Shown piece by piece: positions 1 to 64,000 of a DNA stretch of 64,000 nucleotides. Positions within the stretch are counted from its first letter, which is position 1, and every line of letters begins with the position of its first letter. Below the pieces are notes generated by a model that searched no databases, was not told the DNA's origin, and worked only from the letters and a program-made list of their open reading frames with translations. The stretch comes from Psittacicella melopsittaci (GTDB taxonomy: Bacteria > Pseudomonadota > Gammaproteobacteria > Enterobacterales > Psittacicellaceae): assembly GCF_003585925.1 (NCBI RefSeq), contig NZ_NRJH01000051.1, forward strand, positions 1-64,000. The letters are read 5' to 3'. Both the position numbers and the translations under genes were made by a program.

Positions 1-1
1 T

Positions 2-1345
2 GGTTCTATTTCTGTAATCGGTTATAACGTAACAACGAACAATGATACAGTTAACATCACGGCTAAAGAGAATACAACTATCGAGAATAGTAATATCTCT
101 GGTAACCAAGGTGTTAATATCGACGATGAAAACGGCACTACAACTATTAATGCAACTAATGTTACTGCTGAAAATGGTTCAGTGAACATTACTGGTAACC
201 AAGGCGTGAACATTGGTAACGGTACTAACGTAACAGCTGCTGACAATGTAACTATTGATTCATCTAATGGCTCAGTAAATGTTACAGGTTCTAACGTAAC
301 AGCTAACAATGGTACAGTTAACATCACGGCGAAAGAAAATGTTACTATTGAAAACAGCAACATTTCTGGTAACCAAGGTGTAGATATTAATGCTTCTAAT
401 GGTACAACTACTATTAATGCAACAAATATCACTTCGCCTAACGGTACAGTTAATATTAGTGGTAACCAAGCAGTGAACATTGGTAATGGTACTAACATTA
501 GTGGTCAAGGTGATATCACCATTAACTCATCTAATGGTTCAATCAATGTTACTGGTTCTAACATTACAACTAACAATAGTGTGAACATGACTGCTGCTGA
601 AAATATTACAATTAACAACAGTAATATTTCTGGTAATGAAATTAATACAGAAGCTGGTAATAATACAGTTATCCAAAACTCAACTATTAATGCAACTAAC
701 ATCACAATTAACAGTACAAACTCAACTGTAATTGATAACAATAATGTTAATATTTCTAACAATACGAATATTAATGGTAATAGTACTCAATTTACTAATA
801 ACACAGGTGTAATTGATCACAATCCATCTGAAAATGGTAAAACTAAACCTACTGAAGAAGTAAAGAAAGACAACCCTAATCTTACGATTGTTAACCCAAT
901 TAACACATATCTAGACCCTAATTACAATGACTGGTTATTAGAAGATGACCAAGCTTATAATAATGGGGCGGCAACAGATGAGGGACGTTTCTATACTCCA
1001 CGTATTGTTGCAAGTTCTGATATGAACTTTAATAGAGAGGAAGGTATTTCTGTAGCAGCTAATAATAGTGAGCTGAACAATTACTTAAGTGCAAGAGGCT
1101 TTACATTACAAACATGTTCGATTATTGATCCTGAAGCTCTTCGTGATCGTTTAGATTTAGATCCAAGAGACAGAATTGATTTAACTCGTCTATGTTCATA
1201 TGTAAATGATCAACTTCGCAGAACAGGTAAAATTCCAACTCACTTACCGTTAGATGTTCTACCTACTACTGTTGCCTCTGCTATCCAAAATGCAAATCAA
1301 GGCAACTCTGTAGCAGCTAACCTAGACGATTCTGATGCAGAATAA
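2..1345 (+). CDS. Asn/Thr-rich repeat surface protein, C-terminal part
   Basis: The frame is open from the left edge of the window, so the start codon and any signal peptide lie outside it. What is visible is about 280 residues of short beta-strand-like repeats rich in Asn, Thr, Ile, Val and Gly (motifs such as NGTVNITG and GNQGVNIG). They form a long unit of about 89 residues whose copies begin near nt 50, 317 and 581. A non-repetitive C-terminal region of about 165 residues follows, with PRIV and IDP motifs. Such repeats suggest a filamentous-haemagglutinin-like beta-helix exposed at the cell surface; that is inference. The protein at 57507-58679 shares both the repeat style and the C-terminal motifs. 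A strong terminator follows. The exact function is unknown; adhesin or surface stalk is the best guess. Confidence 0.75.
   Translation, partial: GSISVIGYNVTTNNDTVNITAKENTTIENSNISGNQGVNIDDENGTTTINATNVTAENGSVNITGNQGVNIGNGTNVTAADNVTIDSSNGSVNVTGSNVTANNGTVNITAKENVTIENSNISGNQGVDINASNGTTTINATNITSPNGTVNISGNQAVNIGNGTNISGQGDITINSSNGSINVTGSNITTNNSVNMTAAENITINNSNISGNEINTEAGNNTVIQNSTINATNITINSTNSTVIDNNNVNISNNTNINGNSTQFTNNTGVIDHNPSENGKTKPTEEVKKDNPNLTIVNPINTYLDPNYNDWLLEDDQAYNNGAATDEGRFYTPRIVASSDMNFNREEGISVAANNSELNNYLSARGFTLQTCSIIDPEALRDRLDLDPRDRIDLTRLCSYVNDQLRRTGKIPTHLPLDVLPTTVASAIQNANQGNSVAANLDDSDAE
50..640 (+). repeat. 267-nt in-frame tandem repeat (about 89 codons)
   Basis: The TVNITAKEN-type segment starts at nt 50, again at 317 (267 nt later) and in a more diverged form at 581 (264 nt later). 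The first two copies are nearly identical at DNA level over long stretches. The array lies wholly inside the partial CDS and keeps frame. It probably continues to the left of the window. Confidence 0.8.
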
Positions 1346-1372
1346 TATATCAGCCTTGCTGATTAATAAAAG

Positions 1373-1405
1373 CACTCTTCGAGTAAAATCGAAGAGTGTT
1401 TTTTT
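1373..1405 (+). terminator. Intrinsic terminator of the repeat protein gene
   Basis: A perfect 10-bp stem (CACTCTTCGA / TCGAAGAGTG, 1373-1382 and 1389-1398) with a 6-nt loop is followed by seven T, 27 nt after the stop codon. Confidence 0.9.
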
Positions 1406-1670
1406 ATGCGTAAAAAGCTTGTTATTGGGATTGAAAACTAGATAGGGGATTAAGTACTCGAACAATGGTTTTAACAAGCATATGGTGCTTGTAGGGCTAT
1501 TTAAAAAGAAAGAGAAAAAGAGAGTAAGATGTGAGGTGAATAAGTTAAAGAAAGAGGCAAATATGGCTTAATAAAAAAGAAACTTAGTGAGTAAAATATG
1601 AGGCTTTTTAGATAGAATTAACTACCTGTAACAATTAAATAAAAGAAATAAAAATAACATTAAAACAAAT
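1406..1670. other. Purine-rich intergenic stretch
   Basis: No gene seen. The plus strand from about 1505 to 1665 is strongly A/G biased, with runs such as AAAAGAAAGAGAAAAAGAGAG. No start codon with a ribosome-binding site opens a useful frame. Confidence 0.5.
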
Positions 1671-1695
1671 AAAGGTCGAGCAGTGCTCGACCTTT
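1671..1695 (-). terminator. Terminator of the hydratase-family gene
   Basis: An 11-bp perfect stem (AAAGGTCGAGC, 1671-1681, with GCTCGACCTTT, 1685-1695) and a 3-nt loop. On the minus strand it is followed by a T-rich tract (complement of 1661-1670). Confidence 0.75.
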
Positions 1696-1710
1696 ATTAG
1701 TTATGGTATA

Positions 1711-2517
1711 TTATTTTACAGTTAGGGTAACTTTACCTACACCTGAGCCATACTCAGCTTCCCATACCCCAGCTTCTAAATTTGGTGGGAAATTAAAAGT
1801 ACCTGATGATACTCGTAAACCAGCTTTAAAAGTAAAGCCTTGAGCATGAAGTTTTTGTACTAACCAATGTAAAGAGTTTAATGGGTTATCTAATACTTCT
1901 GATGAAACACCTGTAGCTAACTCTTTGTCATTGTGAGTTAAACGCATAGTTACTTTAGCTAAATCTTCAACATTTGGGAAAAGAGCTGTTGTATCGTGTT
2001 CTTCACCATATACAACAAAACCACCCACAGAACCGTCACTTACAACTAAGTGTTTTGCTAAAGAAGGGAACCAAGCTGCAAAGCGTGCATCTGGTACTTC
2101 TAAACCAGCAGCAACTGTAGTTTTACGAGCTAAATCTTCTAAAGTATCAGTAGGTAATAAATCTTCTTTAGCTTTGAATACTAATTCACATTCAACTAAA
2201 GCTTCATTAAGGTTAGATAACTCTAATGTAGCAGGACCTTGAACAAAGCGAGTTTGTTCTAAAGCACCATATAAAGGACTATCTGAATTAAATAACTCTT
2301 GAGTACGTTTTGAGGTTAAAGACACCTTATAACCACCGACTGGAGTATCTTTGTAAGAGGTAAACTTAGCCTGGACAGCATATGCTTGATCGTCGTCAGT
2401 AACAACTTCAAGCCATTCTTCTTTTACCAATGCTTTATTTTCTTTATAAGCTTTTGCTAATTCTTGTGCAAATTTTTCTTGTTGTTCTGTTAATTGAGGT
2501 AAGTTTAATTGTGTCAT
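1711..2517 (-). CDS. MhpD-like 2-oxo-acid hydratase/decarboxylase family protein
   Basis: The 268-residue length is typical of the 2-oxopent-4-enoate hydratase (MhpD) / 4-oxalocrotonate decarboxylase branch of the fumarylacetoacetate hydrolase superfamily. Members use a divalent metal to hydrate or decarboxylate 2-oxo-enoic acids in the cytoplasm. Supporting segments are LVECELVFKAKEDL (about 109-122, like the EPEIAF metal-ligand motif), GLEVPDARFAAW (about 138-149, in place of the usual E-x-x-DSR), SDGSVGGFVVYGE (about 159-171) and PLNSLHWLVQKLHAQG (about 213-228). The motif positions fit the fold, but several canonical acidic residues are altered, so substrate and even activity are uncertain. 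AGAGAG lies 8 nt before the ATG. The gene stands alone with its own terminator; no aromatic-degradation genes are nearby. Confidence 0.65.
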   Translation of the reverse strand: MTQLNLPQLTEQQEKFAQELAKAYKENKALVKEEWLEVVTDDDQAYAVQAKFTSYKDTPVGGYKVSLTSKRTQELFNSDSPLYGALEQTRFVQGPATLELSNLNEALVECELVFKAKEDLLPTDTLEDLARKTTVAAGLEVPDARFAAWFPSLAKHLVVSDGSVGGFVVYGEEHDTTALFPNVEDLAKVTMRLTHNDKELATGVSSEVLDNPLNSLHWLVQKLHAQGFTFKAGLRVSSGTFNFPPNLEAGVWEAEYGSGVGKVTLTVK

Positions 2518-3400
2518 ATTTAATTCTCTCTAATAAAGAGTCCGAAGACTAGCCATGAATAAGTAAAGAAAAAATAGACTCTTGCTACTTTAAAAGGAAC
2601 AAGAGGCTATATGGAAATAAAAAGTAGTAGCTTTTGCTATTTTCTTATGTTTTTTTGTTTTGTTAAATTTATCTTAACCTTTTCACAAGTACACGTCAAC
2701 ACCTAGGCGAAGAAATTTACAAATTTAGTTTTTATCTTGTTGTTTTTTCTTGTGAAAAAAGTCGAAAAGCAAAAAGTTAGGGAAGAAAAAAGCCAGATTT
2801 ATTACTTAAAATGAGTGATTTTATCTTATATACTTTTGAGGTGTAAAGGTTTGAATTTTAAGTTAATTTTAGTGTTATTTATACATGGTTGATCTTATAC
2901 ATTTATATAAGCTCTAACCTCTATATTTTAAATAAATCATCTGCTAGCTATCTCTATGAAATTTAAGCAAACTGACTCTTGTGAGAAAATAAAAATATTT
3001 TTGTCCATATTGCTAGGTTATCTAAAGTGAATGTAATTTTTATTGAGAGGAAGTGGAAAAAAATACAAAAAAATTACAAAAAAAAATACAAAAAAAATAA
3101 GTACAATAATAAGTAAAGAACAAAAAATGGATCAAAAAAATACTACTAAAAACGAAAAAAATTAGCTCAGTTAATTATTTAAATAAATAGTAAAAAATAG
3201 TTAAATGAAGATATGGCTAAGAGCAGGATAACAAGAGAAAAAATAAGATTAAGAGAGAAATAATAAATAACAAAAGAGGTAAAATAGTAAACTTATAAAG
3301 GAGTTAAAAAAGAGAAAGGTGTAAGAGAGGGAATAAGTTAATACCTTAAAAGAAAATGAAGAATATAAAGGAAAAAATAAAGGATAGGTAAATTTTGGAC
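2518..3400. other. Long AT-rich intergenic region
   Basis: No convincing gene on either strand. The part from about 3040 to 3400 is A-rich and purine-biased on the plus strand. The 73-codon minus-strand frame ending near 3249 runs through the terminator and a tRNA and is composition-driven. Promoters for the hydratase gene should lie near 2540-2650, but I cannot single one out. Confidence 0.5.
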
Positions 3401-3426
3401 AAAAAAAAGCAACCTTAGTAAGGTTG
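3401..3426 (-). terminator. Terminator of the SRP RNA / tRNA-Lys transcript
   Basis: Read on the minus strand, the 7-bp stem CAACCTT / AAGGTTG (3410-3416 and 3420-3426) is followed by C and eight T. It lies 12 nt beyond the last tRNA. Confidence 0.85.
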
Positions 3427-3437
3427 ATAAGAAAAAA

Positions 3438-3513
3438 TGGTGGGCCGTGAAGGATTCGAACCTTCGACAAACGGATTAAAAGTCCGCTGCTCTACCAACT
3501 GAGCTAACGGCCC
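3438..3513 (-). tRNA. tRNA-Lys (anticodon UUU), copy 3
   Basis: A 76-nt cloverleaf with encoded CCA. The acceptor stem is GGGCCGT/ACGGCCC, the anticodon loop CTTTTAA with anticodon UUU, and the T loop TTCGAAT. It is the last of three almost identical copies in the minus-strand transcript and precedes the terminator at 3401-3426. Confidence 0.97.
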
Positions 3514-3537
3514 ATATTATAAGGGCAATGAAAAAAA

Positions 3538-3613
3538 TGGTGGGCCGTGAAGGATTCGAACCTTCGACAAACGGATTAAAAGTCCGCTGCTCTACCAACT
3601 GAGCTAACGGCCC
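3538..3613 (-). tRNA. tRNA-Lys (anticodon UUU), copy 2
   Basis: The same 76-nt tRNA as its neighbours, with encoded CCA and anticodon UUU. The spacer to copy 3 (3514-3537) is an AT-rich segment containing AAGGGCAATG that is repeated between copies 1 and 2, so the array arose by recent tandem duplication. Confidence 0.97.
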
Positions 3614-3638
3614 GTATTATAAGGGCAATGAAAAAAAA

Positions 3639-3714
3639 TGGTGGGCCGTGAAGGATTCGAACCTTCGACAAACGGATTAAAAGTCCGCTGCTCTACCAAC
3701 TGAGCTAACGGCCC
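3639..3714 (-). tRNA. tRNA-Lys (anticodon UUU), copy 1
   Basis: A 76-nt tRNA-Lys with CCA encoded and anticodon UUU. It is first of the three copies in transcription order and lies only 11 nt after the SRP RNA gene, so the two must share a precursor transcript. Confidence 0.97.
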
Positions 3715-3725
3715 ATAATATATAT

Positions 3726-3820
3726 GGGCGGTTCGAGTTGGTCTCGGCACAGCATCATTAGAATTGGCTGCTACTCTCGTCCTGACCAGGTGTCCTAACT
3801 AGCTTGCGAGGACTCGAACC
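3726..3820 (-). ncRNA. ffs: Signal recognition particle 4.5S RNA
   Basis: On the minus strand the gene folds into one long hairpin. The ends GGTTCGAGT and ACTCGAACC pair perfectly over 9 bp (3812-3820 with 3730-3738). The centre carries the SRP domain IV signature GGTCAGG...AGCAGCC followed by TGTGCCG, as in E. coli 4.5S RNA. The RNA binds Ffh and targets nascent membrane proteins. Its length of about 95 nt is slightly below the 114 nt of E. coli. The apical part reads CAGG-AC-GAGA-GT-AGCAG, a 2-bp stem under a GNRA loop, where E. coli has three pairs (UCC-GGAA-GGA). It is first in a transcript that continues into three tRNA-Lys genes. Confidence 0.88.
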
Positions 3821-3860
3821 ATAATAATTTTTTCTTTGTTGTCTTTCAACAACGAGGACT

Positions 3861-3889
3861 ATTATAGACAATTAAGCAATTAAATGCAA
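3861..3889 (-). promoter_or_regulatory. Promoter of SRP RNA / tRNA-Lys unit
   Basis: On the minus strand TTGCAT (3884-3889) and TATAAT (3861-3866) are 17 bp apart. Transcription would start near 3854, about 34 nt before the SRP RNA, through a small leader hairpin (GTTGT/ACAAC, 3837-3852). Confidence 0.75.
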
Positions 3890-4219
3890 GAGGGAAGTGT
3901 AAATTTATTCTTTAAAATATTGAAAAATAGTCTAATTATTTTTATCTTTTAAAGCGTAAAAAGAGGATAAATTAGGTGTTTGAGCTAATTTTTTACAAAA
4001 AAAAATGGCTAATTATTTTTTTTATGTAGCTAATTATTTTATTTAACTGCTTTTAAATATTTTACAGGTGGGGATATACCTTAGTTAGAAGATTCTCTTA
4101 AGGGGGATTAATTTTTTACTTGAGTAGTTTGATCAGTTATCCAGAAAAACTTGCCATTTTAAGTCTTTGAATTTTGGGTTTTGTTATTCTTGTCAAGACT
4201 AAAATTTACCTTTACGGCG
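3890..4219. other. AT-rich intergenic region
   Basis: Nothing gene-like is visible on either strand between the tRNA promoter and the small-RNA candidate. Confidence 0.4.
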
Positions 4220-4248
4220 TTGGTGAGCAAGGGAATTTTTAGTATAAT
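4220..4248 (+). promoter_or_regulatory. Promoter of the small-RNA candidate
   Basis: TTGGTG (4220-4225), a 17-bp spacer and a perfect TATAAT (4243-4248). No protein frame follows, but a terminator does, about 100 nt downstream. Confidence 0.5.
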
Positions 4249-4254
4249 ATTGCC

Positions 4255-4353
4255 CACTAGTCAAACCACTATTTTTTAAATAATCCTAAAAAAACTACTG
4301 TGTATATAACAGTTTTTTAAAGGCGTTTTACTAAAAGAGTAGACGCTTTTTTT
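4255..4353 (+). ncRNA. Candidate small RNA, unassigned
   Basis: A promoter at 4220-4248 and a GC-containing hairpin with seven T (about 4322-4353) bracket about 100 nt with no open reading frame. An inner hairpin (AAAAAACT / AGTTTTTT, about 4288-4318) precedes the terminator. I do not recognise it as tmRNA, RNase P RNA or 6S RNA. The existence of a transcript is inferred only from signals. Confidence 0.35.
4322..4353 (+). terminator. Terminator-like hairpin with T-tract
   Basis: GGCGTTTTACT pairs imperfectly with AGTAGACGC across a short A-rich loop, followed by TTTTTTT. Confidence 0.5.
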
Positions 4354-4439
4354 ATTTTACAGTGTTTTATGAAATTCATTTTGCTTTTTTATTATTTAAA
4401 TTAAATAATCTTGTATAGTTTAAGTTTGTTTTGACTGAT

Positions 4440-4516
4440 TTATGCCTCAATGGTTCCTATCTAGTTATAGGGTACTAATCACGATAAAGCATGATAGACT
4501 CGTGGTTTAAGGCTAT
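4440..4516. other. Possible three-helix RNA element
   Basis: GCCT (4444-4447) can pair with AGGC (4510-4513), enclosing two hairpins: CCTAT/ATAGG (4456-4460 with 4467-4471) and CACGA/TCGTG (4480-4484 with 4500-4504). The strand is undecided. No known riboswitch core was recognised. Around 4560-4660 there are further short inverted and direct repeats (GATGTTGATT twice, 4602-4611 and 4642-4651). Confidence 0.25.
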
Positions 4517-4859
4517 AAAAATTGCAATAGGGAAAAATATCTTTTAAACCTCCCTTTAAATAAATCACTTGACAAGTTGTAGTTTTCGTGATAAGTGAAG
4601 AAGATGATGTTGATTCTCGCCAGTATATCACCTCTCGCTAAGATGTTGATTTCTAAGCTTTATTTTTAATTCTTTATTGAGGTTAAATAATTTATTGTAA
4701 TTCTTTTGTGTAATTAGAAGTAAATGAACTAACTGATTACCTATAAATCCCTCATAACTTACAAGGTTTTGGGACTTTAATGTAAAAAATTTTACCCTAA
4801 GTAGACGTCTTTTCAGAAACGACATCCTAAAAAATTTAATGCGTTGTAAATTAAGAGTT

Positions 4860-5200
4860 TATTACCCTAAAATGTAAAAAGACACTTAAAATAATTCTAA
4901 GAATTTTCATGTCGTAAAACCTTTGTTTTTTTGCAATAATTATACCATTTTTGGGCTTTGCAATGAGGATTTAAGGGTGCATAAAAAAGTTAAATAAAAA
5001 AGCAAAATTACTAAATAAAAAAAAGAAAAATAATTAAATAAAATAGCAAAAGATATGTAATTATACATATCAATAATTAATTAAAAAAAATAAACAATTT
5101 AAAGTTTTAATTGTTTACTTTTTTTAAATTAATTTCCTTATATTATTAATAAATTTTAACCCATGGTCTATAAACCATTGGGTTTATAACCCCTGGGGTC
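4860..5200. other. AT-rich region upstream of nrdA, with palindrome
   Basis: It contains a 20-bp near-perfect palindrome GATATGTA-ATTA-TACATATC (5052-5071), about 135 bp before nrdA, that could be an operator. There is an extended -10 (TGGTATAAT) on the minus strand at about 4940-4948, pointing left with no convincing gene behind it. The palindrome does not match the usual NrdR box. Confidence 0.35.
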
Positions 5201-5206
5201 TTTATA
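5158..5206 (+). promoter_or_regulatory. Structured 5' leader end of nrdA
   Basis: AACCCA (5158-5163) pairs with TGGGTT (5179-5184), then CCCC (5090 series at 5190-5193) and GGGG (5195-5198) follow just before the ATG at 5207. The only Shine-Dalgarno-like sequence is that GGGG, which can pair with either upstream C-run. Translational control is therefore possible but unproven. Confidence 0.35.
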
Positions 5207-7471
5207 ATGATTGAAAATATTAGTGTAACTAAACGTGATGGTCGTAGAGAACCATTAGATTTAGATAAAATTCACCGTGTAGTTTCATGGGCAGCCCAAG
5301 ATTTAGAAAATGTTTCTGTATCTTTAGTTGAACTGCGTTCGCAAGTTCAATTTGTTGATGGCATGAAAACTTCAGATATTCATGAGTTATTAATTAAATC
5401 TGCTGCCGATTTAATTACCGAAGAAACTCCAGATTACCAATTCCTTGCTGCTAGATTAGCAGTATTCCATTTACGCAAGAAGGCTTTTGGTAAGTTTGAT
5501 CCACCAAAATTACTGGACCATGTAACTAATCTAGTAAATCTTGGTAAATACGATGAAGAATTATTAGAAAAATATACTCCAGAAGAATATGAAATTCTTG
5601 ATTCTTTCTTACAACATGAGCGTGATTTAGATTTTGCTTATGCAGGAGTTAAACAACTTGAAGGTAAATATTTAGTTCAAGATCGTGTAACTAAACAAAT
5701 TTACGAATCAGCACAATTCCTTTACTTATTAATTGCTGCAAGTTTATTTGCCGATTATCCAAAAGAAACACGTTTAGATTATATTAAGCGTTTTTACGAT
5801 GCTGTTTCAACTTTCAAAATTAGCTTACCTACGCCAATTATGGCTGGGGTACGTACACCAACACGTCAATTCTCTTCATGTGTTTTAATTGAGTGTGATG
5901 ATAGCCTAGATTCAATTAATGCTACATCTTCTGCAATTGTTAAATATGTTTCGCAACGTGCAGGTATAGGTATCAATGCAGGTCGTATCCGTGCTATAGG
6001 TTCAAAAATCCGTGGCGGTGAAGCTTACCACACTGGGGTAATTCCTTTCTATAAATTATTCCAAGCAGCGGTTAAATCTTGTTCACAAGGTGGCGTACGT
6101 GGTGGGGCTGCTACTGTATTCTATCCTTTATGGCACCGTGAAGCACGTGAGTTATTAGTATTAAAAAACAACCGTGGGGTTGAAGATAACCGTGTACGTC
6201 AATTAGACTACGGGGTACAAATTAATGGTTTCCTCTATAACCGTCTCAAAACTAAAGAGGGCGTAATTACTTTATTCAGTCCTTCTGAAGTTCCTGGACT
6301 ATATGATGCTTTCTTCGAGGATCAAGATGAGTTTGCACGTTTATATGAAAAATATGAACAAGATCCAAGCATTAATAAAGTAAAAGTTCCTGCAGTTGAG
6401 CTTTTCTCATCTTTAATGCAAGAACGTGCTTCAACAGGTCGTATTTATATCCATAATGTGGATAATACCAATACTCACTCAGCATTTAATCCGAAAAAAG
6501 CACCTATTCGTCAATCTAACCTATGTTTAGAGATTACGTTACCAACTAAACCTCTAAACCACATTTTCGATGAAGAAGGTGAAATTGCTTTATGTACTCT
6601 TTCTGCCTTTAACCTAGGAGCTATTGAAGATCTTAACGAACTTGAAGAACTAGCGGATTTAATTGTACGTGCTTTAGATTCTTTAATGGATTACCAAAAC
6701 TATCCAATTAAAGCAGCAGAAATTTCAACAAAACGTCGTCGTTCTTTAGGTATAGGTGTTATTAACTATGCTTACTACCTTGCAAAAAATGGCGTTAAAT
6801 ACACTGACGGTTCAGCAAAAGATCTAACGCACCGTACATTCGAAGCTATTCAGTACTACTGCTTAAAAGCTTCTAACCGTTTAGCGCAAGAAAGAGGAGC
6901 ATGTGAGTACTTTGGTGATACTAACTATGCTCAAGGCTTATTACCAATTGACCACTATAGCAAAAACCTCGATAAAGTATCGGAAACTGAATTAGAACTC
7001 AATTGGGAAGAATTACGTACTAATATTGCTCGTTGGGGTTTACGTAACTCTACATTAACTTCTTTAATGCCTTCTGAGACTTCTTCACAAATCTCGAATG
7101 CAACTAATGGTATTGAACCTCCTCGTGGCTTTGTAACCATTAAACAATCAAAAGATGGTATTTTACGCCAAGTTGTGCCTGAAATCCTTAAATACCGTCA
7201 AAACTATGAATTACTATGGACATGGCCAGATAACAGAGGTTATTTAGAATTAGTTGGTATTATGCAAAAATTTGTCGATCAATCAATTTCGGCTAATACT
7301 AACTATGATCCAGCGAAGTTCCCTGGTAATAAAGTACCTATGCAACAACTCTTAAAAGATTTATTACTTTGCCACAAGCTTGGTATTAAAACTCTTTACT
7401 ATCATAATACAAATGATGGTGCATCAGATCGTACTGATGATGATTGTGCAGGCGGTGCATGTAAAATCTAA
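5207..7471 (+). CDS. nrdA: Class Ia ribonucleotide reductase, large subunit
   Basis: Reduces ribonucleoside diphosphates to deoxyribonucleotides in the cytoplasm together with NrdB. The protein has 754 residues (E. coli 761). Residues about 5-95 form the ATP-cone allosteric domain (TKRDGRREPLDLDKIHR). The redox pair is Cys225 (SSCVLIEC) and Cys463 (ALCTLSAFN), the radical-bearing cysteine is near 440 (QSNLCLE), and the thioredoxin-accepting pair sits at the C terminus (DCAGGACKI). Similarity to E. coli NrdA is visible along the whole length, for example SCSQGGVRGGAAT and LMPSETSSQISNATNG. nrdB follows after 60 nt, so the two form an operon. The leader just before the start can form hairpins. 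No ferredoxin or nrdI gene is attached. Confidence 0.98.
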   Translation: MIENISVTKRDGRREPLDLDKIHRVVSWAAQDLENVSVSLVELRSQVQFVDGMKTSDIHELLIKSAADLITEETPDYQFLAARLAVFHLRKKAFGKFDPPKLLDHVTNLVNLGKYDEELLEKYTPEEYEILDSFLQHERDLDFAYAGVKQLEGKYLVQDRVTKQIYESAQFLYLLIAASLFADYPKETRLDYIKRFYDAVSTFKISLPTPIMAGVRTPTRQFSSCVLIECDDSLDSINATSSAIVKYVSQRAGIGINAGRIRAIGSKIRGGEAYHTGVIPFYKLFQAAVKSCSQGGVRGGAATVFYPLWHREARELLVLKNNRGVEDNRVRQLDYGVQINGFLYNRLKTKEGVITLFSPSEVPGLYDAFFEDQDEFARLYEKYEQDPSINKVKVPAVELFSSLMQERASTGRIYIHNVDNTNTHSAFNPKKAPIRQSNLCLEITLPTKPLNHIFDEEGEIALCTLSAFNLGAIEDLNELEELADLIVRALDSLMDYQNYPIKAAEISTKRRRSLGIGVINYAYYLAKNGVKYTDGSAKDLTHRTFEAIQYYCLKASNRLAQERGACEYFGDTNYAQGLLPIDHYSKNLDKVSETELELNWEELRTNIARWGLRNSTLTSLMPSETSSQISNATNGIEPPRGFVTIKQSKDGILRQVVPEILKYRQNYELLWTWPDNRGYLELVGIMQKFVDQSISANTNYDPAKFPGNKVPMQQLLKDLLLCHKLGIKTLYYHNTNDGASDRTDDDCAGGACKI

Positions 7472-7531
7472 GTTTGCAGATTTAATTTGCAAATATTCAC
7501 TCTAATAATCTTTTTAAAAGGATTTTAAGTT

Positions 7532-8668
7532 ATGGCGTATACCACTTTCTCGCAAAATAAAAACGACCAATTAAAAGAGCCTATGTTCTTTGGTCAAAAT
7601 GTTAACGTTGCTCGTTATGACCAACAAAGATATCCTATCTTTGAAAAGTTAATCGAAAAACAATTATCTTTCTTCTGGCGTCCAGAAGAAGTTGATGTAA
7701 CGCGTGATCGTATTGACTATAGTCAACTTCCTGAGCATGAAAAACACATTTTCATTTCCAACTTAAAATACCAAACTCTATTAGATTCTATTCAAGGTCG
7801 TTCACCTAACGTGGCTTTACTTCCTTTAGTATCTATTCCTGAGTTAGAAACTTGGATTGAAACTTGGACTTTCTCAGAAACTATCCACTCACGTTCATAC
7901 ACGCATATTATTCGTAATATTGTTAATGATCCAGGTGAAGTGTTTGACGACATAGTTACCAATACTGAAATTGTTAAACGTGCACGTGATATTTCTAAGT
8001 ATTACGATGATTTAATTCGTGATACCATGCTATGGACTATTTACGGTGAAGGTGAATACGAAGTAGACGGAGAAAGGGTAGAAGTTACTCTACGCAAACT
8101 GAAAAAAGAATTATATCTTTGCCTCCACTCAGTTAATGCTTTAGAAGCGATTCGTTTTTACGTTTCATTTGCGTGTTCATTTGCTTTTGCAGAACAAAAA
8201 CGCATGGAAGGTAATGCTAAAATTATTAAACTAATTGCTCGTGATGAGGCATTACACTTAACAGGTACCCAACACATTATTAACTTAATGCAACAAGGTG
8301 ATGGTGACCCTGAAATGGCAGAGATTGCTCGTGAAGCAAATCAAGAAGCTTACGAGTTATTCTTAGCAGCTGCAAACCAAGAAAAAGAGTGGGCAGAATA
8401 CCTCTTTAAAGATGGTTCTATGCTTGGTCTAAATAAACAAATTCTGCAAGAATACGTAGAGTACATTACTAATATTCGTATGGAAGCGGTTAACCTACCT
8501 ATTCCATTCCCGAAACGCTCTAATCCTATTCCTTGGATGAATAACTGGTTATCATCAGAAAACGTACAAGTTGCGCCTCAAGAAACAGAAATTTCATCTT
8601 ACTTAGTAGGTCAAATCGACTCTAAAGTAAACGTGGAAGATCTAGATTTTGAAGATGATGACCTATAG
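7532..8668 (+). CDS. nrdB: Class Ia ribonucleotide reductase, small subunit
   Basis: Makes and keeps the tyrosyl radical that drives NrdA. The protein has 378 residues (E. coli 376). The radical tyrosine is Tyr123 in [10 protein letters not shown]. The di-iron ligands are carried by the helices with [16 protein letters not shown] and RDEALHL. The acidic C-terminal tail ([11 protein letters not shown]) is the NrdA-binding peptide. AAAAGGA lies about 10 nt before the ATG. It lies 60 nt after nrdA on the same strand and ends in a strong bidirectional terminator. The yfaE ferredoxin gene that often follows nrdB in Enterobacteria is absent here. Confidence 0.98.
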
Positions 8669-8671
8669 GAA

Positions 8672-8712
8672 CAAAAAAAGAGATGTAGTCAAAAGGCTAC
8701 ATCTCTTTTTTA
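8672..8712. terminator. Bidirectional terminator between nrdB and the 8710-9309 gene
   Basis: A 10-bp stem AGAGATGTAG / CTACATCTCT (8679-8688 and 8697-8706) is flanked by an A-run on the left and a T-run on the right, so it can end both converging genes. Confidence 0.9.
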
Positions 8713-9309
8713 TGGTTTAAATTGTAGAATTTCGCGTTGCGCTCTTTGTCCGTCATACCAAGAACTAGCTTGGTTGTCTACTTGGTATTTAATAAAAATA
8801 GGAAACTCATAAGAGCTCAGAGCAAAATCCTTTTGCCATTGAGCTAGGGTTACCAAAGCTTGATTTTCTCCATTAGGAAGCTCTTGCCAATGTTTTAGCA
8901 AGCCTTGACGCTCTTGCGGAAGTTGATTAAAAATATAAGCTATTTTAGGATAATTGCTTGCCGTTTGGTCAGCTACAGGAATATAGTAAACTTGACCACA
9001 GAGATTTTTTTGCGTATTAGCTCCAGCCCTAAAGTAATCGTTTAACAGAGTGAGGTTATTATCTAAAGGTGCAATTATATAGCAATAGTTGTTTTTCTCG
9101 CCTTGTGCTAGAGGAATATAAGCTTGATTTAAGCTAATTAACTTAGTAACAAAAGCTCTTTGCTCTTGAATTTTAGCTTGTCTTTGAGCAAGAGTAGTTT
9201 GCATCTGGCTAAAAATATGGCGATTAATATATAACAGACAAGCTACTACAACTACCAGAGCTAATAAAATACAGGCAACGAGCTTTTTATGTTTTTTCTT
9301 CGCAGGCAT
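8710..9309 (-). CDS. Membrane-anchored protein, possible degenerate thioredoxin-fold
   Basis: Not recognised with certainty. The 199 residues start with a Lys-rich stretch and one membrane segment (about 9-27, LVACILLALVVVVACLLYI), so the bulk probably lies in the periplasm. The order of segments resembles a DsbC/DsbG-type thioredoxin domain: a strand NYCYIIAPLDNN (about 73-84), a strand CGQVYYIPVA (about 104-113), a helix with ASNYPKIAYIF and a possible cis-proline EFPIFI (about 168-173). There is no CxxC active site, so it would not be an oxidoreductase; this fold call is weak. AAGGA lies 7 nt before the ATG. It follows a 50-codon gene, with a terminator hairpin in between. Confidence 0.6.
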   Translation of the reverse strand: MPAKKKHKKLVACILLALVVVVACLLYINRHIFSQMQTTLAQRQAKIQEQRAFVTKLISLNQAYIPLAQGEKNNYCYIIAPLDNNLTLLNDYFRAGANTQKNLCGQVYYIPVADQTASNYPKIAYIFNQLPQERQGLLKHWQELPNGENQALVTLAQWQKDFALSSYEFPIFIKYQVDNQASSWYDGQRAQREILQFKP

Positions 9310-9319
9310 AGGTGTCCTT

Positions 9320-9358
9320 AAAAAAAGAAGAAGGTATAGAGATTAAATCTCTATACCT
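9320..9358 (-). terminator. Terminator between the 50-codon gene and the 8710-9309 gene
   Basis: A 12-bp stem AGGTATAGAGAT / ATCTCTATACCT (9332-9343 and 9347-9358), followed on the minus strand by CTTCTTTTTTT. The Shine-Dalgarno site of the next gene begins right after the T-tract. Confidence 0.8.
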
Positions 9359-9365
9359 GCATAGG

Positions 9366-9518
9366 TTATTTGTCTTCAGACTTTTCTTTTTCTAACTCTT
9401 GAGCAATGCGATCATCACCTTCCCAGCTTGACTGTTTAAAAGCTTCTTCAAGAAGGCTTTCTTCAGGAAAAGCTTGAGTTACTGGCTCAAAAGGTTTGAT
9501 TTTTTTCTCATTAGACAT
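9366..9518 (-). CDS. Small acidic protein, 50 residues
   Basis: A short frame of 50 codons from ATG at 9518 to TAA at 9366. The product starts MSNEKKIKPFEPV, contains an EESLLEEAFKQSSWEGDD core and ends in a charged tail. GAGG lies 9 nt before the ATG, and a terminator follows at 9320-9358; both support real expression. It has no membrane segment or metal-binding motif. It sits between rdgB and the membrane-anchored protein gene on the same strand. I do not recognise the family. Confidence 0.6.
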   Translation of the reverse strand: MSNEKKIKPFEPVTQAFPEESLLEEAFKQSSWEGDDRIAQELEKEKSEDK

Positions 9519-9562
9519 AGTAATAAACCTCAATTAAAACAAGTAAGTTTATTATAACCTAA

Positions 9563-10204
9563 TTAAGCTAAAAAGTCTTTTAAACCTCGAGTTAGAAGAT
9601 CATTAAAAGCAAGAGTACGGTGAGAAACGGTATTTTTTTCGCTTAAAGTTGCTTGGGCAAAACTTTTTTCTAAGTCATAGCTATAAAATACCGGATCATA
9701 GCCATGCCCGTGTTCGCCAAGAGGAGCACGCATAATTTCCCCGTGACATTTACCTACAGCCACTAAAGGTTCTGGGTCGTCAGGAAAGCGTACGAGCACC
9801 AAGCAACAATAAAAGTGAGCTTGACGTTGTTGTTCAGGAATAGCCTCCATTTGCTCGAGCAGACAAGAGTAGTTTTGTTTTTCTTTATCTAGATGCTCGT
9901 GATTAAAGTTGTGCATTTGGGCATAACGTGAGGAGTAAATCCCTGGAGCTGAATTTAAGGCATCGACACATAAGCCTGAGTCATCAGCAAGAGCGGGTAA
10001 ACCTGTTACTTTAGCTGCATGGTAAGCTTTAATTAGAGCATTGCCAATAAACGAAGGAGCATCTTCGACTGGAGAAACAAAGTCAGGATAATCGGCAAGG
10101 ATTTTTAACTCGAGATTTTCTCCTAAGTTTGCATGAGCAAAAAGATCATCAAATTCATGGAGTTTACCACGATTGCTAGTGGCTATTACAATTGTTTTTT
10201 TCAT
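9563..10204 (-). CDS. rdgB: RdgB/HAM1 dITP/XTP pyrophosphatase
   Basis: Hydrolyses dITP, ITP and XTP to monophosphates and so keeps deaminated purines out of DNA. The protein has 213 residues from the chosen start (E. coli 197). Family motifs are ATSNRGKLHEF near the N terminus (E. coli ATGNVGKV), GLPALADDSGL with the catalytic acidic residues, PGIYSSRYA, GHGYDPVF and the C-terminal SHRTLAFNDL. I chose the ATG at 10204 because MKKTIVIATSN matches the family N terminus; a start six codons upstream is possible. The start overlaps the end of miaA by 29 nt, so the two genes are translationally close and co-transcribed. Confidence 0.95.
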   Translation of the reverse strand: MKKTIVIATSNRGKLHEFDDLFAHANLGENLELKILADYPDFVSPVEDAPSFIGNALIKAYHAAKVTGLPALADDSGLCVDALNSAPGIYSSRYAQMHNFNHEHLDKEKQNYSCLLEQMEAIPEQQRQAHFYCCLVLVRFPDDPEPLVAVGKCHGEIMRAPLGEHGHGYDPVFYSYDLEKSFAQATLSEKNTVSHRTLAFNDLLTRGLKDFLA

Positions 10205-11342
10205 AGTTTTTCTCAAGAGCAAAGTCTAATACTTTTTCTATAATTGCAATTTGTTGGGCAACAGGAATATTCGTTGGAATTTGCGTAAAAGGTAAAGGCC
10301 AAGAACGTAACCAAGTAATTTGCCGTTTGGCAAGTTGACGCGTAGCGGCAGCTATATTGGCAAAAGCTTGCTCCAGATCAACTTGTCCTTCAAAGTAATC
10401 CCAAAGTTGACGATAGCCTACACAACGTACACTTGGCATATCTCGATTTAGATCGCCACGTTGATAGAGCTTTTCTACTTCAGCAAGGATTCCTTGTTCG
10501 TGCATTTGCTCGAGGCGATTATTAATATCGGCATGCAGTTGAGCTCGATCTTGGTTGTACATAGCAAACTGCAAGAGATTATATTGGCTCGTCAAGGTTT
10601 TGCCTTTTACATCATGATAGAGGTATAAGCCTGCTTCATTTTGTGGAGCCAGACATAATTCAGGGGTAAGTTGAGCAAAGTCTGTATAATAATCTTCGAG
10701 GTTATAATGCGGAGTATTGAACAGCTTTTTATTGATGCGACGCATTCTTAGCTCTTTTTCTAAAGGAGATAAATGTTTATTTTCTTCAGAATTATTATTC
10801 GAAATTTCACTCATGGATTTGCCCGTGAGGTAATATAATTCGAGCACTCGCCCTACGCGCTGAGTATCATTGGGATGTAAACGCTTAAAAGCAGCTGGAT
10901 CTATTTGTTCGAGCATCTGGTGACATTCTTGTGCCCCTTTAGTAGCAAAGAGCTCTTTGATCCAAGCTCGCGATTCTGGCGTTGAAGAAGGGAGTTCATC
11001 GATTTGCCCTAAAAGACTACGATAATACATCATAGTTCCCCCCACAAGAACAGGGATTTTTCCTTGAGCGTGAGATTTTTTTATTAGGGCATCTACATCT
11101 TTTTGGAATTGTCCAACACTATATGCTTGGGCTGGATCTAGAATATCTACTAAAGCATGGGGAGCTTGGGCAAGTTCTTCGGGGCTAGGTTTGGCAGTAC
11201 CTATGGTCATATCTCGATAAATTAACGCTGAGTCAACATTAATTAGATCGTATCTTGCAGGATTTTTTTTATACAGAGCCATAGCCAAACGTGTTTTTCC
11301 CGAGGCAGTTGCTCCCATAAGAGTTATTACTGGTAAGGTCAT
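10176..11342 (-). CDS. miaA: tRNA dimethylallyltransferase, with insertion
   Basis: Adds a dimethylallyl group to A37 of tRNAs that read codons starting with U. The P-loop GATASGKT is at about 10-17, the SALIYRDMTIGTAKP substrate motif at about 38-52, and the C-terminal CVGYRQLWDYF and RQLAKRQITWLRSW match E. coli MiaA closely. The protein has 388 residues against 316 in E. coli. Most of the excess is a block of about 65 residues (about 180-245) inserted after GKSMSEIS and before YNLLQFAM, in the tRNA-binding helical region. Its promoter overlaps that of rplY, which diverges from it. No Shine-Dalgarno site is obvious before the ATG. Confidence 0.95.
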   Translation of the reverse strand: MTLPVITLMGATASGKTRLAMALYKKNPARYDLINVDSALIYRDMTIGTAKPSPEELAQAPHALVDILDPAQAYSVGQFQKDVDALIKKSHAQGKIPVLVGGTMMYYRSLLGQIDELPSSTPESRAWIKELFATKGAQECHQMLEQIDPAAFKRLHPNDTQRVGRVLELYYLTGKSMSEISNNNSEENKHLSPLEKELRMRRINKKLFNTPHYNLEDYYTDFAQLTPELCLAPQNEAGLYLYHDVKGKTLTSQYNLLQFAMYNQDRAQLHADINNRLEQMHEQGILAEVEKLYQRGDLNRDMPSVRCVGYRQLWDYFEGQVDLEQAFANIAAATRQLAKRQITWLRSWPLPFTQIPTNIPVAQQIAIIEKVLDFALEKNYEKNNCNSH

Positions 11343-11376
11343 AGGAAAAAATGGATCTTAGATTAGTTTTTTCTCT

Positions 11377-11405
11377 ATTATACTTGATTTTACTCTTTAC
11401 ACCAA
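11377..11405 (-). promoter_or_regulatory. miaA promoter
   Basis: On the minus strand TTGGTG (11400-11405), a 17-bp spacer and TATAAT (11377-11382). The -35 box overlaps the -35 box of the rplY promoter on the other strand. Confidence 0.6.
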
Positions 11406-11424
11406 GGCTTAAGTTTGCTATAAT
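11396..11424 (+). promoter_or_regulatory. rplY promoter
   Basis: TTTACA (11396-11401), a 17-bp spacer and TATAAT (11419-11424), giving a leader of about 65 nt before rplY. Confidence 0.65.
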
Positions 11425-11433
11425 ACTTTCCTG

Positions 11434-11459
11434 TGTCAAGCTTGGGTCACCTCTTGACA
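11434..11459 (+). promoter_or_regulatory. Leader hairpin of rplY
   Basis: TGTCAAG (11434-11440) pairs perfectly with CTTGACA (11453-11459) around a 12-nt loop in the transcribed leader. Autoregulation of rplY through its leader has been described in E. coli and relatives. That this hairpin is the L25 target is my inference. Confidence 0.4.
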
Positions 11460-11494
11460 GCATTTTTATTTTATTTATTATAAAGGAATTTAAA

Positions 11495-11782
11495 ATGTCA
11501 TTTACATTTGAAGCTTCATTAAAAGAAACGAATGGTAAAGGTGTGAGCCGCCGCCTTCGTCACGAGGGTAAAATCCCTGCAATTATCTACGGTGGTAATG
11601 CAGAACCAGTAGCGATCGTTTTAGATCACGATAAAGTAAACAACGCACAAGCTAAAGCAGAATTCTATGCTGAAGTTTTAACTATCGTTGTTGACGGTAA
11701 AGAAGAGAAAGTAAAAGTACAAGCGATTCAACGTCACGCTTTCAAACCAAAATTATTACACTTAGACTTTAAACGTGTATAA
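11495..11782 (+). CDS. rplY: Ribosomal protein bL25
   Basis: Binds 5S rRNA in the large ribosomal subunit. The 95-residue product begins [16 protein letters not shown] and ends HLDFKRV, the length and pattern of the short gammaproteobacterial L25 (E. coli 94 residues). The internal motif [16 protein letters not shown] is diagnostic. I chose the ATG at 11495 because AAAGGA lies 8 nt before it; the frame is open further upstream through the promoter, which cannot be coding. It stands alone, divergent from miaA, and is followed by two hairpins. Confidence 0.97.
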
Positions 11783-11800
11783 TTAGGATTTTACCCTAAG

Positions 11801-11824
11801 AGAGGAGGTCATTTGACCTCCTCT
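11801..11824 (+). terminator. Strong hairpin after rplY
   Basis: An 11-bp perfect stem AGAGGAGGTCA / TGACCTCCTCT, 18 nt after the stop. The T-tract is weak (TGTCGTATC), so it may stabilise the mRNA 3' end, with the next hairpin completing termination. Confidence 0.55.
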
Positions 11825-11836
11825 TGTCGTATCTAG

Positions 11837-11878
11837 AAAAAAAGACCAGAGATTTTAGTTCTCTGGTCATTTTTTTTA
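11837..11878. terminator. Bidirectional terminator between rplY and smpB
   Basis: A 9-bp stem GACCAGAGA / TCTCTGGTC (11844-11852 and 11860-11868), with an A-run on the left and eight T on the right. Confidence 0.9.
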
Positions 11879-12352
11879 ACGCAAATTAGAATTTTTGAGA
11901 ATTCGCGCTTTTTGAATTTGCCATTCTCTGTCTTTAACTGTTTCACGTTTATCGTGTTGTTTTTTCCCTTTGGCTAGACCTAAACGAGCTTTAACGTAAG
12001 AACGTTGCCAGTATAGCTCTAGACAAACTACAGTGTAGCCCGAACGACTTACTTTACCAAAAAGATTATCTATTTCTTTACGGTGTAAAAGTAGTTTACG
12101 AGTTCGAGAAGGATCACAAAGAACGTGCGTGGAAGCTTGGTTTAAAGGTTGAATTAACGAACCTAGTAAATAGGCTTCCCCATTTTTAAAGGTAACATAA
12201 GAGTCGGCAATATTTGTTTTACCTTGGCGTAGAGATTTTACTTCCCAGCCTTGTAAAGACAGTCCAGCTTCAAAAGTTTCTTCAATAAAATACTCAAAAC
12301 GAGCACGGCGATTCTGCGCTATTGAAGCTGAATTAGATTTTTTACTTGCCAT
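11876..12352 (-). CDS. smpB: SsrA-binding protein SmpB
   Basis: Binds tmRNA and delivers it to stalled ribosomes for trans-translation. The product from the ATG at 12352 has 158 residues (E. coli 160). Typical segments are [50 protein letters not shown] and the C-terminal [13 protein letters not shown] tail that enters the decoding centre. A GTG start ten codons upstream is possible, but the family begins close to the chosen ATG. The start overlaps the end of nth by 11 nt. It is the last gene of the ycjX-to-smpB run and ends at a bidirectional terminator. Confidence 0.97.
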
Positions 12353-12989
12353 ACAAATACTTATCTTTTTCTTTGAATTCACAAAGGTCGGCTATAGGAC
12401 AAGTTTGGCATTGTGGTTTTCGGGCTTGACAAATATAACGTCCATGGAGAATTAACCAATGGTGGACATTATAGAGATACTTTTTCGGTACAACCCGTAA
12501 AAGTTTTTCTTCGACTGCAACTACATCCTTGCCTGGAGCAAAGTTAGTGCGATTACAAACCCGAAAAATATGAGTATCCACAGCTACAGTTGGATGTCCA
12601 AATGCCGTATTTCTTACTACATTTGCCGTTTTATGGCCAACGCCTGGTAAAGATTCTAATATTTGTTGATCATCAGGAACCTGCCCTTGATATTGGCTCG
12701 CTAAAATATAACTGGTTTTAATTACATTTTTCGCTTTGGTACGAAAAAAGTTAAGCGTTTTTATATATTCACTTACTTTTTCCTCGCCTAATTCATACAT
12801 AGCTTGCGGATTATTCGCTACTTTGAAAAGAGGAGCCGTAGCCTTATTCACAGAGGCATCGGTTGCCTGTGCCGAAAGTAATACGGCAATGAGCAACTCA
12901 AAATTATTAGAAAAGTTTAACTCGGTTGTTGGATTAGGATTGGCTAAAGCAAACCTTTCGAGAATTTCAATTCGCTTTTGTTTATTCAC
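12342..12989 (-). CDS. nth: Endonuclease III
   Basis: A bifunctional DNA glycosylase/AP lyase for oxidised pyrimidines in base excision repair. The protein has 215 residues (E. coli 211). It shows the helix-hairpin-helix [12 protein letters not shown] with the catalytic Lys, the catalytic Asp in [13 protein letters not shown], and the [4Fe-4S] cluster pattern C-x6-C-x2-C-x5-C in [17 protein letters not shown]. The start codon is GTG and overlaps the TAG stop of tyrS by one base (TAGTG), so translation is probably coupled. Confidence 0.97.
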
Positions 12990-14233
12990 TATTTTAAAGT
13001 AATGCGTTTGAATTTACGTTTACCAACTTGGTAAACCGCAGTTGTTCCTGCAGCTACGCGGTGTTTTTTATCTGTTACTTTTTCACCGTCAATAGATACC
13101 CCATTACCTTCGATATTACGGTAAGCTTCAGAAGTAGAAGCCACCATACCTGCATCTTTTAAGATATTTGCTAATGGGTAGTCAGCTTGACCTTCAGGAA
13201 TTTCTAAAGTTAATTCTTCTAAATCGCTTGGTAATTGACCTTTAGCAAAACGGTTAGTGAACTCTTCTTTAGCTGCTAGAGCTTGAGCTTGATCGTGGAA
13301 ACGAGCAGTAATTTCTAAAGCTAATTCTACTTTAGCATCACGTGGGTTCATACCATTAGCTACTTTTTCTTTGATTTGCTCGATTTCTTCTAGAGATTTG
13401 TAAGAAAGTAAAGTGTACCAATCCCACATTAGCTCATCTGAAATAGCCATTACTTTACCATACATTTCGTTTGCTGGATCAGTAACGCCGATGTAGTTGC
13501 CTAAAGATTTAGACATTTTCTTTTCCCCATCAAGACCTACAAGAAGAGGAAGAGTAATACATACTTGTTGTGCTTGACCATAAGCTTTTTGTAATTCACG
13601 ACCCATTAAGAGGTTAAATGTTTGGTCAGTACCACCTAACTCAATATCAGCTTTCATAGCTACTGAATCGTAACCTTGGAATAATGGGTATAAAAATTCG
13701 TGAATAGCAATAGGTTGATTGCTGTTGTAACGTTTATTAAAGTCATCACGCTCAAGCATACGAGCTACAGTTGATTGTGAAGCTAAACGTAATACGCCGT
13801 TAGTACCTAGTTCACCTAACCAATCAGAGTTAAAAACTATAGTTGTTTTGTTTGGATCAAGGATTTTGAAAATTTGTTCTTTATAGCTCTTAGCGTTTTC
13901 TAAAACTTGTTCACGTGTTAATGGTGGACGTGTATTTGAACGACCTGATGGATCACCTACAGTTGCGGTAAAATCACCAATTAAAAAGTGAACCTGGTGA
14001 CCAAAGTTTTGTAAAGTACGCAGTTTATTTAAAACAACTGTGTGACCTAAGTGAATATCTGGAGCTGTAGGGTCAGCACCTAATTTTACAATTAGAGGGC
14101 GTTTTTCTAATAATTTTTTAATTAAGTCTTGTTCAGAATAGATAGCTTCGGTACCACGACGAATTTCAGCTAATTGTTGTTGTAACTCAGGTGGTAAAGT
14201 TAAAATTTCGCTTTCTTTTACTTCAGTTGACAT
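12989..14233 (-). CDS. tyrS: Tyrosyl-tRNA synthetase
   Basis: A class I aminoacyl-tRNA synthetase that charges tRNA-Tyr. The protein has 414 residues. The HIGH-like motif is [10 protein letters not shown] (about 61-70), the substrate pocket includes [16 protein letters not shown], and [12 protein letters not shown] is the KMSKS loop. A C-terminal S4-like RNA-binding domain (about 350-414) follows. The sequence resembles the Haemophilus-type TyrS rather than the main E. coli TyrS. It lies in the run hemG-tyrS-nth-smpB with short gaps. Confidence 0.96.
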
Positions 14234-14268
14234 AATTTAATTTCCCTTAAGTTGAAAAGTCCTATTTT

Positions 14269-14814
14269 TTATAAAATAGTCGAGTTGAAAATTGTTTGGG
14301 CAAATGCCTCTACGTCTTCCCAGTTGGTATAGACTTTATTGGTTTGAGGATCTGTATCTCCGCCAGTGAGCCACATAATAAAGCGGATCATATTACGGTC
14401 AAAAAAGTTTAATTGGCTATAATTTAAAGCTCCAGCAAAGACACCTACCGCTTGAGGTTGCCAAGGGGTGTTTTGCAAAAACTTACGTACATAGACATTA
14501 GTTTCTACTTGACGCTTTTCTGGTTTACGAGCCGTAAGGTTTACGCCAAAGAAAAAACTTGGCACTTGTGCCAGAGTTTGCAGATTAGCTTGCACTAAAG
14601 TATTTAAGGCTTTAGGAAAGTGACCATAGTGAATAGAAGCCCCAATTACTATAGCATTAAAAGAGGCTAGATCAACTTTTTGTTCTAAAGCCTGCTCTAA
14701 AGTATAGCTCTCAACAGCAATGGCCTGCTTTTTTTGTAACTCTTGGGCAATAAAAGCATTAATTTTTGCCGTGTGCCCTTCTCTGGTGCCAGAAAGAAAT
14801 AAAACTTTTTTCAT
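14269..14814 (-). CDS. hemG: Menaquinone-dependent protoporphyrinogen oxidase HemG
   Basis: A flavodoxin-like FMN enzyme that oxidises protoporphyrinogen IX in haem synthesis, passing electrons to the quinone pool at the inner membrane. At 181 residues it equals E. coli HemG in length. Shared segments are FLSGTREGHTAKI (FMN phosphate loop), IGASIHYGHFPKA, VNLTARKPEKRQ and the gammaproteobacterial HemG long-loop region FFDRNMIRFIMWLTGGDTD. It lies 35 nt upstream of tyrS and 45 nt after pepQ on the same strand. No other haem-synthesis gene is in the window. Confidence 0.95.
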   Translation of the reverse strand: MKKVLFLSGTREGHTAKINAFIAQELQKKQAIAVESYTLEQALEQKVDLASFNAIVIGASIHYGHFPKALNTLVQANLQTLAQVPSFFFGVNLTARKPEKRQVETNVYVRKFLQNTPWQPQAVGVFAGALNYSQLNFFDRNMIRFIMWLTGGDTDPQTNKVYTNWEDVEAFAQTIFNSTIL

Positions 14815-14859
14815 AAAGAATTAGTAAAGTAGCGAGTTAGTTCTCGCTACTTTTTTCCC

Positions 14860-16176
14860 TTAAAGATTATCTAGGTCACCGGTAAAGTTAATAAGTTGTT
14901 CTTCTTGTAACATTACATTGTCTTCTACACGGATACCGCCATATGGACGTAATTGCTCGATTAACTCATTATTTAAATGTGGAGCTATATTACTGTCGTT
15001 ATTGAGTTCGGTAATTAATTGGTCAATAAAGTACAGACCAGGTTCAATTGTCCATACATTACCTACTTCAAGAATATGGGTAGCTCTTAAGCCTGGCACT
15101 TGTGGAGTTTTTAAACGACCACGTACATCATGGGTATTAATACCTAAAGAGTGACCAAAGCCGTGTGGAACAAAACGGTGCGGAATTTTTAGATCATAAG
15201 CTTGATCTACGTCGATGTTTTGTAAAATTTGCGCATCAATTAATAATTCTGCGGTTTTACGCATCATTAATTCTTGTAGGGTTGCCGTAGAAACTCCTGG
15301 ACGCATATTGCCAATAATTTCATCTTTAATGTTACCTACGCCTAGAATTAAATCTGAGAATAAAGTATTGTCATCTAAGCAATAGGTACGAGAAATATCT
15401 GCTTGGTAACCTTTATAAACTGCCCCTGCGTCAATTAAGAAAGAACGACGTTCAGCAGGTGCTTCAAAATCTAGTTTATTGTAGTGTAAAATAGCCGCAT
15501 TTTCATTGAAGGCAAGAATACTTGCATAACCTTGAGCATCATAAGGGAGTTCAGCATTTTGCAGATACACCCCTAATAATTGGTTCTCTGATAATTTGGT
15601 TGAGTGTACGGCAGTTTTAATGGTACGGTGAGCTTTAATTGCTAGATATTGCGCTTGACATAACATTTCGTATTCATACTCAGTTTTTTGTAAGCGTAAG
15701 TCTTGTAAATCAAGAATTAATTCTTTTTCATTAATATCTTTAGCATCAAAGCCTAGTTCACGGTATTTATCTTGGTTTGGACCAATAATTACCGCAGTTT
15801 TTGCTTCTTGACTTAAAGTAGCTTCTAATTCTTTACTAAAGTCATAAAAATCTACAACTTCAACTAAACCAGAAGACTTAAAGAAAGAAAAATCTAAGGT
15901 TGTAGGTACATTCCAGAAACCGTCATCGATAAAGTTATATAAAGTAACACTACCTTCTTTACTTACACGAATATATGAACCTACAGCTTTAGGCTCATTA
16001 ATTAAATGTACGGCATAAGGATTTGCACGGAAAGGTACTTCTTGGTCATCATCAAAATAGAGAACATGATCACCATAGTGTAACCACACCGCAGATTTAT
16101 TATTTTTAGTTAAATAATCTTTATAGTAGTCTACTAAACGAGAAGCGTGTTTAGTATAAAGTTGTACGAGAGACAT
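14860..16176 (-). CDS. pepQ: Xaa-Pro dipeptidase
   Basis: Cuts dipeptides with C-terminal proline in the cytoplasm. The protein has 438 residues (E. coli PepQ 443) with a pita-bread metallopeptidase domain in the C-terminal half. Metal ligands are visible as the two Asp in LIDAGAVYKGYQADISRTY, the His in PHGFGHSLGINTHD, the Glu in VWTIEPGLYFI and the last Glu in GGIRVEDNVM. The N-terminal part (about 1-160) matches the PepQ creatinase-like domain. It is third in the minus-strand run after ycjX and ycjF. Confidence 0.96.
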   Translation of the reverse strand: MSLVQLYTKHASRLVDYYKDYLTKNNKSAVWLHYGDHVLYFDDDQEVPFRANPYAVHLINEPKAVGSYIRVSKEGSVTLYNFIDDGFWNVPTTLDFSFFKSSGLVEVVDFYDFSKELEATLSQEAKTAVIIGPNQDKYRELGFDAKDINEKELILDLQDLRLQKTEYEYEMLCQAQYLAIKAHRTIKTAVHSTKLSENQLLGVYLQNAELPYDAQGYASILAFNENAAILHYNKLDFEAPAERRSFLIDAGAVYKGYQADISRTYCLDDNTLFSDLILGVGNIKDEIIGNMRPGVSTATLQELMMRKTAELLIDAQILQNIDVDQAYDLKIPHRFVPHGFGHSLGINTHDVRGRLKTPQVPGLRATHILEVGNVWTIEPGLYFIDQLITELNNDSNIAPHLNNELIEQLRPYGGIRVEDNVMLQEEQLINFTGDLDNL

Positions 16177-16220
16177 ATAAAATCCTTGTAGTTAAGTAAC
16201 TTTTATATTATACCCCAAGT

Positions 16221-17363
16221 CTATTCTTTTTCCTTGAAGCTTTGTAAAATTTGCTGACTTAGAGACTTGCCCAGTTGCAGAACATTAGGACGATTTTTTT
16301 GCCCAAAAGGTAAAGGACGAGCAAACTCCATACATTTTATGCCCAAGCGCGTAGAAAGTAAACCCAGACTCAAGCCCTGAGCCGCACGGGTCGAGAGTTT
16401 GGCAAGAAGATTCGAAGAAACATAGTCACTTAAATCTACTGCCTCGGTAGCTCCAGCAACAAAGACATTGACAACTAGGTGCTTAAAGAGTTTTAGTCTT
16501 GCATAATAGCCTAGTTTAACGCCATAGAGTTCACTAATTTCGTGCATGAGCTTGAGGTTACGCCAAGCAATAAAGAGCATATCTAGGAGAGCAAAATGCG
16601 AGAAGGCTATAACTAAAGCATCAGTAGCTGCTCGTTTGTGCACCAGTTGGAGAACTTGCTTATCAAAAGGTTCAAGAACATAAAAGGAAAAGAGTTGTAA
16701 CACTTGCCCTGGTGACATATAGCTGTGTACGGCTTTTTCCCATTCTTTTATTGCTGGGTGCTTAGGATTTATTTGCATTTGTCCAATTTGCTCATAACAC
16801 CAGAGAATTGCTTGTTCGGCATTAGTAAAGTAAACTTGCCCTTGGTGATGCGTTAAACTAGCTTTACCTGAGTTTTTATCTTCCACCTTGGCATAGGCAC
16901 TTAAAACTATTCCTGCTTGCAGTTGTTTTTGTTCGTGCTCTTGTAAGTTTTTTATACTTGTATACTCGCGACGAAGCACAAGAGCTAGGGCAATAAAAAT
17001 GCCTAGTAAACCTAACTGCACTGCTAGAGCACTTAAGTGACTAACTAAAAGCCCTAAGCCCAGAAGTCCGCCAGTAAACAATTGCCAGAGAGCATAAATT
17101 GCTCCTCCTAGTTGATAGAGAGTATTTAAGCCCAGGGCTAAAACAAACAGGCTTAAAATGCGTAGGCTCCAAGTAAAAAACTTACCTGGGTTAAGATTAG
17201 CTTGGCTCTCGGGGCTAGCTTTAAGAAGGTTAGTTTCTTGGGTATACTCTGCTTGTGATTCTTGGGCTTGCTCTAGATCTTTGAGATTAAAATCCTGGCG
17301 CCTTGCAAACTCGGGCTCAGCTTTTGCCTCATTTTCTTGTGTAAAAACTTTTTTCTCTTGCAT
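16221..17363 (-). CDS. ycjF: YcjF-like membrane protein (DUF697)
   Basis: 380 residues. The first 60 or so are charged and cytoplasmic. Two membrane segments follow (about 63-90 and 100-130), then a soluble C-terminal DUF697 domain with DALVIAFSHFALLDMLFIAWRN and LGYYARLKLFKHLVVNVFVAGATE. E. coli YcjF has the same design and is always found beside ycjX, as here: it starts 3 nt after the end of ycjX. In Enterobacteria the pair belongs to the phage-shock (Psp) envelope-stress regulon; whether that holds here is unknown. I saw no PspF or sigma-54 site. Confidence 0.92.
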   Translation of the reverse strand: MQEKKVFTQENEAKAEPEFARRQDFNLKDLEQAQESQAEYTQETNLLKASPESQANLNPGKFFTWSLRILSLFVLALGLNTLYQLGGAIYALWQLFTGGLLGLGLLVSHLSALAVQLGLLGIFIALALVLRREYTSIKNLQEHEQKQLQAGIVLSAYAKVEDKNSGKASLTHHQGQVYFTNAEQAILWCYEQIGQMQINPKHPAIKEWEKAVHSYMSPGQVLQLFSFYVLEPFDKQVLQLVHKRAATDALVIAFSHFALLDMLFIAWRNLKLMHEISELYGVKLGYYARLKLFKHLVVNVFVAGATEAVDLSDYVSSNLLAKLSTRAAQGLSLGLLSTRLGIKCMEFARPLPFGQKNRPNVLQLGKSLSQQILQSFKEKE

Positions 17364-17366
17364 GGT

Positions 17367-18782
17367 TTATTTTAATTTATCTCCTAAAATAACTTCGAAC
17401 ATTTGATCCATTCCTAGAGAGCGAATTTTTCCTTGCGGGGTAAGAGGTAAAGGAGCAAACTCAGCAAAGTCAAACTGGTGATTTTGCCAAAAGCTAGGAG
17501 CTGGTAAATGGGCTGGAACTTCTCCAGGGTAAATAAGTTGCGTTTGTTGGCTCTCTTTACTTTTGCCCTTGAGAACTTTATAGAGTTTGCCCTCTTTTTC
17601 CAGTTCGAGTTGTTCGGTAGCTCTAATAGCTGCCAGAGGAATAAAGGCTGTATCTATGTTTTGATAGATCGCTTGACGATTATTATTTTGGGCTAATTGC
17701 TCAAGTAAACTTTTTAGGTTTGCCACTTGATCACTAGTAATGTGATCCATTTTACTTGCCCCAAAAACTAATTTATCAATTTGGGGTGCAAAGAGGCGGT
17801 GCCAAAGATTGCGCTTCCCATATTGAAAGTGCTGGAAAATTTGTTCGAGAGCTAGTTGCGTTTCATTAAATGCCAGAGCTGAGTGATTGAGAGGCGTTAA
17901 ACAATCTACCAGAATAATTTGTCGATCAAAACGAGCAAAGTGTTGCTTATAAAAACCTGTAACAAAAGTTTGCACATAGGTATTATATCTTTGTACTAAT
18001 ACCCCTATGCCTGAAGTTGGGTGATGTTTAGCATGTTGCAATAGTTGCTCCCATTGCTCTATAGGAACATTAACTAAAGGAAAAAATTGTAAAATCGGGG
18101 CATTAGCATAGGCACCAGGTAGAACAAAGCGTCCTGGTTGAATATATTCTAAACCTTGCGCTTTACATGCATGTAAAAACTCGGTAAAGCTTTGGGCTAT
18201 ACTTGCTAGTTGATCGTCATTCGCTGGAGCATAAGGATCAAAAGTTTCTAACTGTGCCAACCAAGCTTGAGCTAGGTTTTGCCGAATAGGGTGCGCAAGA
18301 AAATGTTCACTTGCTGACCAATGGGCAAAATCTAGTTTGAGGAGCGGTAAGTCGAGCAACCATTCACCTGGGTAGTCCACTATATCGAGGTATAGAGTGC
18401 GACTTTCCTGAAAGTTAATTTCACTTACTTTGCGCCAGAGACTGCGAGGTACTTGGTATTTAATTGCTAAACGAATAATACTTATATCCGTAGTTGCTTG
18501 TGGCCAAGTAGGTTCTTCTTGCTTTAAAGCTAAAATATTTTGCCGATAGGGAAAAGTTGGCAGAGTTAAATCTTCTTGGGCAACTATTTGTGCTCCTGTA
18601 ATCCACCCCTTGGCTGCTGCCTGAAAAAAAGGAAGCTCACTTTTATTACCATCAAGGGTTAATAACTGATTAATAAAACTAGTGATAAATGCTGTTTTAC
18701 CGCTGCGGCTCAAGCCTGTAACGGCAATTTTTAATTGCTGATCAAATACCTGTTCGTATTTTTCTTTTAAACTCTTAAACAT
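17367..18782 (-). CDS. ycjX: YcjX-like P-loop protein (DUF463)
   Basis: 471 residues (E. coli YcjX 465). The Walker A motif is GLSRSGKTAFITS (about 23-35). The switch/Walker B region reads LYLDIVDYPGEWLLDLPLL (about 130-148) and the conserved FVLPGAYANAP lies near 222-232. YcjX proteins are GTPase-like cytoplasmic proteins whose partner is YcjF, encoded 3 nt downstream; the biochemical role is not settled. This gene opens the long minus-strand run that ends with smpB. Confidence 0.94.
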   Translation of the reverse strand: MFKSLKEKYEQVFDQQLKIAVTGLSRSGKTAFITSFINQLLTLDGNKSELPFFQAAAKGWITGAQIVAQEDLTLPTFPYRQNILALKQEEPTWPQATTDISIIRLAIKYQVPRSLWRKVSEINFQESRTLYLDIVDYPGEWLLDLPLLKLDFAHWSASEHFLAHPIRQNLAQAWLAQLETFDPYAPANDDQLASIAQSFTEFLHACKAQGLEYIQPGRFVLPGAYANAPILQFFPLVNVPIEQWEQLLQHAKHHPTSGIGVLVQRYNTYVQTFVTGFYKQHFARFDRQIILVDCLTPLNHSALAFNETQLALEQIFQHFQYGKRNLWHRLFAPQIDKLVFGASKMDHITSDQVANLKSLLEQLAQNNNRQAIYQNIDTAFIPLAAIRATEQLELEKEGKLYKVLKGKSKESQQTQLIYPGEVPAHLPAPSFWQNHQFDFAEFAPLPLTPQGKIRSLGMDQMFEVILGDKLK

Positions 18783-18832
18783 TTTTCTCTTTTTTGTTGT
18801 TTTCTCTTCCTTAGTATATATGAAAAAAGTTA

Positions 18833-18861
18833 TTGAGTAATGTTTTTCTTTCGTTTATAAT
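18833..18861 (+). promoter_or_regulatory. Promoter of the Dcu-type carrier gene
   Basis: TTGAGT (18833-18838), a 17-bp spacer and TATAAT (18856-18861). No FNR box (TTGAT-N4-ATCAA) was found nearby by eye. Confidence 0.65.
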
Positions 18862-18898
18862 GGGAAAATCTTTGTACATTTTTTAAGGTTCAGATAAT

Positions 18899-20221
18899 AT
18901 GTTTTTTGTGCACTTTGCTATAGTTCTCCTTTGTATTTTAATTGGGGCACGTATAGGGGGTATAGGCCTAGGAGTAATGGGGGGTCTAGGGTTATTAATT
19001 TTAACCTTTGGTTTCCATTTACCTCCAGCAAGCATTCCAATTGATGTAATGCTGATGATTGTATCTGTAGTATCAGCAGCAGCTGCCATGCAAGCAGCTG
19101 GTGGTTTAGACTACATGGTAAAAATTGCTACCCGTTTAATTCGTCGTCATCCAAAATACATTACTTTTATTGCTCCTGGTGTAACCTATATGTTTACTTT
19201 CTTTGCTGGTACAGGGCACGTTGCTTATTCTGTGCTTCCAGTAATTGCTGAAGTAAGTCGTAAAAATGGCATACGTCCAGAGCGTCCTTTATCTATGGCA
19301 GTAATTGCTTCGCAATTTGCAATAGTTGCGAGTCCAATTGCCGCTGCGGTATTAACGGCATTAAGATATCTTTCAGATCAGCATGTATCTTTAATTGATA
19401 TTTTAAAGATAACTATTCCAGCTACTGTAATAGGTCTTTTTATTGCCTGCATTATTGTTAATAAGCTAGGTAAAGAACTTAACGAAGATCCTGTTTATTT
19501 AGCAAGATTAAAAGATCCTGAGTATAACCTAGAGCTAACTGATGCTAAAAGCGAAGATAGTAATCAACCAGCTGTTGACTCTTGGTACGCAAAAGGCTCA
19601 GTATTTATTTTCTTATTTGCGGCTCTAGTTGTGGTAGCTCTAGGGGCTTTCCCAAGTTTACGTCCAACAATTAACGATACTACCTTAAGTATGGTTAATG
19701 CCATTGAAATTGTAATGTTAAGTGCAGGGGCGTTAATTATTCTTTTCTGTAAACCAGACCATAATTTAATTTCGCGTGGTTCGGTATTCCATGCAGGGAT
19801 GCGTGCGGTAATTGCTATTTTTGGTATTGCTTGGTTAGGTGATACTTTAATGGCAGCTCACATTACTGAAGTTAAAGAAGTAGTATCTTCTTTAGTAGAA
19901 GCTGCACCATGGACTTTTGCTTTAGCTTTATTTGCTTTATCAGTTTTAGTAAATAGTCAGGCTGCTACGGTAACTGTACTTTTCCCAATTGGCATTAGTA
20001 TAGGTTTACCACCAGAAATTCTTATCGGAACCTTTGTTGCCGTAAACGGTTACTTCTTTGTTCCTAACTATGGTCCAATTATTGCTGCTTGTGATTTTGA
20101 TATTACAGGCACAACAAAAATTGGTAAATACATTTTCAACCATAGTTTTATGCTTCCAGGTTTATTAAGTATGGGCTTTAGCTTAGCTTTAAGCTTACTC
20201 TTTGTTAACCTCTATTTTTAA
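18899..20221 (+). CDS. Anaerobic C4-dicarboxylate carrier, DcuA/DcuB family
   Basis: An inner-membrane exchanger for fumarate, succinate, aspartate or malate, used in fumarate respiration. The protein has 440 residues and is hydrophobic throughout, with 10 to 12 predicted membrane segments. Matches include [20 protein letters not shown] and [23 protein letters not shown] (closer to DcuA), [16 protein letters not shown] (GTGH as in DcuB) and the C-terminal [18 protein letters not shown] typical of both. I cannot decide between DcuA and DcuB. AAGG precedes the ATG by about 10 nt. It is a single-gene unit with its own promoter and terminator; no fumarase or aspartase gene is adjacent. Confidence 0.9.
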
Positions 20222-20228
20222 TTGACTA

Positions 20229-20258
20229 GAGACTACTTTCGGGTAGTCTCATTTTTTT
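20229..20258 (+). terminator. Terminator of the Dcu-type carrier gene
   Basis: An 8-bp stem GAGACTAC / GTAGTCTC (20229-20236 and 20243-20250) followed by A and seven T. Confidence 0.9.
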
Positions 20259-20506
20259 GCTCATTTTTGTTAAATTTAGCCTAACCTCTATCAATAAGGT
20301 TACTTATCAAATTGAGTATTTATTTAAGGTGATGAAAAATAAGAATTTGTAATTATTTTAAGTTTGCAATTATTCACAAGATTTTCACAAAATTTTAAAA
20401 AGAAAGAAAATATAATTTTTTTCTCATAAAGCCCTAAAAAAGGGGATAAAAAAAGCAAATTTAAGAAAGTAATTCTTGTAAAGCTTAGTTGGTTGTGTGT
20501 GATTTA

Positions 20507-20522
20507 TGTGATCTACTTCACA
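20507..20522 (+). promoter_or_regulatory. Consensus CRP-cAMP binding site
   Basis: TGTGA-TCTACT-TCACA, a perfect match to both CRP half-sites with 6-bp spacing. It is centred about 65 bp before the predicted transcription start of the maltose operon, close to a class I activation position. Confidence 0.8.
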
Positions 20523-20544
20523 CTTTTGTAAATTAAACTGATTT

Positions 20545-20573
20545 TTCACAAAAATCTTTACCCTGAATAAAAT
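20545..20573 (+). promoter_or_regulatory. Predicted promoter of the maltose operon
   Basis: TTCACA (20545-20550), a 17-bp spacer and TAAAAT (20568-20573), downstream of the CRP site. Chosen for its spacing; the start site is not proven. Confidence 0.5.
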
Positions 20574-20867
20574 TGTGGGATTTTACTTGGCTATAGTAGG
20601 CTTAATCTTGCCTAATTATTAACTAACTACAAACTTAGTATTGCTAAAAAATAGTTGTAACTAAAAATAAATATAGGCAAAAGTTAGATGAGCATATATT
20701 TAAAGCATGGACATGATTTTTAGGATTAATTTTCTCTTAGCAAAAAATAAGGAGCAAAAGTAGCTCTCTTTTTTTCTTGCTTTTAAGTTTATACAATATT
20801 TATGTATTCTTAATAACGCGAAAAAATTAATATCCGAGTTAATTTTTCTTTCCGAGGAAATCCAATC

Positions 20868-22214
20868 ATGGGACAAACTGATAAAAATCAAACTAGTAGA
20901 TTACCAGATCTACCAAAAAATACTATTTGGATGCTCAGCTTTGGTTTTTTAGGCGTACAAATGGCCTTCACGCTCCAAAGTTCCCAAATGAGTCGTATTT
21001 TCCAAACTCTAGGAGCTGACCCTCACTCTTTAGGTTGGTTCTTTATTCTTCCACCTTTAGCAGGCTTGTTAGTACAACCGATTGTGGGAACCTTATCTGA
21101 CCGTACTTGGTCACCACGTTTAGGGGGAAGACGTTTACCATATTTAGTATATGGTTCAATTATCGCTGCTATTGTAATGTTCCTTTTACCAAATGCTGGT
21201 GACTTTGGTTTTGGTTATGCTTCTTTAGCTGCTTTATTATTTGGTGGTTTAATGATCGCTCTTTTAGATGTTTCATCTAACATGGCAATGCAACCCTTCA
21301 AAATGATTGTTGGGGACATGGTAAACGAAAAACAAAAAAGCTATGCTTACGGGATCCAAAGTTTTCTCTGTAATACAGGATCAGTAATTGCTGCTGCTTT
21401 ACCGTTTATCTTTGCCTTTATCGGTCTTAGCAATGTGGCACAACAAGGTTCGATTCCTCTAACGGTTAAGTTAGCCTTCTACATAGGTGGTGCTATCTTA
21501 CTAATTACCAGTTTAATTACTTTATTAAGAGTTAAAGAATATGACCCAGAAACCTATGCAAGATACCATGGCATAGATTTAACCCAACCAACTGACGAAA
21601 AAACAGATTGGTTCACTTTATTAAAACATGCACCATTTAATTTCTGGTCAATTACTTTAGTACAATTTTTCTGCTGGTTTGCTTTCCAATACATGTGGAC
21701 TTATTCAGCAGGGGCAATTGCGCAAAACGTATGGAATACTACAGATGCTTCTACCCATGCTTACCAAGAAGCAGGTAACTGGTATGGTTTATTAGCAGCG
21801 GTGCAATCGATCGCAGCTGTGGTTTATTCTTACATTCTCGCTAAAGTTCCACGTGAATTTAACCGTTTAAGTTACTTTATTACTTTATTTGCAGGTGCTT
21901 TAGGTCTATTATCTGTAGCTCTATTTACCAATAAATACGCTTTAATCCTTTCATTTGCTTTAATCGGTATTGCATGGGCTGGTATCTTAACTTACCCATT
22001 AACTTATGTAACTAATGCCTTAAAAGGAACTAAACGTATGGGTACTTACCTCGGCTTATTCAATGGTTCAATTTGTTTACCACAAATTGCAGCTTCATTA
22101 TTAAGCTTTGCGTTATTCCCAGCTTTAGGCTTTAGTCAAGTTAATATGTTCTATGCAGCTGCAGTAGTTCTCTTCTTAGGAGCTCTATCTGTATTTGTCG
22201 TAAGAAAAGATTAA
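20868..22214 (+). CDS. SLC45-type MFS sugar transporter, probably maltose:H+ symporter
   Basis: An inner-membrane sugar importer of 448 residues with 12 predicted membrane segments. It carries the MFS loop GTLSDRTWSPRLGGRRLPY between helices 2 and 3, typical of the SLC45/GPH-like group that moves sucrose or maltose with protons, and DVSSNMAMQPFKMIVGD in helix 4. The next genes encode maltose phosphorylase and beta-phosphoglucomutase, so maltose (or a close alpha-glucoside) is the likely substrate; that is inference from context. GAGGA lies about 9 nt before the ATG. It is the first gene of the CRP-linked operon. Confidence 0.9.
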   Translation: MGQTDKNQTSRLPDLPKNTIWMLSFGFLGVQMAFTLQSSQMSRIFQTLGADPHSLGWFFILPPLAGLLVQPIVGTLSDRTWSPRLGGRRLPYLVYGSIIAAIVMFLLPNAGDFGFGYASLAALLFGGLMIALLDVSSNMAMQPFKMIVGDMVNEKQKSYAYGIQSFLCNTGSVIAAALPFIFAFIGLSNVAQQGSIPLTVKLAFYIGGAILLITSLITLLRVKEYDPETYARYHGIDLTQPTDEKTDWFTLLKHAPFNFWSITLVQFFCWFAFQYMWTYSAGAIAQNVWNTTDASTHAYQEAGNWYGLLAAVQSIAAVVYSYILAKVPREFNRLSYFITLFAGALGLLSVALFTNKYALILSFALIGIAWAGILTYPLTYVTNALKGTKRMGTYLGLFNGSICLPQIAASLLSFALFPALGFSQVNMFYAAAVVLFLGALSVFVVRKD

Positions 22215-22224
22215 GCGAGGATAT

Positions 22225-23139
22225 ATGCCTCAAGTTCAAGTCTACGAAATAAGCAATAAAGCTAAAACTCGGGTGCAGATTTTAAATTTTGGTGGGGCAG
22301 TACATGGTTTTTATCTGGCAAAGCAACCAGAACAAAACCTTGTAGTTAGCACCGACCTAGACAGCTATGCCACTAATCCTTTTAATATCAATCTGATGAT
22401 AGGACGCGTAGCTGGTCGGATAAAAAATGCCCAGTTCGAGTTAGAAGGAAACTTAATTTCTCTGCCAGCCAACCAAGGAGCAAATTGTTTGCACGGAGGT
22501 CCGCATGGTATGGCACAGCAATGGTTTGAGGGGCAGCTTCTTGCCCCTGACCATCTGCAATTAACTACTACCTTACGAGGGCAAGTAGATAAGTTTCCAG
22601 GAGATCTTAAGGTAACTATAGATTATTTTCTGAGCCAAGATAATCAGTTACAGATAACCTATACTGCTCAAGCGTTAGAGCAAGCAACTGTGTTTGATCC
22701 GACAGCACATATTTATTGGCGTACTTTTGCTCGCCCTGATACTTGTTTAACAATCAAGGGGCAACATATAGCATTAGACCCAAGCGCTATTCCTCTTGCT
22801 CCGAGCCATTTAGAAGCATACAATTTAGAGCAAGGTAAACGCTTAGAGCAAATTAAGCAGGGTTTTGATGAAGTATACGCCGTACAACCTGGCTTAGTAG
22901 CCACTTTAGAAGTACCCGAGCACTATAAGCTCGAAGTATTTGGGCAAAAAAATGCCCTGGTAGTATTCTTTGCCAATCCAACTGATTTTGCTGCTCATGA
23001 TCGGGGCGAGTATTCGAGCATAGCTTTGGAACCGCAAACTATGCCCGATAGCTTAAATCAACCCCAGTGGGGCAATATTCGTCTGAGAGCAGGACAACAA
23101 ACGCAAGTAAAAATTAGTTTTAAAGTAACAGAGGTTTAA
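22225..23139 (+). CDS. galM: Aldose 1-epimerase (mutarotase) family protein
   Basis: Interconverts alpha and beta anomers of aldoses. The protein has 304 residues, slightly short for GalM (E. coli 346). The two catalytic histidines fit NCLHGG (about 90-95) and DPTAHIYW (about 158-165), the general base Glu lies in [14 protein letters not shown] (about 271-284), and the sugar-contacting Asp in GFDEVY. It lies between the maltose importer (10-nt gap) and maltose phosphorylase (1-nt gap), where it would equilibrate the glucose or maltose anomers used by the pathway. It is diverged from GalM of the gal operon, so the symbol is provisional. Confidence 0.85.
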
Positions 23140-23140
23140 T

Positions 23141-25423
23141 ATGACTTTTAGAACAATGGAAGTTCATCCTTGGTCTTTAGCAACAAACACATTAGATAAG
23201 GAACACAAACGACTAGTTGAAAGTTTAACTAGCTTAGGTAATGGTTACATGGGGATGCGTGGTAACTTTGAAGAAACCTATTCTGGAGATACTCACCTAG
23301 GTACTTACCTAGCTGGCGTATGGTTCCCTGATAAAACTCGTGTAGGTTGGTGGAAAAATGGTTATCCACGCTACTTTGGTAAAGCAATTAACAACTTAAA
23401 CTTTGCTCGTGTAGAGATTCTGGTGGATGGGCAAGTAGTTGACCTAGCCCAAAATGAAGTTAGTGACTTTAATTTAACCCTAGATATGAAACACGGAGTG
23501 TTAGCCCGTCGCTTTACCGTGCATGGCGTTAAATTTGAAGTAACACGTTTTCTTTCTCTTGATGTAAAAGAACTAGCTGCCTTTAAATGGGAAGTAGTTG
23601 CCGTAGATGGTAAAGAACACCGTGTAGAATTCAAGTCTTACTTAGACGGAGATGTGCACAACGAAGACTCTAACTATGAAGAGAAATTCTGGCAGACTTT
23701 AGATTCTTATGCAGATAACAATTTAGCGACTTTATCTATTCAAACAGTACCTAATCCATTTGGCGTAGAACAATTTATTGTTCATGCTGAACAAACCTTT
23801 GCTGGTGACTTTGCTCCCGTAAAACACCAAAGAGCAGCAGACTATGTAGTTAATGAATTTGTAACTAGCGTAGGGGCTCAAGCTAAAGTATTTGAAAAAC
23901 GCGTAGTAGTAACCACTTCACGTGATTACTTAAGTCTTGAAGCACTACAAGCAGGAGCAGATAAATTATCTCAGTTAGTACAAAAAGAAAGCTTTGAAAA
24001 TTTATTAGTTGCCCATAGTAAAAAATGGGAAGGACGTTGGCAAATTGCGGATGTACAAATTAACGGTCAAGGTGATAAAGCTCTTGAATCACAACAAGGT
24101 ATTCGCTTTAACCTATTCCAATTATTCTCAACCTACTATGGTGAAGACTCACGTTTAAATATAGGTCCAAAAGGCTTTACAGGTGAAAAATACGGCGGTG
24201 CAACCTACTGGGATACCGAAGCTTACATGGTTCCTTTATACCTTGCTCTTGCTGAGCCAGAAGTTACAAAAAACCTTCTCAAATACCGTCATCAACAATT
24301 ACCTGGAGCGAAACACAATGCTCGCGAACAAGGTCTAGCTGGGGCGTTATACCCAATGGTTACGTTCAATGGTATCGAATGTCACAATGAATGGGAAATT
24401 ACCTTTGAGGAAATTCACCGTAATGGAGCTATAGCTTACGCTATTTACAACTATACTAACTACACAGGTGATACTTCTTATTTAGCAAGCAAAGGTTTAG
24501 AAGTACTGGTTGAAATTTCACGCTTCTGGGCAAGCCGTGTGCACTTTAGTGCACGTCATGGGCAATATATGATCCATGGGGTAACTGGTCCAAATGAGTA
24601 CGAAAATAATATTAATAACAACTGGTACACTAACCGCATAGCTACTTGGGTATTAAAATACACAGCTCAAGCTTTAGCCCAGTTCCCACGTCCAGACTTA
24701 GGAGTTAGCGAAGAAGAACTAGCTAAATGGCATGAAATTGTGGAAAACATGTACTTCCCATATGATGCTGAGTTAGATGTATTTGTGCAACATGATGGTT
24801 TCTTAGACAAAGACTTACGTCCTGTATCTAGCCTAGATCCAGTACAAGATTTACCACTGAACCAAAAATGGTCTTGGGATAAAATCTTACGTTCGCCATT
24901 TATTAAACAAGCAGACGTATTACAAGGGATTTACTTCTTTGGTGATCAGTTTGATTTAGAAACTAAACGCAAAAACTACGACTTCTATGAGCCTATGACT
25001 GTGCATGAGTCTTCTTTATCTTCGTGCATTCACTCGGTATTAGCTGCTGAATTAGGCAAAGAAGAAAAAGCAGTAGAAATGTACTTACGTACATCTCGTT
25101 TAGACTTAGATAACTACAACAATGACACCGAAGATGGCTTACATATCACTTCAATGTCAGGTTCTTGGTTAGCGATAGTGCAAGGCTTTGCCCAAATGAA
25201 AACTTGGAACAATAAATTAAGTTTTGCTCCTTTAGTACCAAGCATTTGGGATGGTTATGCTTTCCATATTAACTATCGTGGTCGTTTAGTTAAAGTTAGC
25301 GTAGATAAAGAATTTGTTACTTTAGCCCTACTGGCAGGTGAGCCATTAACGCTAGAATTATATGGTAAAGAAGTAAATTTAAAAGATACTTATCAAGTAA
25401 ATCTAGGAGTGGCTAATGTTTAA
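23141..25423 (+). CDS. Maltose phosphorylase (GH65)
   Basis: Cleaves maltose with phosphate to glucose and beta-D-glucose-1-phosphate in the cytoplasm. The protein has 760 residues, typical of GH65 maltose phosphorylases. It has an N-terminal beta-sandwich (about 1-270), a helical linker and an (alpha/alpha)6 catalytic barrel. The catalytic acid is the Glu in [16 protein letters not shown] (about 426-441); the phosphate-site segments [17 protein letters not shown] and [11 protein letters not shown] lie further on. A trehalose or kojibiose phosphorylase is less likely but cannot be excluded by eye. The downstream beta-phosphoglucomutase gene overlaps it by 8 nt and fits the beta-anomer product. 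Confidence 0.93.
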
Positions 25424-26081
25424 AGGGGTGCTTTTTGATTTAGATGGAGTAATTACCGATACTGCTGAATATCATTATTTAGCTTGGAAAGAGCTAGCAG
25501 CTTCAATTGGTATTACTATCGATCGAGAATTTAATGAGCAACTAAAAGGAGTGTCACGTTTAGATTCATTAAAACGTATTCTGGCTTATGGCGGCAAAGA
25601 AAATGCCTATAGCGAGGAGCAAATTGCCAATCTAGCAGCCCAAAAAAATGAGCAATACGTAAAAATGATTGCTAAAGTGACCCCAGCTGATGTATATCCA
25701 GGCATTTTATCTCTGTTACAAGAGTTAAAACAAGCAGGAATTAAAGTAGGCTTAGCTTCGGCAAGTATTAATGCTCCAGCTTTAATCGAGCGCATGGAGT
25801 TAAGTGCTTACTTTGATACTATTGCCCGTGCAGATCAAGTGCCTTCTAAACCAGATCCAGCAATTTTTGAACTAGCTGCAAAAAATCTAGGTTTAGAGCC
25901 TGAACAATGCATCGGGATCGAAGATGCTCCAGCGGGCATTCAAGCTATTAAAGCTTGTCATGCTCTCCCTATTGGCGTAGGTAAAGCATCTGATTTAGGG
26001 CAGGATATAGCTGTAGTCGAGAATACAGCAAAATTAACCTTAGCTTACTTAGAAGAACAATGGCGTAAATATCGTGCCTAA
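25416..26081 (+). CDS. pgmB: Beta-phosphoglucomutase
   Basis: A HAD-family enzyme that converts beta-glucose-1-phosphate to glucose-6-phosphate. The protein has 221 residues. The HAD motif I is [10 protein letters not shown] (Asp8 nucleophile, Asp10 acid/base), the cap-domain loop carries [14 protein letters not shown], motif II is [10 protein letters not shown], motif III includes SKPDPAIF and motif [14 protein letters not shown]. These match Lactococcus beta-PGM. It overlaps the end of the maltose phosphorylase gene by 8 nt, closing the four-gene maltose operon, and a terminator follows directly. Confidence 0.95.
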
Positions 26082-26088
26082 CCTTGAA

Positions 26089-26120
26089 CACCCTAGAGAA
26101 AACTCTGGGGTGCATTTTTT
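26089..26120 (+). terminator. Terminator of the maltose operon
   Basis: CACCCTAGAG pairs with CTCTGGGGTG (26089-26098 and 26103-26112, one mismatch), then CATTTTTT. Confidence 0.9.
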
Positions 26121-26161
26121 ATGTTATAATGCCAAACAATTATAGCTAACCTGAGATAATT

Positions 26162-26728
26162 ATGAGTTGGATAGTGTATGCTCTGCTGGCAGCCATTTTT
26201 GCAGCCTGTACGGCAATTTTTGCTAAAGTAGGTTTAGTGGGAATTAATAGTGATTTAGCTACTTTTATTCGTACTTGCTTTATTGTTGCCATAACTGCTG
26301 CTTGGGTAAGTTACCTCGGCAAGTGGGAGAGCTTAAGTGGCGTAAGTATTAAACAATGGATATTTCTCTTTTTATCGGCAGCTTCGACAGGCTTGTCTTG
26401 GCTTTTTTACTTTAAAGCATTACAAGAAGGAACAGCAGCTCATGTAGCTTCTTTAGATAAGCTTTCGGTAGTTTTTGTTGCCGTATTTGCGTTTATTTTC
26501 CTAGGAGAAAAACTCTCTTGGCGGGAAATTTTTGGCTTAGGACTAATGATAACGGGAATTTTAATTCTTACTTTAAAGCCAAGTGTTGCACAACCGCAAG
26601 AACAGCAGGCTCAAACACAGGCAAGTGAACAGCAAGCCCAAACACAGGCAAGCGAACAGCAAGCCCAAACACAGGCAAGCGAACCGCAAGTCCAAACACA
26701 GGCAAGTGAACAAAAACAAGACAAATAA
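26162..26728 (+). CDS. Small EamA/DMT-superfamily membrane protein with repeated tail
   Basis: The first 140 residues or so are a compact EamA-type unit of the drug/metabolite transporter superfamily, with about five membrane segments. The conserved end of the unit is visible in DKLSVVFVAVFAFIFLGEKLSWREIFGLGLMITGILIL. Such half-size proteins may work as dimers. After the last helix comes a hydrophilic tail of about 48 residues made of four copies of a 9-residue unit, EQQAQTQAS. The substrate is unknown. The gene is a single-gene unit between two terminators. Confidence 0.85.
   Translation: MSWIVYALLAAIFAACTAIFAKVGLVGINSDLATFIRTCFIVAITAAWVSYLGKWESLSGVSIKQWIFLFLSAASTGLSWLFYFKALQEGTAAHVASLDKLSVVFVAVFAFIFLGEKLSWREIFGLGLMITGILILTLKPSVAQPQEQQAQTQASEQQAQTQASEQQAQTQASEPQVQTQASEQKQDK
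26600..26707 (+). repeat. Four 27-bp tandem repeats in coding sequence
   Basis: Units at 26600-26626, 26627-26653, 26654-26680 and 26681-26707 differ at only a few bases and keep frame, encoding E-Q/P-Q-A/V-Q-T-Q-A-S. Slippage would change tail length without frameshift. Confidence 0.95.
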
Positions 26729-26764
26729 AAAAAGCAAGAGGTAAATTCTCTTGCTTTTTTTTGT
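26726..26764. terminator. Bidirectional terminator between the EamA and Dyp genes
   Basis: A 10-bp stem AAAGCAAGAG / CTCTTGCTTT (26731-26740 and 26748-26757), with A-run and T-run flanks. Confidence 0.9.
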
Positions 26765-26765
26765 T

Positions 26766-27686
26766 TTAGCCCGCAAAGTCGCCGAGCATATCTAAACTAG
26801 GAACAAAGAATAGGGTTCCTGTTTTTGCGGTACTAAAGTCTAAAAGACGATCGTAGTTACCTTTTGGTTTACCAATAAACATATTAGTTAACATACGACG
26901 TACTGTATTAAATGAGTTAGAGTAGGAAATAAAGTAAGTTCCCATTTCATTGGAGCCTACATTACCAAATGGCATATTATCACGAATAGCCTTGTCTTCA
27001 CCAATATTTGCTAAAGCTGTATGAGAGTTAGCAGGTTTAGTATCACCATCCATTTCAATATCATCAGCTTTGCTACGACCTATAACTTTTTCTTGTTCGC
27101 TTACAGGAAGAGCACGCCATGCTTTCATATCGTGAATATATTTTTGTACAAAGAGGTAACTTCCGCCTTGGTATTCAGGATCTTCTTCACCTACTAAACC
27201 ATATTTAACTCTTTCTTCACCACGAGGATTTTCGGTACCATCAACAAAGCCAATAATACTACGACCATCCCAGTAACGGAAGCCATGTACTTCTTCAACA
27301 CAATCAGCTACATCTTGTAAAAGATCTGTAACATTAGCAGCTGCGTCAACACAATAGCTGTGTTCATTACTACGAATATGTAAATGTAAGTCACCACGAG
27401 TTGAAGGAGCTACGTGTTTTTCGCCTTTAATTGCACGAAACGTAGTTAGTTCTTTAGGAAGAGGTTTAGGTAAATCAAGTAATTCCCATGCCTCGGCACT
27501 AATTCCTAAAGTAACACTTGCTTTAGCGTCAGGAAAACGCGTGTCAGCGGTATTGTTTAAGTTGATTACTAATGAGCAAAGACGAGAAAATGCCTCTTTT
27601 ACTTCGGCACCTTCTTTAAAGTTCCATACCATAAAAACGGTGTTATGATTTGGATTATCTAAAACATTTTGTGAACGAACTGTCAT
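26766..27686 (-). CDS. yfeX: Dyp-type haem peroxidase, YfeX-like
   Basis: A haem peroxidase of the DyP family; the E. coli YfeX role is debated (porphyrinogen oxidation or deferrochelation). The protein has 306 residues (E. coli 299). The hallmark GFVDGTENPRGEE (about 145-157) holds the distal Asp, NSHTAL (about 219-224) the proximal haem His, and GTYFISYS the distal Arg region start. There is no signal peptide or Tat motif, so it is cytoplasmic, unlike EfeB. It stands alone between two terminators. Confidence 0.93.
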   Translation of the reverse strand: MTVRSQNVLDNPNHNTVFMVWNFKEGAEVKEAFSRLCSLVINLNNTADTRFPDAKASVTLGISAEAWELLDLPKPLPKELTTFRAIKGEKHVAPSTRGDLHLHIRSNEHSYCVDAAANVTDLLQDVADCVEEVHGFRYWDGRSIIGFVDGTENPRGEERVKYGLVGEEDPEYQGGSYLFVQKYIHDMKAWRALPVSEQEKVIGRSKADDIEMDGDTKPANSHTALANIGEDKAIRDNMPFGNVGSNEMGTYFISYSNSFNTVRRMLTNMFIGKPKGNYDRLLDFSTAKTGTLFFVPSLDMLGDFAG

Positions 27687-27816
27687 ATTTATTCCTTAGT
27701 AAGGGTAATTATCTTCGCCTAATATTATACTCAGATCTAACTCAATCTGCATTAGAGATCAGAGAAAAAAATGTTAAATAATGGCTCATGTTCGAGGTGT
27801 TGAGAACTATTAACAC

Positions 27817-27848
27817 AAAAAAAAGCAAGAGCATGAACTCTTGCTTTT
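27817..27848 (-). terminator. Terminator of relA
   Basis: An 11-bp stem AAAAGCAAGAG / CTCTTGCTTTT (27821-27831 and 27838-27848) around a 6-nt loop. The stop codon of relA lies in the stem, and the A-run on the left gives T on the minus strand. Confidence 0.85.
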
Positions 27849-30099
27849 ATGTCCGGATAGCTTGTACTACGCCCGAGATTTTAGAAATAGAAATAAGAAC
27901 TTTATTCATAGTATCTACATCTTTAAAATCTACTTCAAAACGCATGGTGGATAACATGGTTTTTTGGTTGAGGGCAGAGTTAAAGCTAACAATAGTTGCT
28001 TTAAATGAGCTGAGAACCGCAGAAATATCTCTTAGCATACCAACGCGATCAAGACCTATAACTTGAAGTCTTGCTCGTACAGCCTGGCTATTAGCCTTGT
28101 AATTTCGGTTCCAACTACATTGGACTATACGTCCTGGATTTGCTTGCATTAAGTGGTGAACGTGTAAACAGTCTGCACGGTGTACCGATACACCACGACC
28201 TTTAGTTATATAACCAATAATTTGGTCACCTGGTATAGGTTGACAACAACGTGCTAGTTGATACATTACACTTGAAGTTCCTTCAATAATAATTTGGTTT
28301 TGTTTACCTTTATTATTTTGTGGTTGTTCAGGTTTATCATTAATTTCGTTTAAACGTTCATGAAGAATTTCATCAACTTCTTTGGCTTTACTAAAATCAG
28401 TACCAGCAGGATTATAGTTTTCTAAAAAGCTAATTAGATTGTTTGCTTTTAGAGTTCCATTACCAAAGTTGAGGCATAACTCTTCAAAATTTTTCGCGAG
28501 CTTATAACGTTTTAATAAAACTGGAGTGATGTTTTTGAGATTTTGTTTGGTTTGGTTACAAGCACTTTCAATAATTTGTAGACCTTCTTTAATATATTTA
28601 TCGCGATCAAGTTTAGCAAAGTAAGCAATTACTTTACTTTTAGCTCTTGGCGTTTTAACAAAGTTAATCCAGTCGCGAGAAATATTTGGCTCTTTTTGGG
28701 TAAGAATTTCTACTTTATCACCAGTTTGTAACTCATAGCTAAAGTTTACAATACGATTGTTTACCTTAGCTCCCACACAGTGATTCCCCACCTCGGTGTG
28801 AATACTGTAGGCAAAATCTAGAGGCGTAGCTCCTTTAGGTAAGTCTCTTACTTCCCCACGTGGAGTGAAAATGTAAACACGATCATCTAAAAGTTGTTTA
28901 CGTATCTCTTCGCCTTGTTTTGGATCTGAACTAATATCATTTTGCCACTCAAGAAGTTTACGTAACCAAGCAATTTTGTCCGTAGCCTTATTCGAAGATT
29001 TTTTCCCTTCTTTATATTGCCAGTGAGCAGCCACGCCAACTTCAGCATGACGGTGCATTTGTTCGGTACGTATTTGTAATTCGAGCGTAAAGCGTTCGTT
29101 TAACCTAATAATCGTATGAATTGATTGATAACCATTAGGTTTAGCGTTTACTATGTAATCGGTAAATTCTGATTCAACCGTTTGATAGTCGCTTTGAATC
29201 ATTGATAGTACGGCATAACATTCAGATACCGTATCAACTATAACGCGGGCAGCAAATAGATCATACAGTTGCTCGAACTGGAGATTTTTCTTGCGCATTT
29301 TGTTATAGATCGAATAGATGTGTTTTGGTCGTCCATAAAGCTCAAAGTGCTGAATACCACATTCTTTACGGATGCGTTGGGCTAATGTTTTTTCAAAGTC
29401 ACTAATCATTTTTAAGCGGTCGATACGACGTACGCCTAGTTTTTTTACTATGGCATAGTAGGCATCTGGATTAGTGATTTTTAAACATAGATCTTCAATT
29501 TCCCATTTTAATTGTCCAATGCCCAGACGGTTAGCTAGAGAACCGTAGACATCAATAATATTGGACGCTATTTTTACTTTTTCTTGATTCTCTATGTTTT
29601 TGTTAGTATCAAGGGCTCTGAGAAAGAGAATTCTCTCGGCTAGTTTAATAATAATCGAGCGATAGTCATCGGCCATGGTTAAGAGCAGATGACGAATACT
29701 GTTAATTTGGTCGTTTTTACCTGAATTAAAGTTAATGATGTCGATTTGAGACATATTTAATGTACCTTTTAATATGCGGTACATTAAAGGAGTAATTTTA
29801 TCAGCGAGTTCTTTTAATTCAATTTGCCCATTGGCAATGAGAGGAAAGATAAATGCTGCTAAAAGTGTTTCATCATCAAGATTTAAACTATCAAGAATTT
29901 CAACTAACTCGCAACTATTACTAAAGATGGTTAGTTTAACCTCATCACGAAGATTTTGGTTGTCAATGAGGTTCTGGCAATAGTAATCATAGAGCTGATT
30001 GAGACGCTCCTTGAATTTTTGATTATGGAGATTATCTAACCAAGAATTAAGATTTTTTGGGTCGAGAGATTGAAGGTGAGAAAATCTAACCTTAACCAT
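27847..30099 (-). CDS. relA: GTP pyrophosphokinase (ppGpp synthetase I)
   Basis: Makes (p)ppGpp on ribosomes with uncharged tRNA and so starts the stringent response. The product has 750 residues from the chosen start (E. coli 744). The N-terminal pseudo-hydrolase region lacks the HD/ED motifs of SpoT (FIFPLIANGQ in place of LLHDVIEDT), which identifies RelA. The synthetase core shows GRPKHIYSIYNKM, AKPNGYQSIHT and LELQIRTEQMH. TGS, zinc-finger-like (ARCCQPIPGD...VHRADC) and ACT domains follow. I chose the ATG at 30099 because AAGAGG lies 7 nt upstream and MVKVR matches E. coli MVAVR; the frame is open 18 codons further. Confidence 0.97.
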   Translation of the reverse strand: MVKVRFSHLQSLDPKNLNSWLDNLHNQKFKERLNQLYDYYCQNLIDNQNLRDEVKLTIFSNSCELVEILDSLNLDDETLLAAFIFPLIANGQIELKELADKITPLMYRILKGTLNMSQIDIINFNSGKNDQINSIRHLLLTMADDYRSIIIKLAERILFLRALDTNKNIENQEKVKIASNIIDVYGSLANRLGIGQLKWEIEDLCLKITNPDAYYAIVKKLGVRRIDRLKMISDFEKTLAQRIRKECGIQHFELYGRPKHIYSIYNKMRKKNLQFEQLYDLFAARVIVDTVSECYAVLSMIQSDYQTVESEFTDYIVNAKPNGYQSIHTIIRLNERFTLELQIRTEQMHRHAEVGVAAHWQYKEGKKSSNKATDKIAWLRKLLEWQNDISSDPKQGEEIRKQLLDDRVYIFTPRGEVRDLPKGATPLDFAYSIHTEVGNHCVGAKVNNRIVNFSYELQTGDKVEILTQKEPNISRDWINFVKTPRAKSKVIAYFAKLDRDKYIKEGLQIIESACNQTKQNLKNITPVLLKRYKLAKNFEELCLNFGNGTLKANNLISFLENYNPAGTDFSKAKEVDEILHERLNEINDKPEQPQNNKGKQNQIIIEGTSSVMYQLARCCQPIPGDQIIGYITKGRGVSVHRADCLHVHHLMQANPGRIVQCSWNRNYKANSQAVRARLQVIGLDRVGMLRDISAVLSSFKATIVSFNSALNQKTMLSTMRFEVDFKDVDTMNKVLISISKISGVVQAIRT

Positions 30100-30194
30100 T
30101 ATAAAACCTCTTAAAAGTAATGAAATATGTCGAGAAGAAAAGCCAGAAATCAAGGTATATTATACCCTAAACTCTAGGCAAATTCTTATTAAAA

Positions 30195-30230
30195 TCGAAA
30201 AAAGCTCTTCATCTGAAGAGCTTTTGTTGC
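30195..30230 (-). terminator. Terminator of the first AzgA-type permease gene
   Basis: An 11-bp perfect stem AAAAGCTCTTC / GAAGAGCTTTT (30200-30210 and 30215-30225) with loop ATCT, 10 nt after the stop; the T-tract beyond the stem is short. Confidence 0.75.
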
Positions 30231-30240
30231 TTAATCTAGA

Positions 30241-31557
30241 TTAGATAGCTAGACCCGAAGCATAGAAGGCAACTAAGATTACCGCTATGATTACAGTACC
30301 TATATTTAGTTTATTAAATTCTTTAGCTACAATACGACCGATTACTAAGGTAGCAAAGCCGATCATAATACCTGTAACTATGTTAGCTGCAAGAATAATA
30401 AATACCGCTGTTACTAAACCAGCCATAGCACCAACAAAGTCATTGAAGTCTAGTTTTCTTACATTAGAAAGCATTAAAAGACCTACATACATTAACGCTG
30501 GAGCTGTCGCATAACCAGGAACCATACCTGCTAAAGGTTGGAAAAAGAGAATTACTAAGAATAATACCCCTGTAACTACTGCGGTTAAACCTGATTTACC
30601 ACCTGCAGCTGTACCTGAAGCTGATTCAATGTATACAGCAGCTGGAGCTGTACCTACTAAACTTGCAAATACAGTTGATAAAGAGTCAGTAGTTAAAGCA
30701 CGGTTACCATTAATAATTTGTCCGTCTTTGTCAATTAGGTTAGCTTGTCCAGCTACGGCACGGATCGTACCTGTAGCATCGAATACTGAAGTCATAACTA
30801 AAGCAAAGATAATAGGTAAAACTGCAGTATTAGCTAAAGAAGCAAAGTCCATAGAAAAGGCATGACCATTTTCCCCAAATGAAGGTAAAGCAAACACGCC
30901 ATTGAACTTAATTGATGGATCAAAAAGACAACCGATAATGGTTAAAGCAATAATTACAATTAGAATAGATCCCATAACACGTAATCTTTCTAAAGCAATA
31001 ATTAATGCTAAACCAATTAAAGTCATTAATGAAGGGAAAGCAGTAAAGTCACCAAAAGTAACTGGAACTGAAGAATGAGTATTAGGAACTACAAGTTTAA
31101 CCCCACCAGCAGCAATAATGAGAAGAAATAAACCAATACCTATACCTGTACCATGAGCAATGCTAATAGGTAGGTTACGCAGAATCCAATTACGAATTCC
31201 TGTAACAGAGATAATGGTAAAGATAACCCCCATTGCAAAAATAGCTGCTAAAGCGGTTGGAATTGGCAGTTTTTGCCCAAGCACCATAGTGAAGGCTGTG
31301 TAGGCTGTAAGAGAAATCGCACAACCAATTGCCATAGGCACATTTGCCCAAAGACCCATTACGATTGAACCTATACCTGCAGTTAAACAGGTTGCAATGA
31401 ATACTGCTTGGGCATCAAAACCAGCTGCAGTTAACATGCCAGGCACAACAATAACTGAGTACACCATTGCTAAGAAGGTAGTTAACCCGGCAATAATCTC
31501 AGTACGAACGGTAGAACCTCGAGCTGAAATTTTGAAGAAATTATCAAGGCCAGCCAT
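30241..31557 (-). CDS. AzgA-type purine permease (guanine/hypoxanthine), paralogue 1
   Basis: An inner-membrane proton symporter of the NCS2 family, AzgA branch. The protein has 438 residues and about 14 predicted membrane segments. It closely follows the E. coli GhxP/GhxQ pattern ([71 protein letters not shown]), rather than the adenine permease AdeP pattern. A guanine/hypoxanthine substrate is therefore likely. It is followed by a terminator and preceded on the same strand by a close paralogue (31687-33030), with a perfect 16-bp inverted repeat between them. Confidence 0.9.
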
Positions 31558-31600
31558 ATATTTTCCTAATTGAGTTTTAAGTTAGATGAAAGCTCGCCGC

Positions 31601-31662
31601 TTGAATAGTAACAGTTAGGTAATAATCGCACTAAATAAAAAGAAAAAACTGTTACTATTCAA
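31601..31662. repeat. Perfect 16-bp inverted repeat between the two permease genes
   Basis: TTGAATAGTAACAGTT (31601-31616) and AACTGTTACTATTCAA (31647-31662) are exact reverse complements with a 30-nt spacer. There is no T-run, so it is not a standard terminator. Possible roles are an mRNA processing or stability element between the tandem genes, or a vestige of a small mobile element. Confidence 0.9.
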
Positions 31663-31686
31663 ATACGGAGAAAAGGGTAGGTTTAC

Positions 31687-33030
31687 TTAGATAGCAATAC
31701 CTGAAATATAGAAGATAAATAGGATAGCAGCAATAATTACTGTACCGAAGTTTAATTTATCAAATTGACGAGCAACAATACGACCAATTACTAAACATGT
31801 AAAGCCTAACATTAGACCTGTAACGATGTTTGCGGTAAAGCCGATAAATACTGCCGTTACTAAACCTGAACCACTACCGATTAAATCGTTAAAGTTCAGA
31901 TCTTTTAAGTTAGAAACCATTAGTAGACCTACATACATTAAAGCAGGAGCTGTAGCGTAGAAAGGTACTAAGAAAGCTAAAGGTTTAAAGAAAAGAATTA
32001 ATAAGAAAGCAACACCTGCAACTACAGCTGTTAGACCAGTTTTACCACCAGCAGCTGTACCAGCACCTGATTCTAAGTAAACGGCAGCTGGAGCTGTACC
32101 AATTAAACCTGCAAATACAGATGAAACTGAGTCAGCAGTTAAAGCACGGTTACCATTTTTAATTTGTCCTTTAGCATCTACTAAACCTGCATTACCTGCA
32201 ACAGCACGTACTGTAGATGTAGCGTCAAATACAGTTGATAATACTAAAGCTAAAACAATTGGAATTAAAGTAGTGTTAAATACGCTTACTACATCAAATT
32301 TAAAGAGAAGGTTTTCCTCACCAAAGTTTGGTAATGCGAAAAAGCCTTGGTATTTAACATTAGGATCAACAATTAAACCGATAACTGTAATTAATACGAT
32401 TACAATTAAGATTCCCCCTTTAACACGCATAGCTTCTAAAGCAATGATTAAGAATAAACCAATAAATGAAGCTAATACAGGGAAAGAAGTAAAGTCACCT
32501 AGTTTAACAGGAAGACTCGAAGCAGTGTTTGCTACTACAATTTGTACATTAGAACAAGCAACAAGAATGAGGAATAAACCTATACCTACGCCTGCTCCGT
32601 GAGCAATACTATGAGGTAAATTACGTAAGATCCACGCACGAATACCTGTTACAGAAATTATAGTAAAGGTAATACCCATAATGAGGATCATCCCCAGGGC
32701 AGTGTTTACTGGAACTTGTTGGCCAATTACAATTGAGAAAGCAACAAATGCAGTTAAAGCTATGTCACCACCAATTGCCATAGGGAGTTTAGCCCAAAAG
32801 CCCATTAAAAGAGTACCTAGACCTGTCATTAAACAAGTAGCAATGAACACTGATTCAGCAGGGAAACCTGCGGCTTGTAACATTGCAGGAACTGTAATTG
32901 CAGAGTAAACCATAGCTAAGAAGGTGGTTAAACCTGCAGTGATTTCGGTACGAACGCTTGAACCTGATTTTGTAATCTCAAAATACTTATCAATTGGAGA
33001 TAAGTTGGTAGGAATGTTGAACGAACTCAT
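31687..33030 (-). CDS. AzgA-type purine permease (guanine/hypoxanthine), paralogue 2
   Basis: 447 residues with the same architecture and motifs as the downstream paralogue ([72 protein letters not shown]). The two differ at many positions along the whole length, so this is an old duplication with possible split of substrate or affinity. It is an NCS2 symporter of the GhxP/GhxQ type by similarity; which base each one prefers cannot be told from sequence alone. It has an independent upstream region of about 130 nt. Confidence 0.9.
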   Translation of the reverse strand: MSSFNIPTNLSPIDKYFEITKSGSSVRTEITAGLTTFLAMVYSAITVPAMLQAAGFPAESVFIATCLMTGLGTLLMGFWAKLPMAIGGDIALTAFVAFSIVIGQQVPVNTALGMILIMGITFTIISVTGIRAWILRNLPHSIAHGAGVGIGLFLILVACSNVQIVVANTASSLPVKLGDFTSFPVLASFIGLFLIIALEAMRVKGGILIVIVLITVIGLIVDPNVKYQGFFALPNFGEENLLFKFDVVSVFNTTLIPIVLALVLSTVFDATSTVRAVAGNAGLVDAKGQIKNGNRALTADSVSSVFAGLIGTAPAAVYLESGAGTAAGGKTGLTAVVAGVAFLLILFFKPLAFLVPFYATAPALMYVGLLMVSNLKDLNFNDLIGSGSGLVTAVFIGFTANIVTGLMLGFTCLVIGRIVARQFDKLNFGTVIIAAILFIFYISGIAI

Positions 33031-33111
33031 AGTTTTAACAAAAAGAATAAATTTGTTTTAGTAACCAAATAGCAAGTGGATGTTATTTTCTTACCAAAAA
33101 AAACATATAAC

Positions 33112-33149
33112 AGAAAGAATAACCAAGGTGAAAGGAACTTTCACCTTGG
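33112..33149 (-). terminator. Terminator of the xanthine/uracil-type permease gene
   Basis: A perfect 12-bp stem CCAAGGTGAAAG / CTTTCACCTTGG (33123-33134 and 33138-33149) with loop GAA; a T-rich stretch follows on the minus strand. Confidence 0.85.
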
Positions 33150-33163
33150 ATAGGAGAAGAAAA

Positions 33164-34525
33164 TTATTTATTAATATCAGCAACTACTTGAGCTGCGTCT
33201 TCAGTAGTTTCTTTATCAGCTGGTAAAATGCGATCTAAAAGAATAGCAAAGATAGAACCAGTAGTAATACCTGAAGAGAAGATTTCTTTAGACCAGCCAG
33301 GTAGGTGGTTAAAGAGTTCTGGACGTAAAGTTACCGCTAAACAAGCACCTAATGAAATAGCAATAATTAAACCATTACGACGTGAACGAGTTACACGGTC
33401 TAACATTTGGATACCGCCAACAATAATCATGGCAAACATCATTACCCCAGCTCCACCTAAAACAGGTGCAGGGATAGATACGATTAAGGCACCAAATACA
33501 GGGAATAGACCTGCTAAGAATAAAAGAATACCTGTCCACATTACTACGTAGCGAGAAGCCACACGAGTAATAGAAATAATACCGATATTTTGTGAGAAAG
33601 ATGAGAAAGGTAAAGTAGAGAAACAAGCTGCTAAAGCAGAACCTAAACCATCACAAAGAACACCACGTTTAACATGTTCACCTGTTACTTTAGTATTAGT
33701 TGCTTGACCTATAGCAAGGAAGTTACCGTTAGATTCAACAATAGTAACTATATAAGCAATCGACATACCGATGATACCCGAAATAGGGAAAGCTAAACCA
33801 AAGTGGAAAGGAGTAGGAACAGCAAAGAAATCAGCTGATTTAACGCTTGAGAAATCTACCATGCCAAATACTAAAGCTACAATGTAACCAATTAGCATTG
33901 CAAAGAAGATAGCAGCAGAAGCTAAAATACCTTTACCCCATTGTACAAGTAACACTACTACCACTAAAACAAAAGCAGCCATAGCTAGAGTTGAAGTAGA
34001 AGCATAGTTAGGATCAGTTTTTTGACCACCAGCGAACCAGTCAACAGCTACACCGATAAGAGATAAACCAATACTCATAACCACACAACCTGTAACAACT
34101 GGTGGGAAGTATTTACGAATATAAGGCATTAGGTAGGCACCGATAATCATTACAATCGAACCAACTAATGATGAACCGAGGATACCTGCAACTCCAGCTT
34201 CCGAAAAGCCAATTGCTAGAGCAGCAGCAACGAAGGTAAAACTTGTACCCATTACTGAAGGAAGGCGAATACCTACTGGACCAATACCACGTGATTGTAC
34301 AAAAGTAACAACCCCTGAAATTAGTAGTGAGGCATTTACTAAGATAATTGTATCAGTTGCAGAAAGACCTAAAACATTACCTACAACTAAAGGAACCGCA
34401 ATAATACCGCCAAGAGCAGCTAATAAGTGTTGAGCTGCTAGGATTAAGGTTAAACCAAATGACGGTTTATCTTCTACATTTAATAACAAACCACTTGGGT
34501 TAGAAGAGCTATTTTGCAAAGACAT
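33164..34525 (-). CDS. NCS2 xanthine/uric acid permease
   Basis: An inner-membrane nucleobase:cation symporter of 453 residues, from the NAT branch (XanP/XanQ/UacT-like) rather than AzgA. The NAT signature region reads SFSQNIGIISITRVASRYVV (about 315-334). LPSVMGTSFTFVAAA and SIGLSLIGVAVDWFAGG also match xanthine/urate permeases, not the shorter uracil permease UraA. The substrate, xanthine or urate, is inferred. It is the third purine permease in a row on this strand. Its upstream region carries three copies of a 13-bp motif and a TTGCA-type motif shared with the artP leader. Confidence 0.9.
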   Translation of the reverse strand: MSLQNSSSNPSGLLLNVEDKPSFGLTLILAAQHLLAALGGIIAVPLVVGNVLGLSATDTIILVNASLLISGVVTFVQSRGIGPVGIRLPSVMGTSFTFVAAALAIGFSEAGVAGILGSSLVGSIVMIIGAYLMPYIRKYFPPVVTGCVVMSIGLSLIGVAVDWFAGGQKTDPNYASTSTLAMAAFVLVVVVLLVQWGKGILASAAIFFAMLIGYIVALVFGMVDFSSVKSADFFAVPTPFHFGLAFPISGIIGMSIAYIVTIVESNGNFLAIGQATNTKVTGEHVKRGVLCDGLGSALAACFSTLPFSSFSQNIGIISITRVASRYVVMWTGILLFLAGLFPVFGALIVSIPAPVLGGAGVMMFAMIIVGGIQMLDRVTRSRRNGLIIAISLGACLAVTLRPELFNHLPGWSKEIFSSGITTGSIFAILLDRILPADKETTEDAAQVVADINK

Positions 34526-34646
34526 AATAAAATAAGAGAAAATGATATTAAAAGTATAAGATTTATGTCGTACTTTTATAAAAAAAGGAGTTCACAAATC
34601 CAATTCAAAGTAAAAGTATGCATATTATTACCCAAGAAGAACAAAG

Positions 34647-34667
34647 TTGCAGAACTTTTTGCATAAA
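34647..34667 (+). promoter_or_regulatory. TTGCA motif shared with the artP leader
   Basis: TTGCA (34647-34651) is followed by CTTTTTGCATAAA (34655-34667). The same 13-mer, also preceded by TTGCA, lies at 46290-46302 upstream of artP. Possible operator for a shared regulator; the protein is unknown. Confidence 0.4.
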
Positions 34668-34732
34668 ATTAGCAAAAAAATTGAAATTTTTCTGTAATTA
34701 TTGCAAAAGCAAGTTGTAAGTTCCTTTTTTAG

Positions 34733-34883
34733 CTTGCAAATGATATTATTTTTGCTAAACTAAGGTAATAAAGGTGTCACTTTTAGTCGCATTTTCCGTA
34801 AAAACAGATTATAAAAGTCATTTCCCCTGCCTTTTAACTATCATTTGCAAGTTTTTATTTTATTTATTAGCTTGCAAATGATA
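34733..34883. repeat. Three copies of CTTGCAAATGATA, one inverted
   Basis: Copies at 34733-34745 (direct), 34839-34851 (inverted) and 34871-34883 (direct). The last two form a 13-bp perfect inverted repeat with a 19-nt spacer. They lie 210-360 bp before the permease start and look like operator sites. They do not match the PurR box of E. coli. Confidence 0.75.
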
Positions 34884-35284
34884 GCATGTTGCAAAAGTAA
34901 AGGAGAAAAGATAAAATGATGAGTAAAAGAAAGGAAAAGCCTAAATTATAACTAAAATTATTAAATAGCCTGCAATATAAAAAAAAGAATAAGTTTAGCA
35001 AGTTAAATTAAAAGCTCAAAAAACTAAGCAGAGAAAACAAACTAAAAGGCAAGAATAATAAAGATAAGTAAGCTAAAGCAAAAATAAAGATGAGTCAGCT
35101 AAAGCAAAAATAAAGGTGAGAAACTGAACTAAAGTAAAGAAAAACAAAAACTGAGAAGGCTAAACTAAAGCAAAGAAAAAATTTATAAAGTTGAGCAACT
35201 GAAACAAAAACGCAAAAAAAGTAAAAGACAGCAAGTTAGTAGAAAAAACAAAAAATAAGCAAAAAGTGCTTAAAATCCAAGCAC

Positions 35285-35316
35285 AAAAAAAGAAGTAGCG
35301 ACTACCACTTCTTTTT
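35285..35316 (-). terminator. Terminator of the tail-anchored protein gene
   Basis: AAGAAGT pairs with ACTTCTT around a short loop, with A-run and T-run flanks; it lies 20 nt after the stop codon on the minus strand. Confidence 0.7.
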
Positions 35317-35335
35317 TAATTGTTGTTTTTTTTAC

Positions 35336-36634
35336 TTAGATTTCATTTAAGAAAGCTAAAACTAAAGCTAAAACTACCCCAAAGATAATTAAGTAAATGA
35401 ATTTACGATAAGCACTGCTACCATCGCGTATATCACTTTGGCGTTTACTTTCTTTAGCTTGATCAACTACATCTCTATTAACCAGTTTTTTAGCATTTTT
35501 AAGACGAAGTTTTTGATACTGCTCTGCCGTAACATTTAACGCCTTTAAGTAATCTTGGTTAATTTCTTTGGCAGCTTCTAGAGCTTGATCAGCATCTACA
35601 AGTTTTAATGTTTTGAAATACTCAGCAATTGGACCTGCAAAAGCTTGTCTTGCTTGCTCAGTTACAGGAGAACTACCTTCTTCTAAAGGTTTTTCTAGTT
35701 TAGTTACAAAGTTTTCAAACTCGATATAATCAAAAATCTTAATTAGAGTTTGGCTTTGGGCAAAGGTTGCAAAGTTTTCTTCCTTGCCTAGATGCCAAGC
35801 ACGACCTATAGCTGCTAATTCTGTATTTGTGCCGCCACGATTATCACTGGTATACTCATGTGTTATGTAAAGAGCTTGAGCATAAATAGAACTATTGTCA
35901 AAGCCTTTAATTTGTAATAAAGGCTGAGTTAAGTTAAAGCCTAGTTTTTTGTGCAGTAAGACAAAAATTGTGGCATAGGTGCCCAGATATATTGCCCCAA
36001 AGCCATAGCTAAAAAGAAACTCGTATACTGTATCAAGAATTTGTTCAGCTTCAGGAGTATCTTCTTGCACGCGAGAAAAGGCATATAAAAATAGAGCGTG
36101 CGTAAAATCAAATTGTTGATCACGCTTTTTCGTTTGGAAATCGTCAGCAACTACATCGTCAATTTCTTTAGGTTTACTTGCTAATTTAGCTTTAAACTGC
36201 TCATATTGCTCTTGAGTTAACGCCTCTTGGTGCACACAGTTATTACTTGTAAAGTAAGCATTTACGCAATAGTTTAAAATTGCGGTACGAAGTAGATTAC
36301 GACGCAGGCTTGGTTTTTGTTGGTTAACTCTTAAAACTTCGGCAGTTAAAAGGTTAGAAAAGCTTTCTAAGCTAATTACTAAAGAATAACTAAAAGGTTG
36401 TACTTCTGAGTCTTCAAGAACTTCTGAGTAAAAAATACCATGAAACGAGCGGTTATTAGAGCCAATGCGATTGTTTTCTAGTTGAAAACGCGAAGCTATA
36501 CCATCAGTAAAAGTATCACTTAAAGTCGAGTGGGTATAGAGATCAGAAAATTTTAAAATATCATTACTTTGATGTAAAAAAGTTAATACCTTATCCAAGT
36601 TCTCTGGATTGCTGATTGGAAAGTGTAAGCTCAT
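35336..36634 (-). CDS. Tail-anchored protein of unknown function, predicted phase-variable
   Basis: I do not recognise the family. The 432-residue product (from ATG at 36634, with GGAG 8 nt upstream) has no signal peptide. The body is soluble, with possible helical repeats in the second half and a charged linker (KNAKKLVNRDVVDQAKESKR). A single membrane segment lies at the extreme C terminus (KFIYLIIFGVVLALVLAFL), leaving only three residues after it. This makes it a tail-anchored inner-membrane protein facing the cytoplasm. A TTG start 23 codons upstream is open but less likely. Its predicted promoter has a run of nine C (minus strand) between the -35 and -10 boxes, so expression may switch by slippage. 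Transcription ends at 35285-35316. Confidence 0.8.
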   Translation of the reverse strand: MSLHFPISNPENLDKVLTFLHQSNDILKFSDLYTHSTLSDTFTDGIASRFQLENNRIGSNNRSFHGIFYSEVLEDSEVQPFSYSLVISLESFSNLLTAEVLRVNQQKPSLRRNLLRTAILNYCVNAYFTSNNCVHQEALTQEQYEQFKAKLASKPKEIDDVVADDFQTKKRDQQFDFTHALFLYAFSRVQEDTPEAEQILDTVYEFLFSYGFGAIYLGTYATIFVLLHKKLGFNLTQPLLQIKGFDNSSIYAQALYITHEYTSDNRGGTNTELAAIGRAWHLGKEENFATFAQSQTLIKIFDYIEFENFVTKLEKPLEEGSSPVTEQARQAFAGPIAEYFKTLKLVDADQALEAAKEINQDYLKALNVTAEQYQKLRLKNAKKLVNRDVVDQAKESKRQSDIRDGSSAYRKFIYLIIFGVVLALVLAFLNEI

Positions 36635-36730
36635 GAGGTAAACTCCAAAATTAAGTATGTGCTTATTGTTATTGTTTAAACTATAATAAAATTTGCCAAG
36701 CAAGCCCTAAAAAAAGCGCCTGTTCTTTCG

Positions 36731-36757
36731 ATTATAGCACGAGTGGGGGGGGGTAAA
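36731..36757 (-). promoter_or_regulatory. Promoter with C9 tract in the spacer
   Basis: On the minus strand TTTACC (36752-36757) and a perfect TATAAT (36731-36736) are separated by 15 bp that include seven of the nine C residues (G9 on the plus strand, 36745-36753). Two more C would give the optimal 17-bp spacer. The predicted start lies about 90 nt before the ATG of the tail-anchored protein. Confidence 0.7.
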
Positions 36758-36831
36758 GAGTTATTACTAGCTAGGGCTTAATTTTTGATTTTTGGTAGGA
36801 ATTTAGAGTACCTAAAAATATATTTCTAAGG

Positions 36832-36874
36832 CAAAAAAAGATCCTCACAGCCAAAAAGGTTGTGAGGATTTTTT
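36832..36874 (-). terminator. Terminator of mnmG
   Basis: A 12-bp stem ATCCTCACAGCC / GGTTGTGAGGAT (36841-36852 and 36858-36869, one G-U pair), followed on the minus strand by a T-run. Confidence 0.9.
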
Positions 36875-36875
36875 A

Positions 36876-38801
36876 TTAAGCTTGAGTTTTAGGAATGCCA
36901 CCTGGCAGAGTTGAGCCATTAGCTTGACTATATTTTTTTAGATACACTAAAAGAATAGAAATAGCTGCTGGAGTAATTCCTGAAATACGTGAAGCCTGAC
37001 CTATAGTTTGTGGTTTGAAGTTTTCTAATTTTGAAATAACTTCATTTGATAAACCTGAAATAGTGCGATAAGAAAAATCAGCAGGAATTTCTGTATTTTC
37101 ATTACGCTCTAAACGGGTAATCTCTTCAAGTTGACGATCAATATAACCTTGGTATTTACTATTGATTTCTACTTGCAGAGCTGCTTGACTGTCTTCGATT
37201 TTACCTTGAGCAAATTGAGCAATTTGGCAAAGTTTATCATAAGTCATGTCTGGACGTTTTAAGAGTTCAATACCGTTTGCTTCTTTAGTTAAAGGAGCTG
37301 ATAAAAGTTCATTAATTTGAGCAATATTATCTACATATGGATGTACCCAAATTTCTTTTAAGCGCTCAGTTTCTTTACTAATATTAGCTAGTTTTTCACT
37401 AAATCTATCCCAACGTGCTTGGTCTATTAAGCCAAGTTCGTGAGCTTTAGGAGTTAAACGTAAGTCAGCATTGTCTTCGCGTAGAAGTAAACGATACTCA
37501 GCACGTGAAGTAAATAAACGATAAGGTTCGTTAGTTCCTAGAGTACATAAGTCATCAATTAGTACACCAAGATAAGCTTCATTACGTTTTGGATACCAAG
37601 CTTCTTTATTTTGGCAACGTAAAGCTGCGTTAATCCCCGCAAGTAAACCTTGAGCTGCAGCTTCTTCGTATCCTGTAGTACCGTTAATTTGCCCAGCCAT
37701 AAAGAGGTTGGTGATTTTTTTACTTTCAAGAGAAAGTTTTAAATCACGTGGGTCAAAATAATCATACTCAATAGCATAACCAGGACGCATAATACGTGCG
37801 TTTTCTAGACCTGGCATAGAGTTAATGATTTTAACTTGCACATCAAAAGGTAAAGATGTTGACACCCCATTTGGATAGATTTCAGTTGAATCTAAACCTT
37901 CTGGCTCTAAAAAGATTTGGTGTTTATCTTTATCAGCAAAACGAACAATTTTATCTTCAATAGACGGACAGTAACGTGGACCTACGCCTTCAATAACTCC
38001 TGCATACATAGGAGAACGGTGCAGGTTATCACGAATTACTTGGTGTGTTTGCTCGTTAGTGTAAGTCATGTGACATGGGATTTGTTTTGGATGCTGATCA
38101 GCTGATCCCATAAAGCTAAATACAGGTAATTCGCCTTGATCCCCTTCTTGCGTGCCTAGTTTACTAAAGTCAATAGTACGCACATCAATACGTGGTGGAG
38201 TACCAGTTTTTAAACGTCCTACACGTAAATTTAAACTACGTAAACGTTCAGCTAAAGAAATAGAAGCTGGATCTCCAGCACGTCCACCAGTATAGTTTTC
38301 CATACCTACGTGGATTTTACCGCCAAGGAATGTTCCTGTAGTTAATACGGCTGTAGTAGTTTCAAATTCAAGACCGATTTTAGTAATAACGCTTTTAACT
38401 TGATCGTTTTCAATACGAATATCAACTACTTCTTGTTGGAAAATATCAAGGTTTTCTTGATTACATAAGAAAGTGCGGACAAAGTTGCGATATAGCGAAC
38501 GGTCAATTTGTGCCCTTGTAGCACGTACTGCCGGACCTTTAGATGAATTTAGGGTTCTAAATTGAATACCACAGTGGTCGGCAGCTATACCCATTAAACC
38601 ACCCATGGCATCTATTTCTTTTACTAGGTGTCCTTTACCAATTCCGCCTATAGCAGGGTTACAAGACATTTGTCCTAGAGTATCTATATTGTGAGTTAAA
38701 AGTAGGGTTTTTAAGCCCATACGTGCAGCCGCTAAACAGGCTTCGGTACCTGCGTGACCACCACCTATAACTATAACGTCATATTTTTTATCGTAGATCA
38801 T
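36876..38801 (-). CDS. mnmG: tRNA uridine-5-carboxymethylaminomethyl modification enzyme
   Basis: Works with MnmE to install the cmnm5 group on U34 of several tRNAs, using FAD and a folate one-carbon unit. The protein has 641 residues (E. coli 629). The FAD-binding Rossmann motif is [19 protein letters not shown] (about 11-29), followed by [19 protein letters not shown] and the conserved [12 protein letters not shown]. The C-terminal domain with [17 protein letters not shown] is the MnmE-interacting part. A short tail of about 15 residues is extra. mnmE is not in the window. It ends in a strong terminator. Confidence 0.97.
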
Positions 38802-39022
38802 ACTTTAATGATAAAAACAAAGAATTAAAAGAGAAAAAACTTAAAGCATTACTTGGATAATTTTGCCAAACTACCTAAATAATGCTATAAGTCAGCGTAT
38901 TCAAATTTTTATATTATATCACAAGTTATAAAAATAATATATTCTTCCCTGTTGTATTTTAGTTTAAAAAGTTTTTAAATGCTTTGTATTCTCATTTAGC
39001 AACTAGGAGTTAAGCAAAAAAT

Positions 39023-39057
39023 AAAAAAAGATCCCGAAGAATCGAGATCTTTTTTCT
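39023..39057 (-). terminator. Terminator of tkt
   Basis: AAAAGATCCCGA pairs with TCGAGATCTTTT (one mismatch) around a 4-nt loop, with A-run and T-run flanks. Confidence 0.85.
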
Positions 39058-39062
39058 TAAGA

Positions 39063-41081
39063 TTATTTAGCTAGGTATTCTGCAACTTTAGCGTAAACCT
39101 TGTCTACAGTAAAGCCAAATAAGTCAAATAATTGACCTGCTGGAGCAGAATCACCGTAACGGTCAATACCTAATACTAGACCATCTAAACCAGCATATTT
39201 GTACCAACCTGCAGTAGAACCAACTTCTAGTACTACACGTTTACGTACATCGCTTGGAATTACAGCTTCACGGTAAGCTGCATCTTGAGCTTCAAAAGTA
39301 TCAACTGAAGGAAGAGATACTACACGTACTGCTTTACCTTCTGCTGTTAATTTAGCAGCTACTTTAACTGCTAGATCTACTTCAGAACCTGTAGCTACAA
39401 ATACTACTTCTGGTTTACCATTAGGAGCGTCTACTAATACGTAACCACCTTTAGCAATGTTTGCAACTTGCTCAGCATTACGTTCTTGTTGTTCAAGATT
39501 TTGACGTGTAAGAATTAATGCTGTAGGTTTGCTACGGTTAGTTAATAGAGCTTCTTTCCATGCTACTGCTGTTTCTACTTGGTCAGCTGGACGCCATACG
39601 CTTAGGTTCGGAATTAAGCGTAATTGTTCTGTGTTTTCAATAGGTTGGTGAGTTGGTCCATCTTCACCTACACCAATTGAATCATGGGTAAATACGTATA
39701 CAGTTTGTAGTTTCATTAATGCAGCCATACGAATTGCATTTAACGCATAGCTAGAGAACATTAAGAAAGTACCACCGTATGGTAAGTGGTTACCGTGTAG
39801 AGCTAGACCATTCATGATCGCACCCATACCAAACTCACGTACCCCGTAGTGTACATAGTTACCTGAAACATCTGCAGGAGTGATAGATTTGCAACCTTTG
39901 AAAATAGTTAGGTTCGAAGGTGCTAAGTCAGCCGAGCCCCCAAGAATTGAAGAAATATGTGGAGCATAAGCATTTAACGCGTTTTGTGATGAAGCACGAG
40001 TTGCTAAAGACTTAGGTTCAGCTTGGAGTTGAGCAATGTATTGATCAGCTAATTCAGCTAAGCCAGCTTCTAATTCACCATTAAAACGAGCTTCTAATTT
40101 AGCTCCTAACTCAGGATATCTAGCTTTATAGTTAGCAAATAGAGCTTGCCATTCTTCTTCAACTTTTTGTCCTGTAGTACGAGCATTCCAAGCATTGTAA
40201 GCTTCTTCAGGCACATAGAAAGGCTCTAATGAAGGCCAGTGTAATGCTTCTTTAGTTGCTTTAATTTCTTCTGCACCTAATGGAGCACCGTGCACATGGT
40301 GAGTACCTTCTTTATTTGGAGCACCTTTACCAATTACTGTTTTACAAATAATTAGAGTAGGTTTTTCTTGTTGACCTTTAGCTGCATCTATAGCTGCTTG
40401 GATTTGTTCTGAATTGTGACCATCTACATCTTCAATTACGTTCCAACCGTAAGCACGGAAACGTTCTGCAGTGTTGTCAGTAAACCAACCATCAGTGTCA
40501 CCGTCGATTGAAATTTTATTTGAATCGTAGAAAGCAATTAATTTGCCAAGACCTAAAGTCCCTGCTAATGAACATGCTTCGTGTGAAACACCTTCCATTA
40601 AACAACCATCACCTAAGAAAGCATAAGTGTAGTGGTCTACTGGTTTAAGATCTTCTTGGTTGAATTCAGCAGCTAAAAGTTTTTCTGCTAAAGCCATACC
40701 TACTGCATTAGCAATCCCTTGACCTAGAGGACCAGTTGTAGTTTCAACACCTGGAGTGTGACCGTATTCTGGGTGTCCTGGAGTTAAAGAGCCTAATTGA
40801 CGGAAGTTTTTGATTTCAGCTAAAGATAAATCATAACCCGTTAAGTGTAAAAGGCTGTAAATTAACATAGAACCGTGACCATTTGATAGAACAAAGCGGT
40901 CTCTGTTTGGCCATTTAGGGTTTTGAGGATTATGTTTTAAATTACGACGCCATAAAACTTCTGCAATGTCTGCCATCCCCATAGGAGCACCTGGGTGACC
41001 AGAATTTGCTTTTTGAATTGCATCCATTGAAAGTACACGGATAGCATTAGCACAAAGCTGTCTTAAAGTAGGAGTTGTCAT
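39063..41081 (-). CDS. tkt: Transketolase
   Basis: Moves two-carbon ketol units in the non-oxidative pentose phosphate pathway with thiamine diphosphate and Mg2+. The protein has 672 residues (E. coli TktA 663). Visible motifs are [23 protein letters not shown] near the N terminus, the ThDP motif [13 protein letters not shown] (about 157-169), the Pyr-domain segment [17 protein letters not shown] (about 468-484) and [15 protein letters not shown] near the C terminus. AGGA lies 10 nt before the ATG. It is a single-gene unit, divergent from tsaC. Confidence 0.97.
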
Positions 41082-41345
41082 TCGTTAGATCCTATAAAAG
41101 AAATTTAAGATTAGTTTTTTTCCTCTCCTATGAGCAAAAAAACTAGACAATTAACTAAAGATAGAAAATCTTCTCTATATTATACTTTATTTAATACGAT
41201 CTAAATAAGGAAAATACGCAAACCAGGATAATTTTTTCTCTAGTACCTAAAAATAGAGGCAACAAAATCAAGATTTTTCTTGCCTCAGGGGCGTATGTGG
41301 TAAAATTAATGAGAAAAATTCTATTAATATTGCCTGGAGTTTGGC

Positions 41346-42542
41346 ATGGCTGTACAAATGGTTTCCTCACTCGAGGAATTAAAACTCATTTCAGATAAAG
41401 AAAATAAAATACTTGCCTATCCTACCGAATCGGTATTTGGTTTAGGCTGTAGGGTTGATCGCGTCGATCTTATCCAAGAAATTTTAGATTTAAAAGAACG
41501 CAAAAATGACAAGGGCTTTGTTATTATTGCTTCCGATTTACAGCAACTCAAGGGAATAGTAGATCTTGAGCTTTTACCACCAGATTTAATTGCTTTACTG
41601 GATATGGTTAATTACCATATAGAAGAATCTCCTTATGATATGTATAGCGATATTCCTGGTTTAGATTTTAGATTTATCGATTTATTTAACCAAGCTTTTG
41701 CCTATAGTTGGGACCAGCTCCAAAATAAACTCGCTAACCCAGATGAGCAAAAGCCTCTATTTATGAAGGCAAGCACGGGGGAAAAAAAGAGTTTAGCTAC
41801 CGCAAGCCAAGAAGTAGACTTATATAATTTAGTTTACGCTGCCTATCACGGTTATTTTTCTAATCAACTTATTCTCGAGCAACTCGGGGACTTAAACCTT
41901 GAAGAACAAGCTCTTAAGTTAGCAACCGTATTACATAACTCAGGGCAAGGCTTAACTTTTTTACTGCCCGCTCATCCAAATTGCCCAGAAATTATTCGCG
42001 GTAAATTTGCTACAGTTGCCGTGCGCCTCACCAAAGAAGAGTTTCTTGTCTCTCTAATTGAAACTATGGGCGGAGCTTTAATTTCTACTTCGGCAAACCA
42101 TTCGGGCTCGCAATCTTTAACTAGTGCCGAGCAGGTCGAGGATATGCTTGTCTCTGATAGCAGAGTATATTTACAAGAGCGAGTATTGCTTTTAAATCAA
42201 CCCGTAATTTACCCTGAAGAATTTGGGATTAAAGAAAGTATTTTAATTAATCTACTCCCAGATTCGGTAATGCAAGTGTTAAAGCTCCGAGGCGGCACAG
42301 TACCAGAAACAGGCGTTGCCCGTAATCTCCCTGATTTGTTTTTACCTAATTTAGGTTTAGACTTAGAAGAGCCAGATCAGGCAATTTGCTATGCTCTGTT
42401 ACGTTTTCTTATAGCTCCAGAGTTTACAATTTTTGCGGTAGGAACTATTTATAATTATTTAGCTGACCCTGATGTAGAACATAATGAAGAGCAACTTTTT
42501 GCCTTAGTGAAAAATTTAGCTTATAGTTTTTTAGGAAATTAA
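41346..42542 (+). CDS. tsaC: TsaC/YrdC-family threonylcarbamoyl-AMP synthase, enlarged
   Basis: TsaC makes threonylcarbamoyl-AMP for the t6A37 modification of tRNAs. The YrdC core is recognisable: YPTESVFGLG (25-34), LKERKNDKGFVIIASD (49-64, with the KxR motif), GLTFLLPAHPNCPEIIRGKFATVAVRL (202-228) and STSANHSG (247-254). The protein has 398 residues, about twice E. coli TsaC (190). About 110 extra residues lie between QLKG and GLTFLL (about 88-200), and about 80 more after the core. The insertion is acidic and aromatic, with no motif I know. GGAG precedes the ATG by 8 nt. aroE follows after 1 nt, as tsaC-aroE does in many gammaproteobacteria. Confidence 0.85.
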   Translation: MAVQMVSSLEELKLISDKENKILAYPTESVFGLGCRVDRVDLIQEILDLKERKNDKGFVIIASDLQQLKGIVDLELLPPDLIALLDMVNYHIEESPYDMYSDIPGLDFRFIDLFNQAFAYSWDQLQNKLANPDEQKPLFMKASTGEKKSLATASQEVDLYNLVYAAYHGYFSNQLILEQLGDLNLEEQALKLATVLHNSGQGLTFLLPAHPNCPEIIRGKFATVAVRLTKEEFLVSLIETMGGALISTSANHSGSQSLTSAEQVEDMLVSDSRVYLQERVLLLNQPVIYPEEFGIKESILINLLPDSVMQVLKLRGGTVPETGVARNLPDLFLPNLGLDLEEPDQAICYALLRFLIAPEFTIFAVGTIYNYLADPDVEHNEEQLFALVKNLAYSFLGN

Positions 42543-42543
42543 A

Positions 42544-43395
42544 ATGCTTTCAGATCGTTATTTAGTTTGGGGAAATCCTATTGCCCATAGTTTATCTCCT
42601 CGCATTCATGAAATTTTTGCCAACCAAAGAGGCGAGCGAATTGATTACCGCCGTCGTGGTGAAGGCATGGATGTAGCAACTTTTATTAGCTCTTTCTTAA
42701 ACTTTTTTAATAATGAAGGTGGCAAGGGATCTAATATTACCTCTCCGTTTAAGCAAGTAGTATATGAGTTAATTGAAAATCGCTCGGAAGTATGCGAAAT
42801 AGCTCAAGCTTGTAATACTGTAATTAAACGTGCCGATGGTAGCCTCTTTGCCGAAAATACCGATGGTTATGGCTTATCAACTGATTTAAAAGATCTAGGT
42901 TGGTTAGGCATGAACACGCGCGTGTTAATTCTCGGTGCAGGGGGAGCGGTAACGGGAGTGTTATTCCATCTTTTACAAGAAGGGGCAGTAGTTGATATTT
43001 TCAATCGTACTCGAGCTCGAGCACAAGAAGTAGCAAAGGCTTTTAGTAAATTTGGGCAAGTAAATGCAGTTAATGAGTATGACTTTAATGAATATGACTT
43101 GGTAATAAATGCCGTAGCCTATAAACAAGGTGATGCTGGCGTTAATCTGCGTACAACTCGAGTTACTAATGCTTATACTAAATTCTATGATATGCAGTAT
43201 ACAGCGACAGGCAAAACTCCTTTTTTAGCCTTTGTCAGTGATCTAGGGGTAGAAAATAATATTGCCAATGGCTTAGGTATGCTTGTGAAACAGGCTGCTC
43301 TTTCGCATTATTATTGGTTTGGTGTTTTACCAGATGCCAAGGCTGCCCTTGAGCAATTACGTCAAGAACTTGCTGAGGCTGCAAGTGGATGCTAA
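42544..43395 (+). CDS. aroE: Shikimate dehydrogenase
   Basis: Reduces 3-dehydroshikimate to shikimate with NADPH in aromatic amino acid synthesis. The protein has 283 residues (E. coli 272). The substrate motif is NPIAHSLSPRIHEIF (about 11-25), the catalytic Lys lies in NITSPFK and the catalytic Asp in NTDGYGL. The Rossmann glycine loop is LGAGGAVTGVL and the NADP phosphate-binding motif is NRTRARA. The usual GANVTxPFK is GSNITSPFK here. It starts 1 nt after tsaC and overlaps fluC by 11 nt. Confidence 0.95.
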   Translation: MLSDRYLVWGNPIAHSLSPRIHEIFANQRGERIDYRRRGEGMDVATFISSFLNFFNNEGGKGSNITSPFKQVVYELIENRSEVCEIAQACNTVIKRADGSLFAENTDGYGLSTDLKDLGWLGMNTRVLILGAGGAVTGVLFHLLQEGAVVDIFNRTRARAQEVAKAFSKFGQVNAVNEYDFNEYDLVINAVAYKQGDAGVNLRTTRVTNAYTKFYDMQYTATGKTPFLAFVSDLGVENNIANGLGMLVKQAALSHYYWFGVLPDAKAALEQLRQELAEAASGC

Positions 43396-43765
43396 GATTT
43401 TACTCAGTATAGCCCTAGGAGCAGTTTTAGGTGCCTGGGCACGAGCTTATTTATCGCTTTGGTTAAATCCTAGTCTGGCGTTTATAAATCTTGGTACTTT
43501 AGTAGCAAATGTGGTAGGATGTTTTATTATTGGCTTAATGGTATGTGCGGTAAAAGATCTCCAGATAAGTGCTAGAGTACAACAATTAATAGTAACAGGA
43601 TTTTTAGGTAGTTTAACTACCTTTTCATCTTATAGCTCTGAAGTTGTACAAAGATTTTACCAAGGAGCTTGGGGGCAAGCTTTAGGCATAGCTTTGATTC
43701 ACTTGCTTTTAGGCTTTCTTAGTACAGGAGTAGCCATAGCCTTATGGCGTTTATTTAAAGGTTAA
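43385..43765 (+). CDS. crcB: Fluoride channel Fluc/CrcB
   Basis: A small dual-topology membrane protein that forms a dimeric fluoride exporter. The 126-residue product from the GTG at 43385 has four membrane segments. Motifs are GAVLGAWARAYLS at the N terminus, GTLVANVVGCFIIG with the channel Asn, and GFLGSLTTFSSYSSEV, the family signature around the central sodium site. I chose the GTG because GAGG lies 9 nt upstream and the hydrophobic N terminus fits; the frame continues upstream inside aroE. No fluoride riboswitch is seen, since the gene is embedded in an operon. Confidence 0.9.
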   Translation: MDAKILLSIALGAVLGAWARAYLSLWLNPSLAFINLGTLVANVVGCFIIGLMVCAVKDLQISARVQQLIVTGFLGSLTTFSSYSSEVVQRFYQGAWGQALGIALIHLLLGFLSTGVAIALWRLFKG

Positions 43766-43789
43766 TTTTTTTATTTAAGGTATATTTGT

Positions 43790-44797
43790 ATGAGCAAACC
43801 AGTAATTTTAAGTGGGATTCAACCTTCGGGTTCTTTAAGTTTAGGTAACTATCTAGGCTCATTACGTAACTGGGTAAAAATGCAAGATGATTATGAGTGT
43901 TTTTACTGTGTAGTTGACTTACACGCAATTACCGTACGTCAAGACCCACAAGCTTTACATAAAGCGAGTTTAGATATGGTAGCCTTATATCTGGCAGCAG
44001 GTATAGACCCAGAAAAAAGCACTATTTTTATTCAAAGCCAAGTGCCAGAACACGCAGAATTAGGCTGGTTATTAAACTGCTACACTTATTTTGGTGAGCT
44101 AAGTCGCATGACTCAATTTAAAGATAAATCTGCTCGTTATGAACAAAATGTAACGGCTGGTTTATTTGATTATCCTGTATTAATGGCTGCAGATATTCTT
44201 CTTTACCAAACTGACTTAGTACCAGTTGGTGCCGACCAAAAGCAGCACTTAGAATTATGTCGTGATATTGCTGAACGTGCGAACAAAATTTATGGTGAAG
44301 ATCTCTTCAAGATCCCAAATCCATTTATTGCCCCTGAGGGTGCTCGTGTAATGTCATTACAAGACCCAAACAAAAAAATGTCTAAGTCTGATGACAACCA
44401 AAATAACGTGATTTTCCTTTTAGAAGATCTGAAAAAAGTTACCAAAAAAATTAAAGCTGCTGTAACTGACAGTGATGATCCACCACGCGTAGTTTATGAT
44501 TTAGAAAACAAAGCAGGGATTGCAAATCTCCTTGATATAGCTTCGGCAGTTACTGGTAAGTCTATTGCTCAGCTTGAAGAGGAGTTTAAAGACTCTATGT
44601 ATGGTAACTTCAAAAAATATGTTGCTGAAGAAGTTTGTAAACTTTTAGAAGATCTACAAACTAAATTTGCCCATTACCGTCAAAACGAAGAATTATTAAA
44701 CCAAATTATTGCTCAGGGGGCTGCTAAAGCAAGTGCTCGTGCTCGTGTTACTTTAAATAAATTTAAAGAACGTATTGGTTTTGTAATGCCAAAATAG
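43790..44797 (+). CDS. trpS: Tryptophanyl-tRNA synthetase
   Basis: A class I aminoacyl-tRNA synthetase for tryptophan. The protein has 335 residues (E. coli 334). The HIGH-like motif is [17 protein letters not shown] (about 12-28). The active-site segments [13 protein letters not shown] and [18 protein letters not shown] are conserved, and KKMSKSDDN is the KMSKS motif. AAGG lies about 11 nt upstream. It is the last gene of tsaC-aroE-crcB-trpS, followed by a small palindrome (AAGCCAAGCTTGGCTT) before epmB. Confidence 0.97.
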
Positions 44798-44823
44798 CGT
44801 AAGCCAAGCTTGGCTTAATTCAT

Positions 44824-45846
44824 ATGAGTAATCAATGGAAACGAGAGTTAGCTAAGGCTTTTAAAGATCCACAAGAGCTCTTAGCATATTTACAGATAGA
44901 TCCGCAAGCCGAGAGTAAGGTTGCAGGTAAACCTTTATTAAGTAAAAGTAATTTTCCTATGCTTGTGCCACAGCATTTTGCCGAGCTTATGGAAAAAGGC
45001 AATATAGATGATCCTTTGCTTTTACAGGTTTTACCTTTTAGCCATGAATTGGTTCAAGATCCTGAGTTTGTCCTTCAACCTTTAGATGAGCAGGACAACT
45101 TTATTCCCGTAAAAAATATAGTGCACAAGTATCAAGACCGGATGCTCTTTTTACCTAAAGGGGGTTGTGCGGTAAATTGTCGTTATTGTTTTCGTCGAAA
45201 CTTCCCTTATGATGAGTTAGGTTCGAGCAAAGAGCAATGGCAAGAAGCCCTTGATTATGCCTATAAGCAAAATATTTCTGAACTCATTTTATCAGGTGGT
45301 GACCCTCTGATGATGAATGATAAAGAATTTACCTGGCTAAGTGAGCAAATTATTAGCCGTAATCTAACTGCCAATCCTAAAGTAGATAGATTACGTATAC
45401 ATTCGCGTTTACCTGTAGTATTGCCTGCTCGTATTAACGAACAATTTCTTGCGACTTGTCAAAGTTTAGCCGAAGCTGGAGTTAAGGTTATTTGGGTAAG
45501 TCATATTAACCATCCCCAAGAAATTAGCCTCACGCTGCAGGAAAAATTTAAGCTTTTACAACAAGCAGGAGTGGTTTTATTAAATCAGTCGGTGTTATTG
45601 CGGGGCGTAAACGATAGTGTAGAGGTGCTAGAAGCTCTTTCACGCAAGCTTTTTGCCCATGGGGTCTTACCTTACTATTTACATTTACTAGATAAGGTGG
45701 AAGGATCGACGCACTTTTATCTTAATGACACTCAAGCTTTAGCTTTATATGCCCAACTTCAAGAGCAAACTTCGGGGTACTTAGTACCAAAATTAGCTCG
45801 TGAAGAAGTAGGGAACAAGCATAAAACTCTATATACGAGTAATTAA
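44824..45846 (+). CDS. epmB: EF-P beta-lysylation protein EpmB (lysine 2,3-aminomutase family)
   Basis: A radical-SAM, PLP-dependent enzyme that converts alpha-lysine to (R)-beta-lysine for modification of elongation factor P. The protein has 340 residues (E. coli 342). The radical-SAM cluster motif is CAVNCRYCFRRNFPY (CxxxCxxC), followed by LILSGGDPLMMND and LRIHSRLPVVLPARI. The PLP lysine is in the C-terminal PKLAREEVGNKHKT region. The match to E. coli EpmB is clear throughout. epmA and efp are not in the window. A strong terminator ends the transcript. Confidence 0.95.
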   Translation: MSNQWKRELAKAFKDPQELLAYLQIDPQAESKVAGKPLLSKSNFPMLVPQHFAELMEKGNIDDPLLLQVLPFSHELVQDPEFVLQPLDEQDNFIPVKNIVHKYQDRMLFLPKGGCAVNCRYCFRRNFPYDELGSSKEQWQEALDYAYKQNISELILSGGDPLMMNDKEFTWLSEQIISRNLTANPKVDRLRIHSRLPVVLPARINEQFLATCQSLAEAGVKVIWVSHINHPQEISLTLQEKFKLLQQAGVVLLNQSVLLRGVNDSVEVLEALSRKLFAHGVLPYYLHLLDKVEGSTHFYLNDTQALALYAQLQEQTSGYLVPKLAREEVGNKHKTLYTSN

Positions 45847-45941
45847 GCAGTAAAAAATAGAGCTTAAAAAAGAAAAGCTTGAAGTATTAATAAAGAAAAA
45901 AAGTACGTAAAAAATAAAAGTAAGTAAAGAAAAATATAACA

Positions 45942-45974
45942 AAAGAGAGTCTATTTAGGACTCTCTTTTTTTTT
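45942..45974 (+). terminator. Terminator of epmB
   Basis: A 10-bp stem AAAGAGAGTC / GACTCTCTTT (45942-45951 and 45959-45968) with a following T-run. Confidence 0.92.
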
Positions 45975-46380
45975 GCTTTAACTTGCAAAAGAGGCAAAAA
46001 AGCGTGCAAAAACTTACACTTTTAGCTAAAAAGTTTGCATTTATGCTCGAAAAAGATAAATAATTAACCGCCTATTTTCAAGGGAAATCAGTCATATTAT
46101 TTTCTCTTGAAAAAATATTAATAAAAAAAGATTACTTATTTTTCAATAAATTAAGAAAATATTTTATTTTAGATTTTTTGCTCACTTTTGTAAAAAGTTA
46201 AGCTTCCCTTATAGTCTAAATCATTGAAAATTAATTAATATTAAATTATCAACTTGCCTGTTTTTGAAAAACGTGCAATAAAATTGCAACTTTTTGCATA
46301 AAGTGCAGTTTTTTGCTCTCTTGCTTTGCTAATTTTTATTTTGTAAAATTATAACCATAACACCAAAAGAGAAAATAAAA
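45975..46380. other. Upstream region of artP with clustered TTGCA motifs
   Basis: No gene. At least seven TTGCA or GTGCA sites occur (45983, 46004, 46035, 46273, 46284, 46294, 46303). One block is identical to a 13-mer upstream of the xanthine-type permease. They probably bind a regulator of nutrient uptake, which I cannot name. ArgR boxes were not found by eye. Confidence 0.5.
46321..46349 (+). promoter_or_regulatory. Predicted artP promoter
   Basis: TTGCTT (46321-46326), a 17-bp spacer and TAAAAT (46344-46349), 32 bp before the ATG. Confidence 0.55.
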
Positions 46381-47121
46381 ATGCACAATATTGAAGTTAA
46401 AAATTTAAATCTTTTTTACGGTCAGACACAAGCATTATTTGATGTCAACTGTAGCTTAGAAGGTGGAAAGGTTTCAGTATTATTAGGAAAGTCTGGAGCT
46501 GGTAAATCTACTTTCATTAGAACCTTAAATCTTTTAGAGTTACCTTCAAGTGGTACTCTTAAAATCGATCAACAAGTAATTGACTTTAGTCAAAAAATTT
46601 CTGATAAACAAGCTTTATTACTGCGTCGTAAAGTAGGGATGGTTTTCCAAAACTATAACTTATGGCCACATAAAACAGTTTTAGAAAACTTAATCTATGC
46701 TCCAGTTACTTTAAAGCTAGCTACTAAAGAACAAGCTTTAAAGCAAGCTAAAGAACTGCTAGCAGCATTACAAATTACTGCTCATGCAGATAAGTATCCT
46801 CTCCAACTTTCTGGGGGTCAACAACAAAGAGTGGCAATTTGCCGTGCTTTAATGATGCAACCAGAAGTTCTTCTTTACGATGAGCCAACCGCTGCTTTAG
46901 ATCCAAATATTACAGGGCAAGTAGCAAAAATTATTAAAAACCTTTCTTCAACTGGAGTTACCCAAATTATTGTAACCCACGATGTAGGTTTTGCTCGCCA
47001 AGTAGCAGACAAGGTTTACTACTTTGAAGCTGGTCGCTTAGTTGAATCAGGATCAGCCGAGCAAATGTTCTCTAATCCTCAAACTCCTGAGTTTAAAGAA
47101 TATTTAACCTTTTCTAAATAG
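46381..47121 (+). CDS. artP: Arginine/basic amino acid ABC transporter ATPase
   Basis: The cytoplasmic ATPase of a polar amino acid ABC importer. The protein has 246 residues (E. coli ArtP 242). Walker A is GKSGAGKST (about 36-44), the Q-loop FQNYNLWPH, the signature LSGGQQQRVAICRALM, Walker B LLYDEPTAALDP and the H-loop VTHD. ArtP-like features include the N-terminal LNLFYGQTQALFDV. It is first of a four-gene set artP-artQ-artM-binding protein, with a 9-nt gap to artQ. Arginine is the expected substrate by similarity. Confidence 0.93.
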   Translation: MHNIEVKNLNLFYGQTQALFDVNCSLEGGKVSVLLGKSGAGKSTFIRTLNLLELPSSGTLKIDQQVIDFSQKISDKQALLLRRKVGMVFQNYNLWPHKTVLENLIYAPVTLKLATKEQALKQAKELLAALQITAHADKYPLQLSGGQQQRVAICRALMMQPEVLLYDEPTAALDPNITGQVAKIIKNLSSTGVTQIIVTHDVGFARQVADKVYYFEAGRLVESGSAEQMFSNPQTPEFKEYLTFSK

Positions 47122-47130
47122 GAGGAGAGG

Positions 47131-47802
47131 ATGGAAGCAATTAACTTTACCCTCTTATTAATCGTGCTAAAAGGGGCTGTGTGGACAATAATTGTCTCAG
47201 TATTATCCATGCTTTTAGGGATGGTTCTAGCAATTATTTTCTTAGGCTTCCAAAAAGCACCTTGGCGCATAATTTCAGCACCTTTTGATGTCTTACTAAT
47301 GATGTTACGAGGTTTACCTGAAATTGTAATGGTCTTCCTAGTTTATTATGGTGGATCTCAATTATTAAGTAACTTTAACATTAACCTTGATGCTTTTGCC
47401 GCGGGGATAATCGCTTTAGGTTTAATCTTTGCAGCCTATGCTTCTCAAACTTTAAGAGGAGCTATTGAATCTATTCCGCAAGGACAATGGTTATCTGCTA
47501 AAGCTCTAGGCGTTAATCGCGTTAAAATCTTTTTCGATATAATTTTACCGCAAATGTGGCGTCAGGCTATTCCAGGTCTAACTAACCAATGGTTATCACT
47601 GTTAAAAGATTCTTCATTAGTTTCAATTATCGGGATTAGTGAAATTATCTTCACAACTAGCTCAGTTATCAAGGTTACCCATCAACCGTTTACTTGGTAC
47701 ATAATTGCAGCAATTCTTTATCTCATTATTTCAATTGTTTCTAATGCAATTATTAAACGTTTAGATCGTCACTTTAATGCTTACTTAATTCCAACCAAAT
47801 AA
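47131..47802 (+). CDS. artQ: Arginine ABC transporter permease ArtQ
   Basis: An inner-membrane permease of the HisMQ type with 223 residues and about five membrane segments. The EAA loop, which contacts ArtP, reads GAIESIPQGQWLSAKALGVNR (about 109-129). GLPEIVMVFLVYYGG is the family motif after helix 2. AGGAGG precedes the ATG by about 6 nt. It lies between artP and artM and should form a heterodimer with ArtM. Confidence 0.92.
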   Translation: MEAINFTLLLIVLKGAVWTIIVSVLSMLLGMVLAIIFLGFQKAPWRIISAPFDVLLMMLRGLPEIVMVFLVYYGGSQLLSNFNINLDAFAAGIIALGLIFAAYASQTLRGAIESIPQGQWLSAKALGVNRVKIFFDIILPQMWRQAIPGLTNQWLSLLKDSSLVSIIGISEIIFTTSSVIKVTHQPFTWYIIAAILYLIISIVSNAIIKRLDRHFNAYLIPTK

Positions 47803-47817
47803 TAACTAGGACCAAAC

Positions 47818-48492
47818 ATGTTACAAGATTATCTTGATGCCTTATCGACTATTGTACGCGGGGTTCCTACGACTTTATATATTACATTTGGTGGATTAAT
47901 CTTAGCATTTATAATCGCAACCTTATGTACTACAGCCAAAATTATTGGACCTAAACCTCTAGGTAAAGTTGTAGACCTTTATGTACTAGTATTTTCAGGT
48001 ACACCATTATTATTCCAATATTTTATTTTTTACTATAGCCCAACGCAGTTTAGCTCTTTACAAGGAACCTGGTTACTAGAGCTCTTCAGTAATACTTGGT
48101 TTGTAGCTATTCTAACCTGTGGTTTAAACTCAGGAGCTTACACCACCATTATCTTTAGTGGGGCTATTAAAAATATCGACCAAGGTCAATGGGAAGTTTG
48201 TCGTTCTATGGGCTTATCTAAGTTCCAAACTTATAAACTTCTTTTCCCTTATGGTCTACGAAGAGTTTTACCAACTTATTCCAATGAAGTAATTCTTCTT
48301 TTCAAAGGAACTTCATTAGTAAGTATGATTACTGTTACTGATATTTTTGGTTATGCTAAAAATTACTATGGCGAAACTTACGATGCGATTACAGCTTTTG
48401 TTTCGGCAGGTATTATTTACTTAATTATCAGTATGGTATTAACCTTAGCTTTACGTGTAGTAGAGAAAAACTGGTTAAAATACGCGATTTAG
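47818..48492 (+). CDS. artM: Arginine ABC transporter permease ArtM
   Basis: The second HisMQ-type permease, of 224 residues with about five membrane segments. The family motif reads FSGTPLLFQYFIFYYS (about 59-74) and the EAA loop GAIKNIDQGQWEVCRSMGLSK. It starts 15 nt after artQ with AGGA upstream. The intergenic region after it contains a large stem-loop (48537-48600) before the binding-protein gene. Confidence 0.92.
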   Translation: MLQDYLDALSTIVRGVPTTLYITFGGLILAFIIATLCTTAKIIGPKPLGKVVDLYVLVFSGTPLLFQYFIFYYSPTQFSSLQGTWLLELFSNTWFVAILTCGLNSGAYTTIIFSGAIKNIDQGQWEVCRSMGLSKFQTYKLLFPYGLRRVLPTYSNEVILLFKGTSLVSMITVTDIFGYAKNYYGETYDAITAFVSAGIIYLIISMVLTLALRVVEKNWLKYAI

Positions 48493-48536
48493 ATTGGCAC
48501 AATAGTTTAAACGCAAGACAGATTTCCATTTTTTGG

Positions 48537-48600
48537 GTGAAAACAAGACAAGACAATATTGTGCATTCTCTTTTTAAAATTCTTGTCTTAAAGTTTTCAC
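48537..48600 (+). other. Stem-loop between artM and the binding-protein gene
   Basis: GTGAAAAC-A-AGACAAG (48537-48552) pairs with CTTGTCT-TAAA-GTTTTCAC (48582-48600), 15 bp in two blocks. In ABC operons such elements often protect the upstream mRNA or separate expression of the binding protein; that role is inferred here. Confidence 0.6.
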
Positions 48601-48653
48601 TTTGTTTTTTTTATATTACGATTTATTTAAACAGAATTACAAAAGGTAGTGTT

Positions 48654-49412
48654 ATGAAAAAATTATTCAAATTAGGTTTATTAGCAGCGTCAATGGGTTT
48701 ATTTGTAGCTAATGGTGCTTCTGCAGCTCTAGATAAAAGCAAAACTTACATTGTAGGTACCGAAGCAACCTATGCTCCTTATGAATACTTAAATGATAAA
48801 GGGCAAATTGAAGGCTTTGATATAGATTTAATTAATTACATTTGTCAGGATATTGGTATTACTTGTAAGATTGAAAACCAGGCATTTGATGGTTTATTCT
48901 CTAACTTAAACTTTAAGAAAATTGATTTAGTAATTGCGGGTGTGCACCCAACTGAAGCAAGACTTAAAGTAGCTGCTTTTTCACAAGAGTACTTACCTAA
49001 AGAGCTAAATGTATATGTTACTTTAAAAGCAAATAACTATACTGCGACTACTGATTTAAAAACTGTAGGTACGCAAGCTGGTACTTCACAAGCTAAGTAC
49101 TTAGATGAAAAAACTAAATTCAAAGTAGTTAAATACCAAACTAATGACCTAGCGTTTTTAGATTTAAAAGCTAAGAGAATTGACGCTTATATTCTTTCAC
49201 AAGAAGTTGCAAAACCTTTATTAGCTTCAACTCCTGAATTTACAACTGTGGGTGAACCTATTAGTGATCCTCTTTTTGGTTTAACTGGTCCAGCAATTGC
49301 CGTTCATAAACAAAACAAAGAACTTCTAGATGCAATTAATGCTTCATTAGAAAAAGCAAAAAATACTGGATTTATTGATCAATTAAAGGTAAAATATAAC
49401 ATGAATAATTAA
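48654..49412 (+). CDS. artI: Periplasmic basic amino acid-binding protein, ArtI/ArtJ type
   Basis: Captures arginine or a related basic amino acid in the periplasm for ArtQMP. The product has 252 residues from the ATG at 48654 and starts with a signal peptide (MKKLFKLGLLAASMGLFVANGASA, cleavage near residue 24). The SBP_bac_3 fold is clear from EATYAPYEYLNDKGQIEGFDIDL, GLFSNLNFKKIDLVIAGVHPTEARL (with the ligand-binding Arg) and LKAKRIDAYI. The symbol could equally be artJ. The longer frame upstream would begin inside a stem-loop and is rejected. AAAGG lies 11 nt before the ATG. Confidence 0.9.
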   Translation: MKKLFKLGLLAASMGLFVANGASAALDKSKTYIVGTEATYAPYEYLNDKGQIEGFDIDLINYICQDIGITCKIENQAFDGLFSNLNFKKIDLVIAGVHPTEARLKVAAFSQEYLPKELNVYVTLKANNYTATTDLKTVGTQAGTSQAKYLDEKTKFKVVKYQTNDLAFLDLKAKRIDAYILSQEVAKPLLASTPEFTTVGEPISDPLFGLTGPAIAVHKQNKELLDAINASLEKAKNTGFIDQLKVKYNMNN

Positions 49413-49497
49413 CTGGTGGTAGTTAATTATACTTTTTGATTTTTTTAAATTTGCAATTGCGCTTAATCTTATTAAGTAAAATTGAAGTATATTCCAA

Positions 49498-49525
49498 CCA
49501 AGAGTGTATGCTCTTGGTTTTTTTT
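49498..49525 (+). terminator. Terminator of the art operon
   Basis: A 7-bp stem CCAAGAG / CTCTTGG (49498-49504 and 49511-49517) followed by eight T. An additional hairpin (AATTAACT/AGTTAATT, 49407-49428) overlaps the stop codon. Confidence 0.85.
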
Positions 49526-49667
49526 GTCAGTTTTTTCAAGGAAGGAACTATAAAAGAGAGGGTATTCTTTTACTTCTGCAAAAATAATCGTTTAGGAGTA
49601 AAATATACGAGAAAAATTAACATACCTAAAAGGGTATGAATACACTCACATTACTCATTTTTGACGT

Positions 49668-52600
49668 ATGTCTACCAAATTAAAATCTATCATAAAATAC
49701 CAGTGGGTAAACATTTTACCTACCTTTATTTCTGCGAGCCTTGTTTTAATTTTTCTTGGTCTTCTCGATCTTTTCCCGTTATATTTACCTATGTGTTTAG
49801 GGTTGATCGCAGGGGGCGTTGTTGATGTCGACAATAAGTTTTCGGGCAAGGTTAAGAATGCTCTTTTAATTTTTATAATTTTCTTAATTGCAGAAGCTAT
49901 AGTTCTTTATACATACCATAACTTTATCCTCCTCTGGGTATCAAGTATTATTGCCGCCTTTGTTTTTGTAATGTCAGGGGCATTTAGTAAAAGTCTAAAA
50001 ACCGTAGGCTTTGGGGGTGTACTAATAATTTGTTATAGTATGTTCCTCTGTTTCCACGCTACAGACTTTACTATGGCAGTAGAACACTTGCTCTATATGC
50101 TCGTAGCAGCTATGTTCTATACTTGTATTTCTCTTTTAATTCACGTAATTTTTCCCAATCGAGGCATTAAAAACAATGTTTCGGATTTATATAATTCATT
50201 AAGTGAATTTTTAGCGATAAAGGGAACTTTCTTTGATCCTGATGATGAAACCTATCGTCGTGAGTTTACTTCAACTGATCAAGAAAATGGGGGTGAGTTA
50301 ATTGCGAATAACTACTACAATAAAAACTACGAACGAGCACGAAATCGTTTAATTGAACAGTTTGAAATAACTAAATCTTCATTAATTATTCGTATTAAGT
50401 CTTTTGGTAAACGTAAAACCACCAGTGATATGATGCGATATTATCTAACTGCAGATAATATTTTTAAAACTCTGGATTTTAATTTACAAGATTACCAACC
50501 TTTAAAAGATCGCTTACAAGACAGCGATATAATGTTCCGCATTCAAAGAATTTTAATGCTTTATGCTGCAGCAACCTCGCAGTTTTCTTATGATTTAAAA
50601 AGCGAACGCATGGTTTCTTTAGATAAACGCATTTTAATTTCTATAGAACGTTTAGAAGCTTCAATTAATAAGCAAAGAGCCTTACACTACTATCACGTAG
50701 ATAGCTTACAGTTACTTTTAACTAAACTTAAAAAAGTTTACTGGTTATTACAAAATATTAATAACCAAGAGAACTTTACTCAAAGTGTGCAGCAATTTAT
50801 TCCAGATCACCGTAGTAAAGTTAGTCTGAAATTAAAATTACAAGCGGCATTAAATGATTTTTCTTTAAAATCACCAATCATGCGTCATGCCATTCGTGTC
50901 TGCATTCTCCTTTTAATGTCAGCTTTTGTTTTCTACTTCTTAAGTCTCCAGTTTTCTTTCTGGTTTATGATGGCTGGGGTACTGGTAATTCAACCGCGTT
51001 ACTCCTTAACTAAAACTAGGGTTAAACACCGGTTATATGGTTCGGTTTTTGGGGCACTAGCAGGAGCCTGTCTTGCTTTCCCTGTAGAGACCATGCCAGT
51101 GGAATTAAGTATTGCGGGTATTACTACCTTAACTCTATTCCAAGTTACCAAAGTACTTAACTATGGTTATTCAACCTTTTTCCTAACCATGGCGGTATTT
51201 TGTACTTTCCGCATGGCGGGCTTAGAGTTAACGCCTTTAGTAGTTTTTGAGCGCATACTAGCTAATGCTCTCGGGGCAGGTTTATGTTACCTAGCTATGA
51301 GCTACGTTTTACCAGAATGGAAATACCTAGATCTGGGCAGAAATGTGCGTCAGGTTTATGACTACAATAAACGTTTATTACTTTCAATTGTTGGGGTGCT
51401 TTTAAAACATCCAATTAGTGCATTTGATTTAAATAAACGCTTTTTAATGGCACAAAACTCGCACATAGCTTTACAAAGTGTAGTTTCGAGTATTGTTAGT
51501 GAACCAAAAATTTATCGCTTATACATTACTCCTTCGATAAAACTCATGGCCTTAAATGACTATATTCTCTCGAATTTAAGTCTAGTAAACCAATTACTTA
51601 TTGAGGCAATTGAAGGAAACAAAGTAGAGGAGATAAATCAACAAACGGTTGCTTTATTTGAGAAATTAGCTTTAATTTATTCGAATCTTTATGGTTATGG
51701 TGATGATGAGTTACGTCTTACGGTAGGTAAATTTATTGCCGAAGCTAATGAAATTGCCAATAGTGAAAATGAAAACGACAATGAGTTTAACCTCAATTTT
51801 TATCTCAATGAAAAAATTGTCGGTATAGGTGTTGCCCTAATTAACTATCGTCGTGAGTTAGCTCTAATTTATCAATTAACTAAAATTGACCAAAAACTCT
51901 TTGAACGAGTTAAGGGTAAAGCTAAAGAGCCTATTGATAAAAAAGCTCAAGAGACTGCTACTCAAGCCGTTACAGCTCCTGCCTTAGATGCCGAAGTTAT
52001 GGCTAAAGCAGTTGCTAAAGCCGAAGAGCAAGCTCGCAAAGAGCAAATTCAAGGGGCTATTGAAAATCTCAATAAAGAAAATACGAGCGAACAGGATCAA
52101 TTTAACGAAAAAGTTGCCTCTTCTACTGCTCAATTAGATCAAGAAGCAAGTGAAAGTGCAACAAATGTTAAAGAGGCTAAAGCCCAAGTCAAAGAAGAGC
52201 AAGCCCAACGTGAGTTAGAAACTAATGCTTACCTTTCACAGGCAGCCCAACATTCAATTAATGATATTCAAAGTGGGGCTAATAGTGAACAAGTAGACAA
52301 AATCGTTGCTCATCGTTTAGGGGAAATAGACGCGGCTAATTTAGTAAGTGATTCAGTACCAGCTGTAGTTGATACTAAAGTAATCCTTCCTGAATTAAAT
52401 TCTGCCCAACTAGAAAAAGATTTAGCTGATCAAGCAGAGCTAGATAAAGCTAAAACTGAACAACTAGTGCAAGAAGAATTAAAAGCTATGCCAAAATCTG
52501 AAGATGATGTTTTAGTTGACTTCTTAACTAGTCAAGAAGTACAAATGACTAAACAAATAGATCAAGAAGTATTCTGGCATGATACAGCCGATGAAATTGC

Positions 52601-52706
52601 TCGTCTTGAGCAAGAGCCAAAAGATCAAGCTCAAGAGCAACAAGTAAATGCTCAAGCAGATCAACTGGCACAAGAAACGCTCAATAAACAATATCAAGAC
52701 AAATAA
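49668..52706 (+). CDS. YccS-like FUSC-family inner-membrane protein with long acidic tail
   Basis: Residues 1-740 or so follow the YccS/YhfK (FUSC) plan: an N-terminal bundle of about six membrane segments (about 10-170), a long cytoplasmic domain (about 170-400), a second bundle (about 405-560, ALRVC to LPEW) and a second soluble domain. FUSC proteins are suspected exporters of aromatic or other small acids, with substrates largely unknown. About 270 extra residues follow (from KGKAKEPIDKKAQ), rich in Glu, Gln, Ala and Lys and mostly predicted coiled coil or disordered; E. coli YccS (717 residues) has no such tail. No Shine-Dalgarno site is obvious before the ATG. A strong terminator follows. 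Confidence 0.8.
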   Translation: MSTKLKSIIKYQWVNILPTFISASLVLIFLGLLDLFPLYLPMCLGLIAGGVVDVDNKFSGKVKNALLIFIIFLIAEAIVLYTYHNFILLWVSSIIAAFVFVMSGAFSKSLKTVGFGGVLIICYSMFLCFHATDFTMAVEHLLYMLVAAMFYTCISLLIHVIFPNRGIKNNVSDLYNSLSEFLAIKGTFFDPDDETYRREFTSTDQENGGELIANNYYNKNYERARNRLIEQFEITKSSLIIRIKSFGKRKTTSDMMRYYLTADNIFKTLDFNLQDYQPLKDRLQDSDIMFRIQRILMLYAAATSQFSYDLKSERMVSLDKRILISIERLEASINKQRALHYYHVDSLQLLLTKLKKVYWLLQNINNQENFTQSVQQFIPDHRSKVSLKLKLQAALNDFSLKSPIMRHAIRVCILLLMSAFVFYFLSLQFSFWFMMAGVLVIQPRYSLTKTRVKHRLYGSVFGALAGACLAFPVETMPVELSIAGITTLTLFQVTKVLNYGYSTFFLTMAVFCTFRMAGLELTPLVVFERILANALGAGLCYLAMSYVLPEWKYLDLGRNVRQVYDYNKRLLLSIVGVLLKHPISAFDLNKRFLMAQNSHIALQSVVSSIVSEPKIYRLYITPSIKLMALNDYILSNLSLVNQLLIEAIEGNKVEEINQQTVALFEKLALIYSNLYGYGDDELRLTVGKFIAEANEIANSENENDNEFNLNFYLNEKIVGIGVALINYRRELALIYQLTKIDQKLFERVKGKAKEPIDKKAQETATQAVTAPALDAEVMAKAVAKAEEQARKEQIQGAIENLNKENTSEQDQFNEKVASSTAQLDQEASESATNVKEAKAQVKEEQAQRELETNAYLSQAAQHSINDIQSGANSEQVDKIVAHRLGEIDAANLVSDSVPAVVDTKVILPELNSAQLEKDLADQAELDKAKTEQLVQEELKAMPKSEDDVLVDFLTSQEVQMTKQIDQEVFWHDTADEIARLEQEPKDQAQEQQVNAQADQLAQETLNKQYQDK

Positions 52707-52715
52707 AAAACTAAT

Positions 52716-52753
52716 TTCTCCGAGTTGATAAACACAACTCGGAGAATTTTTTT
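52716..52753 (+). terminator. Terminator of the FUSC gene
   Basis: A perfect 12-bp stem TTCTCCGAGTTG / CAACTCGGAGAA (52716-52727 and 52735-52746) followed by seven T. Confidence 0.95.
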
Positions 52754-52813
52754 GCTCGGCGGTTAGGGGCGTTTTTATGCTAAAATCTTCTTAAAAAAAG
52801 CTACAAATAATCT

Positions 52814-54247
52814 ATGTCTATACTAAATAATGGCGATCAATTTAGCGCCTTCTTTTTTAATGTTAATAATCCGCAAAGCGATTGCTTTCGTTTAGCCTCG
52901 AGCTATTTAAACTTAGGTTTTCGTAATGAATACTTTGCTGTAGTTCTCGAAGAAAAGGATTCGGCTCGCGTCGAGCAAAAGTCCTATCTAGTTTTAGATA
53001 CTCCAGATTGTATTTTATTGCGTCATGGTCTTTTAGTGCAAAACATAGAAGACAAGCTTATAGTTTCACGCTTTTCTTATGCGGATTTAAGTCAAGAGCC
53101 TCAAGTAGTGGATAGCATTTACTTAAGAGGCATAGATATTACGCAAAGCTACAGATATCTCGATCTAGCTAAGTATGGCTTAGAGGACTTAGCGACACAA
53201 ATTTCGCCAAATTATCCAACTTTTAAACCAGAGGATAAATTGTGCCAAGTGGCTCCTCTAGTGCAAGTAGATTTAACTACTTATGATAACTCTGCAAGTC
53301 ATGAATCCCTTTTAGAGTCGTTAGTTTCTACCCCTGTAGTTTTAAATCATTTTCAATTTGAAATGGTAAATGAACAGGATTTACTAAATTCAGTGCGCAA
53401 TCTTAGCGGCTTTACTCTTTTTGAGAATCCACGCATTAGTTCTGCATTTTTCGCTGAACATGGTTTGGATTATATAATTCCTTATGACAACTCGATGCTT
53501 ACGCTGGAGCAAATCCAAGATGATCCCGAGCGCATGCATTTAATTTGGACAGATTACTTATCTAGTCTTTATTCGACAATTCTTCCACCACAAAACGAAG
53601 ATCTTAGTCAGGCAGAGATAGAGCAACGCAGTAGTTATTATGGTAATCATTATTTTTATCGTGATGCTTTTGAACGTCCGCATAAATTTAGTTACTACAC
53701 CGTAAACATTAGTATGAAAAATGATAACCTTTACGCAAATTTCTTGCGTATTTTTCAAGGTTATGATTTTTCTCCGCAATATGTACCGCGTCAAGAGTTA
53801 ATCCATCTGTTAAATTATTTACACTTATATAATCCAGCTCAATATTATGTTCCAGGTGGGTTTGAGAACGACAAACAAGTACCTGGCGAAGACTATAGTA
53901 TCGAAGACTTTAAGAAAGAAATGCTTTTAGTAGAAAAGTATTATTACTTACATAGTCTTATTGCTAATTTTGCTCCCAAGGATTACACCTTTGAGATGGC
54001 AATAGAATTTTTTGGTGTTTTACAGCATTGGATAGTTTTAGCGGTAATCTACAATTTAGATGCCAAGGATGATGATTTAGCCAAGGCTTTAGAAGAAGCA
54101 GAAACTTATTTTAGTCTTGTGAGCATGTATCTAAGTGTAAGAGAAGATGATGACGACGCTTATCTGGTAATGCGTCGTATCTGTAATGCTTACCAATTCC
54201 ATAATTTATTGTGTCAAACACGAAAAATATTATGTAGCAAAGATTAG
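52814..54247 (+). CDS. Protein of unknown function, 477 residues
   Basis: Not recognised. It is a soluble, acidic protein rich in Tyr, Phe and Leu, with no signal peptide, membrane segment, P-loop or metal-binding motif. The N-terminal half (about 1-200) looks like beta-rich sequence with hydrophobic strands, the C-terminal half (about 310-470) mostly helical (KEMLLVEKYYYLHSLIANF, LEEAETYFSLVSMYLSVRE). An extended -10 (TGCTAAAAT, 52773-52781) lies shortly before the ATG, but no Shine-Dalgarno site does. It is flanked by a terminator on each side, so it is an independent unit. Codon use resembles the neighbours, so it is a real gene, perhaps lineage-specific. Confidence 0.8.
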   Translation: MSILNNGDQFSAFFFNVNNPQSDCFRLASSYLNLGFRNEYFAVVLEEKDSARVEQKSYLVLDTPDCILLRHGLLVQNIEDKLIVSRFSYADLSQEPQVVDSIYLRGIDITQSYRYLDLAKYGLEDLATQISPNYPTFKPEDKLCQVAPLVQVDLTTYDNSASHESLLESLVSTPVVLNHFQFEMVNEQDLLNSVRNLSGFTLFENPRISSAFFAEHGLDYIIPYDNSMLTLEQIQDDPERMHLIWTDYLSSLYSTILPPQNEDLSQAEIEQRSSYYGNHYFYRDAFERPHKFSYYTVNISMKNDNLYANFLRIFQGYDFSPQYVPRQELIHLLNYLHLYNPAQYYVPGGFENDKQVPGEDYSIEDFKKEMLLVEKYYYLHSLIANFAPKDYTFEMAIEFFGVLQHWIVLAVIYNLDAKDDDLAKALEEAETYFSLVSMYLSVREDDDDAYLVMRRICNAYQFHNLLCQTRKILCSKD

Positions 54248-54267
54248 ATAATTTGGCGTAAAATCTT

Positions 54268-54273
54268 TATAAT
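54268..54273 (+). promoter_or_regulatory. -10 box likely serving radA-ruvAB
   Basis: A perfect TATAAT at 54268-54273, with only a weak -35 candidate 17-18 bp upstream. Transcription would start near 54280, inside or just before the hairpin at 54280-54306. Confidence 0.45.
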
Positions 54274-54279
54274 ATAAGG

Positions 54280-54306
54280 GGGGAGGCTAACTCCCCTCAT
54301 TTTTAT
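54280..54306 (+). terminator. Hairpin after the 477-residue protein gene
   Basis: GGGGAG pairs with CTCCCC (54280-54285 and 54291-54296), then TCATTTTT. It can end the upstream transcript but is close to a TATAAT box for the next. Confidence 0.6.
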
Positions 54307-54334
54307 ATACTTACAAAGGATGCAAAAATAGAAT

Positions 54335-55798
54335 ATGGCAACAAAAAAAAGTAAAGTAGTTTATGTTTGTAGTAACTGTGGTTTTGATTACCCCAAGTGG
54401 GAAGGACGTTGTCGTGCCTGTGGCGAATATAATACCTTGCAAGAATTTACGGTAGACACGCCTGCAACTACAGGAGCACAAGTAGTAAAAAAGGTTAAAC
54501 CGCGTTCGGCATTACAAGCTCAAGATGCAGGGAAAAAAATTAGCCAAGGGGGCTATGCAGGTTTTTTTGATCATGGTGTAAAAACTATTAGCCAAATCCA
54601 AGTGCAAGAGCTCGAACGTACCAAAACTGGCTTTAGCGAGTTTGATCGCGTTCTAGGTGGCGGTATAGTAGCAGGTTCGGCTATTCTTGTTGGTGGTCAT
54701 CCAGGTGCAGGTAAGTCAACCATTTTACTGCAAATAGTAACCAAGCTCAGTGAAGAAAACAAAATTCTTTATGTTACAGGGGAAGAGTCTCTCGAGCAAG
54801 TAAAAATGCGTTCTGAGCGTGTTGGTATGCCAGTTATCGATAGTAATCTTCTCATGTTGTCAGAAACTTCAATCGATCGTATTATTGAAGTTTGTGAACA
54901 AGAACAACCGAATATTTTAATTATCGACTCGATTCAAGTTATGTCCTTAGATGGTATAGCTTCGAGTCCTGGCTCGGTATCGCAAGTACGTGAGTCAGCA
55001 GCAGCCCTTACGCGTTATGCTAAGCAAACGCATACTTCGGTAATTATGGTAGGGCATGTAACCAAAGAGGGAGCTCTGGCTGGTCCTAAAGTGCTCGAGC
55101 ACGTAATAGACTGTTCACTCATGATCGAAAGTGCCGAAGATTCGCGTTTTCGTATTATTCGTTCAACCAAAAACCGTTTTGGTGCCGTTAACGAAATAGG
55201 GGTGTTTATGATGGATTCGCGAGGCTTACACGAAGTAAAAAATCCCTCGGCAATCTTTCTTTCTCGCACTGATGAGCCAGCACCAGGCTCGGCAATTGTA
55301 GTTTTATGGGAAGGATCGCGTCCGCTGATAGTGGAAATTCAATCCCTTGTTGACAACTCTAATAAAGAGTCATCGCGACGCATTTCCAATGGTTTTGATA
55401 ATAACCGGTTAATGATGCTCTTAGCGATTATGGCTAAGCATGGTGGTTTACAAATGTATAACCATGAAGTTTATGTAAACGTAGTGGGGGGAATTAAAGT
55501 GCAAGAGACCTCAGCTGACCTAGCGGTGGTTTTAGCAATTTTAAGTTCTTCGCTCAATAAAGTATTACCACGTGGCTTAATCGTTCTGGGTGAGCTTGGC
55601 TTAAGTGGAGAGTTACGTCCTGTATCTATGGGACAAGAGCGTTTAGCCGAAGCGGCTAAACATGGCTTTAATACCGCAATTATTCCTGCAAGTAACAAGA
55701 TAAATATAAAAATTCCTAATATGGAAATTCATCCTGTGAAAAACCTAAAACAAGCATTTGCGGTGATTCGCGAACTGTTAAATAATAAAGAGGCTTAG
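54335..55798 (+). CDS. radA: DNA repair protein RadA
   Basis: A RecA-like ATPase/helicase that processes recombination intermediates by branch migration. The protein has 487 residues (E. coli 460). An N-terminal zinc finger CSNCGFDYPKWEGRCRACGE is followed by a longer-than-usual linker with GYAGFFDHG. Walker A is GGHPGAGKST (about 127-136), the RadA-specific motif is KNRFG (in RSTKNRFGAVNE), and the C-terminal Lon-protease-like domain spans about 310-487. It is joined to ruvA: the TAG stop abuts the ruvA ATG. No serB is upstream as in E. coli. Confidence 0.96.
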   Translation: MATKKSKVVYVCSNCGFDYPKWEGRCRACGEYNTLQEFTVDTPATTGAQVVKKVKPRSALQAQDAGKKISQGGYAGFFDHGVKTISQIQVQELERTKTGFSEFDRVLGGGIVAGSAILVGGHPGAGKSTILLQIVTKLSEENKILYVTGEESLEQVKMRSERVGMPVIDSNLLMLSETSIDRIIEVCEQEQPNILIIDSIQVMSLDGIASSPGSVSQVRESAAALTRYAKQTHTSVIMVGHVTKEGALAGPKVLEHVIDCSLMIESAEDSRFRIIRSTKNRFGAVNEIGVFMMDSRGLHEVKNPSAIFLSRTDEPAPGSAIVVLWEGSRPLIVEIQSLVDNSNKESSRRISNGFDNNRLMMLLAIMAKHGGLQMYNHEVYVNVVGGIKVQETSADLAVVLAILSSSLNKVLPRGLIVLGELGLSGELRPVSMGQERLAEAAKHGFNTAIIPASNKINIKIPNMEIHPVKNLKQAFAVIRELLNNKEA

Positions 55799-56503
55799 AT
55801 GTACGGAAGTATTCACGGAATTTTATTAGATAAAACTACGACCACCGTATTAATTGATTGTTACGGCGTGGGCTATGAAGTAACTGTTCCTTTAACTACC
55901 TATCAACACTTGCCTGCGGTGGGAAATAAAATATTTCTTTTTACCTACCAACGGATTCTCGAAGATGCTCACCAGCTTTATGGCTTTGCTCATGCGGTTG
56001 AAAAAAAGCTTTTTCAAGAATTAATTAAGCTCAATAAAATTGGTCCGCGCATTGCTTTAGCAGTTTTAGGCATGTATGACTTTATTAGTTTATTAAATAT
56101 TATTAACAATAAGGATCAAAAAGCCTTGGCTGCTGTGCCAGGAATAGGGAAAGCAACTGCCGAACGGATGATTGTGGAATTAAACAATCGTATGGATATG
56201 CTTAAAGAAGCTGTAGCTCTAGGCAAACAGCAAATGGTAATGCTCAAACAAGCTTATGGGGTTATTGAGCAAGAGAAGCCAAGTGAAGTAAGAGTTGAAC
56301 CTGAGTTTGCTCAAGTAAACTATCCGCAAGCGACCCCAAGCGAAGAAGAGGATATGAGTAAACGCTACTCGGTACTTCAAGCTTTAGTTAACCTTGGCTT
56401 AAAAGATGTTCAAGCTCAGCAGATTCTAGAAAAAGTATACGAGCCTAGCTTAAGTTTAGAGCAACTCATTAAGGCTTGTTTAGATTTTTATAAAGGCAAA
56501 TAA
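55799..56503 (+). CDS. ruvA: Holliday junction DNA helicase subunit RuvA
   Basis: Binds four-way junctions and loads RuvB for branch migration. The protein has 234 residues (E. coli 203). Domain I (about 1-64) has the OB-fold start MYGSIHGILLDK and GVGYEVTVPLTTY, domain II the two helix-hairpin-helix motifs (ELIKLNKIGPRIALAVL and AAVPGIGKATAERMIVEL), and domain III (about 185-234) is the RuvB-binding three-helix unit. The excess length is in the acidic linker between II and III. It starts directly after radA and 2 nt before ruvB. Confidence 0.95.
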   Translation: MYGSIHGILLDKTTTTVLIDCYGVGYEVTVPLTTYQHLPAVGNKIFLFTYQRILEDAHQLYGFAHAVEKKLFQELIKLNKIGPRIALAVLGMYDFISLLNIINNKDQKALAAVPGIGKATAERMIVELNNRMDMLKEAVALGKQQMVMLKQAYGVIEQEKPSEVRVEPEFAQVNYPQATPSEEEDMSKRYSVLQALVNLGLKDVQAQQILEKVYEPSLSLEQLIKACLDFYKGK

Positions 56504-56505
56504 TT

Positions 56506-57513
56506 ATGCAAGATGAGATGCGTTTGGTTTCGGCTCAAGAAGGAGTAGGAGAAAAACAACCAGATCGAGCTTTGCGTCCTGTAGATTTAGCAGGATACAT
56601 AGGTCAAGAATCAATTGTAGAGCTCTTATCTGTTAGTATCCATGCAGCCAAAAAAAGAGGCGAACCTCTAGACCATACTTTAATTTTTGGTCCACCAGGA
56701 CTGGGTAAAACTACCCTTGCCAATATTATTGCCCATGAAATGGGGGTAAATATAGTTACGACCACCGGTCCGGTACTAGAAAAGGCAGTTGACCTAGCTG
56801 CCATTCTTAATGGTTTACAACCTAACGATATTCTTTTTATCGATGAAATTCATCGTCTGCCTGCCAAAGTAGAAGAAGTACTTTATAGTGCAATGGAAGA
56901 CTATGAAATAGATATTTTAATTGGTGAAGGTGCAGGAGCTAATACTATGCGTCTACCTCTTTCACCTTTTACTCTAGTGGGAGCAACCACGCGAGCAGGC
57001 AGTCTAACTGGACCTCTATATGCTCGTTTTGGTAACCACTACAATCTGAGTTTTTATCAGGCTCAAGAACTTGCCCAAATTATTATTAACTCGGCAAATA
57101 AGTTGCAAATTGTAATAGATGCAGCTTCGGCATTAGAGATTGCCAAACGTTCGCGTGGTACGCCACGTATTGCCAATCGTTTATTACGCCGAGTAAGAGA
57201 TTTTGCTGATGTTTTAAATCAAGGTGAAATTTCTTATGAGATAACTTGTCTAACCTTAGATAAATTAAATATAGATTCATGTGGCTTAGATCGTTTAGAC
57301 TACCGCTTACTAGATACTTTAATTAATCAATTTAATGGTACGGCGGGGATCGAAGCTCTAGCTTCTTCGATAGGGGAAGATCGCTTGACCCTAGAAGATG
57401 TAGTTGAACCTTATTTAATTCAGCAAGGTTTTATTATCCGTACGCCTAGGGGACGGATGGTAACCGATAAAGCTAAAATGTATATGCAATCGATAGAGAA
57501 AACACTATGTTAA
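56506..57513 (+). CDS. ruvB: Holliday junction DNA helicase subunit RuvB
   Basis: The AAA+ motor of branch migration. The protein has 335 residues (E. coli 336). Walker A is GPPGLGKTT (about 63-71), Walker B LFIDEIHRLP, sensor 1 GATTRAGSLTGPLYARFG with the arginine finger region, and sensor 2 RGTPRIANRLLRRVRDF. The C-terminal winged helix ends with PYLIQQGFIIRTPRGRM. ruvC is not in this operon. The end overlaps the start of the next gene by 7 nt (ATGTTAA), so a putative secreted protein is translated from the same mRNA. Confidence 0.97.
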   Translation: MQDEMRLVSAQEGVGEKQPDRALRPVDLAGYIGQESIVELLSVSIHAAKKRGEPLDHTLIFGPPGLGKTTLANIIAHEMGVNIVTTTGPVLEKAVDLAAILNGLQPNDILFIDEIHRLPAKVEEVLYSAMEDYEIDILIGEGAGANTMRLPLSPFTLVGATTRAGSLTGPLYARFGNHYNLSFYQAQELAQIIINSANKLQIVIDAASALEIAKRSRGTPRIANRLLRRVRDFADVLNQGEISYEITCLTLDKLNIDSCGLDRLDYRLLDTLINQFNGTAGIEALASSIGEDRLTLEDVVEPYLIQQGFIIRTPRGRMVTDKAKMYMQSIEKTLC

Positions 57514-58679
57514 AAAAATTAGCTCTAACTGTTACAGCACTAGCGACCCTAATGCCAGCTTTTGCCAAGGTTAACAATTGTCAAATTAGCGTTAAATACA
57601 GCTATGAATTTGCCAGTGTACCTAGTTGTCATCTGGGAATAGCTACCCGTGATTATGTTGCTTTACCAGCTCTACCTGGTTTGGATCCTAATCTGGGTAC
57701 TAATATGATCTCAGATCCCCAAATAGCTTTTGCTTTTTATACTCCTTTAATGGAAAATAAAAACGAGGCAGTAAAAGACTTTGTCAAAGACTATTTTGCT
57801 AAATACTTAGCCTATGCTCCTAAAGCCAAATATGCTTTTGTGATAGGGCAGTATAATGGCTTAAACCAAAATGACGTAGACTATACTCAACTAAGTACAA
57901 CTGCTTTATTTATTAATAGCGAGAGACAAGTGAGCTTTACTAAAAACTATGTCCCAGAGCTTAAAGTAGAAAGCAATGACCTTTGGTTAGCTCCAGGCAA
58001 AACCGTAGCAGTTAAATTAGTTGACTATCAAGGCGTAACCAATCAGTCTGACTTTACGATTTTACTCTTTAATCATGGTAGTCAAGCTGCGCCAATTAGT
58101 AGATCCCTAAATGTGTATATGGATACAATTTTAGCTAAAGCAGCTAAAAGTGGTAAATCTGTTATCTCTGGCGATAATATTTCCATTACTAATAAAAATG
58201 GCTCGGTAGTAATTAGTGGCGGAACTATAAGTGCTGGCAGTGTATCGGTTTCTGGGCAAAATGTAAATATCCAAAATACCAATATTAACGCCCAAGAAAA
58301 CATTGACCTTAAAGCAGGGGATACTTTAGATGTAAACAACTCTGAGTTAAACTCGCCTCAGGTTAATGCTCAAGCTCCAAAAATTAACGATGACGGTTCT
58401 TTAGCTAAAGCCCAAAGTAAAGAGATGAGTCAATTTACGCAACCGCGTATTGTTGGTATAGATGACTACTTTGCTAAAGTGCTTGCTCTACGTGGAGAAA
58501 ACAGAAGTCGTCCGGTAATAGATCCATTTTTAGCTGGGCAAATTCTAGGCATAGACAACTCAGGCTTAAGCCCTAGTCAATATGTAGAAAAATTTGTTGC
58601 TACTTTTGGGCAAAATAACTACTTAACGCGAATTTTACCGCAATATACTCAAGAAGTTATTAATTTTAGAAGCAAATAA
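57507..58679 (+). CDS. Secreted repeat protein related to the 2-1345 protein
   Basis: 390 residues with a clear signal peptide (MLKKLALTVTALATLMPAFA, cleavage after about residue 20), so periplasmic or surface-exposed. Residues about 25-210 have no known domain and hold a Cys pair (NNCQIS and PSCHLG). About 213-285 are short haemagglutinin-like beta repeats (SGDNISITNKNGSVVISGG, GQNVNIQNTNINAQEN). The C terminus has TQPRIVG, then VIDPFLAGQILGIDNSGL, matching TPRIVA and IIDPEALRDRLDLD in the protein at the left edge. It overlaps ruvB and so rides on the radA-ruvAB operon. Function unknown; surface or envelope role inferred. Confidence 0.8.
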   Translation: MLKKLALTVTALATLMPAFAKVNNCQISVKYSYEFASVPSCHLGIATRDYVALPALPGLDPNLGTNMISDPQIAFAFYTPLMENKNEAVKDFVKDYFAKYLAYAPKAKYAFVIGQYNGLNQNDVDYTQLSTTALFINSERQVSFTKNYVPELKVESNDLWLAPGKTVAVKLVDYQGVTNQSDFTILLFNHGSQAAPISRSLNVYMDTILAKAAKSGKSVISGDNISITNKNGSVVISGGTISAGSVSVSGQNVNIQNTNINAQENIDLKAGDTLDVNNSELNSPQVNAQAPKINDDGSLAKAQSKEMSQFTQPRIVGIDDYFAKVLALRGENRSRPVIDPFLAGQILGIDNSGLSPSQYVEKFVATFGQNNYLTRILPQYTQEVINFRSK

Positions 58680-58685
58680 TTTTAT

Positions 58686-58720
58686 AAAGCTAAGAACCTT
58701 CAGTTCTTGGCTTTATTTGT
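58686..58720 (+). terminator. Terminator of radA-ruvAB operon
   Basis: AAAGCTAAGAAC pairs with GTTCTTGGCTTT (58686-58697 and 58703-58714, one G-U or mismatch), followed by a short T-rich stretch. Confidence 0.7.
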
Positions 58721-58853
58721 TTGTTGACTTAGGTTTATATCGGTTATAATATAGAAAGCGTAGATTTTTTGATCTACATAGAATATTTGTTTTAACTAAC
58801 TAAAAAAGTTATAAGTAATTTACTTATAATTTTTTTCCACACTGCATTTAGCC

Positions 58854-61800
58854 ATGAGTAATGAAAAAAAAGAATTCATGCTAGGAAAAAATTACGCAGG
58901 AAACTTTGAACGTAATCTAAGCCACATTTTTAGCGAATTTAAAGACAATGAGGTGGCTTTAGATTATTATGCCCTAGCATTAAATGATATTTATTTAAGT
59001 GGTTATGCCTATGCCCCTGTATTTGAACATGACATTGACAGGTATTACCTGGCAATGTTAACTCTGTTAAATCAAGTGCACAATCCATTTGGTGTAATTA
59101 ACTTAGAAAGTGATGTATTATCTCTTTTCCTTGTAGATAATATTATCGAAAAGAAAAATGTTGAAACTCTTACCCGTGAAATAGCTGCCAATAGTTTAGA
59201 TTCTGAACTTTTAGGCAAGTTTAAAGTTTATACATCCGTAGAGCAAATCGAGCGAGCGGGTTTAGGGGTAGCAATTTTAACTCTTGATGAGCTCCCAGAT
59301 TTTCTGGTTAAGTATACTGCTCTAGTAGAGCAAAGAGTAGCAAACCTTAATGCAATACTTGAGATTACCTTTAAAATTTTAGACTCAAGTGCTGGTAAGG
59401 ATATTTACCTTGATGACCCAGCTGTAGATAGCAAGCTCAGAGAACAACTTGTTCAACTGGCGAACCAAGAAGAGCTATACTTTGATTTTACTTTAGAAGA
59501 AGAGCTTAAACTTTCTTGCTATGCATTGCATTCTAAAGTGCAAATGCTTATCGACTTTTTAACCGAACAGCAAAGTAGCTATCAAACTACTAAAATTGTT
59601 TGCGATCGCGACGAGCAAGGTAATGAAATCGAAGTTGGGGAAAAAGTTTATACCTACAGAAATGCTCCTCTAGGTTTAGTGTATGTCTTTAATGGCTATC
59701 TCTACAATAATCCTGAGTATTACAAAAAACGTCAGCATGTTTTTAGTTATATTCGTGCATTAAATCCACAAACTCTAGTTTGGTGTGATCAGTATCGTGA
59801 TGAGCAAACTTTAAATCTCGAAGATATTACTAACCTAGTAGTTCGTAGTGTACAAGTTAATTTATTTAGCTACTACTTACCTTACTTTGCTAAGGTAAGC
59901 AATGTATTTAGTAGCAATGGGAAGATAAACTTTGCTCTGTTACCTGAGTTCCAGGATATCCGCACTTTTAATACTGGACATGGTTTAACGCCAGGATCTG
60001 ACTCAACTTTAAGACTAGCTCCAAGTAAAAACTTACAAAAAGTTAAAAATATCGATGCACAATTATTTGTTGCTTTAACTTTTGCTTTACAACAACGCCA
60101 AGTTCTCGTTCTTTCTCAAGATGTAGAAAAAACTTGTCAAGAAATTGAAGCTGTATGTAAAGAAGTTCCTGAATTACGTGCAATTAGCAATTACCTTACA
60201 GTAGTAAGTGACAAAGAACTACCGTTTTTCCGTACAACTTGTGCGGTAGCAGTAGTGCTCAAAGAAGTTAAACTGACTCATAATTTAATTTCTTGTCTTT
60301 CGAGTATTATCTCAAGCTCAATTATGACCTATTCGCCATTAATTATTTATGGCACAGATTTTGAAGGACGCAGTAACAAACGTCGCAAACAAAACAATGA
60401 GGCAGAAACGCCAAGTGATTTAGAGCAAGAGTTTAAACCGCTAATCGAGCAACAAGAAAAAGAAATTAAAAACTGGTTAAGAAACCGTCGTATTCGTCGT
60501 CGTAACAACATTAGCCAAGACGGTCAATTGTTTTATGCTCCAGCTTTAGGCTGTGTTGATGAGGTTTCTCCAACTTACTTTAATTTACAAGAGCAAAGAA
60601 ACTGGAATAGTCAGCTGTCAAGTGACAAGTTCCTTACCGTTCGTCTCAATGATTTAGAAATTTCTTACTACCCTAACCTCAACTCTAATCTCATGGTGTT
60701 AGGGGGAATGAATCATAATTTCTTTACGAACTGCGTTGGTGAGTTTAAACCTCATGCGGTTAACGATTCTTCTTTTAGTCGTTTAGGTTCGTTTTATCAT
60801 GCCAACCTTAACTCAGGTGATTTAATTACCAATGTTTCTATTGCTATTCACCGCTTAATTAACCTCTTTAATAATGCAGAAAACAAAGTAGGTTCTTTAC
60901 GTGGTTTAAGTGTGTACTGGATTCTTAATGATGAAGAACATGCTTTAGCACCTCTTTATGCTAAACTCTTTAATAATATTTTTAATAAAGAAGAAAATGC
61001 TCGTGTAAATGTAAAAATCTATCGTGAACTAACTTCTCCTGTAGAAAGTAACTCAGTTCTTGATAAAGAAAATAGCAATTTACAAGACTTTACTAAGAGT
61101 GCCTATGATGAAGCAGTACATGTAGTTAACCAAATTCGCAATGATGTACTGTCGCAATTACTGGATAGTAAACTAGCTAAAGACGAGAAGAATCAAAAAT
61201 TTATCGATGACTTAATTAACTCCAATGTCGATGATGAGTTTGCTCGTTATCTAGATTTTGGGCAAAAGGTTGAAGATCAAGAGTCAGATTTCTATTTAGA
61301 TGCCATAGCTCTAGTTATTGGTGGCTTATTATTACCAGAAGGCACCGAAAGACAATTGCATGAAATAGTGATCATGACCCAAGAAGAGTATAATCTGCAT
61401 GGTAAGTTTACCCACCCAGATCTAGTGGTACTCGAAAATGTAAGTAATCTATACTCTTTAGATAAAAGTGCCGAAACCGCAGCTTTTATTGGCGAGTTAT
61501 TCGAGCAGCTTGATTTCCCTGTGGTACTAGTAAGTTCACCAGAAACTTGTTCACAAGTTTTACTTGAGCATTTAGATGCGACAGATAACCGTGTAATTAA
61601 TCCTCGCTTAATTTATGATTTACCTTCGGCAGATAGATACGCTTATGGTATTCATGTAGATAAAGCTCAGCATTTTAAAGTTTCTGAGTTTGATGGCTTT
61701 GCTAAGGCAGAACAGCTTGATGATTTTGTTGCCCAAATTAAACAAGGGGTAGATACAGGTAAAGTAGACAGCAATGTTTTACTCTTTGATTTACCTATGG

Positions 61801-62477
61801 TATCTTATGCCTTACCAAGAGGACAAAATCCAGATTATGCTTTACAAGAAATTAAAAATCTCGAAGGACAAAGACTTTTTAATGCCTACATTCCTTCATT
61901 AGGTGAGAAAGTACAAAAATTATTCTTTAATAATCTGGCAGTGACCAATGATAAACTGGTAAACCTAGCCTTAAGTATTTTATTACAACCTAGAAGCAAT
62001 AAAGTAAGAGGCTTAATTGTAACTACAGATCCTGAGCTTTATAAGTTCTTTAATCTTCTAGCTCCATATTTTGGTTTTTCCGTGCATAATCCACAAAGCC
62101 TTAAAACAGAGCGAGCAGTATTTAGTCATGCTGTGGTTATGGTTACAGGTGATACTTATATAGATCAAGAGTTAATGCAACGTACTACTTTACTAACACG
62201 TGGCTTTAAAACCCCAGGTAGTGTGTTCTTAATTGCAGATTTTAATTGCATTAATTACTATTTAGCAATAATCTCGCGTGATCATCCATTCGAAATTGGC
62301 GGTCGAGGTTTAAATTTAGATCCAAGTTTATCTCGTCTCCATGAAAGCAAGGCAATTAACCAAAAAACTATGCGTGCCGATAATTTCTCAGCTTATTTTG
62401 ATGCTATAAGGTATAAAAATGAAATGCCGAGATTAACGCGCTCGCGAGCGTTAAATGTCTTTAGAAATAAAGAATAA
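58854..62477 (+). CDS. Large protein of unknown function, 1207 residues
   Basis: Not recognised. The product is large, acidic and soluble, with no signal peptide, clear membrane segment or intact P-loop. A basic patch (KNWLRNRRIRRRNN, about 540-553) lies mid-protein. The strand-loop LMVLGGMNHNFFTNCVGEF (about 618-636) sits where an NTPase of the FtsK/HerA/VirB4 group might have its P-loop, but the GxGKS residues are absent, so this is only a thought. Later alternating strands (FPVVLVSSPETC, SNVLLFDLPMVSYAL, VRGLIVTTDPELYK, GSVFLIADFNC) look like a Rossmann-type alpha/beta domain. No Shine-Dalgarno site is evident. It is flanked by terminators. Confidence 0.8.
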   Translation: MSNEKKEFMLGKNYAGNFERNLSHIFSEFKDNEVALDYYALALNDIYLSGYAYAPVFEHDIDRYYLAMLTLLNQVHNPFGVINLESDVLSLFLVDNIIEKKNVETLTREIAANSLDSELLGKFKVYTSVEQIERAGLGVAILTLDELPDFLVKYTALVEQRVANLNAILEITFKILDSSAGKDIYLDDPAVDSKLREQLVQLANQEELYFDFTLEEELKLSCYALHSKVQMLIDFLTEQQSSYQTTKIVCDRDEQGNEIEVGEKVYTYRNAPLGLVYVFNGYLYNNPEYYKKRQHVFSYIRALNPQTLVWCDQYRDEQTLNLEDITNLVVRSVQVNLFSYYLPYFAKVSNVFSSNGKINFALLPEFQDIRTFNTGHGLTPGSDSTLRLAPSKNLQKVKNIDAQLFVALTFALQQRQVLVLSQDVEKTCQEIEAVCKEVPELRAISNYLTVVSDKELPFFRTTCAVAVVLKEVKLTHNLISCLSSIISSSIMTYSPLIIYGTDFEGRSNKRRKQNNEAETPSDLEQEFKPLIEQQEKEIKNWLRNRRIRRRNNISQDGQLFYAPALGCVDEVSPTYFNLQEQRNWNSQLSSDKFLTVRLNDLEISYYPNLNSNLMVLGGMNHNFFTNCVGEFKPHAVNDSSFSRLGSFYHANLNSGDLITNVSIAIHRLINLFNNAENKVGSLRGLSVYWILNDEEHALAPLYAKLFNNIFNKEENARVNVKIYRELTSPVESNSVLDKENSNLQDFTKSAYDEAVHVVNQIRNDVLSQLLDSKLAKDEKNQKFIDDLINSNVDDEFARYLDFGQKVEDQESDFYLDAIALVIGGLLLPEGTERQLHEIVIMTQEEYNLHGKFTHPDLVVLENVSNLYSLDKSAETAAFIGELFEQLDFPVVLVSSPETCSQVLLEHLDATDNRVINPRLIYDLPSADRYAYGIHVDKAQHFKVSEFDGFAKAEQLDDFVAQIKQGVDTGKVDSNVLLFDLPMVSYALPRGQNPDYALQEIKNLEGQRLFNAYIPSLGEKVQKLFFNNLAVTNDKLVNLALSILLQPRSNKVRGLIVTTDPELYKFFNLLAPYFGFSVHNPQSLKTERAVFSHAVVMVTGDTYIDQELMQRTTLLTRGFKTPGSVFLIADFNCINYYLAIISRDHPFEIGGRGLNLDPSLSRLHESKAINQKTMRADNFSAYFDAIRYKNEMPRLTRSRALNVFRNKE

Positions 62478-62484
62478 ATGCAAA

Positions 62485-62516
62485 GAGACCTCTAAAAATA
62501 GAGGTCTCATTTTTTT
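62485..62516 (+). terminator. Terminator of the 1207-residue protein gene
   Basis: A perfect 10-bp stem GAGACCTCTA / TAGAGGTCTC (62485-62494 and 62499-62508), then A and seven T. Confidence 0.95.
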
Positions 62517-62587
62517 GTTTTAAATAAGAGCGGATAACATTAAGACCGCTAAATTATGGTTTTGCCAATAAAACTAATTATTTGTTA

Positions 62588-62616
62588 TTTTAACGGGATT
62601 AAGTTATAGCTATAAT
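62588..62616 (+). promoter_or_regulatory. Predicted opp promoter
   Basis: TTTTAA (62588-62593), a 17-bp spacer and TATAAT (62611-62616), giving a leader of about 255 nt before oppB. Confidence 0.55.
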
Positions 62617-62622
62617 ATAAGT

Positions 62623-62876
62623 TATATACGAAAAAATCATCCGAAACTATTGCATAAAATAATAAATCATAGTAGGATAATAAAGTGTGTTTAATTCACA
62701 CATGGATAACAAGTGTTTAAAAATTTTGCTTAGCTAGAGTAGCCTAGCTTCTTTTATTTTTGTTTATTAATGTCTCTCAAGTAAAGTTGTCTATTAACTA
62801 GTTGACCGAGAATCTAGTTAATAGCTAATTTGTATCTTCTTTTAAAGAGCTTAAGAGTTACTATTAGAGTGGCACT
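62623..62876 (+). promoter_or_regulatory. Structured opp leader with attenuator-like hairpins
   Basis: Three hairpins lie in order: GTGTG/CACAC (62685-62701); AGCTAG/CTAGCT (62732-62749) followed by TCTTTTATTTTTG, which resembles a terminator; and a perfect 11-bp stem CTATTAACTAG/CTAGTTAATAG (62791-62801 and 62814-62824). No long leader peptide is evident. Attenuation or sRNA control is possible, as Opp is a known sRNA target in enterics, but unproven here. Confidence 0.45.
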
Positions 62877-63797
62877 ATGTATAAATACATTTTTCGTCGT
62901 ATTTTAGAAGCGATACCAACATTGCTAATTCTGATTGCAATAACCTTCTTCTTAATGCGTTTAGCTCCAGGTAGCCCTTTCACTTCTGAACGTGCTTACC
63001 CACCTGAAATTATCGCTAACATTGAAGCAAAATACCACCTAAATGAACCTATGTGGAAGCAGTTTTTAATTTACTTGAACTCTTTATTACATGGTGATTT
63101 AGGACCGTCTTTTAAATATAAAGACTTTACGGTTAACCAATTAGTAGGTCAATCATTTGGGGCTTCATTAAAATTAGGTTCAATTTCTTTCTTAATTGTT
63201 TTAGCCCTAGGGATTACTGTAGGGATTATCGCTGCTTTATATCAAAATACTTGGATTGACTACTCAGTAATCAGTCTTTTAGTAGTAGGTTCGGTTATTC
63301 CAACCATCGTAGCAGCTCCGGTTCTGATTTATATCTTTGCCGTTAAACTAGGTTGGCTTCCATCCGGAGGCTGGAACGGCGGGGCATTAAGGAACATGAT
63401 TCTACCAATTATAATTTATGTTTATGGTAGTATGACTTTCTTAGCGCGTATTACCCGTGGTAACATGATCGAAGTTTTAACTAATAACTATATTCGTACT
63501 GCCCGTGCTAAAGGTTTAAGCACTAGATATATTATTGTGCACCATGCTTTACGTGCTGTATCGGTACCAGTAGTACAAGTTTTAACTTTATCATTTGTTG
63601 GTTTTATTACAGGATCAATTATCGTTGAGCAAATCTTTGGTATTCCAGGTTTAGGTCAACTATATGTACAAGGTGCGACTAACCGTGACTATGGTTTAGT
63701 ACTAAGTATTACCATTTTATCTGGTGTGTTAATTGTCTTAGCAAACATAGTTAATGACATATTAATGGCAGTTGTGGATCCGCGTATTAAATTCTAG
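62877..63797 (+). CDS. oppB: Oligopeptide ABC transporter permease OppB
   Basis: An inner-membrane permease of the oligopeptide importer, 306 residues like E. coli OppB, with six membrane segments. The N terminus RRILEAIPTLLILIAITFFLMRLAPGSPFTSER matches OppB rather than DppB or GsiC. The conserved GPSFKYKDFTVNQLV, the WNGGAL loop and the EAA loop RTARAKGLSTRYIIVHHALR follow. GAGTGG precedes the ATG. oppC starts 21 nt later. An oppA gene, usually upstream, is not found here; the window shows only a leader. Confidence 0.96.
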   Translation: MYKYIFRRILEAIPTLLILIAITFFLMRLAPGSPFTSERAYPPEIIANIEAKYHLNEPMWKQFLIYLNSLLHGDLGPSFKYKDFTVNQLVGQSFGASLKLGSISFLIVLALGITVGIIAALYQNTWIDYSVISLLVVGSVIPTIVAAPVLIYIFAVKLGWLPSGGWNGGALRNMILPIIIYVYGSMTFLARITRGNMIEVLTNNYIRTARAKGLSTRYIIVHHALRAVSVPVVQVLTLSFVGFITGSIIVEQIFGIPGLGQLYVQGATNRDYGLVLSITILSGVLIVLANIVNDILMAVVDPRIKF

Positions 63798-63818
63798 TTT
63801 GACTTTGGAGATTTTGCT

Positions 63819-64000
63819 ATGACAACTAATACGGTAAAAGCAAACGCAACGGACGAATTAGAGATAGATTCACGTTCGTATTGGCAGGATGCTGTTATAC
63901 GTTTCATGCGTAACAAGGCTGCGGTAGCTTCAACTGTCGTTCTCTTGGCTATTTTACTCTTTGTTATTTTTGCCCCATTTTTTACGCAATGGGACTATGA
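63819..64000 (+). CDS. oppC: Oligopeptide ABC transporter permease OppC, N-terminal part
   Basis: The frame starts with ATG at 63819 (GGAG about 9 nt upstream) and runs off the right edge after 60 codons. The visible part has DSRSYWQDAVIRFMRNKAA and the first membrane segment STVVLLAILLFVIFAPFF, matching the start of E. coli OppC (RSLWQDARRRFMHNRAAVAS). It follows oppB by 21 nt. oppD and oppF are expected to the right. Confidence 0.92.
   Translation, partial: MTTNTVKANATDELEIDSRSYWQDAVIRFMRNKAAVASTVVLLAILLFVIFAPFFTQWDY

Follow-up and report, generated by a model that had tools for sequence, protein, structure and literature searches.

A nine-C tract beside an extended -10 promoter of Psittacicella melopsittaci, a candidate graded tuner of a tail-anchored protein gene

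A run of nine C stands just upstream of an extended -10 motif in the window, the 64,000-nucleotide stretch of Psittacicella melopsittaci DNA analysed here. The tract is real and non-random, and it is probably hypermutable. We propose, with roughly even confidence, that it tunes the promoter of a gene for a 432-aa tail-anchored protein in a graded manner, with expression strongest near 11 C.

Results

The site occupies positions 36731-36757 and reads CTTTACCCCCCCCCACTCGTGCTATAATCG on the minus strand; the promoter region, on the same strand, is also written out as AACTCTTTACCCCCCCCCACTCGTGCTATAATCGAAAG. A perfect -10 element, TATAAT (36731-36736), is directly preceded by TGC (36737-36739), which makes the site a perfect extended -10 motif, TGnTATAAT. 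Upstream lie the homopolymer (36745-36753, nine G on the plus strand), at promoter positions of about -29 to -21, and a weak candidate -35 box, TTTACC (36752-36757), which matches TTGACA at 4 of 6 positions across a 15-bp spacer. The coordinates confirm the original prediction of a tract with TTTACC and a perfect TATAAT 15 bp apart on this strand; that prediction did not mention the TGC. The prediction had also described the spacer as mostly the nine-C run; the run is real, but the spacer reads CCCCCCC+ACTCGTGC and the first two C end the TTTACC box, so only seven of the nine C lie inside it. Transcription is predicted, from the position of the -10 element, to start at 36724 with a 90-nt leader before the 432-aa gene (35336-36634, minus strand). 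The tract sits 110 bp upstream of the ATG, which places it, with its nine units, just inside a published cut-off for phase variability, which asks for a poly-G/C tract of at least 9 units no further than 200 bp from the ATG (PMC5953494). A table of spacer against tract length, computed for 6-15 C, gives 15 bp at 9 C, 16 at 10, 17 at 11 and 18 at 12; two extra C thus yield the 17-bp spacer that had been predicted.

The predicted sigma-70 extended -10 promoter (TGCTATAAT) of the tail-anchored gene is, judged by its motif and setting, genuine. In 466 kb of Psittacicella DNA, 30 of the 33 copies of TGnTATAAT are intergenic against 21.7% expected (p = 3e-17), and the majority lie a short way upstream of a gene start. 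The genome under study holds 241 copies on the forward and reverse strands together, against 153 for the reversed control pattern. The copy at the site is likewise intergenic and at promoter distance from its gene. Its 13-mer core, CTCGTGCTATAAT (36731-36743), is identical to the core of the orthologue's promoter in a sister species (G002:C28); the four genomes contain three copies of this core, every one upstream of a gene, the third being 58 bp upstream of a transporter gene. In addition, the intrinsic terminator of mnmG (36840-36872, minus strand; -17.1 kcal/mol, z -5.9) lies upstream of the promoter and isolates the 432-aa gene, which means that the gene needs a promoter of its own. The extended -10 motif, the conserved core and the mnmG terminator together uphold the earlier assignment of a promoter to this gene.

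The -35 side of the promoter is another matter. The -10 element is well supported, but the -35 box is just 4/6 at 15 bp and is not conserved in the orthologue. The orthologous protein is 65% identical over its full length, and its promoter keeps CTCGTGCTATAAT while elsewhere the two intergenic regions show no recognisable similarity; when checked, it had no C tract and no -35 match. A DNA search with the site through the four Psittacicella genomes returned the window's own copy only, a viral collection gave no match to it, and the relatives of the gene in other genomes have TATAAT-type promoters and no tract. Across the genus, a preference for a -35 at 17 bp is seen in TATAAT sites without TG, of which 10 in 72 match it at 4 or more positions and 4 at 5 or more; the sites with TG show no such preference (1 of 17). 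Considering the perfect TGnTATAAT and an orthologous promoter with neither tract nor -35 match, this promoter probably does not depend on a -35 box that slippage could move.

This bears directly on the idea of a classical phase-variable promoter with ON/OFF or three-level output, as in Neisseria porA, opc and fetA, in which the -35 would be needed and the promoter would be OFF, or nearly so, at 9 C and ON at 11 C. Such a switch would agree with the placing of TTTACC at 17 bp with 11 C only, with the 17-bp preference of the non-TG promoters (10 of 72), with the fetA poly-C between -10 and -35, which ranges from 10 to 14 among strains (PMC5320596; PMC5953494), and with the fact that most extended -10 promoters are still helped by -35 contacts (PMC2613000). 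It is opposed by the perfect TGnTATAAT, by the TG promoters of the genus with their 1 of 17, and by a TTTACC box of only 4/6 in a promoter whose orthologue has neither -35 match nor tract. We therefore consider a switch unlikely and a graded dimmer likelier; the original prediction of ON and OFF states set by spacer length is weakened by the same three observations, namely the extended -10, the lack of a genus -35 preference with TG and the orthologue.

The run itself is well beyond what composition would give. The source genome is a 99-contig draft of 2.29 Mb, with the site on contig C47; the window has a G+C content of 36%, and the longest other G/C run in it is 6. When long-run counts are extrapolated from the run-length decay, runs of at least 9 are expected 0.016 times per 64-kb window, in line with the original description of such a run as exceptional in AT-rich DNA, and 0.57 times per 2.29-Mb genome, where 5 were found (Poisson p = 3e-4). 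Over four Psittacicella genomes, one per species cluster, there are 29 such runs against 2.3 expected and just 6 runs of exactly 8, the opposite of compositional decay; this shape fits slippage growth or selection, not composition. An error of sequencing or assembly, or a chance run that has become fixed, is a very improbable explanation of the tract. Homopolymers are error-prone and the draft is fragmented, but a length error of 1-2 would leave the run standing, and the excess of 29 against 2.3 is seen across four separate assemblies. With 5-10 tracts per genome, Psittacicella lies somewhat under the 15 poly-G tracts of each meningococcal genome and overlaps the 1-7 of most commensal Neisseria (PMC5953494); its poly-G repertoire recalls the phasome of Neisseria.

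The position of the tract is also unusual. Among 24 tracts not wholly in a called gene, this is the only one with a complete extended -10 motif at promoter distance (p = 0.002 per scan). A general location of tracts in promoter spacers was considered and rejected: no other of the 24 has such a motif nearby, and the mean score of the tracts is that of the background. A repeated element combining TTTACC with the tract was considered as well; several P. hinzii intergenic tracts have (T)TTACCCC...GAC, which shows that TTTACC beside a C run is not a -35 signature in itself. It is possible, though less likely, that the tract is a passive product of slippage, its length free to vary and transcription unaffected, either because the extended -10 suffices or because another start is used. 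Indeed, the other 23 of the 24 tracts have no convincing -10 nearby, and tracts arise where nothing is switched, some between convergent genes (L075) and one, surely incidental like some others in the genus, in a conserved Gly-Gly-Gly motif of a lysA-like gene (L067). A weaker alternative promoter-like site, TTGGCA-17-AACAAT (36671-36699, minus strand; 1 found against 0.7 expected by chance), lies downstream of the tract. However, a tract at most 8 bp from a conserved -10 is a coincidence expected about 0.1 times over 48 scans, and promoters are usually influenced by the composition and length of their spacers.

Other poly-G/C tracts of the genus lie in or near genes of several kinds. Inside genes, we found a G8 tract in an N6/N4 DNA methylase gene (L048), a C9 tract in a D12-type methyltransferase gene (L056), a C11 tract in another, whose reading frame is broken at the tract (L049), and C9 tracts in the genes of a fused HsdM/HsdS-like protein (L050) and a TonB receptor (L046). 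Upstream of genes, the window's own genome has a G9 tract 169 bp before a BexC/CtrB/KpsE-like capsule-export gene (L047, G000:C75, 4517-4525), a siderophore receptor gene has an intergenic tract before it (L070), and glycerophosphotransferase-like genes are preceded by one tract in L072 and two in L073. The genes with internal tracts belong to classes known to be phase-variable in other organisms. The presence of tracts at such gene classes, together with a tract length at the cut-off, supports the original prediction in part; its porA/opc analogy describes the geometry well and probably overstates the switch.

Several of these loci have features of their own. At the split D12-like frame of P. 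hinzii B96_3 (L049, 4959-5838), intact paralogues lie nearby, making it a candidate phase-variable methyltransferase. At the glycerophosphotransferase-like capsule genes, an intrinsic terminator hairpin follows a G10-G12 tract at a distance of about 25-30 nt (L073, G002:C212, 9583-9592 and 7889-7898; L072, G002:C146, 7246-7257). Each of the two L073 tracts has a copy of TGCTATAAT some 110 nt upstream, which puts both of them within the leader, where they may form part of a phase-variable attenuator. Several long intergenic C tracts of P. hinzii B96_3 (L051, L052, L055) have flanks in common, TTA-C(9-12)-GAC and then TTGATTTTT, and may represent a small element dispersed in the genome. Two contigs (L069 and L074; G002:C112 and C223) carry one and the same 2666-aa open frame, in which a G8 tract stands at position 608; either a large gene has been duplicated or the assembly contains it twice.

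The 432-aa protein is predicted to be all-helical with one C-terminal membrane helix (about 409-431; model pLDDT 84), and no Pfam, NCBIfam, PHROG, PDB-sequence or fold match was found for it. Distant relatives (16-21% identity) are present in all four genomes of Psittacicella, an avian lineage of Pasteurellales, with none in 55 other genomes of the order and none in GTDB contigs; among the genomes searched, the family is seen only in this genus. The window's mnmG is 90-92% identical to that of P. hinzii strains B96_3 and 111, and in B96_3 it is followed directly by a uracil-permease gene, so the 432-aa gene is absent from that place.

Discussion

Comparable arrangements have been described. 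First, in Neisseria fetA/frpB, opc and porA, as here, a C/G homopolymer of about 9-14 units lies in the -35/-10 spacer, and tract length would change the distance between -35 and -10 (PMC5320596); the opc tract is polycytidine (PMC9072670). Unlike those genes, the Psittacicella gene is not a known outer-membrane protein gene, and the variation and the effect of its tract are predicted. The Psittacicella site also has a TGC extension before TATAAT, which may be a further difference. Second, lambda Pre*, galP1 and cysG share with this site a TGn before the -10 and a poor or missing -35 (PMC2613000), but no upstream homopolymer tract is described for them there. TGn with a consensus -10 acts without any -35 in lambda Pre*, although most extended -10 promoters still gain from -35 or upstream contacts (PMC2613000). 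Third, in N. meningitidis nspA a 5A/6A homopolymer just upstream of the -10 alters the expression level; that tract is a short A run not shown to be phase-variable (PMC6389960), whereas the Psittacicella tract has nine C. The type of switch is already known. Our literature search found no phase-variation work for Psittacicella, which seems to be without an earlier description of one.

For the graded tuner, we envisage that an expanded C tract prone to slippage has come to occupy the upstream half of an extended -10 promoter. Replication slippage would add or remove C at an appreciable frequency, and each change would shift TTTACC relative to the -10, to 15, 16, 17 and 18 bp at 9, 10, 11 and 12 C. 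Since TGnTATAAT would carry most of the promoter activity, graded expression is expected instead of a full ON/OFF change: the promoter would work as a dimmer, with a basal level at every length, including 9 C, and a modest rise to a top near 11 C. Several points speak against this tuner. Nine C only just reaches the published cut-off, the length at which slippage is slowest; the tract, missing from the orthologue, is not conserved; the strong TGnTATAAT means that a change of length may have no measurable effect; and the -35 is still 4/6 even at 11 C. A benefit to the cell is conceivable, but there is no indication that the protein is surface-exposed, and the usual selection argument is thereby weakened.

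If the tuner operates, expression of the 432-aa protein could differ randomly from cell to cell. On a broader and more tentative view, Psittacicella may possess a phasome of poly-G/C tracts in which the extended -10 tract is a graded tuner that always leaves a basal level of expression and the capsule-leader tracts act just before terminators. If tract length sets expression, a promoter-type contingency locus would be added in Psittacicella, and the site would offer a test of a homopolymer that tunes, instead of switching, an extended -10 promoter. More useful than the single site is the broader finding of expanded poly-G/C tracts throughout the genus at methyltransferase, capsule and siderophore-receptor loci.
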